Shown in pieces: positions 1-57,730 of a stretch of 57,730 bases of DNA. A program made the position numbers and the translations under genes. The stretch's first letter is position 1. Each line of letters opens with the position of its first letter. The DNA comes from Helicobacter cetorum (lineage in GTDB: Bacteria; Campylobacterota; Campylobacteria; Campylobacterales; BB28): contig DZAZ01000005.1 of assembly GCA_022729755.1 (NCBI GenBank), positions 1 through 57,730 on the forward strand. Direction: 5' to 3'. Under the pieces are notes generated by a model. That model worked only from the letters and a program-made list of their open reading frames with translations, was not told where the DNA came from and made no database searches.

Positions 1-213
1 TTTAAACACTGAAATTTCACAAAATTTTCACAAAATATAAATTTTTACTTATTATCAAAAATTAATTTATAAATTTAAGTTTTTTAAACTTTGTTAAAGT
101 AAAAAGGATTTAAAATGAGTGGTATTTTTTTAAAATGCAGAAAGAGGGTTATATTTAAATGACCATAGAAAGGGACTTGACACTCTCAAATGTTCAGTCC
201 ATTATAAATTAAA

Positions 214-536
214 GAGAGCATAGTTATAAGCCGGTTTCTGTATTAGGTAGTTATTCATCTAAACAACTTTTTTACAAAAGTGTTCTAGCAAAGAGTTCAA
301 TATATGGAGTATTTAACCTGACTCTTCTTGCTACAAGTTGGGTTTACATAGCAGTCTTAATTACTTAAAACTCTGGTAGTCTCTTACACTACCCTTTCAC
401 CCTTACCATAAAATGGCGGTTTACTTTCTGTTGCACTATCCCTTAGTTTACACTAGCCACCCATTAGGTGGAACTTTACTCCATTGTAGTCCGGACTTTC
501 CTCTTGATTATTCAAGCAACTACCAACTATGCTCGA
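214..536 (-). ncRNA. rnpB: RNase P RNA component (bacterial type)
   Basis: Minus strand reads GAGCATAGTTGGTAGTTGC...GAGGAAAGTCCGGACTAC...CCGGCTTATAACTATGCTC; conserved GAGGAAAGTCCGG core and P1 helix closing GAGCATAG/CTATGCTC. Ends approximate. Confidence 0.92.
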
Positions 537-558
537 AGCGATTATAACAAAAATTATT

Positions 559-1623
559 TTAAATCCTAGTATTTTTTAAATATAGTAAAAAAGCAAAAAT
601 ACTTAAACCTAAAATTGGTAAAACAATTGCTATTTCTGGAATAATCACTCCACTAATTGAGAGTTTTGTGAGTGAGTATAAAAAGCCCCAAACACCAAGA
701 GTTATAAAGATTGAGCTAGAACTAAACACAAGTAAATTAAAAAATCTGTGTGAAATAGGAGTAAAATAAAAAATTATCATTACAATTATTGGTGAAAATA
801 GTGGAAAAATGGTAATTGAAAGAAGTATCGCTTTAATTTTATTTATATTTATATTTTGAGTAGTCAAAAGTTTTATCGCATCAATTGCATCAATGATTGA
901 AAAAGAAGCTTTTGCTTCATAGACATTATCTATAATTTTTGGTTTAAATCCATCTAAAATATAAAAACTATCTTTTTTTTCTATGCTAATTTTACTATCA
1001 ACCGTGAAATTTTGGGGCTTATTAATTAAAATTGCATTTTCAACAATCCATTTATTATCTAAAAATTTTGCCTCTTTTGCTTTGATAATTTGAGTTAAAC
1101 TTCCATCTTTTGTTACAAAAATTTTTACATCTTCAACTCTTTTTTGAATAGGATACAATCGCCCAAAATAGATATAGTTATCAAAATATTTCAAAAATAA
1201 ATCACTTTTTGAATTTAGCATATATTTATTTTTCAAAATTGCTTCAGCTTTATCTTTTGCATAAGCAAATTCGCTTAAATTAAGTGAAATATAAAATATA
1301 CTAATAAATAAAGAGGTTAAAAATAGTGGTTTTAAAATTTGATTTTTAGAGTAACCAAGTGAGTAAAAAGCGATTAATTCATTGGTTTTTATTAAAACAA
1401 CTTTTACAATAATTAAAGCGAGTATGAGTGAGAGTGGAGTTGTGAAATTTAGGGCATAAAGTGAATTATAAAATAGATATAGTATTTGAATATTTGCGGA
1501 ATCTGGAATTTTTTTAAAATTTTGCATAAAATCAATGCCGATAAAAAATAGTTCTAATGAGATTAAAACTATAAAAAAGTATTTTAAATATAAAAAAGTT
1601 AAATATTTATATGCTAATTTCAT
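559..1623 (-). CDS. LptF/LptG (YjgP/YjgQ) family LPS export permease
   Basis: 354 aa; N-terminal TM region, ELIAFYSLGYSKNQILKP motif typical of LptF/G, C-terminal TM bundle. Confidence 0.8.
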   Translation of the reverse strand: MKLAYKYLTFLYLKYFFIVLISLELFFIGIDFMQNFKKIPDSANIQILYLFYNSLYALNFTTPLSLILALIIVKVVLIKTNELIAFYSLGYSKNQILKPLFLTSLFISIFYISLNLSEFAYAKDKAEAILKNKYMLNSKSDLFLKYFDNYIYFGRLYPIQKRVEDVKIFVTKDGSLTQIIKAKEAKFLDNKWIVENAILINKPQNFTVDSKISIEKKDSFYILDGFKPKIIDNVYEAKASFSIIDAIDAIKLLTTQNININKIKAILLSITIFPLFSPIIVMIIFYFTPISHRFFNLLVFSSSSIFITLGVWGFLYSLTKLSISGVIIPEIAIVLPILGLSIFAFLLYLKNTRI

Positions 1624-1710
1624 AAACTTATTTTAATCAAAGTTGGCTAAAAGATTAATTTTTTTATTTACTAATATTTTATATAATTAACAAAAACTTT
1701 AGGAAATATT

Positions 1711-2331
1711 ATGAAATTAGCTGTATTTGATTTTGATTCGACTTTAATGGACGGTGAAACGATTGATTTTTTGGCTGAACCTCTTGGACTTAAAGAGAAA
1801 ATTTCAGCAATCACAGAAAAAACAATGCAAGGTGAACTTGATTTTTTTGAAAGTATTACAACTAGAGTTGCACTACTAAAGGGGCTTAGTGTAGAAAAAG
1901 TTAATGAAATTTGCCACAATTTGCCATATATGAATGGTGCAAAAGAGACGATAAATGAACTTCATAAAAAGGGTTATAAAGTCGTTTGTTTTAGTGGGGG
2001 ATTTAGAAATGCAACCGATTATGCACAAGATATTTTAGGTTTTGATGCCAGTTTTACAAATATGCTTCACTCAAAAAATGGTATTTTGACAGGGTTTATT
2101 GGTGGAGATATGATGTTTGATTTCTCGAAAGGTGATATGCTAAATAGACTTCAATCGCTTTTTAAAATCGATATTAAAAATACAATCGTTGTAGGTGATG
2201 GTGCAAATGACCTTAGTATGTTTGCTTATGCTGATAAAAAAGTAGCTTTTTGTGCGAAGGAAATTTTAAGAAAAAATGCAAATATTATAATTGAAAAGAA
2301 AAATTTAACTGAAATTTTAAATTATATTTAA
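1711..2331 (+). CDS. serB: Phosphoserine phosphatase (HAD family)
   Basis: DFDSTLMDGETIDFLAE, SGGF, VGDGANDLSM motifs. Confidence 0.9.
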   Translation: MKLAVFDFDSTLMDGETIDFLAEPLGLKEKISAITEKTMQGELDFFESITTRVALLKGLSVEKVNEICHNLPYMNGAKETINELHKKGYKVVCFSGGFRNATDYAQDILGFDASFTNMLHSKNGILTGFIGGDMMFDFSKGDMLNRLQSLFKIDIKNTIVVGDGANDLSMFAYADKKVAFCAKEILRKNANIIIEKKNLTEILNYI

Positions 2332-2332
2332 T

Positions 2333-4285
2333 TTAAATATTTTTCTCTTCTATCATCTCTATCATTTCCTCAAGCTCAAGATATCGCTCAACCAAAATAT
2401 CATATTCAGTTTTTAACTGCTCAAGTTCATCGGCCACTTTTGAAATACCTCGCTCTTGATAACAATTTGGATTTGCTAAACACTCATTTAACTCTTTTAT
2501 TTTTAGTTCATACTTTTCTATTTTTGTTGGTAAAAGCTCATATTCTCGTTGGTCTTTGTAGCTAAGTTTTGTTTGTTTTTTCTCTTTTTTTATCTCTTGA
2601 TTAGAACTCTTTTGCATTTCAAAGCTAAAACTCTCAATCTCTTTTATCTCTTTTTCAATTTCAAGATATTCAGTGTAACTTTGATGAGACTCCTCAATCT
2701 CGCCATCTCCTTTAAAAATAAAAAGTCTATCAGCTATTTTATCTACAAAATATCTATCGTGACTAACAAAAATTACTGCACCCATAAACTTTTGTAAATT
2801 CTCTTCCAAAATATTAATAGTTGGGATATCAAGGTCATTTGTTGGCTCATCTAAAATCAAACAATCCACTTTTTTGGTAAAAAGCAAAGCTAATGCAACT
2901 CTATTTTTCTCACCCCCACTAAGCATTCCAATTTTTTTATCAAGATACTCCTTTGGAAACAAAAAGTTTTTAAGATAGCCAAAAACGTGCATATTTTTAC
3001 CCCAAGCTTCAACTCTATCTCCACCATCTGGGCAAAATGTTTCTATCAAATTTTTATCATCATTTAAAATAGTCCTGTGTTGGTCAAAGTAGCCAATTTT
3101 AAAATCACCCATTTTTATAATACCTTTATCAGGTTTTAAATCACCAAGAAGTAGCCTTATAAAGGTCGATTTTCCACTTCCATTTTTTCCTACAATTGCA
3201 ATTTTATCTTGTTGAAGTATTCTTGTTGTGAAATTTTCTATCAATAATTTTTCACCAAGTGATTTTTTTAAATTTTCTATTTCAAAAAGCATCTTTTTTC
3301 TATTTAAGCGATTTTCTTTATCGTTTTGAAAATTGTGTTTTTCTCTTTTTAACTCTATTGACATTTTTTTAATAAGTGAAGGATTTTTTTTAGCTGATTC
3401 TCTAATTTCTAGTAATCTCGCTTTTCGCCCCTCATTTCGCTTTCGTCTTGCGGTTACTCCTCGTTGATACCAATGCTCTTCAGCTTTTAGCATTCTTAGT
3501 AAATTTTCGTGGTCTTTTTGCATATTTGATAAAATTTTCTCTTTTTCAATTAAATAATTATTATATCCACCCTTAAAAGTACGAAGTTTACACTCTTCAA
3601 CTTCAACCGATTTTGTTGCTACATTATCGATAAAATACCTATCGTGGCTTACAAAAATCAGAGTAAATCTATTTTTTGACAACATCTCTTCCAAAAATTC
3701 AACCATATAAACATCAAGATGATTTGTAGGCTCATCTAAAAGTAAGATATCAGGTTTTTTGAGTAAAAGCCCAGCAAGAGCTACTCTTTTTTGCTCTCCT
3801 CCACTTAAAAGATTGACAGGTTTAGCTTCAAACTCTTTTAGCATAAATTCATTCAAAACCCGCTCAATTTCGTTATCCAAATCCCAAGCATTAAAAAAAT
3901 CAAGTTTTGTAGTAAGTTCAGCTTGTTTTTTGAGCAACTCTTTATTCTCATAATCACTTGATAATTTCAAGCTAACTTCATCAAAGCTTTTTTTTATCTC
4001 TTTTAACTCTGAAAGTTCATTTTCAATCGCATCTTTCACACTAAGTCCATCCGCAAACTTTGGAACTTGCAGAAGCATTTTTATGTTAATACCGTTTTTG
4101 CTAATTCGCTCACCACCATCGATTTCAATTTCACCCGTAATTATCTTCATAAGTGTAGATTTTCCACTACCATTTTTACCGATAATACAAACTCGCTCCA
4201 ACTCTTCAATTGAAAAATTTACTTCACATAAAATTTTATTTGTATCGTATTGTTTGCTAACTTCAAGCAAATCTATTAGTGCCAT
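2333..4285 (-). CDS. ABC-F family ATPase (Uup/EttA-like)
   Basis: Two ABC domains (GKNGSGKST x2, LSGGEQKRVALAG, LSGGEKNRVALAL) with linker; C-terminal coiled coil. Confidence 0.92.
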   Translation of the reverse strand: MALIDLLEVSKQYDTNKILCEVNFSIEELERVCIIGKNGSGKSTLMKIITGEIEIDGGERISKNGINIKMLLQVPKFADGLSVKDAIENELSELKEIKKSFDEVSLKLSSDYENKELLKKQAELTTKLDFFNAWDLDNEIERVLNEFMLKEFEAKPVNLLSGGEQKRVALAGLLLKKPDILLLDEPTNHLDVYMVEFLEEMLSKNRFTLIFVSHDRYFIDNVATKSVEVEECKLRTFKGGYNNYLIEKEKILSNMQKDHENLLRMLKAEEHWYQRGVTARRKRNEGRKARLLEIRESAKKNPSLIKKMSIELKREKHNFQNDKENRLNRKKMLFEIENLKKSLGEKLLIENFTTRILQQDKIAIVGKNGSGKSTFIRLLLGDLKPDKGIIKMGDFKIGYFDQHRTILNDDKNLIETFCPDGGDRVEAWGKNMHVFGYLKNFLFPKEYLDKKIGMLSGGEKNRVALALLFTKKVDCLILDEPTNDLDIPTINILEENLQKFMGAVIFVSHDRYFVDKIADRLFIFKGDGEIEESHQSYTEYLEIEKEIKEIESFSFEMQKSSNQEIKKEKKQTKLSYKDQREYELLPTKIEKYELKIKELNECLANPNCYQERGISKVADELEQLKTEYDILVERYLELEEMIEMIEEKNI

Positions 4286-4300
4286 TTACAGGTTCCTTTT

Positions 4301-5107
4301 TTAATTAAAATTTGCTATTTCTTGAGCGAATTTTATATTTTTATTTTTAATATCTTTTATATTTATACTATTTTTTTCAAAAATAGCTACAATAGTTGAA
4401 CCCATTTTAAAATATCCAAAACATTCACCTTTTTTTAAGTTTAAGTTATTAAATTCATAAATTTTAACTTCATTTGCATTAATATTGCTCTCTATTTTTG
4501 GCTCAAACGAAACAACCATTTTACCGACATTTAAAGCTCCAACTAAAACTAAATAGATAACTTTATTATTTGGTGTTAAAGCTTCGATTATTACTCGTTC
4601 ATTTTCAATAAATAAATTTAATTTTTTATTTAAATATTTAAGATTAACAGGGTAGAGTTTTCCAGTTATATGAATAACTTTTTTTATCTCTAAGTCGCAA
4701 GGTAAATGATATCTATGATAATCTTTTGGCGATAGATAAAAGTTTATATAATTTCCATCAATCACTCTATCTAAAAAATTTACATCTTTACTTAACAACT
4801 CTTTTGCCGAATACTCCATACCTTTTATTTGAAGTAATTTATCAGCATTTAATTTTCCACACTCTGTTATATAGCTATCAACTGGAGAAATTAAAACTTT
4901 TTTATTATTATTAAACTTCCTTTTTTTGAGTAATTTTCTAGTAAAAAGTTCATTTAAAGAGTGATAATTTTGTATTTTATCAAATTCACTCAAATCGAGT
5001 TTCATAAGTTTTACATAAGAGTAATTTATAAAATTTTGGATTGGTTTTGGAAAGTTTGTGTCTGCAAATTTACCGAATAGTCTTGAAATAGTATTTGTAA
5101 AAATCAA
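4301..5107 (-). CDS. psd: Phosphatidylserine decarboxylase
   Basis: DYHRYHLP motif and C-terminal GST autocleavage site (FKMGSTIV). Confidence 0.9.
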   Translation of the reverse strand: MIFTNTISRLFGKFADTNFPKPIQNFINYSYVKLMKLDLSEFDKIQNYHSLNELFTRKLLKKRKFNNNKKVLISPVDSYITECGKLNADKLLQIKGMEYSAKELLSKDVNFLDRVIDGNYINFYLSPKDYHRYHLPCDLEIKKVIHITGKLYPVNLKYLNKKLNLFIENERVIIEALTPNNKVIYLVLVGALNVGKMVVSFEPKIESNINANEVKIYEFNNLNLKKGECFGYFKMGSTIVAIFEKNSINIKDIKNKNIKFAQEIANFN

Positions 5108-5193
5108 TATAAACTCCTATAAAAATAAAAAAATAAAATTGATTATATCCAAAATATTAAGATAAAATACAGAAAAATTGAGGTGATGAATTA

Positions 5194-5778
5194 ATGAAAT
5201 TTTTTGAAACAATTAAAATTTTAAATGGGGAAATTTTTTATTTGAATTATCATAATATGAGATTTAACCAAACTCAAAAAGCTTTTTTTAAAATTGATAA
5301 AAATATAAATTTAAAAGAGTTTATAACTCCTCCAAAAGATGGGTTATATCGATGTAAAGTAACATATTCAAAAGAGATAGAAAATATTGAATATTTTATT
5401 TATAAAGAGAGAGAATTTAAAAAATTTCAGATAATAAATATTGACTTTGAGTACTCATATAAATTTTTAGATAGAAGTAAAATTGAAGATATGAAAACTG
5501 ATTTTGATGAAATAATAATGGTTAAAAATAGCTTTTTAACGGATACTTCAATCGCAAATATTGCAATTTTTAAAGATAGATGGCTAACTCCAAAAACACC
5601 ACTTTTAAAAGGAGTTACAAGAGAAAGATTGTTAAAATGTGGTTTTTTAAAAGAGGAAAATTTAAAAGTAAAAGATTTATTAAATGCAGAAAAATTTGCA
5701 ATTATGAATGCAATGATAGATTTTAAAGAAATAAAATTTAAGGAAATTGATGAATTGGGATTTAAAAGCACTTTTTAA
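5194..5778 (+). CDS. Aminotransferase class IV (aminodeoxychorismate lyase-like)
   Basis: NSFLTDTSIANI...GVTRERLL...NAMIDFKEI pattern of class IV PLP enzymes. Confidence 0.75.
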   Translation: MKFFETIKILNGEIFYLNYHNMRFNQTQKAFFKIDKNINLKEFITPPKDGLYRCKVTYSKEIENIEYFIYKEREFKKFQIINIDFEYSYKFLDRSKIEDMKTDFDEIIMVKNSFLTDTSIANIAIFKDRWLTPKTPLLKGVTRERLLKCGFLKEENLKVKDLLNAEKFAIMNAMIDFKEIKFKEIDELGFKSTF

Positions 5779-7462
5779 TAGTGAAATTGAACTACAAGAG
5801 TTTATGCAAAAAACTTTAAAAGATGCAAAACTTTTTGAACACACATACAAAGATAAAATAAAAGAGTTAAAAACTAAGGAGTTTTTAGCTGTACTTGATG
5901 ATTATGAGATGATTTTAGATGAAGTTGCAAGATGTAGTACTTATGCTTTTTTGATTTTTTCAACTGATGCTAATAAAGGGGCTTTTTTTGCAAAATATCA
6001 AAAATTAGTTAATGAGTGTGAAGATAAATTACTTTTTTTTGAGTTAGAGTTTAATCATTTAGATGAAGAAAAACAAGAAAAAATTATTTCAAAAGCTGGT
6101 ATAAAAACATTTTATTTGCAATCTTTAAAAAAACAGAAAAAACATCAACTCTCACTAAAAGAAGAGAAAATTATGTTAAAAAAAGAGTTGGTTAGCTCAA
6201 GCGCATTTTCGCGGCTTTTTGATGAGCATTTAAGTAGATTAAAATTTAAATTTGATAATAAAGAGATAAGTGAAGAGGAGGTATTAAGTGAACTTTATAG
6301 TGCTGATAGAAATAGGCGAAAAGAGGCGAGTATTTCGCTTAGTGAGGGCTTGAGCGTTCATTTGAATTTGCTTAGTTATATTTTTAATATGATTAAAACT
6401 GATTTAAAAATTGATTGCGAAATTAGAAATTATAAAAATGCAGAAGAGCCTCGACATATCGATAATAAAATTACACAAAAAAGTGTAGATGCACTAATTC
6501 AAACAACTTGCAAAAATTTTGAGATAGTTAGTGAGTACTATAAAATAAAAGCAAACTTACTTGGAGTTGATAAACTGTATGATTACGATAGATATGCACC
6601 AATTGAGGCTGAAAACGATTACGATTTTGAAAAATCAAAAGAGATAGTGTTAAGTGCATTTAAAAATTTTGATGAGCGATTTTATGAAATTGCACTAAAA
6701 GCATTTAATGAAAATTGGATTGATGTTTATCCAAAAGAGAATAAAAGAGGCGGAGCATTTTCACATTCAGCAGTCCCAAAGGCTCATCCATATATTTTAT
6801 TAAATTATACAAATAAAAGAAGAGATTTATTTACTCTAGCCCATGAATTAGGACATAGTATTCATCAATATCTTTCAAAAGATGTTGGATATTTAAGCTC
6901 TGACACTCCACTTACAACGGCTGAAACAGCTTCAGTTTTTGCAGAAATGATAGTATTTGATTATATAAAATCAAACTTAAAAGATAAAGAGTTAATTTCG
7001 CTTTATGCAAGTAAACTTGAAGATATTTTTGCAACACTATTTCGTCAAATAATTTTTACAACTTTTGAGCGAAGAGTACATTCACAAGATGGCGAATTAT
7101 CGGTAGAAGAGTTAAATAATATTTGGTATGAAGAGAATGCTAAAATGTTTGGAGATAGTGTAATTTTAAGTGAAAATTATAAAATTTGGTGGAGTTATAT
7201 TCCTCATTTTATTCACTCACCATTTTATTGCTATGCTTATAGTTATGGACAACTTTTAGTTTTGGCACTTTATGGGCTTTATAAAAATCAAAAATTAAAT
7301 AATTTTAAAGATAAGTATGTAGAATTTTTAAGTTTAGGTGGAGCAAAATCTCCAAAAGAGTTAATTAAAATTTTTGAATTTGATATAGAAGATGTGGAAT
7401 TTTGGGAAATTGGAATAGATGAAGTTAAAAGAATTTTAAATGAATTTAAAAAAACATTATAA
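5750..7462 (+). CDS. pepF: M3 family oligoendopeptidase F
   Basis: HELGHSIHQYLS zinc site, GGAFSHS, M3 fold signature; ATG at 5750 with RBS AAGGAA. Confidence 0.92.
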   Translation: MNWDLKALFNSEIELQEFMQKTLKDAKLFEHTYKDKIKELKTKEFLAVLDDYEMILDEVARCSTYAFLIFSTDANKGAFFAKYQKLVNECEDKLLFFELEFNHLDEEKQEKIISKAGIKTFYLQSLKKQKKHQLSLKEEKIMLKKELVSSSAFSRLFDEHLSRLKFKFDNKEISEEEVLSELYSADRNRRKEASISLSEGLSVHLNLLSYIFNMIKTDLKIDCEIRNYKNAEEPRHIDNKITQKSVDALIQTTCKNFEIVSEYYKIKANLLGVDKLYDYDRYAPIEAENDYDFEKSKEIVLSAFKNFDERFYEIALKAFNENWIDVYPKENKRGGAFSHSAVPKAHPYILLNYTNKRRDLFTLAHELGHSIHQYLSKDVGYLSSDTPLTTAETASVFAEMIVFDYIKSNLKDKELISLYASKLEDIFATLFRQIIFTTFERRVHSQDGELSVEELNNIWYEENAKMFGDSVILSENYKIWWSYIPHFIHSPFYCYAYSYGQLLVLALYGLYKNQKLNNFKDKYVEFLSLGGAKSPKELIKIFEFDIEDVEFWEIGIDEVKRILNEFKKTL

Positions 7463-7513
7463 ATAAAGTTAAGTTTTGTTAAAATCGAGTAAAACTTTAA
7501 AATTGGAGTTATT

Positions 7514-8254
7514 TTGAAAAAGTTAGTTGCTTATATTACTTCTTCGTTACCAAATAAAAATTTTACGATAGATTTAATTTTAAATTTAAAAGAGGCTGGA
7601 GTTGATTTAATTGAGCTTGGAGTTCCATTTTCAGACCCTGTTGCAGATGGTGTGATAATCGAAAAAGCTAATCAAATCGCACTTGCAAATGGATTTAAAA
7701 TAAATGATATTTTTGAAATATCTCAAAATGTAGCAAAAGAGATTGATACTTTGTGGATGGGTTATTTTAATCCGTTTTATCACAAGGGAGTAGAGTTTTT
7801 TTTACAAAAAGCAAAAGAGTTAAGTGTAAGTGGTTTTATAATTCCAGATTTACCATATGAAGAAGCATTGCCATATAAAAAGCTTTTTAATGAGTATAGC
7901 ATTGATTTAATCGATTTTGTGGCTCCAACTGATACGAAAGAGCGAATTGAGAAAATTACACAAAATTCAACTAAATTTATCTATCTTGTGGCTTATGCTG
8001 GGATTACTGGTGCAGGTACAAAAGAGGATTTAACTCAAATTATAAAAAATATAAAAAATTCTACGAAAACACCAATTTATGTCGGTTTTGGAGTAAATGA
8101 AAAAACAGCAAAAGAAAAAGCAAAAGATGTAGATGGAGTGATAGTTGGAAGTACTTTTGTAAAAGAGCTTTTAAGAGAAGACTTGACAAGTAAAGAAAAA
8201 ATAGATAAAATCAAAGGTTTAGCGAAGATTATCAAAGAAGAGATAAACTCGTAA
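7514..8254 (+). CDS. trpA: Tryptophan synthase alpha chain
   Basis: LIELGVPFSDPVADGVIIEKAN, PDLPYEEA, YAGITGAG, VGFGV motifs. Confidence 0.96.
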   Translation: MKKLVAYITSSLPNKNFTIDLILNLKEAGVDLIELGVPFSDPVADGVIIEKANQIALANGFKINDIFEISQNVAKEIDTLWMGYFNPFYHKGVEFFLQKAKELSVSGFIIPDLPYEEALPYKKLFNEYSIDLIDFVAPTDTKERIEKITQNSTKFIYLVAYAGITGAGTKEDLTQIIKNIKNSTKTPIYVGFGVNEKTAKEKAKDVDGVIVGSTFVKELLREDLTSKEKIDKIKGLAKIIKEEINS

Positions 8255-8627
8255 GGGGATGACTTGGCTTCGACAGGAATCGCGAGGTTAAAGTTGCATG
8301 TCACTCTGAATATAGTGTAAAACTATTCGTTTAAAATTAAACGCAAACAATAAAAATTTCGCTCCAGCTTATGCTAAAGTAGCATAAGTTTAAAAAACCT
8401 TTTCGGAGCAGTTACTATTTAGTTTCGCTATTGAACTTTATAGTAGCTTAAACTTTAAATAGCTTAACTTGAAGTTTGCTCGGATTTTAAGTGAAAACTT
8501 AGAGCTTTGATGGTTTGAGTTTCGGGTGTTGAGCTTAAATTATCAAGAACTTTCAACACCACTAAGCATGTAGAGGCTTTCTCCAAACTATTTTTGGACA
8601 GGGGTTCGATTCCCCTCATCTCCACCA
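8255..8627 (+). ncRNA. ssrA: tmRNA (one-piece); tag ORF 8343-8387 encodes ANNKNFAPAYAKVA*
   Basis: 5' GGGGATG pairs with 3' CATCTCC-ACCA; T-arm GGGGTTCGATTCCCC; tag ORF typical of epsilonproteobacteria. Confidence 0.97.
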
Positions 8628-8667
8628 ATAAAACCCCATAACTACGACATCTTAAAAGAAAGGGTAG

Positions 8668-8820
8668 TCAAATGGTAGTCATTACTCTCAAATAAATCAA
8701 AATAGTAATAAATTATGTCTAGTTGGTATAGCAAGGGATGTGAGACTTGAGAATGAGATGTATGAGGTAGTTTATGAATTGTGTGGATTGAAAAATGAAA
8801 TATGGTATAATAAAAACTAA
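8668..8820 (+). pseudogene. Gene remnant, possible C-terminus of a restriction-modification methyltransferase
   Basis: Start-less frame ...KLCLVGIARDVRLENEMYEVVYELCGLKNEIWYNKN*; the VVYELCGL stretch resembles the IDEIVYELYGLTEEEI C-terminus of Eco57I-like/type IIG methylases. Confidence 0.35.
8806..8811 (+). promoter_or_regulatory. Extended -10 (TGG-TATAAT) upstream of flagellin
   Basis: ATATGGTATAATAAAA 31 nt upstream of ATG 8842; RBS AAGGAGG at 8829-8835. Confidence 0.45.
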
Positions 8821-8841
8821 TTTTAACAAGGAGGTTAAAAG

Positions 8842-10324
8842 ATGTCTTTTAGGATAAATTCTTCATTGTCTCCAGCAGAAATGGTATGGAAATCACATAA
8901 ACGAAAATCAAAAACTTTTAGGTCAATCGCTTCAAAGATTAACAACGGGGATTAAAGTTAAAGATGGTGGCGATGATAGTGCAGGTTTAGCAATAGCCGA
9001 TGGATTGAGGGTTCAGCGGTATTCACTTATGCAAGGGATTAAAAACTCAAATGATGGAGTTGCAATTGCACAAATTGCTGATAAGGGGGTTGAGGGGCAG
9101 ATAAAAATTTTAGATTTAATAAAAACTAAAGCAATTCAAGCTTCTCAAGATGGACAGAATACACAAACAAGACAAGTTTTGCAATCTGAAGTTTCAAAAC
9201 TCATAGAAACACTTGATTTAATGAGCGAAACTACAATGTATAATGGTTATAAACTTCTTTCAGGTACTTATCAAAATAAAAAATTTCACTATGGTGTTCC
9301 AATAAATCAAACAATCGATTTATCAATCGGTTCTACAAAGTCAGATAGAATTGGAAATGTTAGGTTTGAAACGGGTACACTTTTAACGAGTGCTTCAGCA
9401 AATCAAGAGATAGGATTGAAGTTTTTAAAATATGATGGTGTGAGGGATTTAGAGTTAAAAAGTGCAAAAATTGGAACAAATGCAGGAGAAGGGGTTGGGG
9501 CTTTAGTAAATGTTATAAATGAGAGTAGCAACTTAAGCCAAATTAGGGCTAGTTGGAATTTAATCGAAAGTGCAAGTTCAAGTGTTACAAGTGGGGATAT
9601 AAGCGATTTAGTATTAAATGGAATAACAATAGGCACAATCTCGGCTATTAGTGAAAATGATAGTGATGCAAAACTCACAAAAGCAATCAATGAAAATGCC
9701 AATTTAACGGGGGTTGAAGCATATATAATTGATGGAAAATTAAATTTAAGAAGTCTTGATGGAAGAGGCATTCAAATTAGTGGGGCAAATCTTGGAAGTG
9801 TTGCAAACTTAAGAGGTGATAGTTTATTTAATTTTGGCAGAATTACATTAACAAAACTTGGCTCTGATGATATTGTTAGCTCTGGTACAAACTCATCATT
9901 GGCAGGATTTGATAATATAAACGAAGCTCAAACAACTTTAAAATTAAGTGATTTTAAATTTGAAATTAACTCAAGTTCGGGCGATGCAATTGGTTCTTAT
10001 GCAAACTATAATTTAGTCAAATCGTTAGGCGCTAGAGTTAGCTCTTTATCTGGAGCTATGGCTTTGATTGATGTGAGTGAAAGTGCTATAAAAGCATTAT
10101 CTAAAATAAGAAGTGAAATAGGCTCAACTCAAAATCAATTTACTTCAATGATAAACTCTTTGAGTGTAACAACTACAAATTTAGCAGCGGTCGAGTCGCA
10201 AATTAGAGATGTGGATTTTTCAGAAGAGTCATATAATTTTCAAAGAAGAAAAATACTATCACAATCAGGCACTTTTGCACTTCATCAAATGAATAATTTA
10301 GATGGTATTTCAAGATTGTTTTGA
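8842..10324 (+). pseudogene. Flagellin, frameshifted near the N-terminus
   Basis: Frame 1 gives MSFRINSSLSPAE(MVW...) from ATG 8842; the frame shifts around 8858-8887 into ...YGNHINENQKLLGQSLQRLTTGIKVKDGGDDSAGLAIADGLRVQ... (track ORF 9005-10324), ending QIRDVDFSEESYNFQRRKILSQSGTFALHQMNNLDGISRLF. Confidence 0.8.
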
Positions 10325-10332
10325 AAAAATAG

Positions 10333-10362
10333 TTATAAAACCTTAATGGTTTTATAATTTAT
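10333..10362. terminator. Bidirectional intrinsic terminator between flagellin and hoxY
   Basis: Perfect 10-bp stem TTATAAAACC-TTAAT-GGTTTTATAA followed by a T-rich tract. Confidence 0.65.
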
Positions 10363-10874
10363 TTCCCAAATCTCGTCATCTCATTAATATCTGGAATTCT
10401 ATCGTTCACAACTTCACTAAGTGCATAAAAAATTGCATCAGCTGGAGGAGGACACCCTTGCAAGAAAAAATCAACTTTTACAACTTCGTGAATTGGCATA
10501 ACTCTATCAAGTAATTTTGGCACAACTTCACTTGGTGCATTTTCAACACTTCCATAAACCCGCCTAACAACTGCATCAGTGCCATAAAGATTTTTCATTG
10601 CTGAAACATTTCCTGTTACGGCACAATCCCCAAAAGCGATTAAAAGTTTTGATTTTTTTCTAATATCTTTAATTTTTTCTAAATCTTCTTCGCTACTCAC
10701 CGCACCCTCAACTAAAGTGATATCAACACCATCTGGAAACTCCTTATAATCGACCGCTGGACCATAAAGTACTTCAATATGTTGAGCTAATTCAATTATC
10801 CGCTCATCAGTATCCAAAAACGACATATGACACCCAGAACAGCCATCTAGCCAAATAGTAGCAAACTTTTTCAT
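10359..10874 (-). CDS. hoxY: [NiFe]-hydrogenase small subunit-like protein (HoxY-like, NuoB/20 kDa fold)
   Basis: CSGCHMSFLDTDE, GDCAVTGN, GCPPPADAIFYAL; gene order E-F-U-Y. Confidence 0.82.
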   Translation of the reverse strand: MKKFATIWLDGCSGCHMSFLDTDERIIELAQHIEVLYGPAVDYKEFPDGVDITLVEGAVSSEEDLEKIKDIRKKSKLLIAFGDCAVTGNVSAMKNLYGTDAVVRRVYGSVENAPSEVVPKLLDRVMPIHEVVKVDFFLQGCPPPADAIFYALSEVVNDRIPDINEMTRFGK

Positions 10875-11599
10875 TTTCTATCCCTATTTAATTTAAGATA
10901 TGGTAAAAACTCTTTTTTCTTTGCCATTTCAGCTACTGAAACTCCTTTTTCCGAAAGTGTTCCTGTTGGGCAAACTTGCACACACTTCCCGCAACTTGTG
11001 CAACTCTCACTCTCTCCCCAATTTGAAGCAAAGTCAGTTATAACTTTTGATTTTATTCCAATATTAGCCACATCCCAAGTGTGAGCTCCCTCAATTTCAT
11101 CGCAAACTCTCACACAACGAGTGCATAAAATACATCTATTTGGGTCTGAAACAAATCTTTTATGAGTTGCATCAAGCTCAAATTTTGGAAATAGATATGG
11201 AAATTCCACGTGGTGCATATCAAGTTGAACTGCCATTGCTTGAAGTTCGCAATGCCCGTTTGAAACACAAACACTACAAGTGTGATTTCGCTCACTAAAT
11301 AAAAGTGACAAAACTTGTCGTCTGTATTTTTTTAGTTTTTCGCTATTTGTAACAACTTCCATTCCTTGCTTGATTTTATAAGTACAAGCTGAAATTAATT
11401 TTCGCTCTCCAGCCACCTCCACCAAACAAAGCCTACAAGCCCCAACACTACCAACTCCCTCTAAATAGCAAAGTGCTGGAATATTTATTCCATTTTCTCT
11501 TGCAACTTCCATTATGCTTTGACTTGATTTTCCACTTACATCTTTGCCGTCAATTCGTAGAGTTTTTACTCTTTCTCTTTTAGTTTCAATTTTAATCAT
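10871..11599 (-). CDS. hoxU: HoxU-like diaphorase subunit (2Fe-2S + 4Fe-4S, NuoG N-terminal-like)
   Basis: CYLEGVGSVGACRLCLVEVAG, HTCSVCVSNGHCELQ, CILCTRCVRVCDE, CTSCGKCVQVCPTG. Confidence 0.85.
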   Translation of the reverse strand: MIKIETKRERVKTLRIDGKDVSGKSSQSIMEVARENGINIPALCYLEGVGSVGACRLCLVEVAGERKLISACTYKIKQGMEVVTNSEKLKKYRRQVLSLLFSERNHTCSVCVSNGHCELQAMAVQLDMHHVEFPYLFPKFELDATHKRFVSDPNRCILCTRCVRVCDEIEGAHTWDVANIGIKSKVITDFASNWGESESCTSCGKCVQVCPTGTLSEKGVSVAEMAKKKEFLPYLKLNRDRK

Positions 11600-13196
11600 T
11601 TTTTATCCCCTCAAGATACTCTTGTTTGAAATATTTTAGTGTGCTTAAAACTGTATTTGGGGCAGTTTCACCAAGCCCACAAAGGCTAGTTTCACCCACA
11701 ACTTCGCAAAGCTCAATTAACATCTGCAAATCTTCATTAGTTGCCTCTTTATTTGAGAATTTCTCAAGTAAATTATACATTTGAGTAGTTCCAACTCGAC
11801 AAGGCACACATTTTCCACAAGACTCGCTTCTACAAAATTCCATATAATATTTTGCAATATCAACCATAGAAGTACTTTCATCCATCACAATCATTCCGCC
11901 ACTTCCCAAGATTGAACCAGCTTTTTTTAATGCACCATATTCAATCGGTAAGTGTAAAAACTCTTTTGGAATGCACCCTCCACTTGAGCCTCCTGTTTGG
12001 ATTGCTTTGAAAGTTTTACCCTCAATTGTGCCACCACCTACTTCAAAAATCAAATCAGCTAAACTCATTCCCATCTCAACTTCAACAAGTCCCGTATTAT
12101 TGATTTGTCCAGTTAGAGCGATAACTTTTGTGCCTTTTGAGTCTTCTGTGCCAAATGAAGCATACCATTTTCCGCCATTTCTAATAATTGGAGGAATATT
12201 TGCTAAAGTTTCAACATTATTTAAAACTGTTGGTTCACCATAAAGTCCGTGGTCAGATAGATGAGGTGGTTTTTGTCTAGGATGCCCACGATTACCCTCA
12301 ATTGAAGTTACAATTGCAGTGGTTTCACCACACACATAAGCTCCACCTCCAAGCCTAACTTCTATATGAAAATTAAAATCAGTTCCAGCTATTTTTGTGC
12401 CGATAACTCCAAGTTTTTCTCCATCTTCAATCGCTTTTTGTAACATTTTAAGTGCTAGTGGATACTCTGCCCTCACATAAATATAACCAGTATCAGCTCC
12501 AACAGCATATCCAGCTATCGCCATTCCCTCGATTATTTTATGTGGGTCAGTTTCCATTACAGCCCTATCCATAAATGCTCCAGGGTCGCCCTCGTCTCCG
12601 TTACAAATTACATATTTTTGACTAGATTGTACTTTTGAAACCGTATCCCATTTTAAGCCTGTTGGATAACCTCCTCCACCTCTTCCTCTAAGTCCACTAA
12701 TTTTAACCTCTTCTATAATATTTTCAGGATTAAGAGAAGTTAGGGCTTGAAAAAGGGCTTTATACCCATCTCTTGAAATATAATCATAAATACAAGTTGG
12801 GTCGATTATTCCAGCATTTTCAAGCACGATTTTTTTCTGTTTAGTGAAAAATGCAATATCAGTATCTAAAATTTTATCTTTTAATTTTGTTTCATCAGAG
12901 TTGATAATATCGCTTATATTTTCCTCTTTTACATTTTTATAAGTCATCTCTTTTTTATTTTTATCTTTTACACAAACCAAAGCTCCAGCCGCACAAAGTC
13001 CATTACAACCAACACCTTTAACTAAACACTTTTTTTCATCTTTTAGCTTAGCTTCTATTTTATCTTTTAAATCAGCTGAACCCATTGCAAGACAAGTTGA
13101 ACCCACACAAACATCAATCTCACTCTCATAAGAGTTTCGCTCATTCAATTTAGAGTTTGCAATCTCATTTAACTCTTCTAAACTTTTAATTCTCAT
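11592..13196 (-). CDS. hoxF: HoxF-like NAD(P)H-oxidizing diaphorase subunit (NuoF family, FMN/NADH/4Fe-4S)
   Basis: GLRGRGGGGYPTGLKW, ICNGDEGDPGAFMDR, CVPCRVGT; N-terminal thioredoxin-like 2Fe-2S domain. Confidence 0.88.
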   Translation of the reverse strand: MRIKSLEELNEIANSKLNERNSYESEIDVCVGSTCLAMGSADLKDKIEAKLKDEKKCLVKGVGCNGLCAAGALVCVKDKNKKEMTYKNVKEENISDIINSDETKLKDKILDTDIAFFTKQKKIVLENAGIIDPTCIYDYISRDGYKALFQALTSLNPENIIEEVKISGLRGRGGGGYPTGLKWDTVSKVQSSQKYVICNGDEGDPGAFMDRAVMETDPHKIIEGMAIAGYAVGADTGYIYVRAEYPLALKMLQKAIEDGEKLGVIGTKIAGTDFNFHIEVRLGGGAYVCGETTAIVTSIEGNRGHPRQKPPHLSDHGLYGEPTVLNNVETLANIPPIIRNGGKWYASFGTEDSKGTKVIALTGQINNTGLVEVEMGMSLADLIFEVGGGTIEGKTFKAIQTGGSSGGCIPKEFLHLPIEYGALKKAGSILGSGGMIVMDESTSMVDIAKYYMEFCRSESCGKCVPCRVGTTQMYNLLEKFSNKEATNEDLQMLIELCEVVGETSLCGLGETAPNTVLSTLKYFKQEYLEGIKND

Positions 13197-13662
13197 TTAA
13201 TATCCTTTCAATGGCATTAATAGCGCTCTCTTCATTTAAATTTCCAGCAATTTCACCATCATAACTATCAAATGCAATAGCAGGTGCAAGAGTGCAAGAA
13301 CCAAAACATCTAGCTTCGCTTATTGCTAAATTTCCATTACTCTCGCCCTCTTTTAAGCCATATTTTTTCTCAATTGCACGAAATAACTTTTGGCTTCCTT
13401 TTATATAACAAGTTGCGCCAGTGCAAACGATACAGGTGTGTTTTGCTTGTGGTTTTAATTTGAAATAGTGATAAAAAGTAGCCACACCATAAACTTTAGA
13501 ATAAGGAAGTTTTAACTTTTTTGCAATAAAAATTAATGCCTCTTTATTCAAATAACCAAAAACTTCTTGAACTGAATGCAAAGTTTCAATTAATGAATCC
13601 TTTCTATAACCCAATTTTTTCATAGTTTGTTCGACAGTTTTGTATTTAGAATCAACACTCAT
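13186..13662 (-). CDS. hoxE: HoxE/NuoE-like 2Fe-2S thioredoxin-fold subunit
   Basis: VATFYHYF, CTGATCYIKGS, ARCFGSCTLAPA. Confidence 0.88.
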   Translation of the reverse strand: MSVDSKYKTVEQTMKKLGYRKDSLIETLHSVQEVFGYLNKEALIFIAKKLKLPYSKVYGVATFYHYFKLKPQAKHTCIVCTGATCYIKGSQKLFRAIEKKYGLKEGESNGNLAISEARCFGSCTLAPAIAFDSYDGEIAGNLNEESAINAIERILNEN

Positions 13663-13751
13663 TTATACTCTCCTTTTTAACTTGCTAATATCATAACAAA
13701 ATTTTAATTTAAAAGTCTATTTATAAGTTTGTAAGAAGTAAAAATTGAAGC

Positions 13752-13775
13752 TTAAAGAGTTGTGAGAACTCTTTA
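13752..13775. terminator. Putative hairpin terminator downstream of the FadL-like porin gene
   Basis: TAAAGAGTT-GTGA-GAACTCTTTA stem overlapping the stop codon; weak U tract. Confidence 0.35.
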
Positions 13776-15005
13776 AAAACTGTAAGTTAATCCGAAAGTG
13801 AAAGCATTTTGTTTATTTGTAGATTCGACTAAACCACCACCCATTATTTCAGGTATATTATATGTAACTTTTGATTTTGGTGCTAAAACATAAGAGACAT
13901 CGAGAGTTAATTTTTTGCTAAAGTCATATCCAAAGCCCATAGTATAGTGTCTATCGGTAATTGCAGGAAAGCCTATTAAGTTAAAATATCCAAGTTGAAC
14001 CTCATTATATGGTACACCTGAAACTACACTAGATTCAAATTTTCCATCAATTGGAGCTTTTGCGTAATTAAATCCAGCTCTAAGTGTTAATTTATTTAAT
14101 TTATACTCTCCACCAATAGAGTAAACATTTTGGTCATCCCAATGAAAACTATCATATCCATCAGCACTACTCCAAGTAATTTTTTTATAATCAAGTCCTA
14201 ATTTATAGTTATCTTTTTTATATCCAAATCCAACTCCATATTCGGCTGGTTGTGATAATTTTAAGTTTTGATACTCATCATTCATATTAAAATCAAATAC
14301 TCGCTCATATTCCATATTTACTTCAGATTGATAAAATGCACCAACACTTAACTCGTTTGTAATTTGATAAGCACTTCCAATTTGTACACCTAAACCTAAA
14401 TCTTGAGCAGTTCCACCACCTCTTTGTTTTGGTTCAATTTTCATCATAGGATTGCCCATAACTCCAGCTATATCAAGAGAGCCATAAGCTATACTAATAC
14501 CTCCGCCAATTGAAAAATCACCATTTTTATAGGCAATTGATGGAACTATTCGCATAAATTGAAAATTTGTTTGCATACTTGCAAGCCCGCTTTGCATCGG
14601 AGTTCCTCTATAATCAACCCCTAAACCAGAAACTCCAAACATACCTATACCATAAGCTAAATTTGGATTGATTAAATCTGTAATCGCAATCTCTGGTATT
14701 ACATATGTATCACTTTTTGAGTTCTCTTTAATACCATTTGCACTAAAACCACTACTAGGCTCAAGCATCATCGAAGTTCTGGCACTAACATCAGGCATAA
14801 AAAGAGTTCCACCAAAGCTTGATTTAAAGCCCTCATTTTTTGTTAAAAATGCTGGGTTTTTAAATACACTATCAACTCCAACATCTATTCCGATACCAAT
14901 TCCACCCATTCCTCTTGAAATGGCTCCTAAAGCTATTAAATTATCACCTTGAGTAGCAAAAAGTGAACTTGAAGCTAAAATACTAACTAAAACTATTTTT
15001 TTCAT
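13773..15005 (-). CDS. OmpP1/FadL/TodX family outer membrane protein
   Basis: Signal peptide; GDNLIALGAISRGMGGIGIGIDVGVDSVFKNPAFL; beta-barrel repeats ending TFGLTYSF. Confidence 0.85.
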   Translation of the reverse strand: MKKIVLVSILASSSLFATQGDNLIALGAISRGMGGIGIGIDVGVDSVFKNPAFLTKNEGFKSSFGGTLFMPDVSARTSMMLEPSSGFSANGIKENSKSDTYVIPEIAITDLINPNLAYGIGMFGVSGLGVDYRGTPMQSGLASMQTNFQFMRIVPSIAYKNGDFSIGGGISIAYGSLDIAGVMGNPMMKIEPKQRGGGTAQDLGLGVQIGSAYQITNELSVGAFYQSEVNMEYERVFDFNMNDEYQNLKLSQPAEYGVGFGYKKDNYKLGLDYKKITWSSADGYDSFHWDDQNVYSIGGEYKLNKLTLRAGFNYAKAPIDGKFESSVVSGVPYNEVQLGYFNLIGFPAITDRHYTMGFGYDFSKKLTLDVSYVLAPKSKVTYNIPEIMGGGLVESTNKQNAFTFGLTYSF

Positions 15006-15034
15006 AAATACCTTTTATAATTAATTAATTTATT

Positions 15035-15979
15035 CTATGGAATATCAACTCTTTCTAAAACTCTCTCAACTATCCAATCTGCACTAATTCCTTCTGCTTC
15101 TGCTTCATAACTTAAAATTATTCTATGTCTTAGTACATCTTTTGCAATTAAAGCCACATCAACGGGAGTTACATAATCTCTTCCTCTTAAATAAGCTATT
15201 GCTTTTACAACTTTTGTAAGATTAATACTAGCTCTTGGACTTGCACCAAATTGAATAAAATGCCCAATATCAAGCCCATAATTTTTAGGCTCTCTTGTAG
15301 CAAAAACTAAATCTATAATATAATTTTCTATTTCTTTATCCATATGAATTGTTTTTACTTCATTTTTTAATTTTATAAGTTCATCTTTTGTAATAACTTG
15401 ATGAATTTCCTCAAATCCATCATTTGCAACTCTTTTTGCAATTTCAAACTCTTCCTCTTTTGTGTTATAACCAACCACAACTTTTAACATAAATCTATCA
15501 AGTTGAGCTTCAGGTAAATTATAAGCTCCCTCTTGTTCAACTGGATTTTGAGTTGCCATAACTAAAAATGGTAAACTAAGCTTAAAACTTTCATCTCCAA
15601 TTGTAACTTGTCGCTCTTGCATAACTTCAAGTAGTGCTGATTGAACTTTTGCTGGAGCCCTATTTATCTCATCAGCTAAGAGTAAATTTGTAAAAATTGG
15701 ACCTTGCTTAATTCTAAATTCATTATTTTTTGGGTCATAAATTTCAGCCCCAATAATATCACTTGGAAGTAAGTCTGGAGTGAATTGAACTCTTTTAAAA
15801 TTAAGCCCTAAAGTTTTCGCTAATGCATTTACAGTCGTAGTTTTTGCTAAACCAGGAACTCCCTCAAGTAAAATATGCCCATCACATAAAAGCCCAATTA
15901 AAAGCCCATCTACCATATTATCTTGACCTATGACCACTTTTTTAACTTCATTTTTTATAGTTTCGATTTTATTAAACAT
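15035..15979 (-). CDS. MoxR family AAA+ ATPase
   Basis: GHILLEGVPGLAKTT, LLADEINRAPAKVQSALLEVMQERQVT, MATQNPVEQEGAYNLPEAQLDRF. Confidence 0.95.
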   Translation of the reverse strand: MFNKIETIKNEVKKVVIGQDNMVDGLLIGLLCDGHILLEGVPGLAKTTTVNALAKTLGLNFKRVQFTPDLLPSDIIGAEIYDPKNNEFRIKQGPIFTNLLLADEINRAPAKVQSALLEVMQERQVTIGDESFKLSLPFLVMATQNPVEQEGAYNLPEAQLDRFMLKVVVGYNTKEEEFEIAKRVANDGFEEIHQVITKDELIKLKNEVKTIHMDKEIENYIIDLVFATREPKNYGLDIGHFIQFGASPRASINLTKVVKAIAYLRGRDYVTPVDVALIAKDVLRHRIILSYEAEAEGISADWIVERVLERVDIP

Positions 15980-16059
15980 TTTAACTCCTATTTAATAATA
16001 TTATTTTGCATTAATTTTAAATTGGATTGAATTTTAAGCAATAAGTAAAAACTTACTGC

Positions 16060-16173
16060 CTATTTTGGAGGAGCTTGTCTGTGAAGAGGATGTTGATAAT
16101 CATTTTTTTCACAGCCCATAAAAAGTGTAGCAATTGTAAAAATAGTTAATAAAGTTATTACAACTTTTTTCAT
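16060..16173 (-). CDS. Small putative lipoprotein (37 aa)
   Basis: MKKVVITLLTIFTIATLFMGCEKNDYQHPLHRQAPPK*; N-terminal hydrophobic stretch plus lipobox-like LFMGC; absent from the ORF track. Confidence 0.6.
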   Translation of the reverse strand: MKKVVITLLTIFTIATLFMGCEKNDYQHPLHRQAPPK

Positions 16174-16198
16174 TGAACTGCCTTTTTATAAATTTTTT

Positions 16199-16426
16199 TT
16201 ATAAATTATGCTCTTTTTTGTATTTTACAATTATTGTATAAGCTTCATCTTTTAATTTTGACTTCTCTTTTTTTAATTTTTCAAGCTCAAGTTGTTCCAT
16301 ATGAGCCCTTCCATCTTCAACTTCACTTACTTTATCATCAAGTTCATTATGCTTTTCAAAAATTTTTGCAAAATGTGCATTTTCAACTTTTAATTTTGAA
16401 ATAATATCTCTATATTCGTGTAACAT
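16199..16426 (-). CDS. DUF465/YdcH-like small coiled-coil protein
   Basis: MLHEYRDIISKLKVENAHFAKIFEKHNELDDKVSEVEDGRAHMEQLELEKLKKEKSKLKDEAYTII. Confidence 0.75.
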   Translation of the reverse strand: MLHEYRDIISKLKVENAHFAKIFEKHNELDDKVSEVEDGRAHMEQLELEKLKKEKSKLKDEAYTIIVKYKKEHNL

Positions 16427-16473
16427 TGTTTACTCCTTAAATTTTTAGTGATTATAACTTAAAAATCCTTAGA

Positions 16474-17655
16474 TTAAGTTCTATAATCAGCATTTATTTT
16501 AACATATTCATAACCTAAATCGCAACCAAAAGAGGTAAATTCACCTTCACCTAAGCCTAAATTACAAATAATCTTAAACTCATCTTTATTCATTACTTTA
16601 CTAGCTTTTGCTTCATTTTCTTTATCAAAATAGATATTGCCTCTATCATAAATTAATATATCTTCAAAGTAAATTTTAAGTGTCGTCTCATCACAATCAC
16701 ATCCACTAGCTCCAATTGTTGAAGCAATTCTTCCCCAATTTGGGTCTTTTCCAAAGATTGCAGTTTTAACTAAAAGTGAAGTTGATAGAGCTTTGCTAAT
16801 TTTTTTAGCTTCCTCTAAGTTTTTCGCACCTTTTACATTAAATGCTACAACTGAATTAGCACCTTCTCCATCTTTTACAATTAAAATTGCTAACTTTTGC
16901 ATAATAATTTTCAGAGCTTGTTTAAAAGCATCTTTATTATAAATTGCTTTTTGATTTGAAAGAAGTAGTACTGTATCATTTGTAGAAGTATCTCCATCCA
17001 CACTAATAGCATTAAAACTAATTTCATTTATTTCATTTAAAATTTCTCTCATCTCATCTTTAGGAATTGCACTATCAGTTGCAATAAAACAGAGCATTGT
17101 AGCCATTGCTGGATTTATCATTCCAGCTCCTTTTGCACTTGCTCCAATTCTAAATTTTTCGCCACTATCAAGCACAACTTCAAGTGCAATCTCTTTAGCA
17201 AAAGCATCAGTTGTCATAATTGCTTGTGAAAGATTTGAGCCATTTTTTGTATTCAAATCAAACTTATCCATAGCATTTATAATTTTTTCTTTTGGAAGTC
17301 TTACACCAATAACACCAGTTGAACTCATAATTGGGTTAATTACATTAAATTTATCTTTTGCAATGCTTAAAACTTCGTCAATATCATTAATTCCAGCTTC
17401 ACCCGTCATTGCATTTGCATTTTTAGCATTAATCAAAACAAAATTTGTTTTAAAATAGCCATATTTTTTAAAGTGTTTAATTGGAGCTGCTTGAAACTTA
17501 TTTGTGGTAAAAATAGCTTCTACTTCACACAAAGTATCTGAATAAATAAAACTTACATCAAATTTATCATTTGGCTTTAATCCAGCACTTACTCCATCAC
17601 AAAAAAAACCCTCAACTGCCGAAATTCCACCATCAATTGGAAATATATTAAACAT
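16474..17655 (-). CDS. argJ: Bifunctional glutamate N-acetyltransferase/ornithine acetyltransferase
   Basis: NAKNANAMTGEAG, MSSTGVIG, TTDAFAKE autoprocessing site, SVDGDTSTNDT. Confidence 0.95.
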   Translation of the reverse strand: MFNIFPIDGGISAVEGFFCDGVSAGLKPNDKFDVSFIYSDTLCEVEAIFTTNKFQAAPIKHFKKYGYFKTNFVLINAKNANAMTGEAGINDIDEVLSIAKDKFNVINPIMSSTGVIGVRLPKEKIINAMDKFDLNTKNGSNLSQAIMTTDAFAKEIALEVVLDSGEKFRIGASAKGAGMINPAMATMLCFIATDSAIPKDEMREILNEINEISFNAISVDGDTSTNDTVLLLSNQKAIYNKDAFKQALKIIMQKLAILIVKDGEGANSVVAFNVKGAKNLEEAKKISKALSTSLLVKTAIFGKDPNWGRIASTIGASGCDCDETTLKIYFEDILIYDRGNIYFDKENEAKASKVMNKDEFKIICNLGLGEGEFTSFGCDLGYEYVKINADYRT

Positions 17656-18778
17656 ATTTTAACTCCTCTGGTTTTTCTTTCATTCTTATCATTTTTTTAG
17701 CTTTTATAATATCTTTTGAAGTTCCAACGACTAACAATCTTGATTCAACTGTAATTATGGTATCACCTTTTGGCATAGGAATTAATTTACCATCTCTTTG
17801 AATAACACCTATAACACTGACATTCGCAACTTCTCTTAAGTGTGTCTCTTTCAATTTTTTTAAAATTAACCAACTTTCTCTTGGAACTCCAATCTCTTCA
17901 ATGTCAATAGGAGTATCTTTTTTGTATAAAAATGACTCTAAAATGTTTTCCATCTCTGGACGAATTGCCATTGCACTTACTCTTTGAGCCATTAATTTAG
18001 TCGGTGAAACTACACTATCAGCTCCCAATTTTTTTAATTTTTCTATATCATTTAGAGTTTCAGCATTTGCAATAATGTGATAAGCCTTTCTACCAATCTC
18101 TTTTTCAAAAAGCCTAACTGAAGCGATTTGTGCGATATTGTCGGCTATATTGTTTGATAGAGTTATTACACCCTTTGCACTTGACATATAGGATTTTAAA
18201 AGTGCTAATTCAGTATGAGGTTCATCTTTTATAAAATATGGATATCCATACTTCATAGCTAACTCTTCGAGATTTTCAGATGGGTCAATTACAACAAAAG
18301 GGATGTGCGAATCGCGAAATTGTCTTGCAAGTTGAATAGTGTACTCATTGTGATAGCAAATAACAAAGTGATTTTTTAGTCTTGCTATTTTATATAACAT
18401 TTTTCTTTCCTTTAAAAGCCTACGTAAATCGCCTTTATTAATAACTTCAATAACAACACCAATCGAAAAAGTAACAGTTAATAATCCAAATAACATTAAT
18501 GCGACTGTAAATTGTTGTCCTAAAGGTGAAAATTCACTCTCTTTTAATGCACCAAAACCAGTTGTAGTAAAAGTGTAGCCAGATTGAAAAATAGCATCAT
18601 TTAAAGAGTAATCTTCTATCCAAACATAACCTAATGTGCCAAACATCATTATGAGAATAACTAATACAATAGGAAGTCTAAATGGTTTTAATTGTGAGTA
18701 TATATCACCTGAAAGGCTTATTTGAGGTTTTTTTTCTTTTTCCCAAGCTTTGATTTTTTGTTTGTCTAATTTATCCAA
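17648..18778 (-). CDS. Two-TM potassium channel with TrkA-N/TrkA-C (RCK) domains
   Basis: Pore-like TTTGFGALKESEFSPLGQ, TM helices, RCK domain; filter is TTTGFG, not TVGYG. Confidence 0.82.
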   Translation of the reverse strand: MDKLDKQKIKAWEKEKKPQISLSGDIYSQLKPFRLPIVLVILIMMFGTLGYVWIEDYSLNDAIFQSGYTFTTTGFGALKESEFSPLGQQFTVALMLFGLLTVTFSIGVVIEVINKGDLRRLLKERKMLYKIARLKNHFVICYHNEYTIQLARQFRDSHIPFVVIDPSENLEELAMKYGYPYFIKDEPHTELALLKSYMSSAKGVITLSNNIADNIAQIASVRLFEKEIGRKAYHIIANAETLNDIEKLKKLGADSVVSPTKLMAQRVSAMAIRPEMENILESFLYKKDTPIDIEEIGVPRESWLILKKLKETHLREVANVSVIGVIQRDGKLIPMPKGDTIITVESRLLVVGTSKDIIKAKKMIRMKEKPEELKYV

Positions 18779-18814
18779 ATTTTAAACTCAAAAAGGCAAG
18801 AGCCTTTTATTATT

Positions 18815-19012
18815 TTAAGCTAAAAGATTTTTTTTCTTCATTGTTCTTAAAGTTGAAGCCGCAACTCTAATTTTTGCTGTAGTACCATCTTCTAATTTAA
18901 CTCTAATTGTTCTTAAATTTGGTAAAAATCTTCTTTTTGTTCTATTGTTAGCATGACTTACATTGTTGCCAACCATTGGACCTTTACCAGTTACAAAACA
19001 TCTCTTTGCCAT
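18815..19012 (-). CDS. rpmB: 50S ribosomal protein L28
   Basis: [34 protein letters not shown]; start refined from track ORF (18815-19045). Confidence 0.95.
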
Positions 19013-19135
19013 AATATTGCCTCTTTTTATAAATTTTTTGGGCAATTGTACTTAAAGTTAACAAAATTATAACTTAATATAAAAAACAGATTTATTTTGA
19101 TAAACTTAATGATATATTATATAAAGGAGTTAAAA

Positions 19136-21664
19136 ATGGTAATTAAATCACTTTTAGTTGGTTCTTTGATGGCAGTTTCGCTAAGTGCAGAGTTGGTTAA
19201 TTTAAAAGAGGGTTGGAATTTAGTTGGATTGTCAAATTCTATAAAAATAGATACATTAAAAGCTGAAAATCCAAATATTCAAAAAGTTTTTATTTATAAA
19301 AATGAGTTTTTAGAAAGTGGCGAAATTAAACCAGCTGATGGGGTTTGGATACATAGTGCTAAAGATGCAGAGTTGTATATAAAAGATGAGGATTTAGCTA
19401 AAGATACAGAGTTTAAAGAAGAGGCTAGAGTTGATAAAATCGAATTAGTAAAAGGTTGGAATTTAATTTCACTTCCGATAAATAGTGCAATTTCTCCGAA
19501 AATATTTAAAAATGTGAGTGTTGTTTGGAAGTATCAAAATGGAAAATGGAATAAATATGGTGGAAGCGAGGATAGTGAATATCCAAAAATTGATGTAATT
19601 GGAAGTGGTGAAGGATTTTGGATAAATTCAAATGAAGCTCAAACTATCTATTTAAGTGATGAGGAAGCAAAACTTACAAATTTTAATTCTGATAGTGAAA
19701 TGAATGAGTATTTAAGTGCAATGGTAAATTATAATCATAGCTATAGAAATACCCAAAATAACTATTTACCTTATTATACAAGTACAAGTGGAGGAGTGGC
19801 AATGCCTACGGCTGTACCAGCAGCACCAGAGGTTGTTGCTTCAAACTCAAGCTCATCAGGAGATTTAGGTTCAGGAGGTATAAAAGTAGATGATGCAACA
19901 ACTACAAATCTTCAAGAAGAAGGAGTTGATGAAGCTGATATTGTAAAAAATGATAATGAAAAAATATTTTACTTACCTTCAACTCCGATTTATTCATCAT
20001 ATTCTGTAAATGAAATTTATGTAAATACTTTTGAGAGAATTTTAGCAGGTCAAAAAGAGAAATTAACTTCTATTAAAGTCAATCAGAGACCAAATGAGTT
20101 ATATTTAATCGATAATAAATTAATTGCAATTTATCCAAATAATTATAACTTTTGGGGATATTGGAAAAGTATTGATTATGGGATTTGGAGTGAAAGTAGT
20201 AAAATTGAAGTTTATGATGTAAGAGATTTAGCTAATATCACAAAAATAAATGAGTATAAAATCGATGGAAATATAGTTGATAGTAGAGTTACAAATAATA
20301 AACTATATTTAGTTACTCGATTTATGCCTTATGTTGAGGTTGAGTATCCAAAAACTTACTTAGATTGCGGAAATAATTCAATAAGTGATAGTTCATCAAG
20401 TGGTGGTGGAGTTCTAATTAAACCAGAATCTAACACACCTAAACCATATAATGACCAATGTTATTTTTATCCAAAAGATGAAAACGGCTCTGCTTACATA
20501 CTTGATTATAACAATCCTATTTTAAAAACGGAACATTTAAAACCAACTATTTTAAACACTGAAAATAATAGTTCAAGAGAAATTCCAACTGCACAAACTC
20601 TTTATGCCCCAGCAAAATTTAATCAAGCAAGTTTTATAACTTCAATTACTTCATTTGATATAAATGACACTACAAAACAAGAGAGTATGTCGGTTGTCGG
20701 TGGAAGTTCTACAATTTATGCAAGTAATAAAGCAATTTATGTAACAAGTGAAGAGTATCCAATCTATTTTGGTTGGGGTTCTTATCAAAATAGAACTTCA
20801 ATTTATAAATTTTCAATAGAAAATGCCATAAGTTACAATGGTAAAACTTTTATTGATGGAAATATATTAAATCAATTTAGTTTAAGTGAACACAATAATA
20901 TTTTAAGAGTAGCCTCAACTACGGGTTGGAATTGGAGAAGTGATACGGATAATATAGTTTCAACAATCAAAGAAGAAAGTGCTAATCTTAGTGTTTTAGG
21001 AAAACTTAGTGGACTTGGAAAAGAGGGTGAAACTATAAGGGGAGTTAGATTTTTAGGTAATAGAGGTTTTGTAGTTACTTTTAGACAAACTGACCCACTT
21101 TATACAATCGATTTAAGCGACCCAATTAATCCAAAAAAAGTTGGAGAACTTAGCATTAATGGTTACTCTTCATATTTTCATCCAATTGATGAAAATAGAA
21201 TTCTCTCAATCGGAAGAGATGCCGATGAAAACGGAAACACAAAAGGTGTTCAAATTCAACTTTTTAATATAAGTGATTTTGCAAATCCTTCTTTAGCCGA
21301 TAAAATTACAATTGGTCAGGATTGGAGTACTAACTCTGAAGCAGTAGATAATCACAAAGCATTTACTTATAGAGATGGTGATAAATTATTCGGATTTCCA
21401 ATAAGTGAGTATTATGAGCGAAATTCAACTATCATTAATGGTGAAGTTTACTATCCTGAATATCGATGGGCTTATAGAAACTATTTTGATATGTATCAAG
21501 TAAATGGTATGAAAATAGATAAAATTGATAAAGTTGATGGAAATGCTTCAAGTTATGATGTTTATAATAACCAAAGAGGAATAATTTTTACAAATAATAA
21601 TAAAGATTATGGACTTTATATTGCAGGTGGTGAAATGTATGTAAAAGAGATAATTAAAAAGTAA
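19136..21664 (+). CDS. Secreted beta-propeller domain protein (PF09826-like) with two N-terminal GWNL(V/I) modules
   Basis: Signal peptide; VNLKEGWNLVGLS and ELVKGWNLISLP modules; TTTNLQEEGVDEADIVKNDNEKIFYLP start of the propeller domain. Confidence 0.75.
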   Translation: MVIKSLLVGSLMAVSLSAELVNLKEGWNLVGLSNSIKIDTLKAENPNIQKVFIYKNEFLESGEIKPADGVWIHSAKDAELYIKDEDLAKDTEFKEEARVDKIELVKGWNLISLPINSAISPKIFKNVSVVWKYQNGKWNKYGGSEDSEYPKIDVIGSGEGFWINSNEAQTIYLSDEEAKLTNFNSDSEMNEYLSAMVNYNHSYRNTQNNYLPYYTSTSGGVAMPTAVPAAPEVVASNSSSSGDLGSGGIKVDDATTTNLQEEGVDEADIVKNDNEKIFYLPSTPIYSSYSVNEIYVNTFERILAGQKEKLTSIKVNQRPNELYLIDNKLIAIYPNNYNFWGYWKSIDYGIWSESSKIEVYDVRDLANITKINEYKIDGNIVDSRVTNNKLYLVTRFMPYVEVEYPKTYLDCGNNSISDSSSSGGGVLIKPESNTPKPYNDQCYFYPKDENGSAYILDYNNPILKTEHLKPTILNTENNSSREIPTAQTLYAPAKFNQASFITSITSFDINDTTKQESMSVVGGSSTIYASNKAIYVTSEEYPIYFGWGSYQNRTSIYKFSIENAISYNGKTFIDGNILNQFSLSEHNNILRVASTTGWNWRSDTDNIVSTIKEESANLSVLGKLSGLGKEGETIRGVRFLGNRGFVVTFRQTDPLYTIDLSDPINPKKVGELSINGYSSYFHPIDENRILSIGRDADENGNTKGVQIQLFNISDFANPSLADKITIGQDWSTNSEAVDNHKAFTYRDGDKLFGFPISEYYERNSTIINGEVYYPEYRWAYRNYFDMYQVNGMKIDKIDKVDGNASSYDVYNNQRGIIFTNNNKDYGLYIAGGEMYVKEIIKK

Positions 21665-21688
21665 AGTTAAAAACTTTACTCTTTTTTT
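21660..21688. terminator. Bidirectional intrinsic terminator between convergent genes
   Basis: AGTAAAGTT-AAA-AACTTTACT followed by CTTTTTTT; A-run on the other side. Confidence 0.75.
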
Positions 21689-23022
21689 AGTGCAGGTAAA
21701 AGTAGTAACATTTCTTTATCTGTAATTCCTTCAGGAGTTCCCATTAATACAACTCTTTCTATTGTGTTTTGAAGTTCTCTTATATTTCCAGGCCACGGAT
21801 AAGCACATAAAGTATCCATTGCTTTTGGAGTTATAATAACTTCTCGTTTATGGTTTTTTATAGCTGTTTCTAAAAAGAAGTTTACAAGTAATTTTATATC
21901 ATCACCTCTTTCTCTAAGTGCTGGTAAATTTATAGGAATTACATTTAATCTATAATATAAATCTTCCCTAAATTTGCCCTCTTGCACCATTTTTTCAAGA
22001 TTTCTATTTGTAGCGGCAACTATTCTTACATTTACTTTAATGGTTTTACTTCCTCCAACTCGCTCAAATTCTCGCTCTTGCAAAACTCTTAAAAGTTTAA
22101 CTTGTAAATTTGGACTGATATCGCCTATTTCATCTAAAAAAAGTGTTCCTTTATCAGCTAATTCAAATCTACCTTTTCGCATCTCTTTTGCATCTGTAAA
22201 AGCTCCTTTTTCGTGTCCAAAAAGTTCACTCTCAAGTAAAGTTTCAGTAATTGCTGCACAATTTATTTTCACAAAAGGCTCATTTGCTCTATTACTTCTT
22301 TTATGAATTGCTGCTGCGATAAGCTCTTTTCCCGTACCTGTTTCACCTCTGACTAAAATAGTGACATTTGTAGATGCAATTCGCTCTATTATTTTATATA
22401 CATCTTGCATTTTAGTACTTTCGCCAACAATATCCCCGAAATTATGGACTTTTGCATCCCATTCCATCTTATAATATAGTTTTAAATCTTTTAACTTTTC
22501 TCGCTCACTTTTTATCATTTTATATGAGTTTATAGCTTGTGCAAAAATTGAGCTGATAATAGTCAAAATTCTAATTGTATCATCAAAACTAATTTGAGTA
22601 CTTTTCATCAAACTAGCACCAAGAACTCCTATAACTTTATCATTTATCAACATCGGAACGGCAATATATGAGATAGTATTTGCATCTTTATTACCACTTT
22701 TATTTAAAAATATCAAATCAGTATGAACATTACTAACAACAATAGGTTCTTTTTTAAGAGCTGCCAAACCAGTAGCACCCTCACCAATGCGATATTTTGC
22801 TAAATTTTCTTGCATTTTATTAAAATCAATTGAGCTAAAAATTTCCAAAATATCATCTTCAAGTGTATAAATTACACTTTTATGAAGTGAAAGTTTTGTT
22901 TTTAAAATTTTTAATGCTTTTTGTAGTGTATTTTCTAATTCTATATTATTTGATACAAGTAGTGCAATTTCATAAAGTGTTGCTAACTCCTCTTTAATTA
23001 AACACTCATTTTCACAATTCAC
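21676..23022 (-). CDS. NifA-like sigma54-dependent activator (GAF + AAA+), lacking an obvious C-terminal HTH
   Basis: GAF-like N-terminus, [47 protein letters not shown]; protein stops soon after. Next to nifX and nifQ. Confidence 0.85.
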
Positions 23023-23099
23023 ACTAAATCCTTTTTAGAAAATAATAGTTTAATTCTACTATTTTTTAATCACTTAATTTAATAAAAGCTGTTTATTTT

Positions 23100-23471
23100 T
23101 TAAACATTCCTATTTAAGATAGCTTTTAACCAAAGTGGAGGATTTGTGTTTATGAGATTTAATAATTTATCCAAAAATTCATTCATACTTTCATTTTCAT
23201 TTGTGGTTTTTAGTGGGAAAATATTTGCACTTTTGAGCATTATTGAAGCTTTTGGTCCAACTTGAGAGACACAAACTATATTTGCTTTTGAAATAGAATT
23301 AATTTTATAATTTAATTTTTCACTTTCATCTTCAAGTTCTAGCGAACTATCGATAGTTTCCAAAAAATTAAATTTATTATTTTTTAACTCATATAGATAA
23401 AACTTTTTACACCAACCAAAATGCTCATTAATATGAACTCCATCACAACTTGCAAATGCTATTTTTATCAT
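23100..23471 (-). CDS. nifX: NifX-like dinitrogenase iron-molybdenum cofactor-binding family protein
   Basis: MIKIAFASCDGVHINEHFGWCKKFYLYEL; adjacent to nifQ and nifA-like genes. Confidence 0.72.
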   Translation of the reverse strand: MIKIAFASCDGVHINEHFGWCKKFYLYELKNNKFNFLETIDSSLELEDESEKLNYKINSISKANIVCVSQVGPKASIMLKSANIFPLKTTNENESMNEFLDKLLNLINTNPPLWLKAILNRNV

Positions 23472-23770
23472 ATTTCACATCCAAAACAGTTTTTTTTATC
23501 ATAACAAAATTCACAAGCTGGAGCAATATCTTCGATAGTATCAAATAAAAACTTTTTCCATCTTATATCTTTTGGTTTTATATCAGCCAAAGGTTTAAAA
23601 TGAGTTTGCATTAATTCGTTCATATTCTCTCTATTTAAAAGCCCTAAATCTTGGTATAAATGATTCATTAAAATAGATTTTTGTGCGATTTTTAAAGCCA
23701 ACTCTCTTGACTCTTCACTTTCAGTAAAACTTAATAAAAGTGATTCTATTTTAAAAACTTTTTTTTCCAT
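23468..23770 (-). CDS. nifQ: NifQ-like protein (short, variant Cys motif)
   Basis: NHLYQDLGLLNRENMNELMQTHFKPL, IRWKKFLFD, CEFCYDKKNCFGCEI; matches the NifQ core (LWQDLGL...MRWKKF...CxxCxxxxxCFG). Confidence 0.7.
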   Translation of the reverse strand: MEKKVFKIESLLLSFTESEESRELALKIAQKSILMNHLYQDLGLLNRENMNELMQTHFKPLADIKPKDIRWKKFLFDTIEDIAPACEFCYDKKNCFGCEI

Positions 23771-23803
23771 AATTTAATCTTTATTATTTAATTTACTTAT
23801 GAT

Positions 23804-23822
23804 AATTGCAATAACTATTCCA
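23804..23822 (-). promoter_or_regulatory. Putative sigma54 (-24/-12) promoter of nifQ-nifX-nifA
   Basis: Minus strand TGGAATAGTTATTGCAATT: GG-N10-GC spacing. Confidence 0.65.
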
Positions 23823-23886
23823 CTTACTTTATTTTTTAATTTTTTTTTGTATTATTAATAATTAATTTATTATAGGAGAAAGTGTA

Positions 23887-25209
23887 ATGAGAAGCTTATT
23901 TTATTTAGTTTTTATATTTTCTATAACTTTATTTGCTAAAAGTTATAATGTTTCAAATGTTTCAGAGTTAAGAGTAGCATTAAATGAAGTTTTAAGCTCA
24001 AAAGAGAGCGACGAAATTATTTTAGAAAAAGGGTATTATAAAAGTAATTTTGATAAAAATGGCTCATTTGGTGGAAAAATATTATATCCAAAAACATTAA
24101 CTATTAGTGCAAAAGATGGGCTTAGTTATAAAGATATTGTTTTAAATGGAGCTGGAGAAAATTCTGTTTTATCTTTTAGCGATACAAAAAATTCACATTT
24201 AATATTAAAAAATATTTCTATTATCAATGGAAACAATGAAGAGAGTTATGGTGGAGGAGTTTTTTTTGATGCAAATTTGACAATTCAAAATTGTAAAATT
24301 GCAAATAATATAAGCGAAGATAGTGGAGGTGGGATTTATGGAAAAATTGTAACTATTATTAATTCTAATATTTATAATAATATTAGTGTAAATAATGGTG
24401 GTGGAATTTATGCTAATGAAGTTTATATAAAAAATTCTACTATAAATGATAATATTAGCAATAATAACGGTGCGGGTGTTTATACAAAAGTAGCAAAAAT
24501 TGAAAATTCAAGCATTAAAGATAATATAAGCGATAATAGTGGTGGTGGGATTTATGGAAAGATTGTTGAAGTTTTAAATTCTGAAATTTTAAATAATGCA
24601 AATGATAGTTTTGGAGGTGGAATTTATGGACCTCGTTCAGCTGTTATAAGAGTAATTAATTCAACTATTAAAGCAAATGCGAATGATAACGATGGTGGCG
24701 GAGTTTATGGAAGTAGATATTCTGATATTTTTATTTTAAATTCACATATTATTCAAAATAGTGTAAAACAGAGAGGTGCTGGGGTTTTTGGAGATTGGTA
24801 TAGTGATATTGTGATAGTAAATTCAAATATTTCAAATAACATTAGCAATAAAGTAGGAACGGCAATTTATGGCGATAAAATTTCACATATTAGTTTAATT
24901 AATTCAAATATTATAGAAAATAAAAATCCGCAAAAATTGGCTTCTATTCATGGAAGTGGACTATTTTTAAACTCTTTAATTGATACTACTATCAATTTTA
25001 GCGATAACTCTAAAGTTTATTATAGTTATTTTATAGATGATAATAATTCAGAATTTAATATAACTAAACAAAATAATCTTTCAAGCATTAAAATTGTAGA
25101 TAAAGGCTTAAGTGTGAATGATAAAAGCTTTAAAGATTTACTAGAAATTGAAATTTTAAACGATAGTGTGAGAGAAGAGATATTTAAAAATTTAAATAAT
25201 CAAAAATGA
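23887..25209 (+). CDS. Secreted right-handed parallel beta-helix/polymorphic-repeat protein
   Basis: Signal peptide and repeated NNIS-NNGGGIY / NSxIxxN rungs. Confidence 0.75.
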   Translation: MRSLFYLVFIFSITLFAKSYNVSNVSELRVALNEVLSSKESDEIILEKGYYKSNFDKNGSFGGKILYPKTLTISAKDGLSYKDIVLNGAGENSVLSFSDTKNSHLILKNISIINGNNEESYGGGVFFDANLTIQNCKIANNISEDSGGGIYGKIVTIINSNIYNNISVNNGGGIYANEVYIKNSTINDNISNNNGAGVYTKVAKIENSSIKDNISDNSGGGIYGKIVEVLNSEILNNANDSFGGGIYGPRSAVIRVINSTIKANANDNDGGGVYGSRYSDIFILNSHIIQNSVKQRGAGVFGDWYSDIVIVNSNISNNISNKVGTAIYGDKISHISLINSNIIENKNPQKLASIHGSGLFLNSLIDTTINFSDNSKVYYSYFIDDNNSEFNITKQNNLSSIKIVDKGLSVNDKSFKDLLEIEILNDSVREEIFKNLNNQK

Positions 25210-25258
25210 GTTTCAAAAATTTTTTTGATATAATCGCAAAAAATATTAAGGAACTTAA

Positions 25259-26053
25259 ATGATTTTAATAGCTGGACCTTGTGTGATAGAAAGTCGCGAA
25301 AATGTGATGAAAATAGCAAAAGAGTTGGAAGGAGTGAATAAAAATTCAAGCATAGAGTTTTATTTTAAAGCTAGTTATGATAAAGCAAATAGGACAAGTT
25401 TAGAGAGTTTTAGAGGTATTGGTTTTGAAGAGGGTTTGAGAGTACTTGAAGATGTGAAAAAAGAGTTTGGATATAAGCTTTTAACGGATATTCACGAAAC
25501 AATTCAAGTGCAAAAAGTTGCTGAAGTTGTAGATGTACTTCAAATTCCCGCATTTTTATGTCGTCAGACCGATTTATTAGTTGAGTGTGCGAAAACTGAT
25601 AGGGTAGTCAATATCAAAAAAGGGCAATTTATGAACCCAAAAGATATGATTTATTCAGTTTTAAAAGTGCTTAAAACTAGAGGGCTAGATGAAGCAACGT
25701 ATGAAAATTCAAAAAAAGCTGGTGTTTGGCTAACTGAAAGAGGCAATAGTTTTGGATATGGTAACTTAGTTGTTGATATGAGAAGTTTGGTTATTATGAG
25801 GGAGTTTGCACCAGTAATTTTTGATGCGACACACTCTGTTCAAATGCCAAGTGGTGGTGGTAAAACAGGAGGCGATAGCTCGTTTGTGCCATATCTTTCA
25901 AAAGCAGCAAGTGCAGTTGGGGTTGATGGATTTTTTATGGAGACACATTTTGACCCAAGTGTTGCAAAAAGTGATGCGGCAAATATGATAAAGATAGAAG
26001 ATTTAAAAAAATTAGTTAATGATATTTTAAAAATAAGAGAAACTTTAAATTGA
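25259..26053 (+). CDS. kdsA: 3-deoxy-8-phosphooctulonate synthase
   Basis: [52 protein letters not shown]. Confidence 0.96.
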
Positions 26054-26079
26054 TATTTTTTTACTCTTAAAGGAAGTTT

Positions 26080-26607
26080 ATGGATTTTGATTTTATGGGT
26101 TATATCGATAAAGGTGGCATAATAATGTATATTTTGCTTGTGCTTAATTTTGTCGGTTATTCGCTAATGTTAGCTAGTTTTTTATTACTTTTAAGCACAA
26201 AATTAAATAAGTTTAACTTAATTAATAATATTTTACAAAAAAATAAATTTGAAGTTGAAAAAGATGTAGCAATTAAAATTTTAAAAGATGAGTTGACTTC
26301 AAAACTTAAATCTATGGAGTTTGGTTTAAATACAGTCAAAATAATTGCTACAATTTCTCCACTTCTTGGACTTTTAGGAACAGTTGTTGGCGTTTTTAGT
26401 GCTTTTGAAATAATTAGTAAAAATGGTTTAAGTGACCCTTTAGTTTTTGCAGATGGAATTTCACTAGCATTAATTACAACAGTTGGAGGCTTAATTGTTG
26501 CAATTCCCCATTATATCGGATATAACTACTTAATAGGAATGGTTGATAATTTGGAAGTTGAAATCGAAAAAGAGTTATTTAAAAAATATTTTGGAATTTC
26601 AAATTGA
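26080..26607 (+). CDS. exbB: MotA/TolQ/ExbB proton channel family protein
   Basis: TISPLLGLLGTVVGVFSAFEII, ALITTVGGLIVAIP. Confidence 0.92.
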   Translation: MDFDFMGYIDKGGIIMYILLVLNFVGYSLMLASFLLLLSTKLNKFNLINNILQKNKFEVEKDVAIKILKDELTSKLKSMEFGLNTVKIIATISPLLGLLGTVVGVFSAFEIISKNGLSDPLVFADGISLALITTVGGLIVAIPHYIGYNYLIGMVDNLEVEIEKELFKKYFGISN

Positions 26608-26996
26608 AACGAAGAGAACCATTAACTCCCGATATTACTCCACTTATTGATATTGTATTTTTACTTTTGATTTTTTTTATGGTTTCGAGTGTATTTAAAA
26701 AAGAGGAATTAGCACTACTTCTTAATTTGCCAAAAGTAAGTGAAACTTCAAAAGAGATAGAAGAAAAAGAGATAAATTTGGAGTTAAACTCTAATGAATT
26801 GGCTTATAATGGCAAGAAAGTCTCTTTTGAAAATTTATCAAATGAACTTAGTTTAATTAGTAAAAAAGAGGTTGTAATAATCCTTAGAATTGATAAAGAG
26901 GTTAAATATGAGCGAATTATTCAATTACTTGAAATTTTGCAAAAATATGATTTGAATAATTTAGCACTTATCAATGAAACAAAATTTAAAAATTAA
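26604..26996 (+). CDS. exbD: ExbD/TolR family biopolymer transport protein
   Basis: EPLTPDITPLIDIVFLLLIFFMV. Confidence 0.92.
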   Translation: MKRREPLTPDITPLIDIVFLLLIFFMVSSVFKKEELALLLNLPKVSETSKEIEEKEINLELNSNELAYNGKKVSFENLSNELSLISKKEVVIILRIDKEVKYERIIQLLEILQKYDLNNLALINETKFKN

Positions 26997-27099
26997 CTAT
27001 AAGCACAACTCCATCAATTTCACTAGCAAGAATATATTTTATAGATAGTTTTTTAGTGAGTGGTATAGTTGGTATAGAATAACAAACAATAATAAACAT
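26986..27099 (-). CDS. Possible 37-aa small ORF
   Basis: MFIIVCYSIPTIPLTKKLSIKYILASEIDGVVLIVNF*; ATG-initiated, weak RBS, may be chance or a remnant. Confidence 0.2.
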   Translation of the reverse strand: MFIIVCYSIPTIPLTKKLSIKYILASEIDGVVLIVNF

Positions 27100-27212
27100 A
27101 AAATTTGAATTATTTAAAATTTAGTGATTTATCAAAAGAGTTTAATATTTTATGTAAAGATGCAGATGTTACAAAATAATTTTAAATTAAATTTACTATA
27201 AAAAGGCAAATA

Positions 27213-27944
27213 ATGAGTTTAGAACAATTTTTAGAAAATTTAACACTTGAAGAGATAGATGAGCTTAGAAGATTAAAAGAGCAAAAACAAAAAAGCTATA
27301 ACTTTTCATCTTTAACAATGGAAAATTTAAATAACTTTTTTGATGTAAAAAAGAGTTTTAATAAAGAAGAGATTTTAAGTAGTTGGATTAAAAATAAAAT
27401 AGAGATACAAGATGAAGATTTAAGCTTTTTGACAAAACTACTTGCAAAAGAGAAAGAGTATATTGAAATATACAAAGAAGAGGATTTGAAAGTAAAATTT
27501 ATTGCACCAATATTAAATCAAATTGATTTTAGAGATGAAGTAAAAGAAATTAGAGATTTTTATGAAGAAAAAATTACATATAAAGGCGAAGACTTTATCT
27601 TAACTGGAGTTTGTGATTTTGTAGTCTCTAAAGGTTTGGATTATGCTAAAAAGCCATATTTCTTTATTCAAGAGTTCAAAAAAGGGTTTGACTCAAGCGA
27701 CCCACGACCACAACTCTTAGCAGAATTAATAAGTTCAATCGAGTTAAATAATTTCGATAGCATAAAAGGAGCTTATATCGTTGGAGCTATCTGGAATTTT
27801 GTAATTTTAGAGCGACTTGAGAGACATAAATATATCTATTATGTAAGTGAAAATTTTGATAGCACAAAGATAGAGGATTTAAAAGGAATTTATAAAAATC
27901 TTTTATTCGTCAAAGAGGAGATAATCAAGTGGGCAGAAAATTAA
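27213..27944 (+). CDS. PD-(D/E)XK nuclease-like protein A
   Basis: FILTGVCDFVVSKG...KPYFFIQEFKKG (D...ExK pattern); paralogue of 31042-31806. Confidence 0.55.
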   Translation: MSLEQFLENLTLEEIDELRRLKEQKQKSYNFSSLTMENLNNFFDVKKSFNKEEILSSWIKNKIEIQDEDLSFLTKLLAKEKEYIEIYKEEDLKVKFIAPILNQIDFRDEVKEIRDFYEEKITYKGEDFILTGVCDFVVSKGLDYAKKPYFFIQEFKKGFDSSDPRPQLLAELISSIELNNFDSIKGAYIVGAIWNFVILERLERHKYIYYVSENFDSTKIEDLKGIYKNLLFVKEEIIKWAEN

Positions 27945-28780
27945 TAAGCTTTGATTGGGCGATGAAAAAAATACTAAGAGAGAAAGCTAACTTTGATATT
28001 TTAGAAGGGTTTTTGAGTGAGCTTTTATGTTTTGATGTTTTTATAGTTGAGATTTTAGAGAGTGAAGCAAATCAAGAGTATGAAAAAAATAAATTTAATC
28101 GAGTTGATTTATTGGCAAAAGATAGTCAAAATAGATTTATCTTAATCGAACTTCAACACGATAGCGAAAACGATTATTTTCATAGAATGGTTTATGGCGC
28201 TTCTAAACTTATAAGTGAGTATTTTGATGTTGGTGAGCCTTATTCAAATATTAAAAAAGTCTATTCTATAAATATCGTCTATTTTGGGCTTGGTCAAGGA
28301 AGTGATTATCTGTATAAAGGCGAAATAAACTTTAAGGGCTTAAATAGAGCCGATACATTGGAGCTTAACGACAAACAAAAAGAGTTATTTGGAGAGATAA
28401 AAGTTAAAGATATTTTTCCAGAATTTTATATCATCAAAGTTAATAACTTCGATAAACTCTCCAAAAAATCGACAATTGATGAGTGGATATATTTTCTAAA
28501 AACAGAAGAGATAAAAGAGGATTTCAAAGCCAAAGGATTAGAAAAAGCAAAAGAGAAGCTTGATGTTTTGAAACTTCCAAATAAAGAGAGAATTGCTTAT
28601 AAAAGAAATTTGGAAAATAAGAGTTTGGAAAAGTCTGTTATAGCCACAGCAAAATTTGAGGGTGAGAGAGAAGCCAAAATAGAGATTGCGAAAAATTTGC
28701 TTGATGTTTTGGATATTGAGACAATAGCCAAAAAAACGGGTTTAAGTGTTGAAGATATAAAATCACTGCACAAAGATTAA
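27929..28780 (+). CDS. Rpn family/PDDEXK-type nuclease-transposase-like protein (PF12784-like)
   Basis: LISFDWAMKKILREKANFDILEGFLSELL; NRVDLLAKDSQNRFILIELQHD active-site pattern. Confidence 0.8.
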   Translation: MGRKLISFDWAMKKILREKANFDILEGFLSELLCFDVFIVEILESEANQEYEKNKFNRVDLLAKDSQNRFILIELQHDSENDYFHRMVYGASKLISEYFDVGEPYSNIKKVYSINIVYFGLGQGSDYLYKGEINFKGLNRADTLELNDKQKELFGEIKVKDIFPEFYIIKVNNFDKLSKKSTIDEWIYFLKTEEIKEDFKAKGLEKAKEKLDVLKLPNKERIAYKRNLENKSLEKSVIATAKFEGEREAKIEIAKNLLDVLDIETIAKKTGLSVEDIKSLHKD

Positions 28781-28789
28781 AGGCGAAAT

Positions 28790-30109
28790 ATGGAATTAGT
28801 CTATTTATGGGTAGAAGAGTATAAAAATATAAAACGACAAGGGTTTAATTTTAGTCCGAGGTTTAAGTGTAATTATGATGAAAATACAAATGAACTTACC
28901 ATTAATGAAAATAAAGATTATGTGAGTATTTTTCCTAAAAATATAAATGTTACGGCAATTGTTGGAGAGAATGGGAGTGGAAAGAGTAGTATAATATTTC
29001 AAGATGAGAATAGAGGACAAGGATTTACTAGTAATTTTAAAATTATTTTTGAAAATAATAGATTAATTTTATTTGAACCATTTAAAGAGTTCTGGGATGA
29101 TGATGGTCCATATATAAAAAAATTTAATATAAAAAACAATACAAATTTTAAACATAAATTACGAACTGTATATGATTATCTTAAAATTAATTCAAAAGAT
29201 AAACAATATTTTACGAGTAAGTCTAATGGCAAATCATTAGATGAAGAATTTAGTCTATATTTTAATTGGGATATTTTAAAATATTTTTTTAAAGATGAAT
29301 ATTATGAAACATATAGTTATGGGGTATGGAAGGAAAATAAAAATATTCTTATACCTTTAATAGTTGAAGAAAGTCATACAATTTCTTATAAATATTTTTT
29401 AAACAATGTAAATACAAAAATTCTCAATTTCATAAAAAAACATGAAAAAGAAGCCATTTGTTTCTTTGAAAAATTTAATTTTAAAATTTTAAAAGAAATC
29501 CCAAACGAGCATAAAATAGTTGATATATTTGATTTAAGTCATGGAGAACGGTATCAATTTTTATTATTTTTTATTATCTTAGATAAGTGTTTTGATAAAA
29601 ATAAGAATTTAATAATTTATTTAGATGAACCTGATTTAACATTACATCCAAGATGGCAAAAAAAATTTATTAAAAAATGTATAGAAGTTTTTTCATTATT
29701 TCCTTATCAAATACATATTATTATTGCTTCTCACTCCCCCTTTATCCTCTCCGACTTACCAAAAAAAAATGTAATATTTTTAGAAAAAGGCAAACAAGTA
29801 GATGTAGATATTAACACTTTCGGAGCAAATATCCACACTCTGCTTTCTCACGGTTTTTTTATGAGCGATGGACTTATGGGCAAGTTTGCGAAAGAGAAAA
29901 TACAATCAGTTATAGATTTTTTAAATCATGATAACAACAATCAACTTAACCAGCAAAAAGCTTTGGCAATTATCCAACTTATTGGTGAGCCGATTTTGAA
30001 AAATAAGCTTTTAAAAATGTATGAAAAAAAATTTCATATAAAATCAAAAGATGAAGAAATAGTAGAATTAAAAGCAGAAATCGAAAGACTTAAAAATGAT
30101 AAAAATTAA
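28790..30109 (+). CDS. ABC/SMC-like AAA ATPase, PtuA-like (defence-associated)
   Basis: Walker A GENGSGKSS; signature-like LSHGERYQ; Walker B LIIYLDEPDLTLHP; H-loop IIASHSPFILSDLP; overlaps the HNH gene by 14 nt. Confidence 0.82.
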   Translation: MELVYLWVEEYKNIKRQGFNFSPRFKCNYDENTNELTINENKDYVSIFPKNINVTAIVGENGSGKSSIIFQDENRGQGFTSNFKIIFENNRLILFEPFKEFWDDDGPYIKKFNIKNNTNFKHKLRTVYDYLKINSKDKQYFTSKSNGKSLDEEFSLYFNWDILKYFFKDEYYETYSYGVWKENKNILIPLIVEESHTISYKYFLNNVNTKILNFIKKHEKEAICFFEKFNFKILKEIPNEHKIVDIFDLSHGERYQFLLFFIILDKCFDKNKNLIIYLDEPDLTLHPRWQKKFIKKCIEVFSLFPYQIHIIIASHSPFILSDLPKKNVIFLEKGKQVDVDINTFGANIHTLLSHGFFMSDGLMGKFAKEKIQSVIDFLNHDNNNQLNQQKALAIIQLIGEPILKNKLLKMYEKKFHIKSKDEEIVELKAEIERLKNDKN

Positions 30110-31031
30110 ATTTAATCAAAAGCTTTTTGATAAGCATATTGACAATATTTCTTCAAAGATAAAAGAATTAATAAAAATAGATAATTCAATTTTAAAAGAC
30201 TTAAAAGAAACTGATAAAAATTGTTTGATTTATATAGACAAAAATATAGAAAATATTTTAAAAGCTGATAATAACAAATTGAAAGAATATATAAAATATT
30301 TTCAAACTAATTATCCACATTCAATTGGAGTAGAAAATCAGAAAAAAGAAGATTGGCTTCATTTATATAAAATATTAAGAGATGAAATTTTTGAAAAAGA
30401 ATACAATAATTGGGGAAAGAGAATAAAAGAATACAATGCTTATGAATTTGTAAAAATATTAGATTTAAAAACTTGTCCTTATTGCAACCGAAATTATACT
30501 TTTGTGGTTGATGAAAAAAGTGGAAAACTAAGACCTGAAATTGACCATTTTTATCCTAAATCTATATATCCATTTTTGGCTATGAGTTTTTATAATCTCA
30601 TTCCAAGTTGTCCTATTTGTAATCATACAAAAAGTAGTAAAAATACTGAAAATTTGATAAATCCTTATGATATAAAAGATGATGATTTTAAATTTACATA
30701 TACTCCTAAAGATATTGATTTTACAAATATTGAAAATAAAAAATATAATTTTGATAGTTTTAAGATAGAGTTTCAATCTTCAATAAAAGCTAATGATGAA
30801 ATATTTAAATTAACAAAACTTTACGAACAACATAAAGATATAGTTATAGAACTTCTAATAAAAAAAATTTATTATCCACAAAGTTATATTGATGAACTTT
30901 CAAAATTTGGTTTTGAAAAAGATGAAATTTACAGATATTTATTATGTAATTACATCAAAGATGAAGACTTGCATAAGCGACCACTTAGCAAACTCATAAA
31001 AGACATTAGCGAAGAGCTTGATTTAATATAA
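30096..31031 (+). CDS. HNH endonuclease, PtuB-like
   Basis: CPYCNRNYTF...PEIDHFYPKS...NLIPSCPICNHTKSS. Confidence 0.85.
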   Translation: MIKIKFNQKLFDKHIDNISSKIKELIKIDNSILKDLKETDKNCLIYIDKNIENILKADNNKLKEYIKYFQTNYPHSIGVENQKKEDWLHLYKILRDEIFEKEYNNWGKRIKEYNAYEFVKILDLKTCPYCNRNYTFVVDEKSGKLRPEIDHFYPKSIYPFLAMSFYNLIPSCPICNHTKSSKNTENLINPYDIKDDDFKFTYTPKDIDFTNIENKKYNFDSFKIEFQSSIKANDEIFKLTKLYEQHKDIVIELLIKKIYYPQSYIDELSKFGFEKDEIYRYLLCNYIKDEDLHKRPLSKLIKDISEELDLI

Positions 31032-31041
31032 AAGGCAAAAT

Positions 31042-31806
31042 ATGAGCGAAGAGTTAGAACTAAAACTATTTCAAAAAATAGAAGAGCTTGAGAAAGAGAT
31101 TAGAGAGCTAAAAGGTGAAGAGGTTTCAAAAGTTCCAATTTATAGCTTTTCTAAAATTAGGTTTAAAGATTTAGAGAGTTTAGTTAATATTCAAGAAAGT
31201 TTTGATGATAAAATTTTTGAAACTTGGTTTAATAGTATTAATTTAACAGATGAGAATGTTATCGATTTTTTATCAAAATTATTAATTAAAGAGGGAAAAT
31301 ATATAAAATATTACAATGAGGAAAATTTGAAAATTAAATTTATAGCTCAAATAATTAATTTAGTGGATTTTAATATTTCTGAAAATCTTAAAGACTTTTA
31401 TGAAGAAACTTTAACTTATCAAACAGAAAATTTTATTTTTACAGGAAATGTTGATTTTTTAGTATCTAAAGGAGTAAAAAAATCCGAAAAACCATATTTT
31501 TTCATTCAAGAGTTTAAAAAAGGCAAAGAAAATTCCGACCCAGAACCTCAATTATTAACAGAATTAATAGCAGGGGTTGAGTTAAACAATTGGCAAAGTA
31601 TAAAAGGAGCTTATATTGTCGGAGCTATTTGGAATTTTGTGATATTAGAACGAATTGAAAAGCATAAATATATCTATTATGTGAGTGTAAATTTTGATAG
31701 TTCAAAAATAGAAGATTTGAAAGGAATTTATAAAAATTTATTGTATGTTAAAAATGAGATAATTAAACTAAATAATGGAAGGGTGAATGAAAGTATTAAT
31801 AGTTGA
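31042..31806 (+). CDS. PD-(D/E)XK nuclease-like protein B
   Basis: FIFTGNVDFLVSKG...KPYFFIQEFKKG; C-terminal half nearly identical to protein A (KGAYIVGAIWNFVILER.E.HKYIYYVS.NFDS.KIEDLKGIYKNLL). Confidence 0.55.
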   Translation: MSEELELKLFQKIEELEKEIRELKGEEVSKVPIYSFSKIRFKDLESLVNIQESFDDKIFETWFNSINLTDENVIDFLSKLLIKEGKYIKYYNEENLKIKFIAQIINLVDFNISENLKDFYEETLTYQTENFIFTGNVDFLVSKGVKKSEKPYFFIQEFKKGKENSDPEPQLLTELIAGVELNNWQSIKGAYIVGAIWNFVILERIEKHKYIYYVSVNFDSSKIEDLKGIYKNLLYVKNEIIKLNNGRVNESINS

Positions 31807-32680
31807 AAATGAGATTTATTTGGCACAAAGTATTTATTCAAAGTTGTCAGAAATTGGATATACTCCAGAAATTGCAACAACACTAAAGGAGGCTATGAAA
31901 GATGAGATGTATGATATTGTACTTCTTTCAACAAATGTTTCGGGGCAAAATTTTTACCCTATCATTTCAAAATATAAAGATGCAATTATTTTGCTTATGA
32001 TTTCTTATATTAGTAATGATACGGTTAGTAATCCCCTACAAGCTGGGGCAAATGATTATATATTAAAGCCATTTATGATGGAGGAGCTTATTAGAAAAAT
32101 AGAGCATTTTTTGGATTATGAAACTTTAAAAAGGGAAAATAATGCATTTAATAACTATATAAATTTTAGTTTTGAAAATGTTTCAAAGAATGCTTCAATA
32201 CTAACTTTAAAGGATAATTTGCCACTTTTAATAAAAACAAGTTATCAAAAACAAGCAGATGCTTTTGCATTTAAAGTTGCAAAAACGAATAAAAAAGTGC
32301 TTGAATTTATCTCTTTAAATAATCTTGAGTGGAAAGAACATTTAAATTCGATTGTAAAAGATTGTATTATTTATATGGCACCCTTGCAAAATATGAAAAA
32401 ACTTGATAGAAAGGAGCTTCTTGAAGCAATAAAAGATAAGAATGTAATAGTTTCAACTATTGATGCTCAAGATGAGTTACCAATCAATACAATTGAGATT
32501 AAAAGTGACAATAGAATTTTTGATAGAGGAAATATACTATCAATTGATGATTATATAAAATTTGTCGTGGTAAATTATCAAAATAAATATCCTGATATTG
32601 AAATTAGTAAAAAATTAGGTATTAGTAGGAAAAATTTATGGGAAAAGAGAAAAAAATATGGAATTATTAAGAAAAAATAG
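31787..32680 (+). CDS. Atypical orphan response regulator, HP1021/Cj1608-like
   Basis: Degenerate receiver (DIVLLSTNVSG lacks the phospho-Asp), C-terminal Fis-like HTH (ISKKLGISRKNLWEKRKKYGI); adjacent to a sat-like gene as in Campylobacter Cj1608-Cj1609. Confidence 0.75.
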   Translation: MKVLIVENEIYLAQSIYSKLSEIGYTPEIATTLKEAMKDEMYDIVLLSTNVSGQNFYPIISKYKDAIILLMISYISNDTVSNPLQAGANDYILKPFMMEELIRKIEHFLDYETLKRENNAFNNYINFSFENVSKNASILTLKDNLPLLIKTSYQKQADAFAFKVAKTNKKVLEFISLNNLEWKEHLNSIVKDCIIYMAPLQNMKKLDRKELLEAIKDKNVIVSTIDAQDELPINTIEIKSDNRIFDRGNILSIDDYIKFVVVNYQNKYPDIEISKKLGISRKNLWEKRKKYGIIKKK

Positions 32681-33848
32681 AGCTTTATTTATTGATAAAG
32701 AGGCAATTTCTACCCTAGCTCTTGCACAAGATGGAGTTTTAGCTCCAGTTGAGGGTTTAATGAGTGAGGCTGAAGCCAATGAGGTTGATGAAAGTGGAAT
32801 TTATAAAGGTCAAACTTTTCCATTTTCATTTATTTTAGCCCCAAATGGAAAACGAAATGAAGAAGTTTTACAAACAGCTTTTAAAGGTGAAGTTTTAAAT
32901 TTAATTTGTGCTAATAAAAAATATGGTGAAATCAAAGTTAGTGAAATTTTTGAAATTGACCCAATTAAAAGAGTTGAAAAAATTTTTCAAACTTCTGATA
33001 TTTCTCATCCTGGAGTAAAAGATACTTTAAAAAGACTTGGGAAATATGCAATTTATGGAGAGTATGAAGTTAATTTTGATGAGATAAAAAGAAGTAAAAG
33101 AATGATTGAAAAAGCAAGAGAGGAAAATGGTGCAAAAGAGGTAACAGCCTTAATGATGGCGATAAAACCACTTCATCGAGCTCACGAGCGATTAATTAGA
33201 TTAACACTTGAAAAAAGTGATTTAGTTGTGATTTTTTTGCTAAAACCTTATAAAGATGACATTCTTTCATATTCGCTTAGACTTAAAACTTTAAACTATT
33301 TTGTGAGCGAGTATCTTCCAAAAAATAGAGTTGTAATTATTCCACTTGAGAATACTTATATTTTTGCTGGAAATAATGAACTTATTTTAAATAGTATTGT
33401 GGCTAAAAATTTTGGGTGTTCTAAAATTGTGATTGGTCAAAATCATGCAGGTGTTGGGATGTTTTATGATAAAAATTCGCTTAAATCTATTTTTGATACA
33501 TTAAAGGGAATTGATATTGAAATTGATATTTCTAATGAGTTTGTGTATTGTAATTTATGTAAAACATTAGTGAGTGCTTCGACTTGTCCACACGGTCAAC
33601 ATCACCATATTCACTATCACTCAAACTCAATTTTGGAAATTTTAACAACTGGTTTACTTCCACCTGCCGTTTTAGTTAGAAAAGAGATTTCAGCTATTAT
33701 TTTAAGCCATCTTTTTCCAAATCGTTTTAAAAATCTTGAAAGACTTTATGATGATATAATTCCATCAATTGGGCTTTTAGAACATCATAGCGAAAAAGAT
33801 TTTTATATAGAACTTATGCAACTGTATCAAACAACCTCTTTAACTTAA
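32658..33848 (+). CDS. ATP sulfurylase-like protein (divergent)
   Basis: PUA-like N-terminus, PLHRAHE and GQNHAGVGMFYD in place of QTRNPxHRAHE/GRDHAG, CPHGQHHH. Confidence 0.8.
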   Translation: MELLRKNRALFIDKEAISTLALAQDGVLAPVEGLMSEAEANEVDESGIYKGQTFPFSFILAPNGKRNEEVLQTAFKGEVLNLICANKKYGEIKVSEIFEIDPIKRVEKIFQTSDISHPGVKDTLKRLGKYAIYGEYEVNFDEIKRSKRMIEKAREENGAKEVTALMMAIKPLHRAHERLIRLTLEKSDLVVIFLLKPYKDDILSYSLRLKTLNYFVSEYLPKNRVVIIPLENTYIFAGNNELILNSIVAKNFGCSKIVIGQNHAGVGMFYDKNSLKSIFDTLKGIDIEIDISNEFVYCNLCKTLVSASTCPHGQHHHIHYHSNSILEILTTGLLPPAVLVRKEISAIILSHLFPNRFKNLERLYDDIIPSIGLLEHHSEKDFYIELMQLYQTTSLT

Positions 33849-33857
33849 AGGTGAAAT

Positions 33858-34310
33858 ATGAGAAAAATCATAGCAAACAATAAAAAAGCTTTTTTTGATT
33901 ATGAAATAATCGAGAAATACGAAGCAGGAATAGTTTTAAAAGGTAGTGAAGTAAAATCGATTAGACTTGGGCGAGTGAATTTAAAAAACTCTTTTGTAAA
34001 AATTATGAAAGGTGAAGCTTTTGTATTTGATATGCATATCTCTTATCTTGAATCAGTTAATCCTCATTTTAAACCCGACGAAAAAGAGCCTAGAAAATTA
34101 CTACTTCATCGAAAAGAGATTGATAAATTTATAGGAAAAATAAAACTTATGGGAATTACAATTGTGCCATTATCACTCTATTTTAATGAGAAAAATTTAG
34201 CAAAAGTTGAAATAGGTTTAGCAAAAGGTAAAAATGTAGCTGATAAAAGACAAACTCTAAAAGAGAAAGATTTAAAGCGAGAAGCAGCCCAAGCTATGAA
34301 GAAATATTAA
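33858..34310 (+). CDS. smpB: SsrA-binding protein
   Basis: NKKAFFDYEIIEKYEAGIVLKGSEVKSIRLGRVNL; RDxxxKR-like C-terminus. Confidence 0.97.
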   Translation: MRKIIANNKKAFFDYEIIEKYEAGIVLKGSEVKSIRLGRVNLKNSFVKIMKGEAFVFDMHISYLESVNPHFKPDEKEPRKLLLHRKEIDKFIGKIKLMGITIVPLSLYFNEKNLAKVEIGLAKGKNVADKRQTLKEKDLKREAAQAMKKY

Positions 34311-34326
34311 AAAAAGGACAAAATAA

Positions 34327-35667
34327 ATGCTAAAGATATTTTTAATACTTATTTTTACTCTCTTGACATTGAAAGCTGATAAAGATTTAGATTTTTTAAA
34401 ATTTATTGAAGCTGTTACAAATGGTCATAATGAAGCGATTAGTGTGATGATTAATACAAATAGTAGTGATGATGGAATAGATGTTAATAAACCATTAGGC
34501 ATAGATGAAAATGGTATAACGGCACTTATGATTGCTTCTTCTGAAAATCATACAGATGTAATTAAAACTTTAATAGAAGGAGGTGCAAGAGTAGATTTAA
34601 CAGATAGAAATAATAAAACGGCTCTAATTTATGCTTGTGCCAATGGAAAAAAAGAGGCTGTTGAAGAACTTGTTAAACACGGTGCTAAAATAAATATTAA
34701 AGATAATCAAGAGATGATGCCACTTATGTATGCTTCTAAAAATAAAAATAGTGACCCAAAAGATGTAATAGAAATTGTTAAATTTTTAATTAAAAATAAA
34801 GCTGATACAAATGCAAAAAATAGTGAAAAAAGAACGGCATTTATGTTTGCAGGTGAGGGTGGAAATTTAGAAGTAATCAAAATTTTAATTGCAAATGGTG
34901 CAGATATAACAATTGTAGATAAAAATCATCAAAATACTTTAATGTTATCAGCTCAAAATGCTAATAAAGATGTTGTAAAATTTTTGTTAGAGCAAAATTC
35001 AACTTTAGATATAAATTATAAAGATAATAGTGGCAATACGGCACTACTTAATGCAATTAAAGAAAATAATGTAGAAACAGTAAATATTTTGCTTAAAAAT
35101 AAAGCAAATGTAAATATTAGTAATAATTCTGGCATAAGTGCTTTAATTAAAGCGACTCAAATTGGAGATTTTGATATAGTTGAGAGTCTACTTAAATTTA
35201 ATGTCGATATCAATGCAAAAGAGTTTGCAAAACTTCAAACACCGCTTATTATAGCTTCAGTTAGAAATGATATAAAAATAGTTGAAAAATTACTAACAAA
35301 AAATTCTTTAGATGTGAATGTAAAGGATAAAGATGGTGATAATGCCCTATTTATCGCTATAAAAAATGGAAATGTAGATTTGCTAAAATCATTAATAAAT
35401 GACAAAAGAATAAATTTAAATATTAAAAATACACAAGGCTTAACACCTTTATTACTAGCTCTTTCAGAAGCTACTAAACACAAAAAAAGAAAATCACAAG
35501 AGAGTGAAAATGCTTTAAAATATATTGCTAATTTACTTATTAACAAAGGTGCTGATGTGGATATAAAATCAAAAGATGGTTGGAATGCAATTAATATTGC
35601 AATGGATAATAATTATAATGATTTAGCTAAATTGATTTTAGAAAAATCTAAAGAAAAAGAGGAGTAA
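34327..35667 (+). CDS. Secreted ankyrin-repeat protein
   Basis: Signal peptide MLKIFLILIFTLLTLKA; about ten ankyrin repeats (NGITALMIASSENHTDVIKTLIEGGARV...). Confidence 0.9.
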   Translation: MLKIFLILIFTLLTLKADKDLDFLKFIEAVTNGHNEAISVMINTNSSDDGIDVNKPLGIDENGITALMIASSENHTDVIKTLIEGGARVDLTDRNNKTALIYACANGKKEAVEELVKHGAKINIKDNQEMMPLMYASKNKNSDPKDVIEIVKFLIKNKADTNAKNSEKRTAFMFAGEGGNLEVIKILIANGADITIVDKNHQNTLMLSAQNANKDVVKFLLEQNSTLDINYKDNSGNTALLNAIKENNVETVNILLKNKANVNISNNSGISALIKATQIGDFDIVESLLKFNVDINAKEFAKLQTPLIIASVRNDIKIVEKLLTKNSLDVNVKDKDGDNALFIAIKNGNVDLLKSLINDKRINLNIKNTQGLTPLLLALSEATKHKKRKSQESENALKYIANLLINKGADVDIKSKDGWNAINIAMDNNYNDLAKLILEKSKEKEE

Positions 35668-35687
35668 GTTATAATATTTATAACTTA
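35665..35687. terminator. Bidirectional hairpin between convergent ankyrin gene and hemH
   Basis: TAAGTTATA-ATATT-TATAACTTA, 9-bp perfect stem. Confidence 0.55.
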
Positions 35688-36625
35688 TTTACAATTTGAG
35701 TTAATGTTTTTACAAATAAATCGCTATCATTCAAGCATTTACTTACTCTAAACTCTTCAAAATTTAAATCTCCTGCTATATCTTTATACTCAATTGAAAG
35801 TTCAAAATCTGTTTCAGAATTATCAATAGTAAAAGAGATAGGATAAATCAACACTTTTTTATTTTTTAACTCTTTTAATTTCTCTTCAAGCGATGGTTTT
35901 AGCCATTTCATTGGTCCAACTTTTGATTGATATGCTAAATGAATATTTTTAAAATTTATATTTTTTCGTTTTAACATCTCTTTTAAAATTTCAACATTCT
36001 CCTCTATCTCTTTTTGATAAGTATCACCGTTATCAACGATTTTTTGAGGTAATCCGTGAGCCGAAAAAATCAAATCAAATTCATTTGCTTTTGCAGAATT
36101 TAAACTCTCTTTTATTCGTTCAATTATCGCTTGATTATAAAATTTATTTTTATAAAATCGCTCAACTTTTTTAATTTCTGGATGATAATCAAGCTTTTTA
36201 CAAGCCCAATTTATTCCCTCAAATGAACTTTTTGTAGTTGTGCTTGAATATTGAGGATAAAGTGGAAGTAAAATCAACTCATCTATTCCCCTTTGTTGAC
36301 ACTCTTTTATTGCTGTATAATCAAACGGTGGAGTATATCGCATAGCTTCAATTACAAAGTACTCTTTAAACTCATTTTGAAGTTTTTTTAGCAATTTTTT
36401 TGTAAGTTCAGGTAGTGGCGATTTGCCTCCAATTGCTTTATAATTATTTATTGCCTTATTTTTTCTAAAAGTAACAATCAAAAAACCTACCATTTTGCGA
36501 ATAAATCTATCTTTGATAGTTAGTATATTTGGGTCTGCAAACATATTTTTTAAAAAAATTTCAACTTCACTTAAATTATTAGGTCCACCCATATTAAGTA
36601 TAATAATTGCTTTTTTCAAATTCAT
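35678..36625 (-). CDS. hemH: Ferrochelatase
   Basis: ILNMGGPNNLSEVEIFLKNMFADP, YTPPF, LFSAHGLPQKIVDNGDTY. Confidence 0.95.
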   Translation of the reverse strand: MNLKKAIIILNMGGPNNLSEVEIFLKNMFADPNILTIKDRFIRKMVGFLIVTFRKNKAINNYKAIGGKSPLPELTKKLLKKLQNEFKEYFVIEAMRYTPPFDYTAIKECQQRGIDELILLPLYPQYSSTTTKSSFEGINWACKKLDYHPEIKKVERFYKNKFYNQAIIERIKESLNSAKANEFDLIFSAHGLPQKIVDNGDTYQKEIEENVEILKEMLKRKNINFKNIHLAYQSKVGPMKWLKPSLEEKLKELKNKKVLIYPISFTIDNSETDFELSIEYKDIAGDLNFEEFRVSKCLNDSDLFVKTLTQIVNKL

Positions 36626-36668
36626 CCTTTCTTATAAAATATATAAGTTTTTATTGTAACATATTTTT

Positions 36669-36686
36669 AAGGAATACTATTTGCAA
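36669..36686 (+). promoter_or_regulatory. Putative sigma54 (-24/-12) promoter of nifT-nifV
   Basis: AAGGAATACTATTTGCAATG: GG-N10-GC; closely matches the nifQ promoter. Confidence 0.65.
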
Positions 36687-36721
36687 TGCTTAATATATAT
36701 AAACCAAAAAAAGAGATAAAT

Positions 36722-36928
36722 ATGGCAAAAGTAATGTTAAGAGAAAATGACGGAAAAATTTACTTTTATGTGGCAAAAAAAGATATGGAAGAAGTCATCG
36801 AAAAGATAGAGTTTGATAGTAATGAAAAATGGGGTGGTGAGGCTTTACTTAGCAATGGTGAAACTTGGTGGATAGAGCCAACAAAAAAAAATTTACCAAA
36901 AGAGGCTGTTTGCAAAAAACTATCATAA
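36722..36928 (+). CDS. nifT: NifT/FixU family protein
   Basis: MAKVMLRENDGKIYFYVAKKDMEEVIEKIEFDSNEKWGGEALLSNGETWWIEP; start refined from track ORF 36686. Confidence 0.85.
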   Translation: MAKVMLRENDGKIYFYVAKKDMEEVIEKIEFDSNEKWGGEALLSNGETWWIEPTKKNLPKEAVCKKLS

Positions 36929-36938
36929 AAGGCTAAAT

Positions 36939-38048
36939 ATGGCAATAATAAATGATACAACTCTTAGGGATGGTGAACAAGCTCCTTATGTTGCATTTAA
37001 TACAAAAGAGAAGTTACAAATTGCAAAACTTTTGTATCAAAATGGAGTTGATGAGCTTGAAATTGGCATTCCTGCAATGGGTAAAAAAGAACAAAGTGAT
37101 ATAAAAGAACTTTTAAGTTTAAAGCTTCCCATTAAGATGATGAGTTGGAATAGGGCAATTGCTAGTGACCTTGAAAAATCGCTTGAGTGCGGTTTAATGG
37201 CTGTTGATTTATCTATTCCTGTATCTAAAACATTGATAGAGATAAAGTATAAAAATGATATTGATAAAATTTTTAAAAATCTTGAAACAACTATTACTTT
37301 GGCCAAAAAAGAGGGATTATTTGTTTGTATTGGAGCAGAAGATAGCTCAAGAGCTGAAATTTCTTTTTTAAAAGAGATAATAACTTTTGTGCAAGATTTA
37401 GGAGCTGATAGATTTAGATATTGCGATACAATCGGTATTTTGACTCCAACTCAAACATATAACACAATTTTTGATTTAAAAAATAGCTCAAACATAGAAA
37501 TAGAGATGCATACCCATAATGATTTTGGAATGGCAAGTGCAAATGCAATTGCAGGAGTTGAAGCTGGAGCAAAAAGCATTAATACGACTGTAATTGGGCT
37601 TGGAGAAAGAGCTGGAAATGCTAGTTTTGAGCAAGTTTTGATGAGTTTAAAATATCAATTTAAGCAAGATAGAGAAATAAATCCATCAAAATTAAAACAA
37701 TTAGTAAAGCTTGTGAGTTTGGCATCAAATCAACCATTAAGCGATAATATGCCAATAGTTGGCAAAAATATTTTTGCTCACGAAAGTGGAATACACGCTG
37801 ATGCAATGATAAAAAATGATAGTGCTTATGAGCCTTTTACTCCTCAAAGTGTTGGCTTAAAAAGGGATTTCCCAATAGGTAAACATAGTGGAAGTTCAAC
37901 TCTAAAATATCATCTTCAAAAGTGTGGATTAGAAGTTGATAGTTCAAAACTTCAAAATTTAATTCAAAATGTAAGAGATATAGTCACAAATAGAAAAAAA
38001 GTTTTAAATTTAAAAGAGTTAAAAGAGTTATATTTATGTATTAATTAA
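36939..38048 (+). CDS. nifV: Homocitrate synthase
   Basis: INDTTLRDGEQAPYVAF, GADRFRYCDTIG, MHTHNDFGMASANAIAG, GIHADAM; downstream of nifT. Confidence 0.9.
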   Translation: MAIINDTTLRDGEQAPYVAFNTKEKLQIAKLLYQNGVDELEIGIPAMGKKEQSDIKELLSLKLPIKMMSWNRAIASDLEKSLECGLMAVDLSIPVSKTLIEIKYKNDIDKIFKNLETTITLAKKEGLFVCIGAEDSSRAEISFLKEIITFVQDLGADRFRYCDTIGILTPTQTYNTIFDLKNSSNIEIEMHTHNDFGMASANAIAGVEAGAKSINTTVIGLGERAGNASFEQVLMSLKYQFKQDREINPSKLKQLVKLVSLASNQPLSDNMPIVGKNIFAHESGIHADAMIKNDSAYEPFTPQSVGLKRDFPIGKHSGSSTLKYHLQKCGLEVDSSKLQNLIQNVRDIVTNRKKVLNLKELKELYLCIN

Positions 38049-38063
38049 AAAAAAGGGTGAAAA

Positions 38064-38252
38064 ATGGAACAAGCAGAATTAAAAAAAGAGTATGCGAAAT
38101 TAAAAAGAGTTGCAGTTGAAATAGCAGGACAAATCCACGATATAGTTGAAGATACTTTATGGAGTGAATATGAGCAATTACCAATTTTATCAGCAAAAGT
38201 CGTAGTAGCTGTAAAAGAAGCAAATGCTTTTAAAGAAAAAAATGGACTTTAA
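38064..38252 (+). CDS. CCE_0567-like small nitrogen-fixation-associated metalloprotein
   Basis: MEQAELKKEYAKLKRVAVEIAGQIHDIVEDTLWSEYEQLPILSAKVVVAV; nif context. Confidence 0.65.
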   Translation: MEQAELKKEYAKLKRVAVEIAGQIHDIVEDTLWSEYEQLPILSAKVVVAVKEANAFKEKNGL

Positions 38253-38254
38253 TT

Positions 38255-38470
38255 ATGGAACATACAATAGTTTGTAACTGTTCTGAAACCACAATAGCTG
38301 AAGCTATAAGGGTTTTTCAACACACAGATTTACCTTATTTAAAGGCAAGAAAGTTGGTGACAAAGTGTTCTCGCACTTGTTGTAATAAAGCTTTAATAAA
38401 ACTCTTTGATATGGTTGAATTTGGTAAATTTGATTTAGAAGAGATTGTGAAAATTATTAATCAAACTTAA
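38255..38470 (+). CDS. BFD-like [2Fe-2S]-binding small protein
   Basis: [14 protein letters not shown]...[17 protein letters not shown] cysteine pattern. Confidence 0.65.
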
Positions 38471-39662
38471 ACAATTCTTTTGCTTGTATCATATCTTTAT
38501 CGCCTCTACCTGAAAGATTTAGGATAATTATTTTATCTTTTATAGCATCTTTATCCATTTTTTTAAGATATGCAATTGCGTGAGAACTTTCAAATGCAGG
38601 AATAATCCCCTCACTTCTTGATAACCAAACAAAAGCTTCCAGTGCTTCTTTATCTGTGATAGCTTCATATTTAGCTACACCAATATCTTTTAAATAAGCG
38701 TGTTCAGGTCCAATCCCAGGGTAATCAAGTCCAGCTGAAATTGAGTGAGCCTCCAAAATTTGCCCATCTTCATCTTGAAGTAAATAACTCATCTGTCCGT
38801 GTAAAACTCCAGGAGTTCCTTTTTCTAAACTAGCACCGTGTTTATCTGTGTCAAGTCCAAGTCCACCTGCTTCAATTCCTATACAAGTAGTCTCTTTTTC
38901 ATCTAAAAAGTGATTAAAGATTCCAATCGCATTACTTCCACCACCAATACAAGCAATTACAAAATCTGGCAATTTATGTTCTTTTTGAAGTATTTGAGCT
39001 TTCGCTTCGTAACCAATAATCGATTGAAAATCTCTAACCATCATAGGATATGGATGAGGTCCAGCTACCGTGCCAATAATATAAAAAGTATCTCTTGCAT
39101 TGCTAACCCAATACCTAATTGCCTCATTCATCGCATCTTTTAGAGTTTGACTTCCACTTTCAACTGGATGAACACTAGCTCCTAAAAGCTTCATTCTAAA
39201 AACATTTAACTCTTGTCTTTTCACATCTTTTGCACCCATAAAAATATGGCATTCAAGTCCAAGTAGTGCCGAAATTGTAGCTGTTGCAACTCCGTGTTGT
39301 CCTGCTCCTGTTTCAGCAATAACTTTTTTCTTTCCAAGTTTTTTTGCAATCAAGCCTTGAGAGATAGTATTATTTATTTTGTGAGCCCCAGTGTGATTTA
39401 AATCTTCTCGTTTAAGATATACTTTTGCCCCAATTTCACTTGAAATATTTTGAGCAAAATAGAGTGGAGATGGTCGCCCCACATAATCAACCATATAAGT
39501 GTTAACTTCTCTCCAAAAACTCTCATCAAATCTAATCTCTTTATAGTGTGCTTCAAGTTCTAGTAAAATTGGCATTAATGTTTCAGGTACATATCTACCA
39601 CCAAATATACCAAAGTGACCATTTTCATCGGGGTCAAAATTACTAATTTTTGGAATATACAT
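38457..39662 (-). CDS. trpB: Tryptophan synthase beta chain
   Basis: [37 protein letters not shown]. Confidence 0.97.
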
Positions 39663-40201
39663 TAAAACTCCAATACAGAATAAACTGGAGCTAACTCTTT
39701 TAATTTAGCTTCACCATTTAACTCTTTTAAATTGATAATAAAACAAGTTTCAACACATTTTGCTTCAGCTTTATTTATTAAATTACAAGCAGCATAAGCT
39801 GTGCCACCTGTTGCAATTAAATCATCAATCAATAAAACTTTTGGATTTTTTTTACCATTAAAGGCATCAATATGAATTTCAACTTCATCAACACCGTACT
39901 CAAGGATATATTTTTCACTAATTGTAGTATATGGAAGTTTGCCTTTTTTTCTAACTGGAACAAAACCGACTTTAAGTTTTGTAGCTAAACTAGCACCAAA
40001 AATAAACCCTCTACTCTCAATTCCTGCAATAAAATCTAAATTATAACTTTTATATCGTTCAGCCAAATGCTCAATTAAAACTTCATAGGCTTTTGGATTA
40101 TTTAAAAGCGTTGTGATATCTTTAAAAACTATCCCTTTTTTTGGAAAATCTACAATGTCTCTGATTGAATTTTTGATAATTTCTTTGTGTTCTTTTTTCA
40201 T
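39662..40201 (-). CDS. apt: Adenine phosphoribosyltransferase
   Basis: [39 protein letters not shown]. Confidence 0.96.
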
Positions 40202-40213
40202 TAATTACTCCTT

Positions 40214-40825
40214 TTAAGTTTTAATTATTTCATAAGTTGCATTAACTAAATCTTCAATAAATTTTATTGAATTTTCAATATCTTCTAACTTTATTTCTCT
40301 TAAGTTTTGGTAAGTTGGTTCAATATCAGCTTCGTGTGCAATTTGATTTCTTCTTTCTACAATTAGATTTAATCTATATTTTAAATCTCTTTTATTTTGA
40401 TTTAACTCTTTACTTAACTCTTTCCAAAAATCAATTTCTAAAATAATTAATATAGCTTCTTCGATTTTATCTGCTTGTTGAAAACTTTTAAAACCATTTT
40501 TATATCTTATTTGATAATCTAACCATTCATTATTTTTTTCTTCCATAATGGCTTTTTCAAAAAGTATTTTTTTATCTAAATTTAAAATAAACTCTTTAAA
40601 CTCTTTCGTAGGTTTTCTTTTATTATTATAAATCTCTATCATTCCAATTCTAACTATTTCGTGAATAAAATGGTCTAATGCACTAATAAGCATTACATAT
40701 TCAGCCCTTAAAATATCACTTAAATCTAAAATATTTGCTGTTTGAGAAGTTATTGCTTTATAAATATTACCTAACTCCTTAACTCTAATTATGTTTTGTT
40801 CAAAATGTCTTTTAGCACTTTTCAT
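40214..40825 (-). CDS. HEPN domain protein (RiboL-PSP-HEPN-like putative RNase)
   Basis: ILRAEYVMLISALDHFIHEIVR core and C-terminal RRNQIAHE (Rx4H) motif; 14-nt overlap with the upstream parA-like gene. Confidence 0.75.
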   Translation of the reverse strand: MKSAKRHFEQNIIRVKELGNIYKAITSQTANILDLSDILRAEYVMLISALDHFIHEIVRIGMIEIYNNKRKPTKEFKEFILNLDKKILFEKAIMEEKNNEWLDYQIRYKNGFKSFQQADKIEEAILIILEIDFWKELSKELNQNKRDLKYRLNLIVERRNQIAHEADIEPTYQNLREIKLEDIENSIKFIEDLVNATYEIIKT

Positions 40826-41840
40826 CTGTCATTCTTAAAATTTCATCTGCTAAGTCAGCAAAAATTGATTTAAATTCATCGATTTTATTTTCTGATTTTT
40901 TTAACACTATTCCTTGAAAATCTGTATCATTTTCATTAAGTGCAAATACTGGTTTTAAATTTTTTTGCGAATATGTAATTAAAGTATTGAAATTTGGTAT
41001 TTCAGAGATTATATAATTTTTTGAATAACAATTCATATCAAGTAGCATATTGGCTTTTTGCAACTCTGGAATTAATTTTGTTGTTGTATCAAGATTAATT
41101 TTCTCAAACCATTTTTGAAACCCTTGTGTAGGTTTACCATTTCTAAGATTAAATTTTTGAATAATATTTCCTAAATATTTTGGTGTTTTTTTAGGAAATT
41201 GATATTCTGCTGTTTGTAAAAATTCATTCTCTTGAAGTTTAATAGAATTTTTATACCACTTTGGTAAGATATTTTTAAGGGAATCTAGTGCTATGACTGA
41301 AAAATAATCAGGATTTGTTGGGATTATAAAGTAATCACTTATCATAAAAAAGTTTTGATTAATTGAACTCAAAGATGGACTCATATCTATTAAAACATAA
41401 TCAGCATCATATTTTTTTGCTGTTTCATCTAAAAGATAGTTTATTGAACCAGGTAAATTTTTAAGAGTTAGGACTGTATCTGAAATATTTTGTGCCATTC
41501 CTAAAGTGATATCATATTCTGCAAATTTAATATTTCCAGGAAGTAGATATAAATTTTCTCTACTTTCTATTTCAAAACACTCAACTGCTTCAATTAATTT
41601 AGGTCTTGACTCGAATGCGGGTTCAAGGGCATCTTTAATATTATTTTTATTATCTTCAAGTTCTTCTATTCCTTTAAATCCCATTACCATGCCAGTTAAA
41701 TTACATTGCGAATCTCCATCAACCATTATTACTTTTTTACCTTTTTCAGCTAACATCCAACCAACATTAAAAACTGTTGTAGTTTTGCTAACTCCACCTT
41801 TATGATTAAAAAAAGCTATTTTTTTAACTTTTATATCCAT
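40812..41840 (-). CDS. ParA/MinD-like deviant Walker A ATPase
   Basis: KIAFFNHKGGVSKTTTVFNVGWMLAEKGKKVIMVDGDSQCNLT; YVLIDMSPSLSSINQNFFMISDYFIIPTNPD. Confidence 0.88.
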   Translation of the reverse strand: MDIKVKKIAFFNHKGGVSKTTTVFNVGWMLAEKGKKVIMVDGDSQCNLTGMVMGFKGIEELEDNKNNIKDALEPAFESRPKLIEAVECFEIESRENLYLLPGNIKFAEYDITLGMAQNISDTVLTLKNLPGSINYLLDETAKKYDADYVLIDMSPSLSSINQNFFMISDYFIIPTNPDYFSVIALDSLKNILPKWYKNSIKLQENEFLQTAEYQFPKKTPKYLGNIIQKFNLRNGKPTQGFQKWFEKINLDTTTKLIPELQKANMLLDMNCYSKNYIISEIPNFNTLITYSQKNLKPVFALNENDTDFQGIVLKKSENKIDEFKSIFADLADEILRMTDEKC

Positions 41841-41851
41841 AATATTTTTCC

Positions 41852-42184
41852 TTAAATAAGTGCTTCAATTTTATTTTCAAGCTCTTCAATTTTGCTTTTT
41901 AACTTTTCACCTTCAAGCTTATATTGGCTATTTCGTGATTTTATAACTTTAAGCTCTTTTCGGATTTTAGTTAACTCTTCGGTTAAAATATCAATATTTC
42001 CAAGTGAGCGTTGGAGTTGAATTTGATATTTTCTAATCAAAATTTCAGCTTCGCTTAAAGTTGTTTTCATAATTGCATTATTAGTTTTCTCTTTTTCAGC
42101 CAAACTTTTATAATAAAACATTTTAGAGAGTATATATAAAGCCGCCAATATGGAAGTTGTAACGATTAACCATTCAATCAACAT
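41852..42184 (-). CDS. Membrane-anchored coiled-coil protein
   Basis: Single N-terminal TM then heptad-rich sequence. Confidence 0.6.
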   Translation of the reverse strand: MLIEWLIVTTSILAALYILSKMFYYKSLAEKEKTNNAIMKTTLSEAEILIRKYQIQLQRSLGNIDILTEELTKIRKELKVIKSRNSQYKLEGEKLKSKIEELENKIEALI

Positions 42185-42195
42185 TTTAAATTCTT

Positions 42196-42633
42196 TTAAA
42201 CTGGAATATTATTAATTTTTGCAACTCGAATTGAGTGTCTTGCACCTTCAAACTCTGTATTACAAAAAGCTTCTATTATGCTCTCAATTACACCTTGACC
42301 TACAACTCTTGCACCAAAACATAAAATATTTGCATCATTGTGTGCTTTTGCCATTGAAGCCGTGTAAGCATCGGTACATAAAGCAGCACGAATACCCTCA
42401 AATTTATTGGCAGTCAAACTCATACCGATACCAGTTCCACAAATAAGTACTCCTAAACTTCCGTTATCTTCTAATACTTTTTGAGCTACTTTTTTTGCAA
42501 AATCGGGATAATCTACACTTTCTCTTGAAGTTGGACTTAAATCGATTACTTCAAAGCCTTTTTTTTGAAGTAAATCTTTTGCAAAATCTTTAGTATCGAT
42601 ACCAGCGTGGTCAGTTGCTATATAATATCTCAT
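42196..42633 (-). CDS. rpiB: Ribose-5-phosphate isomerase B
   Basis: ATDHAGIDTKDFAK, DYPDFAKKVA, GVLICGTGIGMSLTANK. Confidence 0.95.
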   Translation of the reverse strand: MRYYIATDHAGIDTKDFAKDLLQKKGFEVIDLSPTSRESVDYPDFAKKVAQKVLEDNGSLGVLICGTGIGMSLTANKFEGIRAALCTDAYTASMAKAHNDANILCFGARVVGQGVIESIIEAFCNTEFEGARHSIRVAKINNIPV

Positions 42634-42642
42634 TTTAATCCT

Positions 42643-43281
42643 TTAAAGTAAAGTTTTAATTAAAATTTTAGCAGGTTCAAAGAATATACTTGAAAGTGGT
42701 GTAGCTAAGACAATAATTAATAAAATCATACCATAAGGTTCAATTTTTTGATAGATTCTAGCTAGTGCATAAATTTTAAATTGCATAGATAAATAAATAA
42801 GTGCATTAGCTCCATCAAGTGGAGGAATTGGCCATAAGTTAAAAACTGCTAAAACTACATTATATACAACTAAATATAAGAGTAAATATTCAAAAAAACC
42901 GTTATTTCCACTATAAATTGAAGTTAGTATGATTGAAGAGATAATTGCAATAGCCAAATTATAAATAATTCCCGCTAAACTTACATTAATCGCTCCAAAA
43001 TAACCACCATTATAAATTACTCTTTGCATATTAACAGGAACTGGTTTTGCCCAACCAAATAAAAACGGAGAATTTGCAATAAAAAGCATTGCAGGAACCA
43101 CTATTGTTCCTATAACATCAATATGCACTATTGGATTTATACTAAGTCTTCCCGCTTTTTTAGCTGTATCATCTTTGTAATAATATGCACTTAATCCGTG
43201 CATTATTTCGTGACCAATAATTGCTATCATTAAAGCTAAAATTAAAGCACTGATTTCAATTAAATTAAATTCACTTTCCAT
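42643..43281 (-). CDS. Site-2 protease family (M50) membrane metalloprotease
   Basis: IGHEIMHGLSAYYY (HExxH) and NLWPIPPLDG. Confidence 0.9.
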   Translation of the reverse strand: MESEFNLIEISALILALMIAIIGHEIMHGLSAYYYKDDTAKKAGRLSINPIVHIDVIGTIVVPAMLFIANSPFLFGWAKPVPVNMQRVIYNGGYFGAINVSLAGIIYNLAIAIISSIILTSIYSGNNGFFEYLLLYLVVYNVVLAVFNLWPIPPLDGANALIYLSMQFKIYALARIYQKIEPYGMILLIIVLATPLSSIFFEPAKILIKTLL

Positions 43282-44047
43282 TTGTCAACTCTTTTTCGAT
43301 TTCCTTTACAGTTTTGCCCATTCTATTCCACCTAATTTTATACTCATCGTCTAAACTAAAATAGATAAACCAAGGCTTTCCAACAACTAAACTATAAGGA
43401 ACTGTTCCCCAAAATCTACTATCGTTTGAGTGGTCTCTATTATCACCCATCATAAAATATTCACCCTCAGGCACTCTATTTGGTAGCATATTAAAAATTT
43501 GAGGAGGATATCTTCCATTATCAACTATACTACTATCATATTGAACACCTCTATGTTGATGAATATAGGGCTCAACCACCCAAAGCATACCATTTATATC
43601 TACGATTTTATCTTGAGAATAATTTTCTTTGATAAACTCATCTCCCTCGTTTGGTCTTAAGAATAGTTTCTTATTGACAACCATTACATAATCCCCACCA
43701 ACTGCCACACATCTTTTAACATAATGTATTTTTTCATCAAGTGGATATCTAAATATTACGATATCTCCTCTTTTTGGCTCATCTCCTTTTATTAAATGAC
43801 CATCTTTATCAAAATCTGGTAAAACTGGAATTTCAAGCCACGGAATTCTAGGAGTTGGAACTCCATAAGCAAATTTTTTAACGAATAAATGGTCGCCAAT
43901 TAAAAGAGTATTTTTCATACTACCTGATGGAATTACAAATGCTTGTGCCACAAAAAATATAATAAGAAGTACAATTATAATTGTACCAGTCCAACTATTT
44001 GAAAAATGATATGCTTTTTTTGCTCCATTTAAAATTTTATCTTTCAT
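43271..44047 (-). CDS. lepB: Signal peptidase I
   Basis: PSGSMKNTLLIGDHLFVKKFAYG, RGDIVIFRYP, KRCVAVGGD, MGDNRDHSNDSRFWG. Confidence 0.97.
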   Translation of the reverse strand: MKDKILNGAKKAYHFSNSWTGTIIIVLLIIFFVAQAFVIPSGSMKNTLLIGDHLFVKKFAYGVPTPRIPWLEIPVLPDFDKDGHLIKGDEPKRGDIVIFRYPLDEKIHYVKRCVAVGGDYVMVVNKKLFLRPNEGDEFIKENYSQDKIVDINGMLWVVEPYIHQHRGVQYDSSIVDNGRYPPQIFNMLPNRVPEGEYFMMGDNRDHSNDSRFWGTVPYSLVVGKPWFIYFSLDDEYKIRWNRMGKTVKEIEKELTNGK

Positions 44048-44891
44048 TTAACCTCTTTTTTGATGCTTTTAGTGTGTTTTCAAGTAACATTGCAATTGTC
44101 ATAGGTCCAACTCCACCAGGAACTGGAGTAATATAACTAGCTTTCTTGCTAATATTTTCATAATCTACATCTCCAACAAGTTTGCCATTTTCAAGTTTAT
44201 TTATTCCAATATCAATTATAATAACTCCATCTCTAACCATATCAGCAGTAATTAAGTTTACTTTTCCAACTCCGACAATTAAAATATCAGCTTTTAGTGT
44301 GTGTGATTTTAAATCTTTTGTATAAATATGACAAATATCAACAGTTGCATTTGCATTTAAAAGTAAGTTTGCCATAGGCTTTCCTACGATATTACTTGCC
44401 CCAACTACAACAGCATTCATACCCTTTACATCAATATTGTATTCATTTAAAAGCCTCATTACACCAAGTGGAGTGCAAGGTACAAATCCATCTAAATTTG
44501 TTACAAGTCTGCCAACATTAAAAGGATGAAATCCATCTACATCTTTTTCAGGTGCAACACTTTCAAGTACTTTTGTTGTATCTATATGACTTGGGAGTGG
44601 AAGTTGAACTAAAATACCATCAATATTTGGATTTTTATTCATCATAATAATTGTCTCTAAAATTTCACTTTCTTTGATATCTATTGGCATTTCGTGAGTA
44701 ATTGAATAAATCCCAACCTCTTTAGATGATTTTGATTTCATCTTCACATAAGTGTGACTTGCAGGGTCATCTCCTACTAAAATTACAGCTAAACCAGGGG
44801 TAACTTCATAATTCTCTTTTAAAGTTTTAACTTCAATTTTTATATCATCTTTTATTTTATTTGCAAGTTTCTTTCCATCTAAAATCTGCAT
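44037..44891 (-). CDS. folD: Methylenetetrahydrofolate dehydrogenase/cyclohydrolase
   Basis: VKMKSKSSKEVGI, DGILVQLPLP, VGASNIVGKPMA, VPGGVGPMTIAMLLENT. Confidence 0.97.
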   Translation of the reverse strand: MQILDGKKLANKIKDDIKIEVKTLKENYEVTPGLAVILVGDDPASHTYVKMKSKSSKEVGIYSITHEMPIDIKESEILETIIMMNKNPNIDGILVQLPLPSHIDTTKVLESVAPEKDVDGFHPFNVGRLVTNLDGFVPCTPLGVMRLLNEYNIDVKGMNAVVVGASNIVGKPMANLLLNANATVDICHIYTKDLKSHTLKADILIVGVGKVNLITADMVRDGVIIIDIGINKLENGKLVGDVDYENISKKASYITPVPGGVGPMTIAMLLENTLKASKKRLNER

Positions 44892-45028
44892 ATAAATCCT
44901 TATTTAGAATATTTTATTATGATATCTAAATTAACTTTTCTTATTCCTTAAGTACCTATATTTGGGGATTTTAATAATTAATCGAAATCGTTTTGATGTT
45001 AAAAATCAGTGCAGATGAATTTAGACTT

Positions 45029-45046
45029 TTGGGGTATTATCCCCAA
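45029..45046. terminator. GC hairpin downstream of infA
   Basis: TTGGGG-TATTAT-CCCCAA; possible end signal of the ribosomal operon (weak U tract). Confidence 0.4.
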
Positions 45047-45062
45047 CTTAATTTCGTGGTAT

Positions 45063-45281
45063 TTACTTATATCTAAGTGTTATTCTACCTTTATCTAAGC
45101 TATAAGGGGTTAATTCTACTTTAACTTTATCGCCAAGCAGAATTTTAATGTAGTGCATTCTCATTTTACCAGAAATATGACAAAGTATTATATGCCCATT
45201 TTCAAGCTCAACTCTAAACATTGCATTAGGCAATGCCTCAACAACTTTTCCATCTACTTCAATTACATCATCTTTTGCCAT
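45063..45281 (-). CDS. infA: Translation initiation factor IF-1
   Basis: [60 protein letters not shown]. Confidence 0.97.
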
Positions 45282-46048
45282 TATTCTATTTCTCCCTGTG
45301 ATAATATTTCTACTCTATTGTGCATTATTGCAACTGTATGCTCATAGTGACTTGTTTTTAAACCATCTTCGCTTAAAACTGACCATTTATCATCTAAAAT
45401 CTTTGACTTACCACTTTTCTGACAAATCATAGGTTCAATACAAAAAACCATTCCATTTTTAATTTTAGGTCCATTATTAGGTGAACCGTGTTCAACATAA
45501 TTTAAAATTTCAGGCTCTTCGTGAGGTTTTCTTCCTATTCCGTGTCCACAATAACCTTGAAGTGGTACATAACCTTTTGATTTTATAAATTTTTCAATTT
45601 CAAAACTAAGTTCTTTAAATCTCATTCCAATTTTTATTACATCTATTGCATAATATAGTGTCTCTTTTGCACAAGCAATTAATTTTTCATCTTCTTTTGA
45701 AATTTTTCCAATCCCTATCGTAATGGCTCCATCTCCAAACCAACCATCAAGTTCAACCCCAATATCAAGCCCTAATATATCTCCATCTTTAACTTTAGTT
45801 TCCGTTGGAATTCCGTGAATTACTACTTCATTTAAAGATGTACAAACTCCTGCAGGAAAACCATATAAACCTTTAAATGAAGGTTTTGCATTTTGTGAAA
45901 TAATGAACTCTTCACCAATTTTATTAATCTCTTTTAAGTTCATACCCACTTTTATATTTGCTTGAAGATATTTGAGTGTTTTAGCTACGATTTGGCTAGA
46001 TTTTCGGAGTTTTTCAATTTCAATAGGCTTTCTTAGGGCGATGGCCAT
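45281..46048 (-). CDS. map: Methionine aminopeptidase
   Basis: [43 protein letters not shown]. Confidence 0.96.
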
Positions 46049-47310
46049 TATAGCCCTACCGCACTAAGTGTTTGATATTTATTCATATAGATTTGTGCCT
46101 CTATTTTTCTCATAGTATCTAATGCAACTTGCACAATAATTAAAACTGCTGTTCCACCAAAATAAAATGGAACACCCATTGATTTAACAAGTACCCAAGG
46201 AAGTGTTGAAATTAATGCTAAATAGATTGAACCCCAAAAAGTTAATCTACTTGCTACTTCATTTAAAAATAGTGCTGTGGCTTCACCTGGTCTAACTCCT
46301 GGAATAAAGCCACCTTGTCTTTTTAAATTTTCTGAAATATCCTTAGCACTAAATACAACTGAAGCATAAAAGTATGCAAAAAACACAACTAAGAAAAATG
46401 TAAGTAAATTAAACATATATCCATTTGGATTTAAAATATCACTTAACATTTGCAATATAGAATTATTACTTGCTTGAAGTATAGTTGATGGAAACATCAA
46501 TATAGCTGAAGCAAAAATTGGAGGAATTACACCACTTAAATTAACTTTTATCGGAATATAGTTCATAACTCTTTTATTTTGGTTTTGCATTAATGTTTTT
46601 CTTGAGTATGAAATAGGTACCCTTCTTTCGCCAAGTTCCACATAAATAATAAAACCAATCGTTAAAAGAATAATGGCTACAATGGCAATTAATACTAAAA
46701 AGTTAAGTTCACCCGTATTAACTAAATTTATGGTCCCACCGATTGCACTTGGTATTCCTGAAACAATTCCAGCAAAAATAATTAAACTAATACCGTTTCC
46801 AATACCTCTTTGTGTTATTTGCTCACCTATCCACATTAAAAGCATTGTTCCAGTTAACATTGAAAATGCTGAAACTGCAATAAATGTATTCATGTCAATC
46901 ATAATAGCACTTTCACCACTTTTACCAGTTAAATTTTGAAGTCCAACTGAAACACCAATTGCTTGAATAAGTGTAATAGCTATTGTTGCATAACGAATGA
47001 TTTGCATATACTTAACCATTCCATCACGCTCTTTTTTCATTTTACCAAGATTTGGGAATGTAGCAGCTAGTAGTTCCATTATAATTGAAGCAGTAATATA
47101 GGGCATAATACCAAGTGAAATAATACTCAGTCGTTCAACAGCTTTACCACTAAACATATTAAATAAGCCTAAGGCATTACTTGAATTTGTATCAAAAAAC
47201 TCTTTTACAATATCTATATTGACACCAGGGACTGGCACATAGGCTAACATCCTATATGCTAGTAAAAAACCAAGTGTAATAAAGATTTTATTTAAAAGCG
47301 ATTTGCTCAT
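46048..47310 (-). CDS. secY: Protein translocase subunit SecY
   Basis: Ten-TM SecY with RRVPISYSRK, GVIPPIFASAI, QGGFIPGVRPG. Confidence 0.97.
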   Translation of the reverse strand: MSKSLLNKIFITLGFLLAYRMLAYVPVPGVNIDIVKEFFDTNSSNALGLFNMFSGKAVERLSIISLGIMPYITASIIMELLAATFPNLGKMKKERDGMVKYMQIIRYATIAITLIQAIGVSVGLQNLTGKSGESAIMIDMNTFIAVSAFSMLTGTMLLMWIGEQITQRGIGNGISLIIFAGIVSGIPSAIGGTINLVNTGELNFLVLIAIVAIILLTIGFIIYVELGERRVPISYSRKTLMQNQNKRVMNYIPIKVNLSGVIPPIFASAILMFPSTILQASNNSILQMLSDILNPNGYMFNLLTFFLVVFFAYFYASVVFSAKDISENLKRQGGFIPGVRPGEATALFLNEVASRLTFWGSIYLALISTLPWVLVKSMGVPFYFGGTAVLIIVQVALDTMRKIEAQIYMNKYQTLSAVGL

Positions 47311-47708
47311 TACTCTTTTCCGCTATAAGTAATGTTTTCATCTTTTATTTTTAAAATTAAAGATTTTGCATTTTTCCCAATTAATTTTATTTTAGAAACT
47401 TTTTTTGAAAGTTTATGAATTGATTTAATTGACTCAATTGTTATTATACTAAGTTTAGATAAATCCATTCTATCTGTATTGATTGCATAAGGTTTCTCGA
47501 TGTGTGAATAAAATCCAACTTTTGGCATTCTTCTTTGAATTGGTTGTTGCCCACCTTCAAAGCCTCTTTTTACATTATATCCACCTCTTGCTGTTTGACC
47601 CTTGCCTCCTCTAGTAGCAGTTTTACCCATTCCACTACCTTGACCACGACCAACTCTTTTTATTTTTTTTATACTACCACAAGCTGGTTTTAAATTAGAA
47701 GCTAACAT
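47310..47708 (-). CDS. rplO: 50S ribosomal protein L15
   Basis: [24 protein letters not shown]. Confidence 0.96.
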
Positions 47709-47712
47709 TCAT

Positions 47713-48165
47713 TTACCCTTTAACTTTTTTCAAGGCTTCAACAGTAGCTCTTACTACATTTGAAGGATTATTTGAGCCAAGTGATTTAGTTAAAATATTT
47801 TTAATTCCTGCAAGTTCTAATACTGGTCTAGTTGCACCACCGGCAATAACACCTGTACCATCACTAGCTGGTTTTAGTAAAATTTTACTAGAATTAAATT
47901 TACATTCAATATCATGAGCGATAGTCGAGCCTTTGATATTTACTTTTACTAAATTTTTAAAGCCATCATCAATTGCTTTTTTAATTGCATCAGGAACTTC
48001 CTTCGCTTTTCCAAAACCAAAGCCTACAACACCTTTTTTATTCCCAATAACAACCAAGGCAGTAAATCTAAATCTTCTACCACCTTTTACAACTTTTGTA
48101 ACTCTACCGATGTTTACAATTACTTCTTCAAACTCTTCTCTTTTAATGTTATCTATTTTCTCCAT
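47713..48165 (-). CDS. rpsE: 30S ribosomal protein S5
   Basis: [29 protein letters not shown]. Confidence 0.97.
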
Positions 48166-48174
48166 CTATGGCCC

Positions 48175-48531
48175 TTAAAACTTAATTCCATTTTCTCTCA
48201 ATGCATCAGCAAAAGACTTAATTACACCGTGGTATAAATAACCATTTTTGTCAAAAACTATAGTTTCAACATTCTTATCTTTTAGCTTAGCAGCTAAATC
48301 AGATGCTATTTTTTTAACATCTTCTTGATTATTTTTTAATCCCATTTTGTGACCATCTGAGTGAGCAAGTGTAAAACCTTTTGTATCATCTATTGCTTGT
48401 GCATAAAAATATTTATTAGATTTAAACACACTTACTCTTAACTTTACTTCACTTCCAGAGATTTTACTTCGCCCTCTAAGTTTTCGTTTAGCCCTTAGAG
48501 AATTTTTATGTTTTAAAATACTTGTTCTCAT
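48175..48531 (-). CDS. rplR: 50S ribosomal protein L18
   Basis: L18 signature; operon position. Confidence 0.95.
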
Positions 48532-48541
48532 TTATAATCCC

Positions 48542-49078
48542 TTACTTCTTAGAAGTTTTACCAGCTTTTCTGATAATTTTCTCATCAGAATATTTAATTC
48601 CTTTACCTTTATATGGCTCAGGTGGTCTAAATTCTCTAATTACAGCTGCAACTTGTCCAACTTGTTGTTTGTCACTTCCTTTTATTAGGATGACATTTTT
48701 TTCAACAGTGATTTCAATACCACTTGGTATATCAAAATTAATTGGATGAGAATACCCTAATTGCATCTCAAGAACACTTCCTTTTATTGCTGCTCTATAC
48801 CCAACCCCATTTATTTCTAATTTTTTTTCAAAACCAGATTGAAGTCCAACGATAATATTTTGTGTTAAAGCTCTATAAGTTCCCCAATAAGCACGAGAAG
48901 CTTTATCTTCACTTTTTGGAGCAAAAATAATAGTATCATTTTCAATTTTTGCATCAACATTACCTAAAGTTTCTAACTCTTTAGTGTCTTTGCCTTTTGT
49001 TACTAAAATTTTAGAACCATCAAGTTTAACCTCTATTCCATTTGGAATATTAACTGGTTGTTTACCTATTCTTGACAT
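48542..49078 (-). CDS. rplF: 50S ribosomal protein L6
   Basis: [29 protein letters not shown]. Confidence 0.97.
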
Positions 49079-49087
49079 TTTTTATCC

Positions 49088-49483
49088 TTACCATATACTA
49101 CAAAGAACTTCGCCACCAACTTTTTGTTTGTAAGCTTCTTCATTATTAATAACTCCGTTTGAAGTACTTACAACCATAATACCGTAGCCATTTTTAAATT
49201 TTTTAAGTTCACTGCAACCTTTATAAATTCTTCTACCAGGTTTTGAAATTCTTTTTATTTCATTAATTACAGATTTGCCACTATCATCATATTTTAAAAC
49301 AACATTGATAAATTTTTTGTTACCTTCTTCTACTATTTTATAACTTTCTATGTACTCTTTTTCAGCCATTGTTTTTAAAATAGCTTCAACGATTTTAGAA
49401 TATAGCAGTTTCGTAACATCCTGTCTTCTCATCATTGCATTTCTAATTCTTGTTAAGCTATCTGCTATTACATCATTCATCAT
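49088..49483 (-). CDS. rpsH: 30S ribosomal protein S8
   Basis: [19 protein letters not shown]; start refined from track ORF 49534. Confidence 0.95.
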
Positions 49484-49493
49484 TTTGCACTCC

Positions 49494-49679
49494 TTACCAG
49501 CTAGCTTTTTTAACACCAGGAAGTAGACCTTCACCAGCCATTTTTCTTAGACAAATTCTACAAATTCCAAAATCTTTATAAATTGACCTTGCTCTACCAC
49601 AAATCTGACATCTAGTATAACCTCTAACGGCAAACTTTGGTTTTCTTTTAGCTTTTGCAATCATAGATTTTTTAGCCAT
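49494..49679 (-). CDS. rpsN: 30S ribosomal protein S14 (zinc-binding type)
   Basis: [45 protein letters not shown]; start refined. Confidence 0.95.
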
Positions 49680-50235
49680 TTTGACGTCCTTTAGCAAATG
49701 GAAGACCCATTAATTCTAATAATTTAAATACTTCTTTATCATTATCTGTGTTTGTAACCATAGTAATGTTCATACCGTGAGTTATCATAATATTATCATA
49801 TACAACTTCTGGAAACATTAATTGCTCATTTAAACCAAAATTATAATTTCCTCTTCCATCAAAGCCATTTCTTGGAAGTCCTCTAAAGTCTTTAACTCTT
49901 GGAAGTGCAATAGAAACTAATTTATCAAAGAAGTTATACATTTGCTTACCTCTTAAAGTTACTTTAACCCCAACAGACATTCCAGTTCTAATTTTAAATC
50001 CAGCTTCACTTGTTTTAGCTTTAGTAACAACAGCCTTTTGAGCAGCTATTAAGCTGATAGTATCAGCTACACTTTGTATAATTTTAGCATCTTTTGTATG
50101 CTGACCCAAACCAACACTAATTACAATTTTTTCAAGCTTAGGCACAAGCATAATATTAGATAAATTTAAATCATTTTTTAATGTTTCTTTAATTTCATCA
50201 TATCTTTTTTTAGCTCTAAGTTCCATACTATTCAC
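49672..50235 (-). CDS. rplE: 50S ribosomal protein L5
   Basis: L5 signature RDFRGLP-like; operon position. Confidence 0.96.
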
Positions 50236-50461
50236 CTTCTACTTTGCGCACATTAGAGACATGAATTGGCATCTCTTTATTAACAAACCCACCTTCAGAA
50301 TTTTTTTCAGTTGGCTTAATTGCTTTTTTTGCTATTTTACATCCAGCTACAATTACTTGCGATTTTTTTGGTAGTACTTTTATTACTTGTGATTTTTTAC
50401 CTTTATCATCGCCAGTAATAATTTCTACTGTATCGCCTTTTTTAATTTTTAACTTTACCAT
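50228..50461 (-). CDS. rplX: 50S ribosomal protein L24
   Basis: [27 protein letters not shown] (KOW). Confidence 0.95.
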
Positions 50462-50829
50462 TATAAAACCTCCGGCGCTAATGAAACAATTTTCATAAAA
50501 TTAGCATACCTAACTTCACGACCAACTGGACCAAAAATTCTTGTTCCAATAGGTTCTCTTTTATTATCAAGAATAACTGCAGCATTTTCATCAAATCTAA
50601 TTAAAGAGCCATTTTCTCTTTGAATCTCTTTTTTAGTTCTAACAATTACAGCTTTAATTACTTGACCCTTTTTTACTTTTCCATTCGGAAGTGCTTTTTT
50701 AACAGAGGCTACGATAACATCACCGACTGTTGCATATCTTCTCTTAGAGCCTCCAAGAACTTTTATACACATAATCTCTTTTGCACCGCTATTATCAGCC
50801 ACATTTAATCTTGTAAAACTTTGTATCAT
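50461..50829 (-). CDS. rplN: 50S ribosomal protein L14
   Basis: [28 protein letters not shown]. Confidence 0.97.
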
Positions 50830-51077
50830 TATTTAACTCCTGAAGAGATTATCTCTTTTAACCTAAAAGATTTTCTCCTTGAAATTGGCCTACACTCTAT
50901 TGCTTCAACTACATCACCAGTTTGTATTGCATTATTTTCATCGTGAATTAAATATTTCTTAAATCTTCTAACAAATTTGTGATATTTTGGATGCATAACT
51001 CTTTTTTCAACTAAAACTGTTGCTGTTTTATCCCCAGCTTTTTTAACAACTGTGCCTTGAATTACTCTTTTAGGCAT
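50829..51077 (-). CDS. rpsQ: 30S ribosomal protein S17
   Basis: [27 protein letters not shown]. Confidence 0.96.
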
Positions 51078-51294
51078 TGCTCACTTCCTTTTGTTTCATA
51101 ATAGTTAAAATTCTAGAAACATCTCTTCTAGCTTCTTTAACCTCATTTTGGTTTGTTAGCTGTTGAGTTTTAAACTTTAACTTTACATTAAATAGATGAA
51201 GCTTTTTATCTTTTAATAATTTTGAAAGTTCATCTACACTTTTTTCTCGAATATCTTTTAAAAATTCTTTAGTAGATTTCATTTTCACTCTCAC
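51070..51294 (-). CDS. rpmC: 50S ribosomal protein L29
   Basis: L29 signature; operon position; true start may be 51282. Confidence 0.92.
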
Positions 51295-51694
51295 TTGTTA
51301 TAATTTTTGTTTTAAATGGGAGTTTACTTTGCCCTAATTTTAATGCTTCTCTGGCTAACTCTTCGCTAACTCCAGCCATTTCATAAATAATTCTTCCAGG
51401 CTTAATATTCATAACCCATTTCTCAACAGAACCCTTACCTTTTCCCATTCTTGTTTCTAATGGTTTTGCAGTTAATGGTTTATCAGGAAAAACTCTAATC
51501 CAAATTTTTCCAGCTCTTTTAACATGTCTATTCATCGCAACTCTGGCTGCTTCAATATGTCTTGAATCTATTCTACCGTGTTCAGTTGCTTTAATTGCAA
51601 TATTTCCAAATGAAAGAGAGTTACCACTATAAGCTTTACCTCTGTTTCTACCCTTCATTTGTTTTCTATATTTAGTTCTTTTTGGCATTAACAT
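51269..51694 (-). CDS. rplP: 50S ribosomal protein L16
   Basis: [22 protein letters not shown]. Confidence 0.97.
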
Positions 51695-51696
51695 AG

Positions 51697-52395
51697 TTAT
51701 TTACCTCTTTTTTTTGGTGATGGTTTTTGAGTAGTTTTTTTAGGTTCATTATTATAAATACCCTTAGTAAGCACTTCTCCCTTAAAAATCCAAACTTTAA
51801 CACCAATTACACCATAAGTTGTATGTGATTCGGCAAAACCATAATCAATTTTTGCTCTTAGAGTATGAAGAGGAACTCTTCCTTCAAGATACCATTCAGT
51901 TCTCGCCATTTCAGCTCCAGCAAGTCTTCCTGAAACTGCCACTTTGATACCTTTTGCACCAGATTTTTGAGCTGCTTGAATAACTTTTTTCATAGCTCTT
52001 CTAAAAGCAACCCTTCTTTCAATTTGCATAGCTACATTTTCAGCTACAAGTTGAGCCGCCACTTGAGGTTTTTTCTCCTCTTTAATATTTACTACAACTT
52101 CTTTTCCAATAAGAGAATTTAATTTATCTTTGAGTTTCTCAATGTCAGAACCTTTTTTACCGATGATTACTCCAGGTCTTGCTGAAACAATTGTAACTCT
52201 TAGCTTTTTCGCTGTTCTCTCTATTATGATATTATTAACACCTGCATAATAAAGTTCTTTTTTTAGAAACTTTCTAATTTTATAATCTTCACCAATATTT
52301 ATTGCTAATGTTTTATCATTGCTTGGAAACCATCTTGAATCCCAATTTCTATTAATTCCAAGTCTTAGTCCGGTTGGATTTACTTTTTGACCCAT
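51697..52395 (-). CDS. rpsC: 30S ribosomal protein S3
   Basis: [24 protein letters not shown] domain. Confidence 0.97.
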
Positions 52396-52397
52396 AA

Positions 52398-52724
52398 CTA
52401 GTTATCCTTTTGTTCTTGAACTTCTACAGTTATATGTGCAGTTGGTTTTCTAATTGGAGTTGCTCTTCCTCTTGCTCTTGGTATATGTCTTTTTAAAACT
52501 GGACCATTATCAATTCTACAAGATGAAACTATTGCTTCGTCACTCTCCAAACCTGCATTTGCAACAGCTGATGCTATAGTTTTAGAAATATATTTTGCTG
52601 CTTTATTTGGCATAAAATCTAAACTAGCAATAGCAAGTTCCGCATTCATACCCTGTACTTCTCTTGCTAAAAGTCTTGCTTTTGTCGGTGAAAGTCTAAT
52701 AAATTTTAGTACTGCTCTAGCCAT
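52398..52724 (-). CDS. rplV: 50S ribosomal protein L22
   Basis: [25 protein letters not shown]. Confidence 0.96.
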
Positions 52725-52732
52725 TTTACTTC

Positions 52733-53014
52733 CTATTTACCTATTTTCTTTTGAACAGTTCCCTTATGCCCTTTAAAAGTTCTCGTAGGGGCAAACTCAC
52801 CTAATTTATAACCTATATGATTTTCAGTGATATAAACTGGAACAAAATCTCTGCCATTATGGACATTGAATGTAAGACCTATCATATCTGGTAAAACTGT
52901 GCTTCTTCTTGACCAAGTTTTTATAGGCTTATTGTCACCGTTCTCTTTTGCTTTCAAAACCTTTTTCATTACATGTGCATCAACAAAAGGTCCTTTTTTA
53001 ATACTTCTTGCCAT
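52733..53014 (-). CDS. rpsS: 30S ribosomal protein S19
   Basis: [32 protein letters not shown]. Confidence 0.97.
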
Positions 53015-53024
53015 TAGCTACCTT

Positions 53025-53849
53025 TTATTTTCTTTTTGAAATTATAAGTTTATCACTAGCTTTTTTCTTTCTAGTTTTATAACCTTTAGTAGGCATACCC
53101 CAAGGTGTGACTGGATGACGACCTGAATTTGTTTTACCTTCACCCCCACCGTGTGGATGGTCAACTGGGTTCATTGCAGAACCTCTAGTTTGAGGTCTAA
53201 TTCCCATGTGTCTAGCTCTACCAGCTTTACCAATCACAACATTGAAAATATCTTCATTCCCAACACTTCCAATACTAGCCATACATTCGCCTAATACTTG
53301 TCTCATTTCACCACTTGGAAGTCTTAATATAATATATTTGCCTTCTCTACCCATAACTTGAGCATAAGCACCAGCACTTCTAGCCATTTGACCGCCATGA
53401 CCTGGACTTAATTCAATATTATGAATAATTGTTCCAATTGGAATACTTTTAAGCTTCATTGCATTTGCTGGTTTAATATCAAGTCCACTTTCAGCTGAAC
53501 TTATCTCATCGCCAATTTTTAATCCACTTGGTTGAATTATATATCTCTTATCCCCATCTATATAATTAATTAATGCAATTCTACAATTTCTATATGGGTC
53601 ATACTCGATTGTTGCAACTTTCCCAACTACACCAAACTTATTTCTTTTGAAATCTATCACTCTATAAAGCTTTTTAGCTCCAGCCTCTTTATGTCTTGAA
53701 GTAATTCTACCATTATGATTTCTACCAGCTTTTGCAGGAAGTTTAATTAATAACTTTCTAACACTTGCTTTCGCTGTAATATCAGAATTATCTAATGATG
53801 TTATAAATCTTCTTGAAGGTGTATAAGGCTTATAAGTTTTAATTGCCAT
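53025..53849 (-). CDS. rplB: 50S ribosomal protein L2
   Basis: [44 protein letters not shown]. Confidence 0.97.
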
Positions 53850-53858
53850 TTTTCTTCC

Positions 53859-54143
53859 TTATACCGATAAAATATCTATTTTTGCATTTTCAGGTAGTTG
53901 TACATAGAATTTTTTATAGCTACTTCTTTTTCCTACAACACCTTTGAATTTTTTAACTTTACCATTAACTCTAAGAGAGTTTATTTTAAGAGGAATTACT
54001 CCAAAGTATTCTCTAAATATCTCTTTTAAATTATTTTTAGTTAAATTAGGAGCAGTTTGAACAACAACAACACCACTCTCTTGTAATCCTAAACTTTTTT
54101 CAGTATAAACAATTGATTTTATATCTGTAATATCTGCTGCCAT
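53859..54143 (-). CDS. rplW: 50S ribosomal protein L23
   Basis: L23 signature; operon position. Confidence 0.93.
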
Positions 54144-54145
54144 AA

Positions 54146-54757
54146 TTAACCCTCTTTTACCATATTTTCGAATACAGCTTTCTCAATTACTACTGAGTTA
54201 TATACTGATAACCAATATGCATTAAGTTCATTTTTAGTAATTAAATTTACATTTTTTAAATTTCTACAAGCTAAATATGTTTTTTCATCAAAATCATTAA
54301 CTACGATTAAAGCATCTTTTAATTTTAATTTTGATAAGAAATTAAATACATCTTTAGTTTTAGCAGAATTTATCTCAAATTTGTCAATTATAATTAAACC
54401 ACCTCTTTTTGCCTGTTCATTTAATGCATAAGAGAGAGCTAATTTTTTTTGTTTTATATTCACTTTTTGAAAATAATTTCTTTTAGTTGCACCGTGTGCT
54501 TTACCACCACCAACAAATAATGGAGAAGTTATACTTCCAGCCCTTGCTCCACCTCTACCTTTTTGAGCCCAAGGTTTCTTTCCACCACCACTTACATCAG
54601 CTCTTGTTTTTGTATAAGCTGTGTTTGCTCTAAGGCCTGCTAAGTATGATTTAATATATAAATAAAGATTGTGAGGGTTTATCTCATTATAACCTACAGG
54701 TAAATTTACTTCACTTGCTTTTTCTAAATTTTCATTTAAAACTATTGCCTTACTCAT
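54146..54757 (-). CDS. rplD: 50S ribosomal protein L4
   Basis: [27 protein letters not shown]. Confidence 0.97.
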
Positions 54758-55332
54758 TATACCACCTTTATTCTACCAAGTGCACCATTTGCACCAGGAA
54801 CAGAACCTTTTAAAACTAAAACATTGCTTTCTTTATCAAAAGATACAACTTCATTTTGAACTGTTATTTTTGTATTTCCGTAATGTCCTGGCATTTTTTT
54901 ACCTTTTTGAACTCGTCCAGGCCATTCACGATTACCAATTGAACCAGGTACTCTATGAAATCTTGAACCGTGAGCTGCAGGTCCACCACTGAAATTCCAT
55001 CGTTTCATAACACCAGAAAAGCCTCTACCTTTTGTATTAAAAGATACTTTAACTCTTTTAGCATCAGCAATAGGAGTTAAATCAAGTTCTCCAGCTTCAG
55101 CATTAGCTACTTTTAAAGTTAAAAATCTATTAAACTCTTTTGAAAGATTAAACTTTTTTTGTTGACCTTCAATAGCTTTATTAAATTTTTTACCAGATGC
55201 ATAAGCGATAATTGCTTTTCCACCATCTTTTGTTTCACAAACCTTAGCTTCTTTTACTTTTAAAAGTGTTACAGGAATACTAGGAACACTTACTGTTCTA
55301 CTCATTCCGATTTTTTCTACCACAAATTCCAT
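54757..55332 (-). CDS. rplC: 50S ribosomal protein L3
   Basis: [31 protein letters not shown]; start refined from track ORF 55377. Confidence 0.95.
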
Positions 55333-55342
55333 TCTTATCCCT

Positions 55343-55657
55343 TTACTTATTTCCCATTGATCTAACTTCAACATCAACTTCTGGAGCTAAATCAAGTTTC
55401 ATAAGTGAATCTACAGTATCAGGAGTCGCTGATACAATATCTATAACTCTTGTATGAATTCTGATTTCAAACTGTTCTCTTGAGTCTTTATTAACGTGAG
55501 GAGACCTTAAAACCGTATACCTTTTGATTTTTGTAGGTATTGGGATTGGACCTTTTATTTCAGCACCTGTTCTCTTTACAGCTTCAACTATTGCACCTAT
55601 ACTCTTATCAAGTACTCTATGATCATAAGCCTTAAGCTTTAATCTAATTTTTTCCAT
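55343..55657 (-). CDS. rpsJ: 30S ribosomal protein S10
   Basis: [42 protein letters not shown]. Confidence 0.97.
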
Positions 55658-55803
55658 TCTTACCCTTAAAAAGAACTCGTCAAAATGTTTCTTGACTAAT
55701 TTTTTAAAAATGAAATTTTAATGTAATTCCTTTATTTAGTCAATACTAAATATGGGCTTTTTGATAAAGATTTAAAATTTTATTTCCTTTTTAAAAGGAA
55801 GTG

Positions 55804-56346
55804 TTATCTATCTTTCAGTACAAATCTATACATAACATCACCAACTGACCAACCTTTATCATTGAGTGGATTTGCAAATTGTAATTTGATTGTATCAAAA
55901 CCAACTCTTGCTGAACAAGAAGCACTTTTGCCATCTTCTAAATCATACCATTTTTCGGCATTACAAGTATAAAACCATTTATTTCCAACTTTTTTAGCCA
56001 AAGCTTGTGCATATTCTCCAGTTGTAGAATTAGCATAACCTATCATCAAATATTGATTATTTTCAACATTTAACCAATACCAATTATTAGCACCGTGAGT
56101 CTTTCCTTCTATTCCTACTTTTTGTGAAGTTTCTTTTGAAATTTTATTTATATTAAAACTTTTACCAAAATTTGATATAGCCCAAAGTCTAACTTCATAA
56201 TCTTGTTTATACTCTTTGCTTTTTTCTCTGTTATCTTTTCCTATTTTGTAATGTTTATTTTCCATATAAATTGGACCTTTTTCTATTGCAAATCCAGCTG
56301 TTGCACCAATTGTAAGTGTTAATATTAAATTTCTAACTAACTTCAT
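55804..56346 (-). CDS. Secreted protein of unknown function
   Basis: Signal peptide MKLVRNLILTLTIGATAGFA; two Cys; no recognised domain. Confidence 0.7.
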   Translation of the reverse strand: MKLVRNLILTLTIGATAGFAIEKGPIYMENKHYKIGKDNREKSKEYKQDYEVRLWAISNFGKSFNINKISKETSQKVGIEGKTHGANNWYWLNVENNQYLMIGYANSTTGEYAQALAKKVGNKWFYTCNAEKWYDLEDGKSASCSARVGFDTIKLQFANPLNDKGWSVGDVMYRFVLKDR

Positions 56347-56423
56347 TTTTTTCCTTTAATTGAGTAAATTTAAAGTGATTTTACATAAAATATCTTGAAA
56401 TTTAATAAAACTAAGCATTATTA

Positions 56424-57068
56424 TTAATTTATTTCAATTTTTTGAGGAGAAGCTTTTAATTTATCTATTCTTAATTCTAAAACTCCATCTTTTGAAGAAG
56501 CTTTTATACTACTTGCATTTGCATCATTTGAAAGAGTGAAACTTCTTTGAAATTTACCATAAATACTCTCCATTTTATAATAATCTCTCTCTTTTATATC
56601 TTTTTGTTTTTTTCGCTCACCTGAAATTGTTAAAATATTATTTGTGATTTTTATATCAATTTCATCTTTAGAAATTCCAGGTAAATCAATGTCTATATAA
56701 TAAGCTTCGTTGTCTTCTTTCATATTTATTTTTGGAGTAAAACCTTGAGTAGAAAAGTTTTTTTGCAACATACTATTAAACTTATTTTCAAAATTAAAAT
56801 CTTGATAAAAATTATTAAAAATAGAGTGTAAATTACTAAAATCCTTTTTTAGTTGATAACTATCTTTTGCCTCAATCAAGTTATTATCAATAAAATTGAC
56901 AACACTATTTAATAATTGTTCATCGACTTTACCTTTTTTTGTTTCTTCAAATTTTTTTAAACTATCTTGCATTGAGCTTAAAGCTTCATTTAACAAAATA
57001 TCTTCACTAGCCTCATTTGCATTAACCAAAGCAATAGAAATTAAAAGCGACGAAATAAGCTTTAACAC
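56424..57068 (-). CDS. Hsp20/alpha-crystallin domain protein with N-terminal signal peptide
   Basis: MLKLISSLLISIALVNANEASE signal; INMKEDNEAYYIDIDLPGISKDEIDIKITNNILTISGERKKQ...SSKDGVLELRIDK. Confidence 0.85.
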   Translation of the reverse strand: MLKLISSLLISIALVNANEASEDILLNEALSSMQDSLKKFEETKKGKVDEQLLNSVVNFIDNNLIEAKDSYQLKKDFSNLHSIFNNFYQDFNFENKFNSMLQKNFSTQGFTPKINMKEDNEAYYIDIDLPGISKDEIDIKITNNILTISGERKKQKDIKERDYYKMESIYGKFQRSFTLSNDANASSIKASSKDGVLELRIDKLKASPQKIEIN

Positions 57069-57099
57069 TTTAGCTCCTTTTTTTTAAATTTTTAGATGA

Positions 57100-57730
57100 T
57101 TATACTAATTTGGCTTCGCTTAAAAAACAAGATGGTTCATAAGTTAAATTTCTAAATTTATCAAATTTTGCAAATGATAAGTATAAAACATCTTTTGCTC
57201 TTGTAACTGCCACATAAAAAAGTCGCCGTTCTTCTTCTAAGCTACTTCCTTTTGCAATTAATTTAGTGTTTGGAAATCGTCCTTCCATTAAGTCAACTAC
57301 AAAAACTTCTTTGAATTCAAGCCCTTTACTTGCATGAACTGTAAGTAAATTAACTCCATTTCCTTCGCTCATCTCTGAATTTGTTAAGATAAGTGCATTT
57401 AAAAATCTTGGCAACTCTTCATAATTTTTTGCAATTTCCTTTAATGTATCAATTCTTACATCAATTTTCATACTTGCAGCTTCTTTTAAAGCTTCATTCA
57501 CTTCTCCACTTTTACTAATTGCTCTTTTTGTGCTAATAGTATTTTTTATCTCTTTAAAAAAGTTAGATTTAAAAATAGTATTAATTATTGATATAGGATT
57601 TTCAATGCCTTTTAAACTCTTAAATAAAATAAAAAAATCATATATAAATTTAACGGCATCAGAGTTTAATTTTGGATGTTTTAAAATTGGATTTTTTAAA
57701 AATTCTCTATCATCCATACTGATAATATGT
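57100..57730 (-). CDS. UvrD/Rep-family ATP-dependent helicase, C-terminal part (truncated by window edge)
   Basis: GNGVNLLTVHASKGLEFKEVFVVDLMEGRFPN...EEERRLFYVAVTRAKDVLYLSF; frame stays open to the window end. Confidence 0.9.
   Translation of the reverse strand, partial: HIISMDDREFLKNPILKHPKLNSDAVKFIYDFFILFKSLKGIENPISIINTIFKSNFFKEIKNTISTKRAISKSGEVNEALKEAASMKIDVRIDTLKEIAKNYEELPRFLNALILTNSEMSEGNGVNLLTVHASKGLEFKEVFVVDLMEGRFPNTKLIAKGSSLEEERRLFYVAVTRAKDVLYLSFAKFDKFRNLTYEPSCFLSEAKLV

Follow-up and report, generated by a model that had tools for sequence, protein, structure and literature searches.

The PtuAB modules of Septu and of retron I-A/Ec78 combine an ABC-type ATPase, PtuA, with an HNH nuclease, PtuB. 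For PtuAB of retron-Eco7 and of one E. coli Septu, depletion or cleavage of tRNA-Tyr has been described, while DNA has been reported as the target of another Septu (PMC11555353, PMC13096335). For the Bacillus cereus group, a survey has shown that many calls of PDC-M62—a two-component defence candidate of the PADLOC database—coincide with DefenseFinder Septu calls (PMC11811056). Rpn proteins, in turn, have been reported as gene-within-gene toxin-antitoxins with an anti-phage effect, and rpn genes are reported to be enriched near defence genes (PMC10327210).

The locus considered here lies in a window of 57,730 nucleotides from Helicobacter cetorum, the window being the whole stretch of DNA that was analysed. 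In an initial annotation, five adjoining genes of this window—an ATPase gene, an HNH nuclease gene, an rpn-type gene and two genes for PD-(D/E)XK-like proteins, PDDEXK-A and PDDEXK-B (A and B in the following)—were proposed to form a single multi-nuclease defence system. Comparison with related loci leads to a different reading: very probably, the locus is a composite, in which a self-contained Septu-like pair stands beside the independent, dispersed nucleases A, Rpn and B, rather than one system.

Arrangement of the locus

The stretch comprises five intact ORFs in the same (+) direction: A (27213-27944; 243 aa), Rpn (27929-28780; 283 aa), the ATPase (28790-30109; 439 aa), the HNH protein (30096-31031; 311 aa) and B (31042-31806; 254 aa). 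A and Rpn overlap by 16 nt and ATPase and HNH by 14 nt; gaps of 9 nt and 10 nt separate Rpn from ATPase and HNH from B, respectively. Upstream, exbD (26604-26996, + strand; Pfam ExbD 2.2e-26) ends 216 nt before the five genes. Downstream, B overlaps by 20 nt a flanking housekeeping gene of the HP1021-like response-regulator type (31787-32680, + strand; Pfam Response_reg). ORF analysis and Pfam thus bear out the layout between exbD and regulator that had been described initially. Rpn begins with GTG, a start that was accepted because its paralogues open with the same motif. No terminator-like site was found between the five genes and, given their shared direction and tight packing, a common transcript is possible, so that all five may be co-transcribed. 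The GC content is 21-24% in HNH, ATPase and B versus 27-30% in A and Rpn, a difference that would be compatible with separate arrivals and that is weak evidence when taken alone.

In a relative, G001, the regulator is directly preceded by a Pfam-confirmed IspD/IspF-type gene, and an ispDF-like gene, recognized by the beginning of its sequence, occupies this position in G397, G398 and G399. In the genome of the window, the ispDF gene is found on another contig (L230/L231, G000 contig C109), unlinked from the regulator at 31787. Since the ispDF-regulator link of the four relatives is broken here, the cassette sits at a rearranged junction. A spot at which this ancestral link has been broken probably tolerates insertions, and A, Rpn and B would have gathered there for that reason.

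The ATPase-HNH pair

The two central genes match the components of PADLOC PDC-M62 with high significance—the ATPase matches PDC-M62A with an E value of 1.7e-106 and the HNH protein PDC-M62B with 1.3e-73—and they lie side by side with their 14-nt overlap, as the two-component definition of this candidate demands. The ATPase also matches Pfam AAA_21/AAA_15 and carries the ABC motifs of the Septu ATPase: a Walker A motif (GENGSGKS) at residue 59, a signature motif (LSHGE) at 249, a Walker B motif (IIYLDEPD) at 275 and an H-loop (ASHSP) at 313, the key residues of which are invariant across 33 aligned homologues. The adjoining gene supplies the HNH nuclease that Septu calls for. Its product scores 21.5 bits against Pfam HNH (cut-off 21.4), and its HNH-type motifs CPYCNRNY, IDHFYPKS and YNLIPSC..CN are invariant in 17 homologues; KRPLSK near the C terminus is an invariant segment as well. 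Outside the nuclease motifs, the strongest conservation in the alignment of M62B proteins falls on the C-terminal segment KRPLSKLIKDISEEL, residues 294-308 of this protein (about 30975-31019). The ATPase motifs put forward in the initial annotation, like the HNH motifs, are real and conserved in homologues.

Among solved structures, the nearest relatives of the ATPase by sequence are the PtuA chains of retron I-A/Ec78 (PDB, 4e-7 to 1e-5), and an HNH profile matches the HNH chain of retron I-A, 9n69_F, at 1.4e-5. The retron I-A complex 9n69 is thereby the entry in which the best solved relatives of both proteins coincide. When the HNH model was run through Foldseek, retron PtuB chains took the four best ranks with E values of 0.2 to 1.2, none of them significant. 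In PADLOC, the PtuA/PtuB models score far below PDC-M62 for this pair, and the NCBIfam equivalogs for PtuA/PtuB of the retron Ec78 type, NF041760 and NF041761, yield 45.9 and 16.6 bits against cut-offs of 500 and 150 bits. The pair is a PtuA/PtuB-like (Septu-like) two-gene module, and it is already catalogued in PADLOC-DB, as the defence candidate PDC-M62. The assignment of ATPase plus HNH to the PtuA/PtuB architecture is accordingly upheld by PADLOC, which recovers the pair as two-component PDC-M62, by the PDB sequence matches, by the HNH profile and by the fold ranking. As for the mechanism, we infer from the analogy with PtuAB that an ATPase oligomer probably keeps the HNH nuclease inactive, that phage infection would probably release or activate the nuclease, and that the freed enzyme would then cut tRNA or DNA and thereby probably stop phage growth.

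Recurrence of the pair

A search of 397 genomes from the same class recovered relatives of the ATPase in 55, and 40 ATPase loci were read with several kb on each side. The HNH gene adjoins the ATPase gene in 38 of them; the two exceptions are L101 and L073, the latter holding no more than an N-terminal portion of the ATPase where the contig ends. The spacing between the two genes ranges from -50 to +2 nt and equals -14 in seven loci, matching the window. Across the 40 loci, the pair has no further gene as a recurrent neighbour. In two repeated spots the pair stands alone, one flanked by an amidase-like gene and a nudix-like gene, the other adjoining a luxS-like gene (names judged from sequence).

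Homologues of A, B or Rpn were found within about 5 kb of none of the 40 pair loci (tblastn 1e-3; profiles 1e-3). Where a genome holds both the ATPase and a PF12784 Rpn (G001, G178, G285, G303, G335), or both the ATPase and an A-family gene (G001, G285), the copies lie on different contigs, a comparison made among the matches listed and in fragmented assemblies, which renders it supportive rather than absolute. Linkage tests are limited by the many relatives that are MAGs in many contigs, and few genomes permit a direct test of co-occurrence because A-family genes are present in only 3 of 397 genomes of the class at the threshold used. In the reverse direction, the M62 HNH profile matched, across the A-family loci read, in the window only. 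The idea that A/B-like proteins recur beside ATPase-HNH pairs consequently failed in both directions. The initial annotation had itself named a lack of co-occurrence of the extra nucleases with the pair as evidence against its proposal, and this is largely what was found.

A pattern search for the ATPase in viral contigs gave no match; a pattern scan of genome contigs gave none either, the patterns being over-specific. For the HNH protein, one weak match to a phage record was obtained.

The Rpn gene

The second gene had been called an Rpn-type nuclease, and this identification is confirmed by curated models: its product reaches 1.1e-24 and 87.9 bits against Pfam PF12784 (PDDEXK_2; cut-off 27.4) and 1.2e-22 and 81 bits against NCBIfam TIGR01784 (cut-off 52.1). 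By its sequence, it is a predicted, true Rpn-family PD-(D/E)XK nuclease. The source assembly is fragmented, its 2.1 Mb being spread over 132 contigs at 88% completeness, and the stretches around matches were read. The genome contains at least seven PF12784 matches, plus partial copies, several of which are located at contig ends. Rpn copies or C-terminal pieces of them lie at the ends of contigs C76, C64, C126, C94 and C100 of this genome, G000 (L060, L061, L063, L064 and L058). The assembly thus seems to be broken at this repeated family, and the copy numbers are to be read as minima.

The PDDEXK-A/B family

A and B are 57% identical as proteins, and over the 3′ two thirds of the genes their DNA is 75% identical. 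Neither reaches the cut-off of any Pfam or NCBIfam model, the family has no PHROG model, and across 50 members Pfam returns two marginal single matches and otherwise none; the sole named match of A/B is a Cas-associated PD_DExK model of PADLOC, at about 1e-9. The AlphaFold model of A (pLDDT 91.9) matches the nuclease domain of the restriction enzyme DrdV, Cas4-type nucleases and lambda exonuclease in the PDB with E values of about 1e-3 to 1e-2; the fold matches with the lowest E values are mitoribosomal large-subunit proteins, which superpose loosely. The active site would be formed by E89/E90, D135, E154-F-K156 and Q167, and E89, D135, E154, K156 and Q167 are kept in 100-101 of 101 A-family sequences. 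With an E, D and ExK site placed in a fold that matches at modest scores, A and B are predicted, from sequence and model, to be PD-(D/E)XK nucleases, and their description as paralogous D...ExK proteins holds by identity, fold and conserved residues. The most variable part of the family is the N-terminal third, and B carries the other N-terminal type than A.

At least nine intact A-family genes, A and B included, and one fragment occur in the genome of the window. The copies are usually solitary between unrelated genes, and the paralogues are 51-63% identical to A. A and B do not group as sisters: the clade that unites them takes in 75 of 101 tips, from which it follows that they were not generated by a duplication bracketing the pair, and the copies of this genome span 90 of 101. 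The notion that A and B are the ends of an element, or a local duplication, enclosing the pair was rejected on the basis of this tree and of the own-genome copies, whose flanks have nothing in common over 300 nt beyond the ORF.

A scan of GTDB contigs yielded 274 relatives of A. The best 80 of these stem from Thiomargarita, Parabeggiatoa, Halobeggiatoa, Achromatium, Thioploca, Marithrix, Thiovulum, Sulfurovum and Campylobacteraceae MAGs, Desulfobacterales and Methylococcaceae, and one genome often contributes several contigs. Searches of viral contigs and of plasmids returned no match to A, and a literature search on the A/B family in sulfur bacteria returned nothing directly relevant. The neighbours were surveyed in the window, in these 80 loci from GTDB and in six further loci of the window's genome. 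The 134 neighbours, 65 upstream and 69 downstream, fall into 59 and 65 clusters, respectively, and because of this scatter the family can be said to lack a partner gene. Tight co-directional packing is seen at 33-34% of A copies versus 43% of the other gene pairs in the same loci.

Individual placements illustrate how closely the copies abut unrelated genes. One lies between the phosphoglycerate mutase gene gpmI and panB, and another between a gene for a 153-aa protein and a TtcA-like PP-loop gene, with a 4-nt downstream overlap in either case. Genes sucC and sucD normally adjoin; at L229:4720-7812 (G285 contig C60), they are separated by an A-family gene together with a 134-aa ORF that belongs to no known family. 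Several own-genome copies (L052:6345-7099, L056:6134-6886 and L057:6056-6793) are joined to their neighbours by 4-nt stop/start overlaps of the ATGA type, as though a start codon had been the point of insertion. For the own-genome copies beside panB, the TtcA-like gene and the 559-aa neighbour of L054, a comparison with relatives gave neither a clean empty site nor exact insertion ends, the gene order being different there. Defence-like neighbours are few: at L168:7923-9468, an A-family gene overlaps a RAMP superfamily (CRISPR-type) gene by 11 nt, and at L125 a copy adjoins an AAA_21 ATPase gene.

It is tentatively suggested that A and B represent an undescribed PD-(D/E)XK family whose members multiply as single genes and take up positions within clusters of host genes. 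Such a family would be present in multiple copies in giant sulfur bacteria (Thiomargarita, Parabeggiatoa, Achromatium, Thioploca), in Thiovulum, in other Campylobacterota MAGs and in some Desulfobacterales/Methylococcaceae. Its nuclease core would be invariant and its N-terminal third variable, and this third could determine specificity. It may help to explain part of the nuclease load in large sulfur bacteria. As a by-product of the analysis, the family is more interesting than the locus itself and merits its own study.

One system or a composite

In the five-gene system as originally conceived, the ATPase would sense infection and control HNH, Rpn, A and B as effectors encoded in one operon. 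The co-directional genes with their short overlaps or gaps, the lack of an internal terminator-like site and the intactness of all catalytic residues are what such a system would look like. However, A, B or Rpn accompany the pair in none of 40 loci, the HNH partner is found in no other A-family locus read, all three extra nucleases belong to dispersed multicopy families, A has no recurring neighbour, and A and B are not locus-specific duplicates. Nor is the packing at A copies tighter than background: tight packing alone is weak evidence here, as A-family copies abut unrelated genes at the background rate. While co-transcription of the five genes is possible, a functional partnership among them finds no comparative support. 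A joint system of this kind is thus highly improbable, and it drops off the list of candidates.

A composite of the self-contained pair and independent nucleases accounts for these observations. Several points pull against it: besides the tight co-directional packing and the limits on linkage tests, these are the near-invariant catalytic residues of A, which argue that the genes are not dead passengers, and the reported clustering of rpn with defence genes (PMC10327210), by virtue of which proximity may carry some selective value. A, Rpn and B probably act independently, Rpn as a toxic or anti-phage nuclease and A and B as restriction-like or selfish nucleases; we infer their separate action. 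The stretch might alternatively be a small defence island, whose separate units—the Septu-like pair, Rpn and the two PD-(D/E)XK proteins—each work alone at a spot that favours the keeping of defence genes. The toxin-antitoxin and anti-phage character of Rpn and its enrichment near defence genes (PMC10327210) fit this explanation, as do the RAMP/Cas-type gene of L168 and the AAA_21 ATPase gene of L125 adjoining A-family copies; but most A-family neighbours are housekeeping or miscellaneous genes (sucC/sucD, gpmI/panB, the TtcA-like PP-loop gene), so the family has no firm link to defence islands, and an island of this kind is conceivable but rather doubtful. It is a plausible thought, if one that falls short of being probable, that A, B and Rpn do nothing but promote recombination or their own propagation, having spread within the genome, and that the pair landed among them by chance. 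Multicopy, dispersed genes inside housekeeping clusters, own-genome copies that share no sequence beyond the ORF, and contigs that break in several Rpn copies would all be expected of such spread, yet the divergence of the copies points to a considerable age (51-63% identity to A; 90 of 101 tips), and their near-invariant catalytic residues resemble a maintained function more than a recent burst. The composite remains the preferred reading.

Comparison with known systems

With the PD-(D/E)XK superfamily, as exemplified by DrdV, Cas4, lambda exonuclease and YqaJ, A and B share E, D, ExK and Q residues on matching elements; unlike the named nucleases of this superfamily, they belong to a family for which Pfam, NCBIfam and PHROG hold no model. 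Rpn resembles its family, PF12784/TIGR01784, in scoring above the curated cut-offs and in the dispersal of its copies, as reported for rpn. It may differ from RpnS-bearing Rpn proteins: a small antitoxin form is not evident in this copy because its C-terminal third has no internal ATG, only in-frame TTG codons, for which a ribosome-binding site is not clear by eye.

The likeness of the pair to Septu (PtuA/PtuB) and to PtuAB of retron I-A/Ec78 resides in the combination of an ABC-type ATPase with an HNH nuclease; unlike these retrons, the five-gene stretch holds no reverse transcriptase gene. In contrast to other PDC-M62 loci, the pair of the window has three extra nuclease neighbours. Its ATPase is compact, with 439 aa compared to mostly 503-665 aa in intact homologues. 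That it might be a decayed gene was considered and rejected, since no motif is lacking and the shortening is distributed among many variable loops. In its defining features the pair agrees with PADLOC PDC-M62, both proteins matching strongly and the two overlapping genes following the same order, and it stays a sound, compact representative of this Septu-like candidate.
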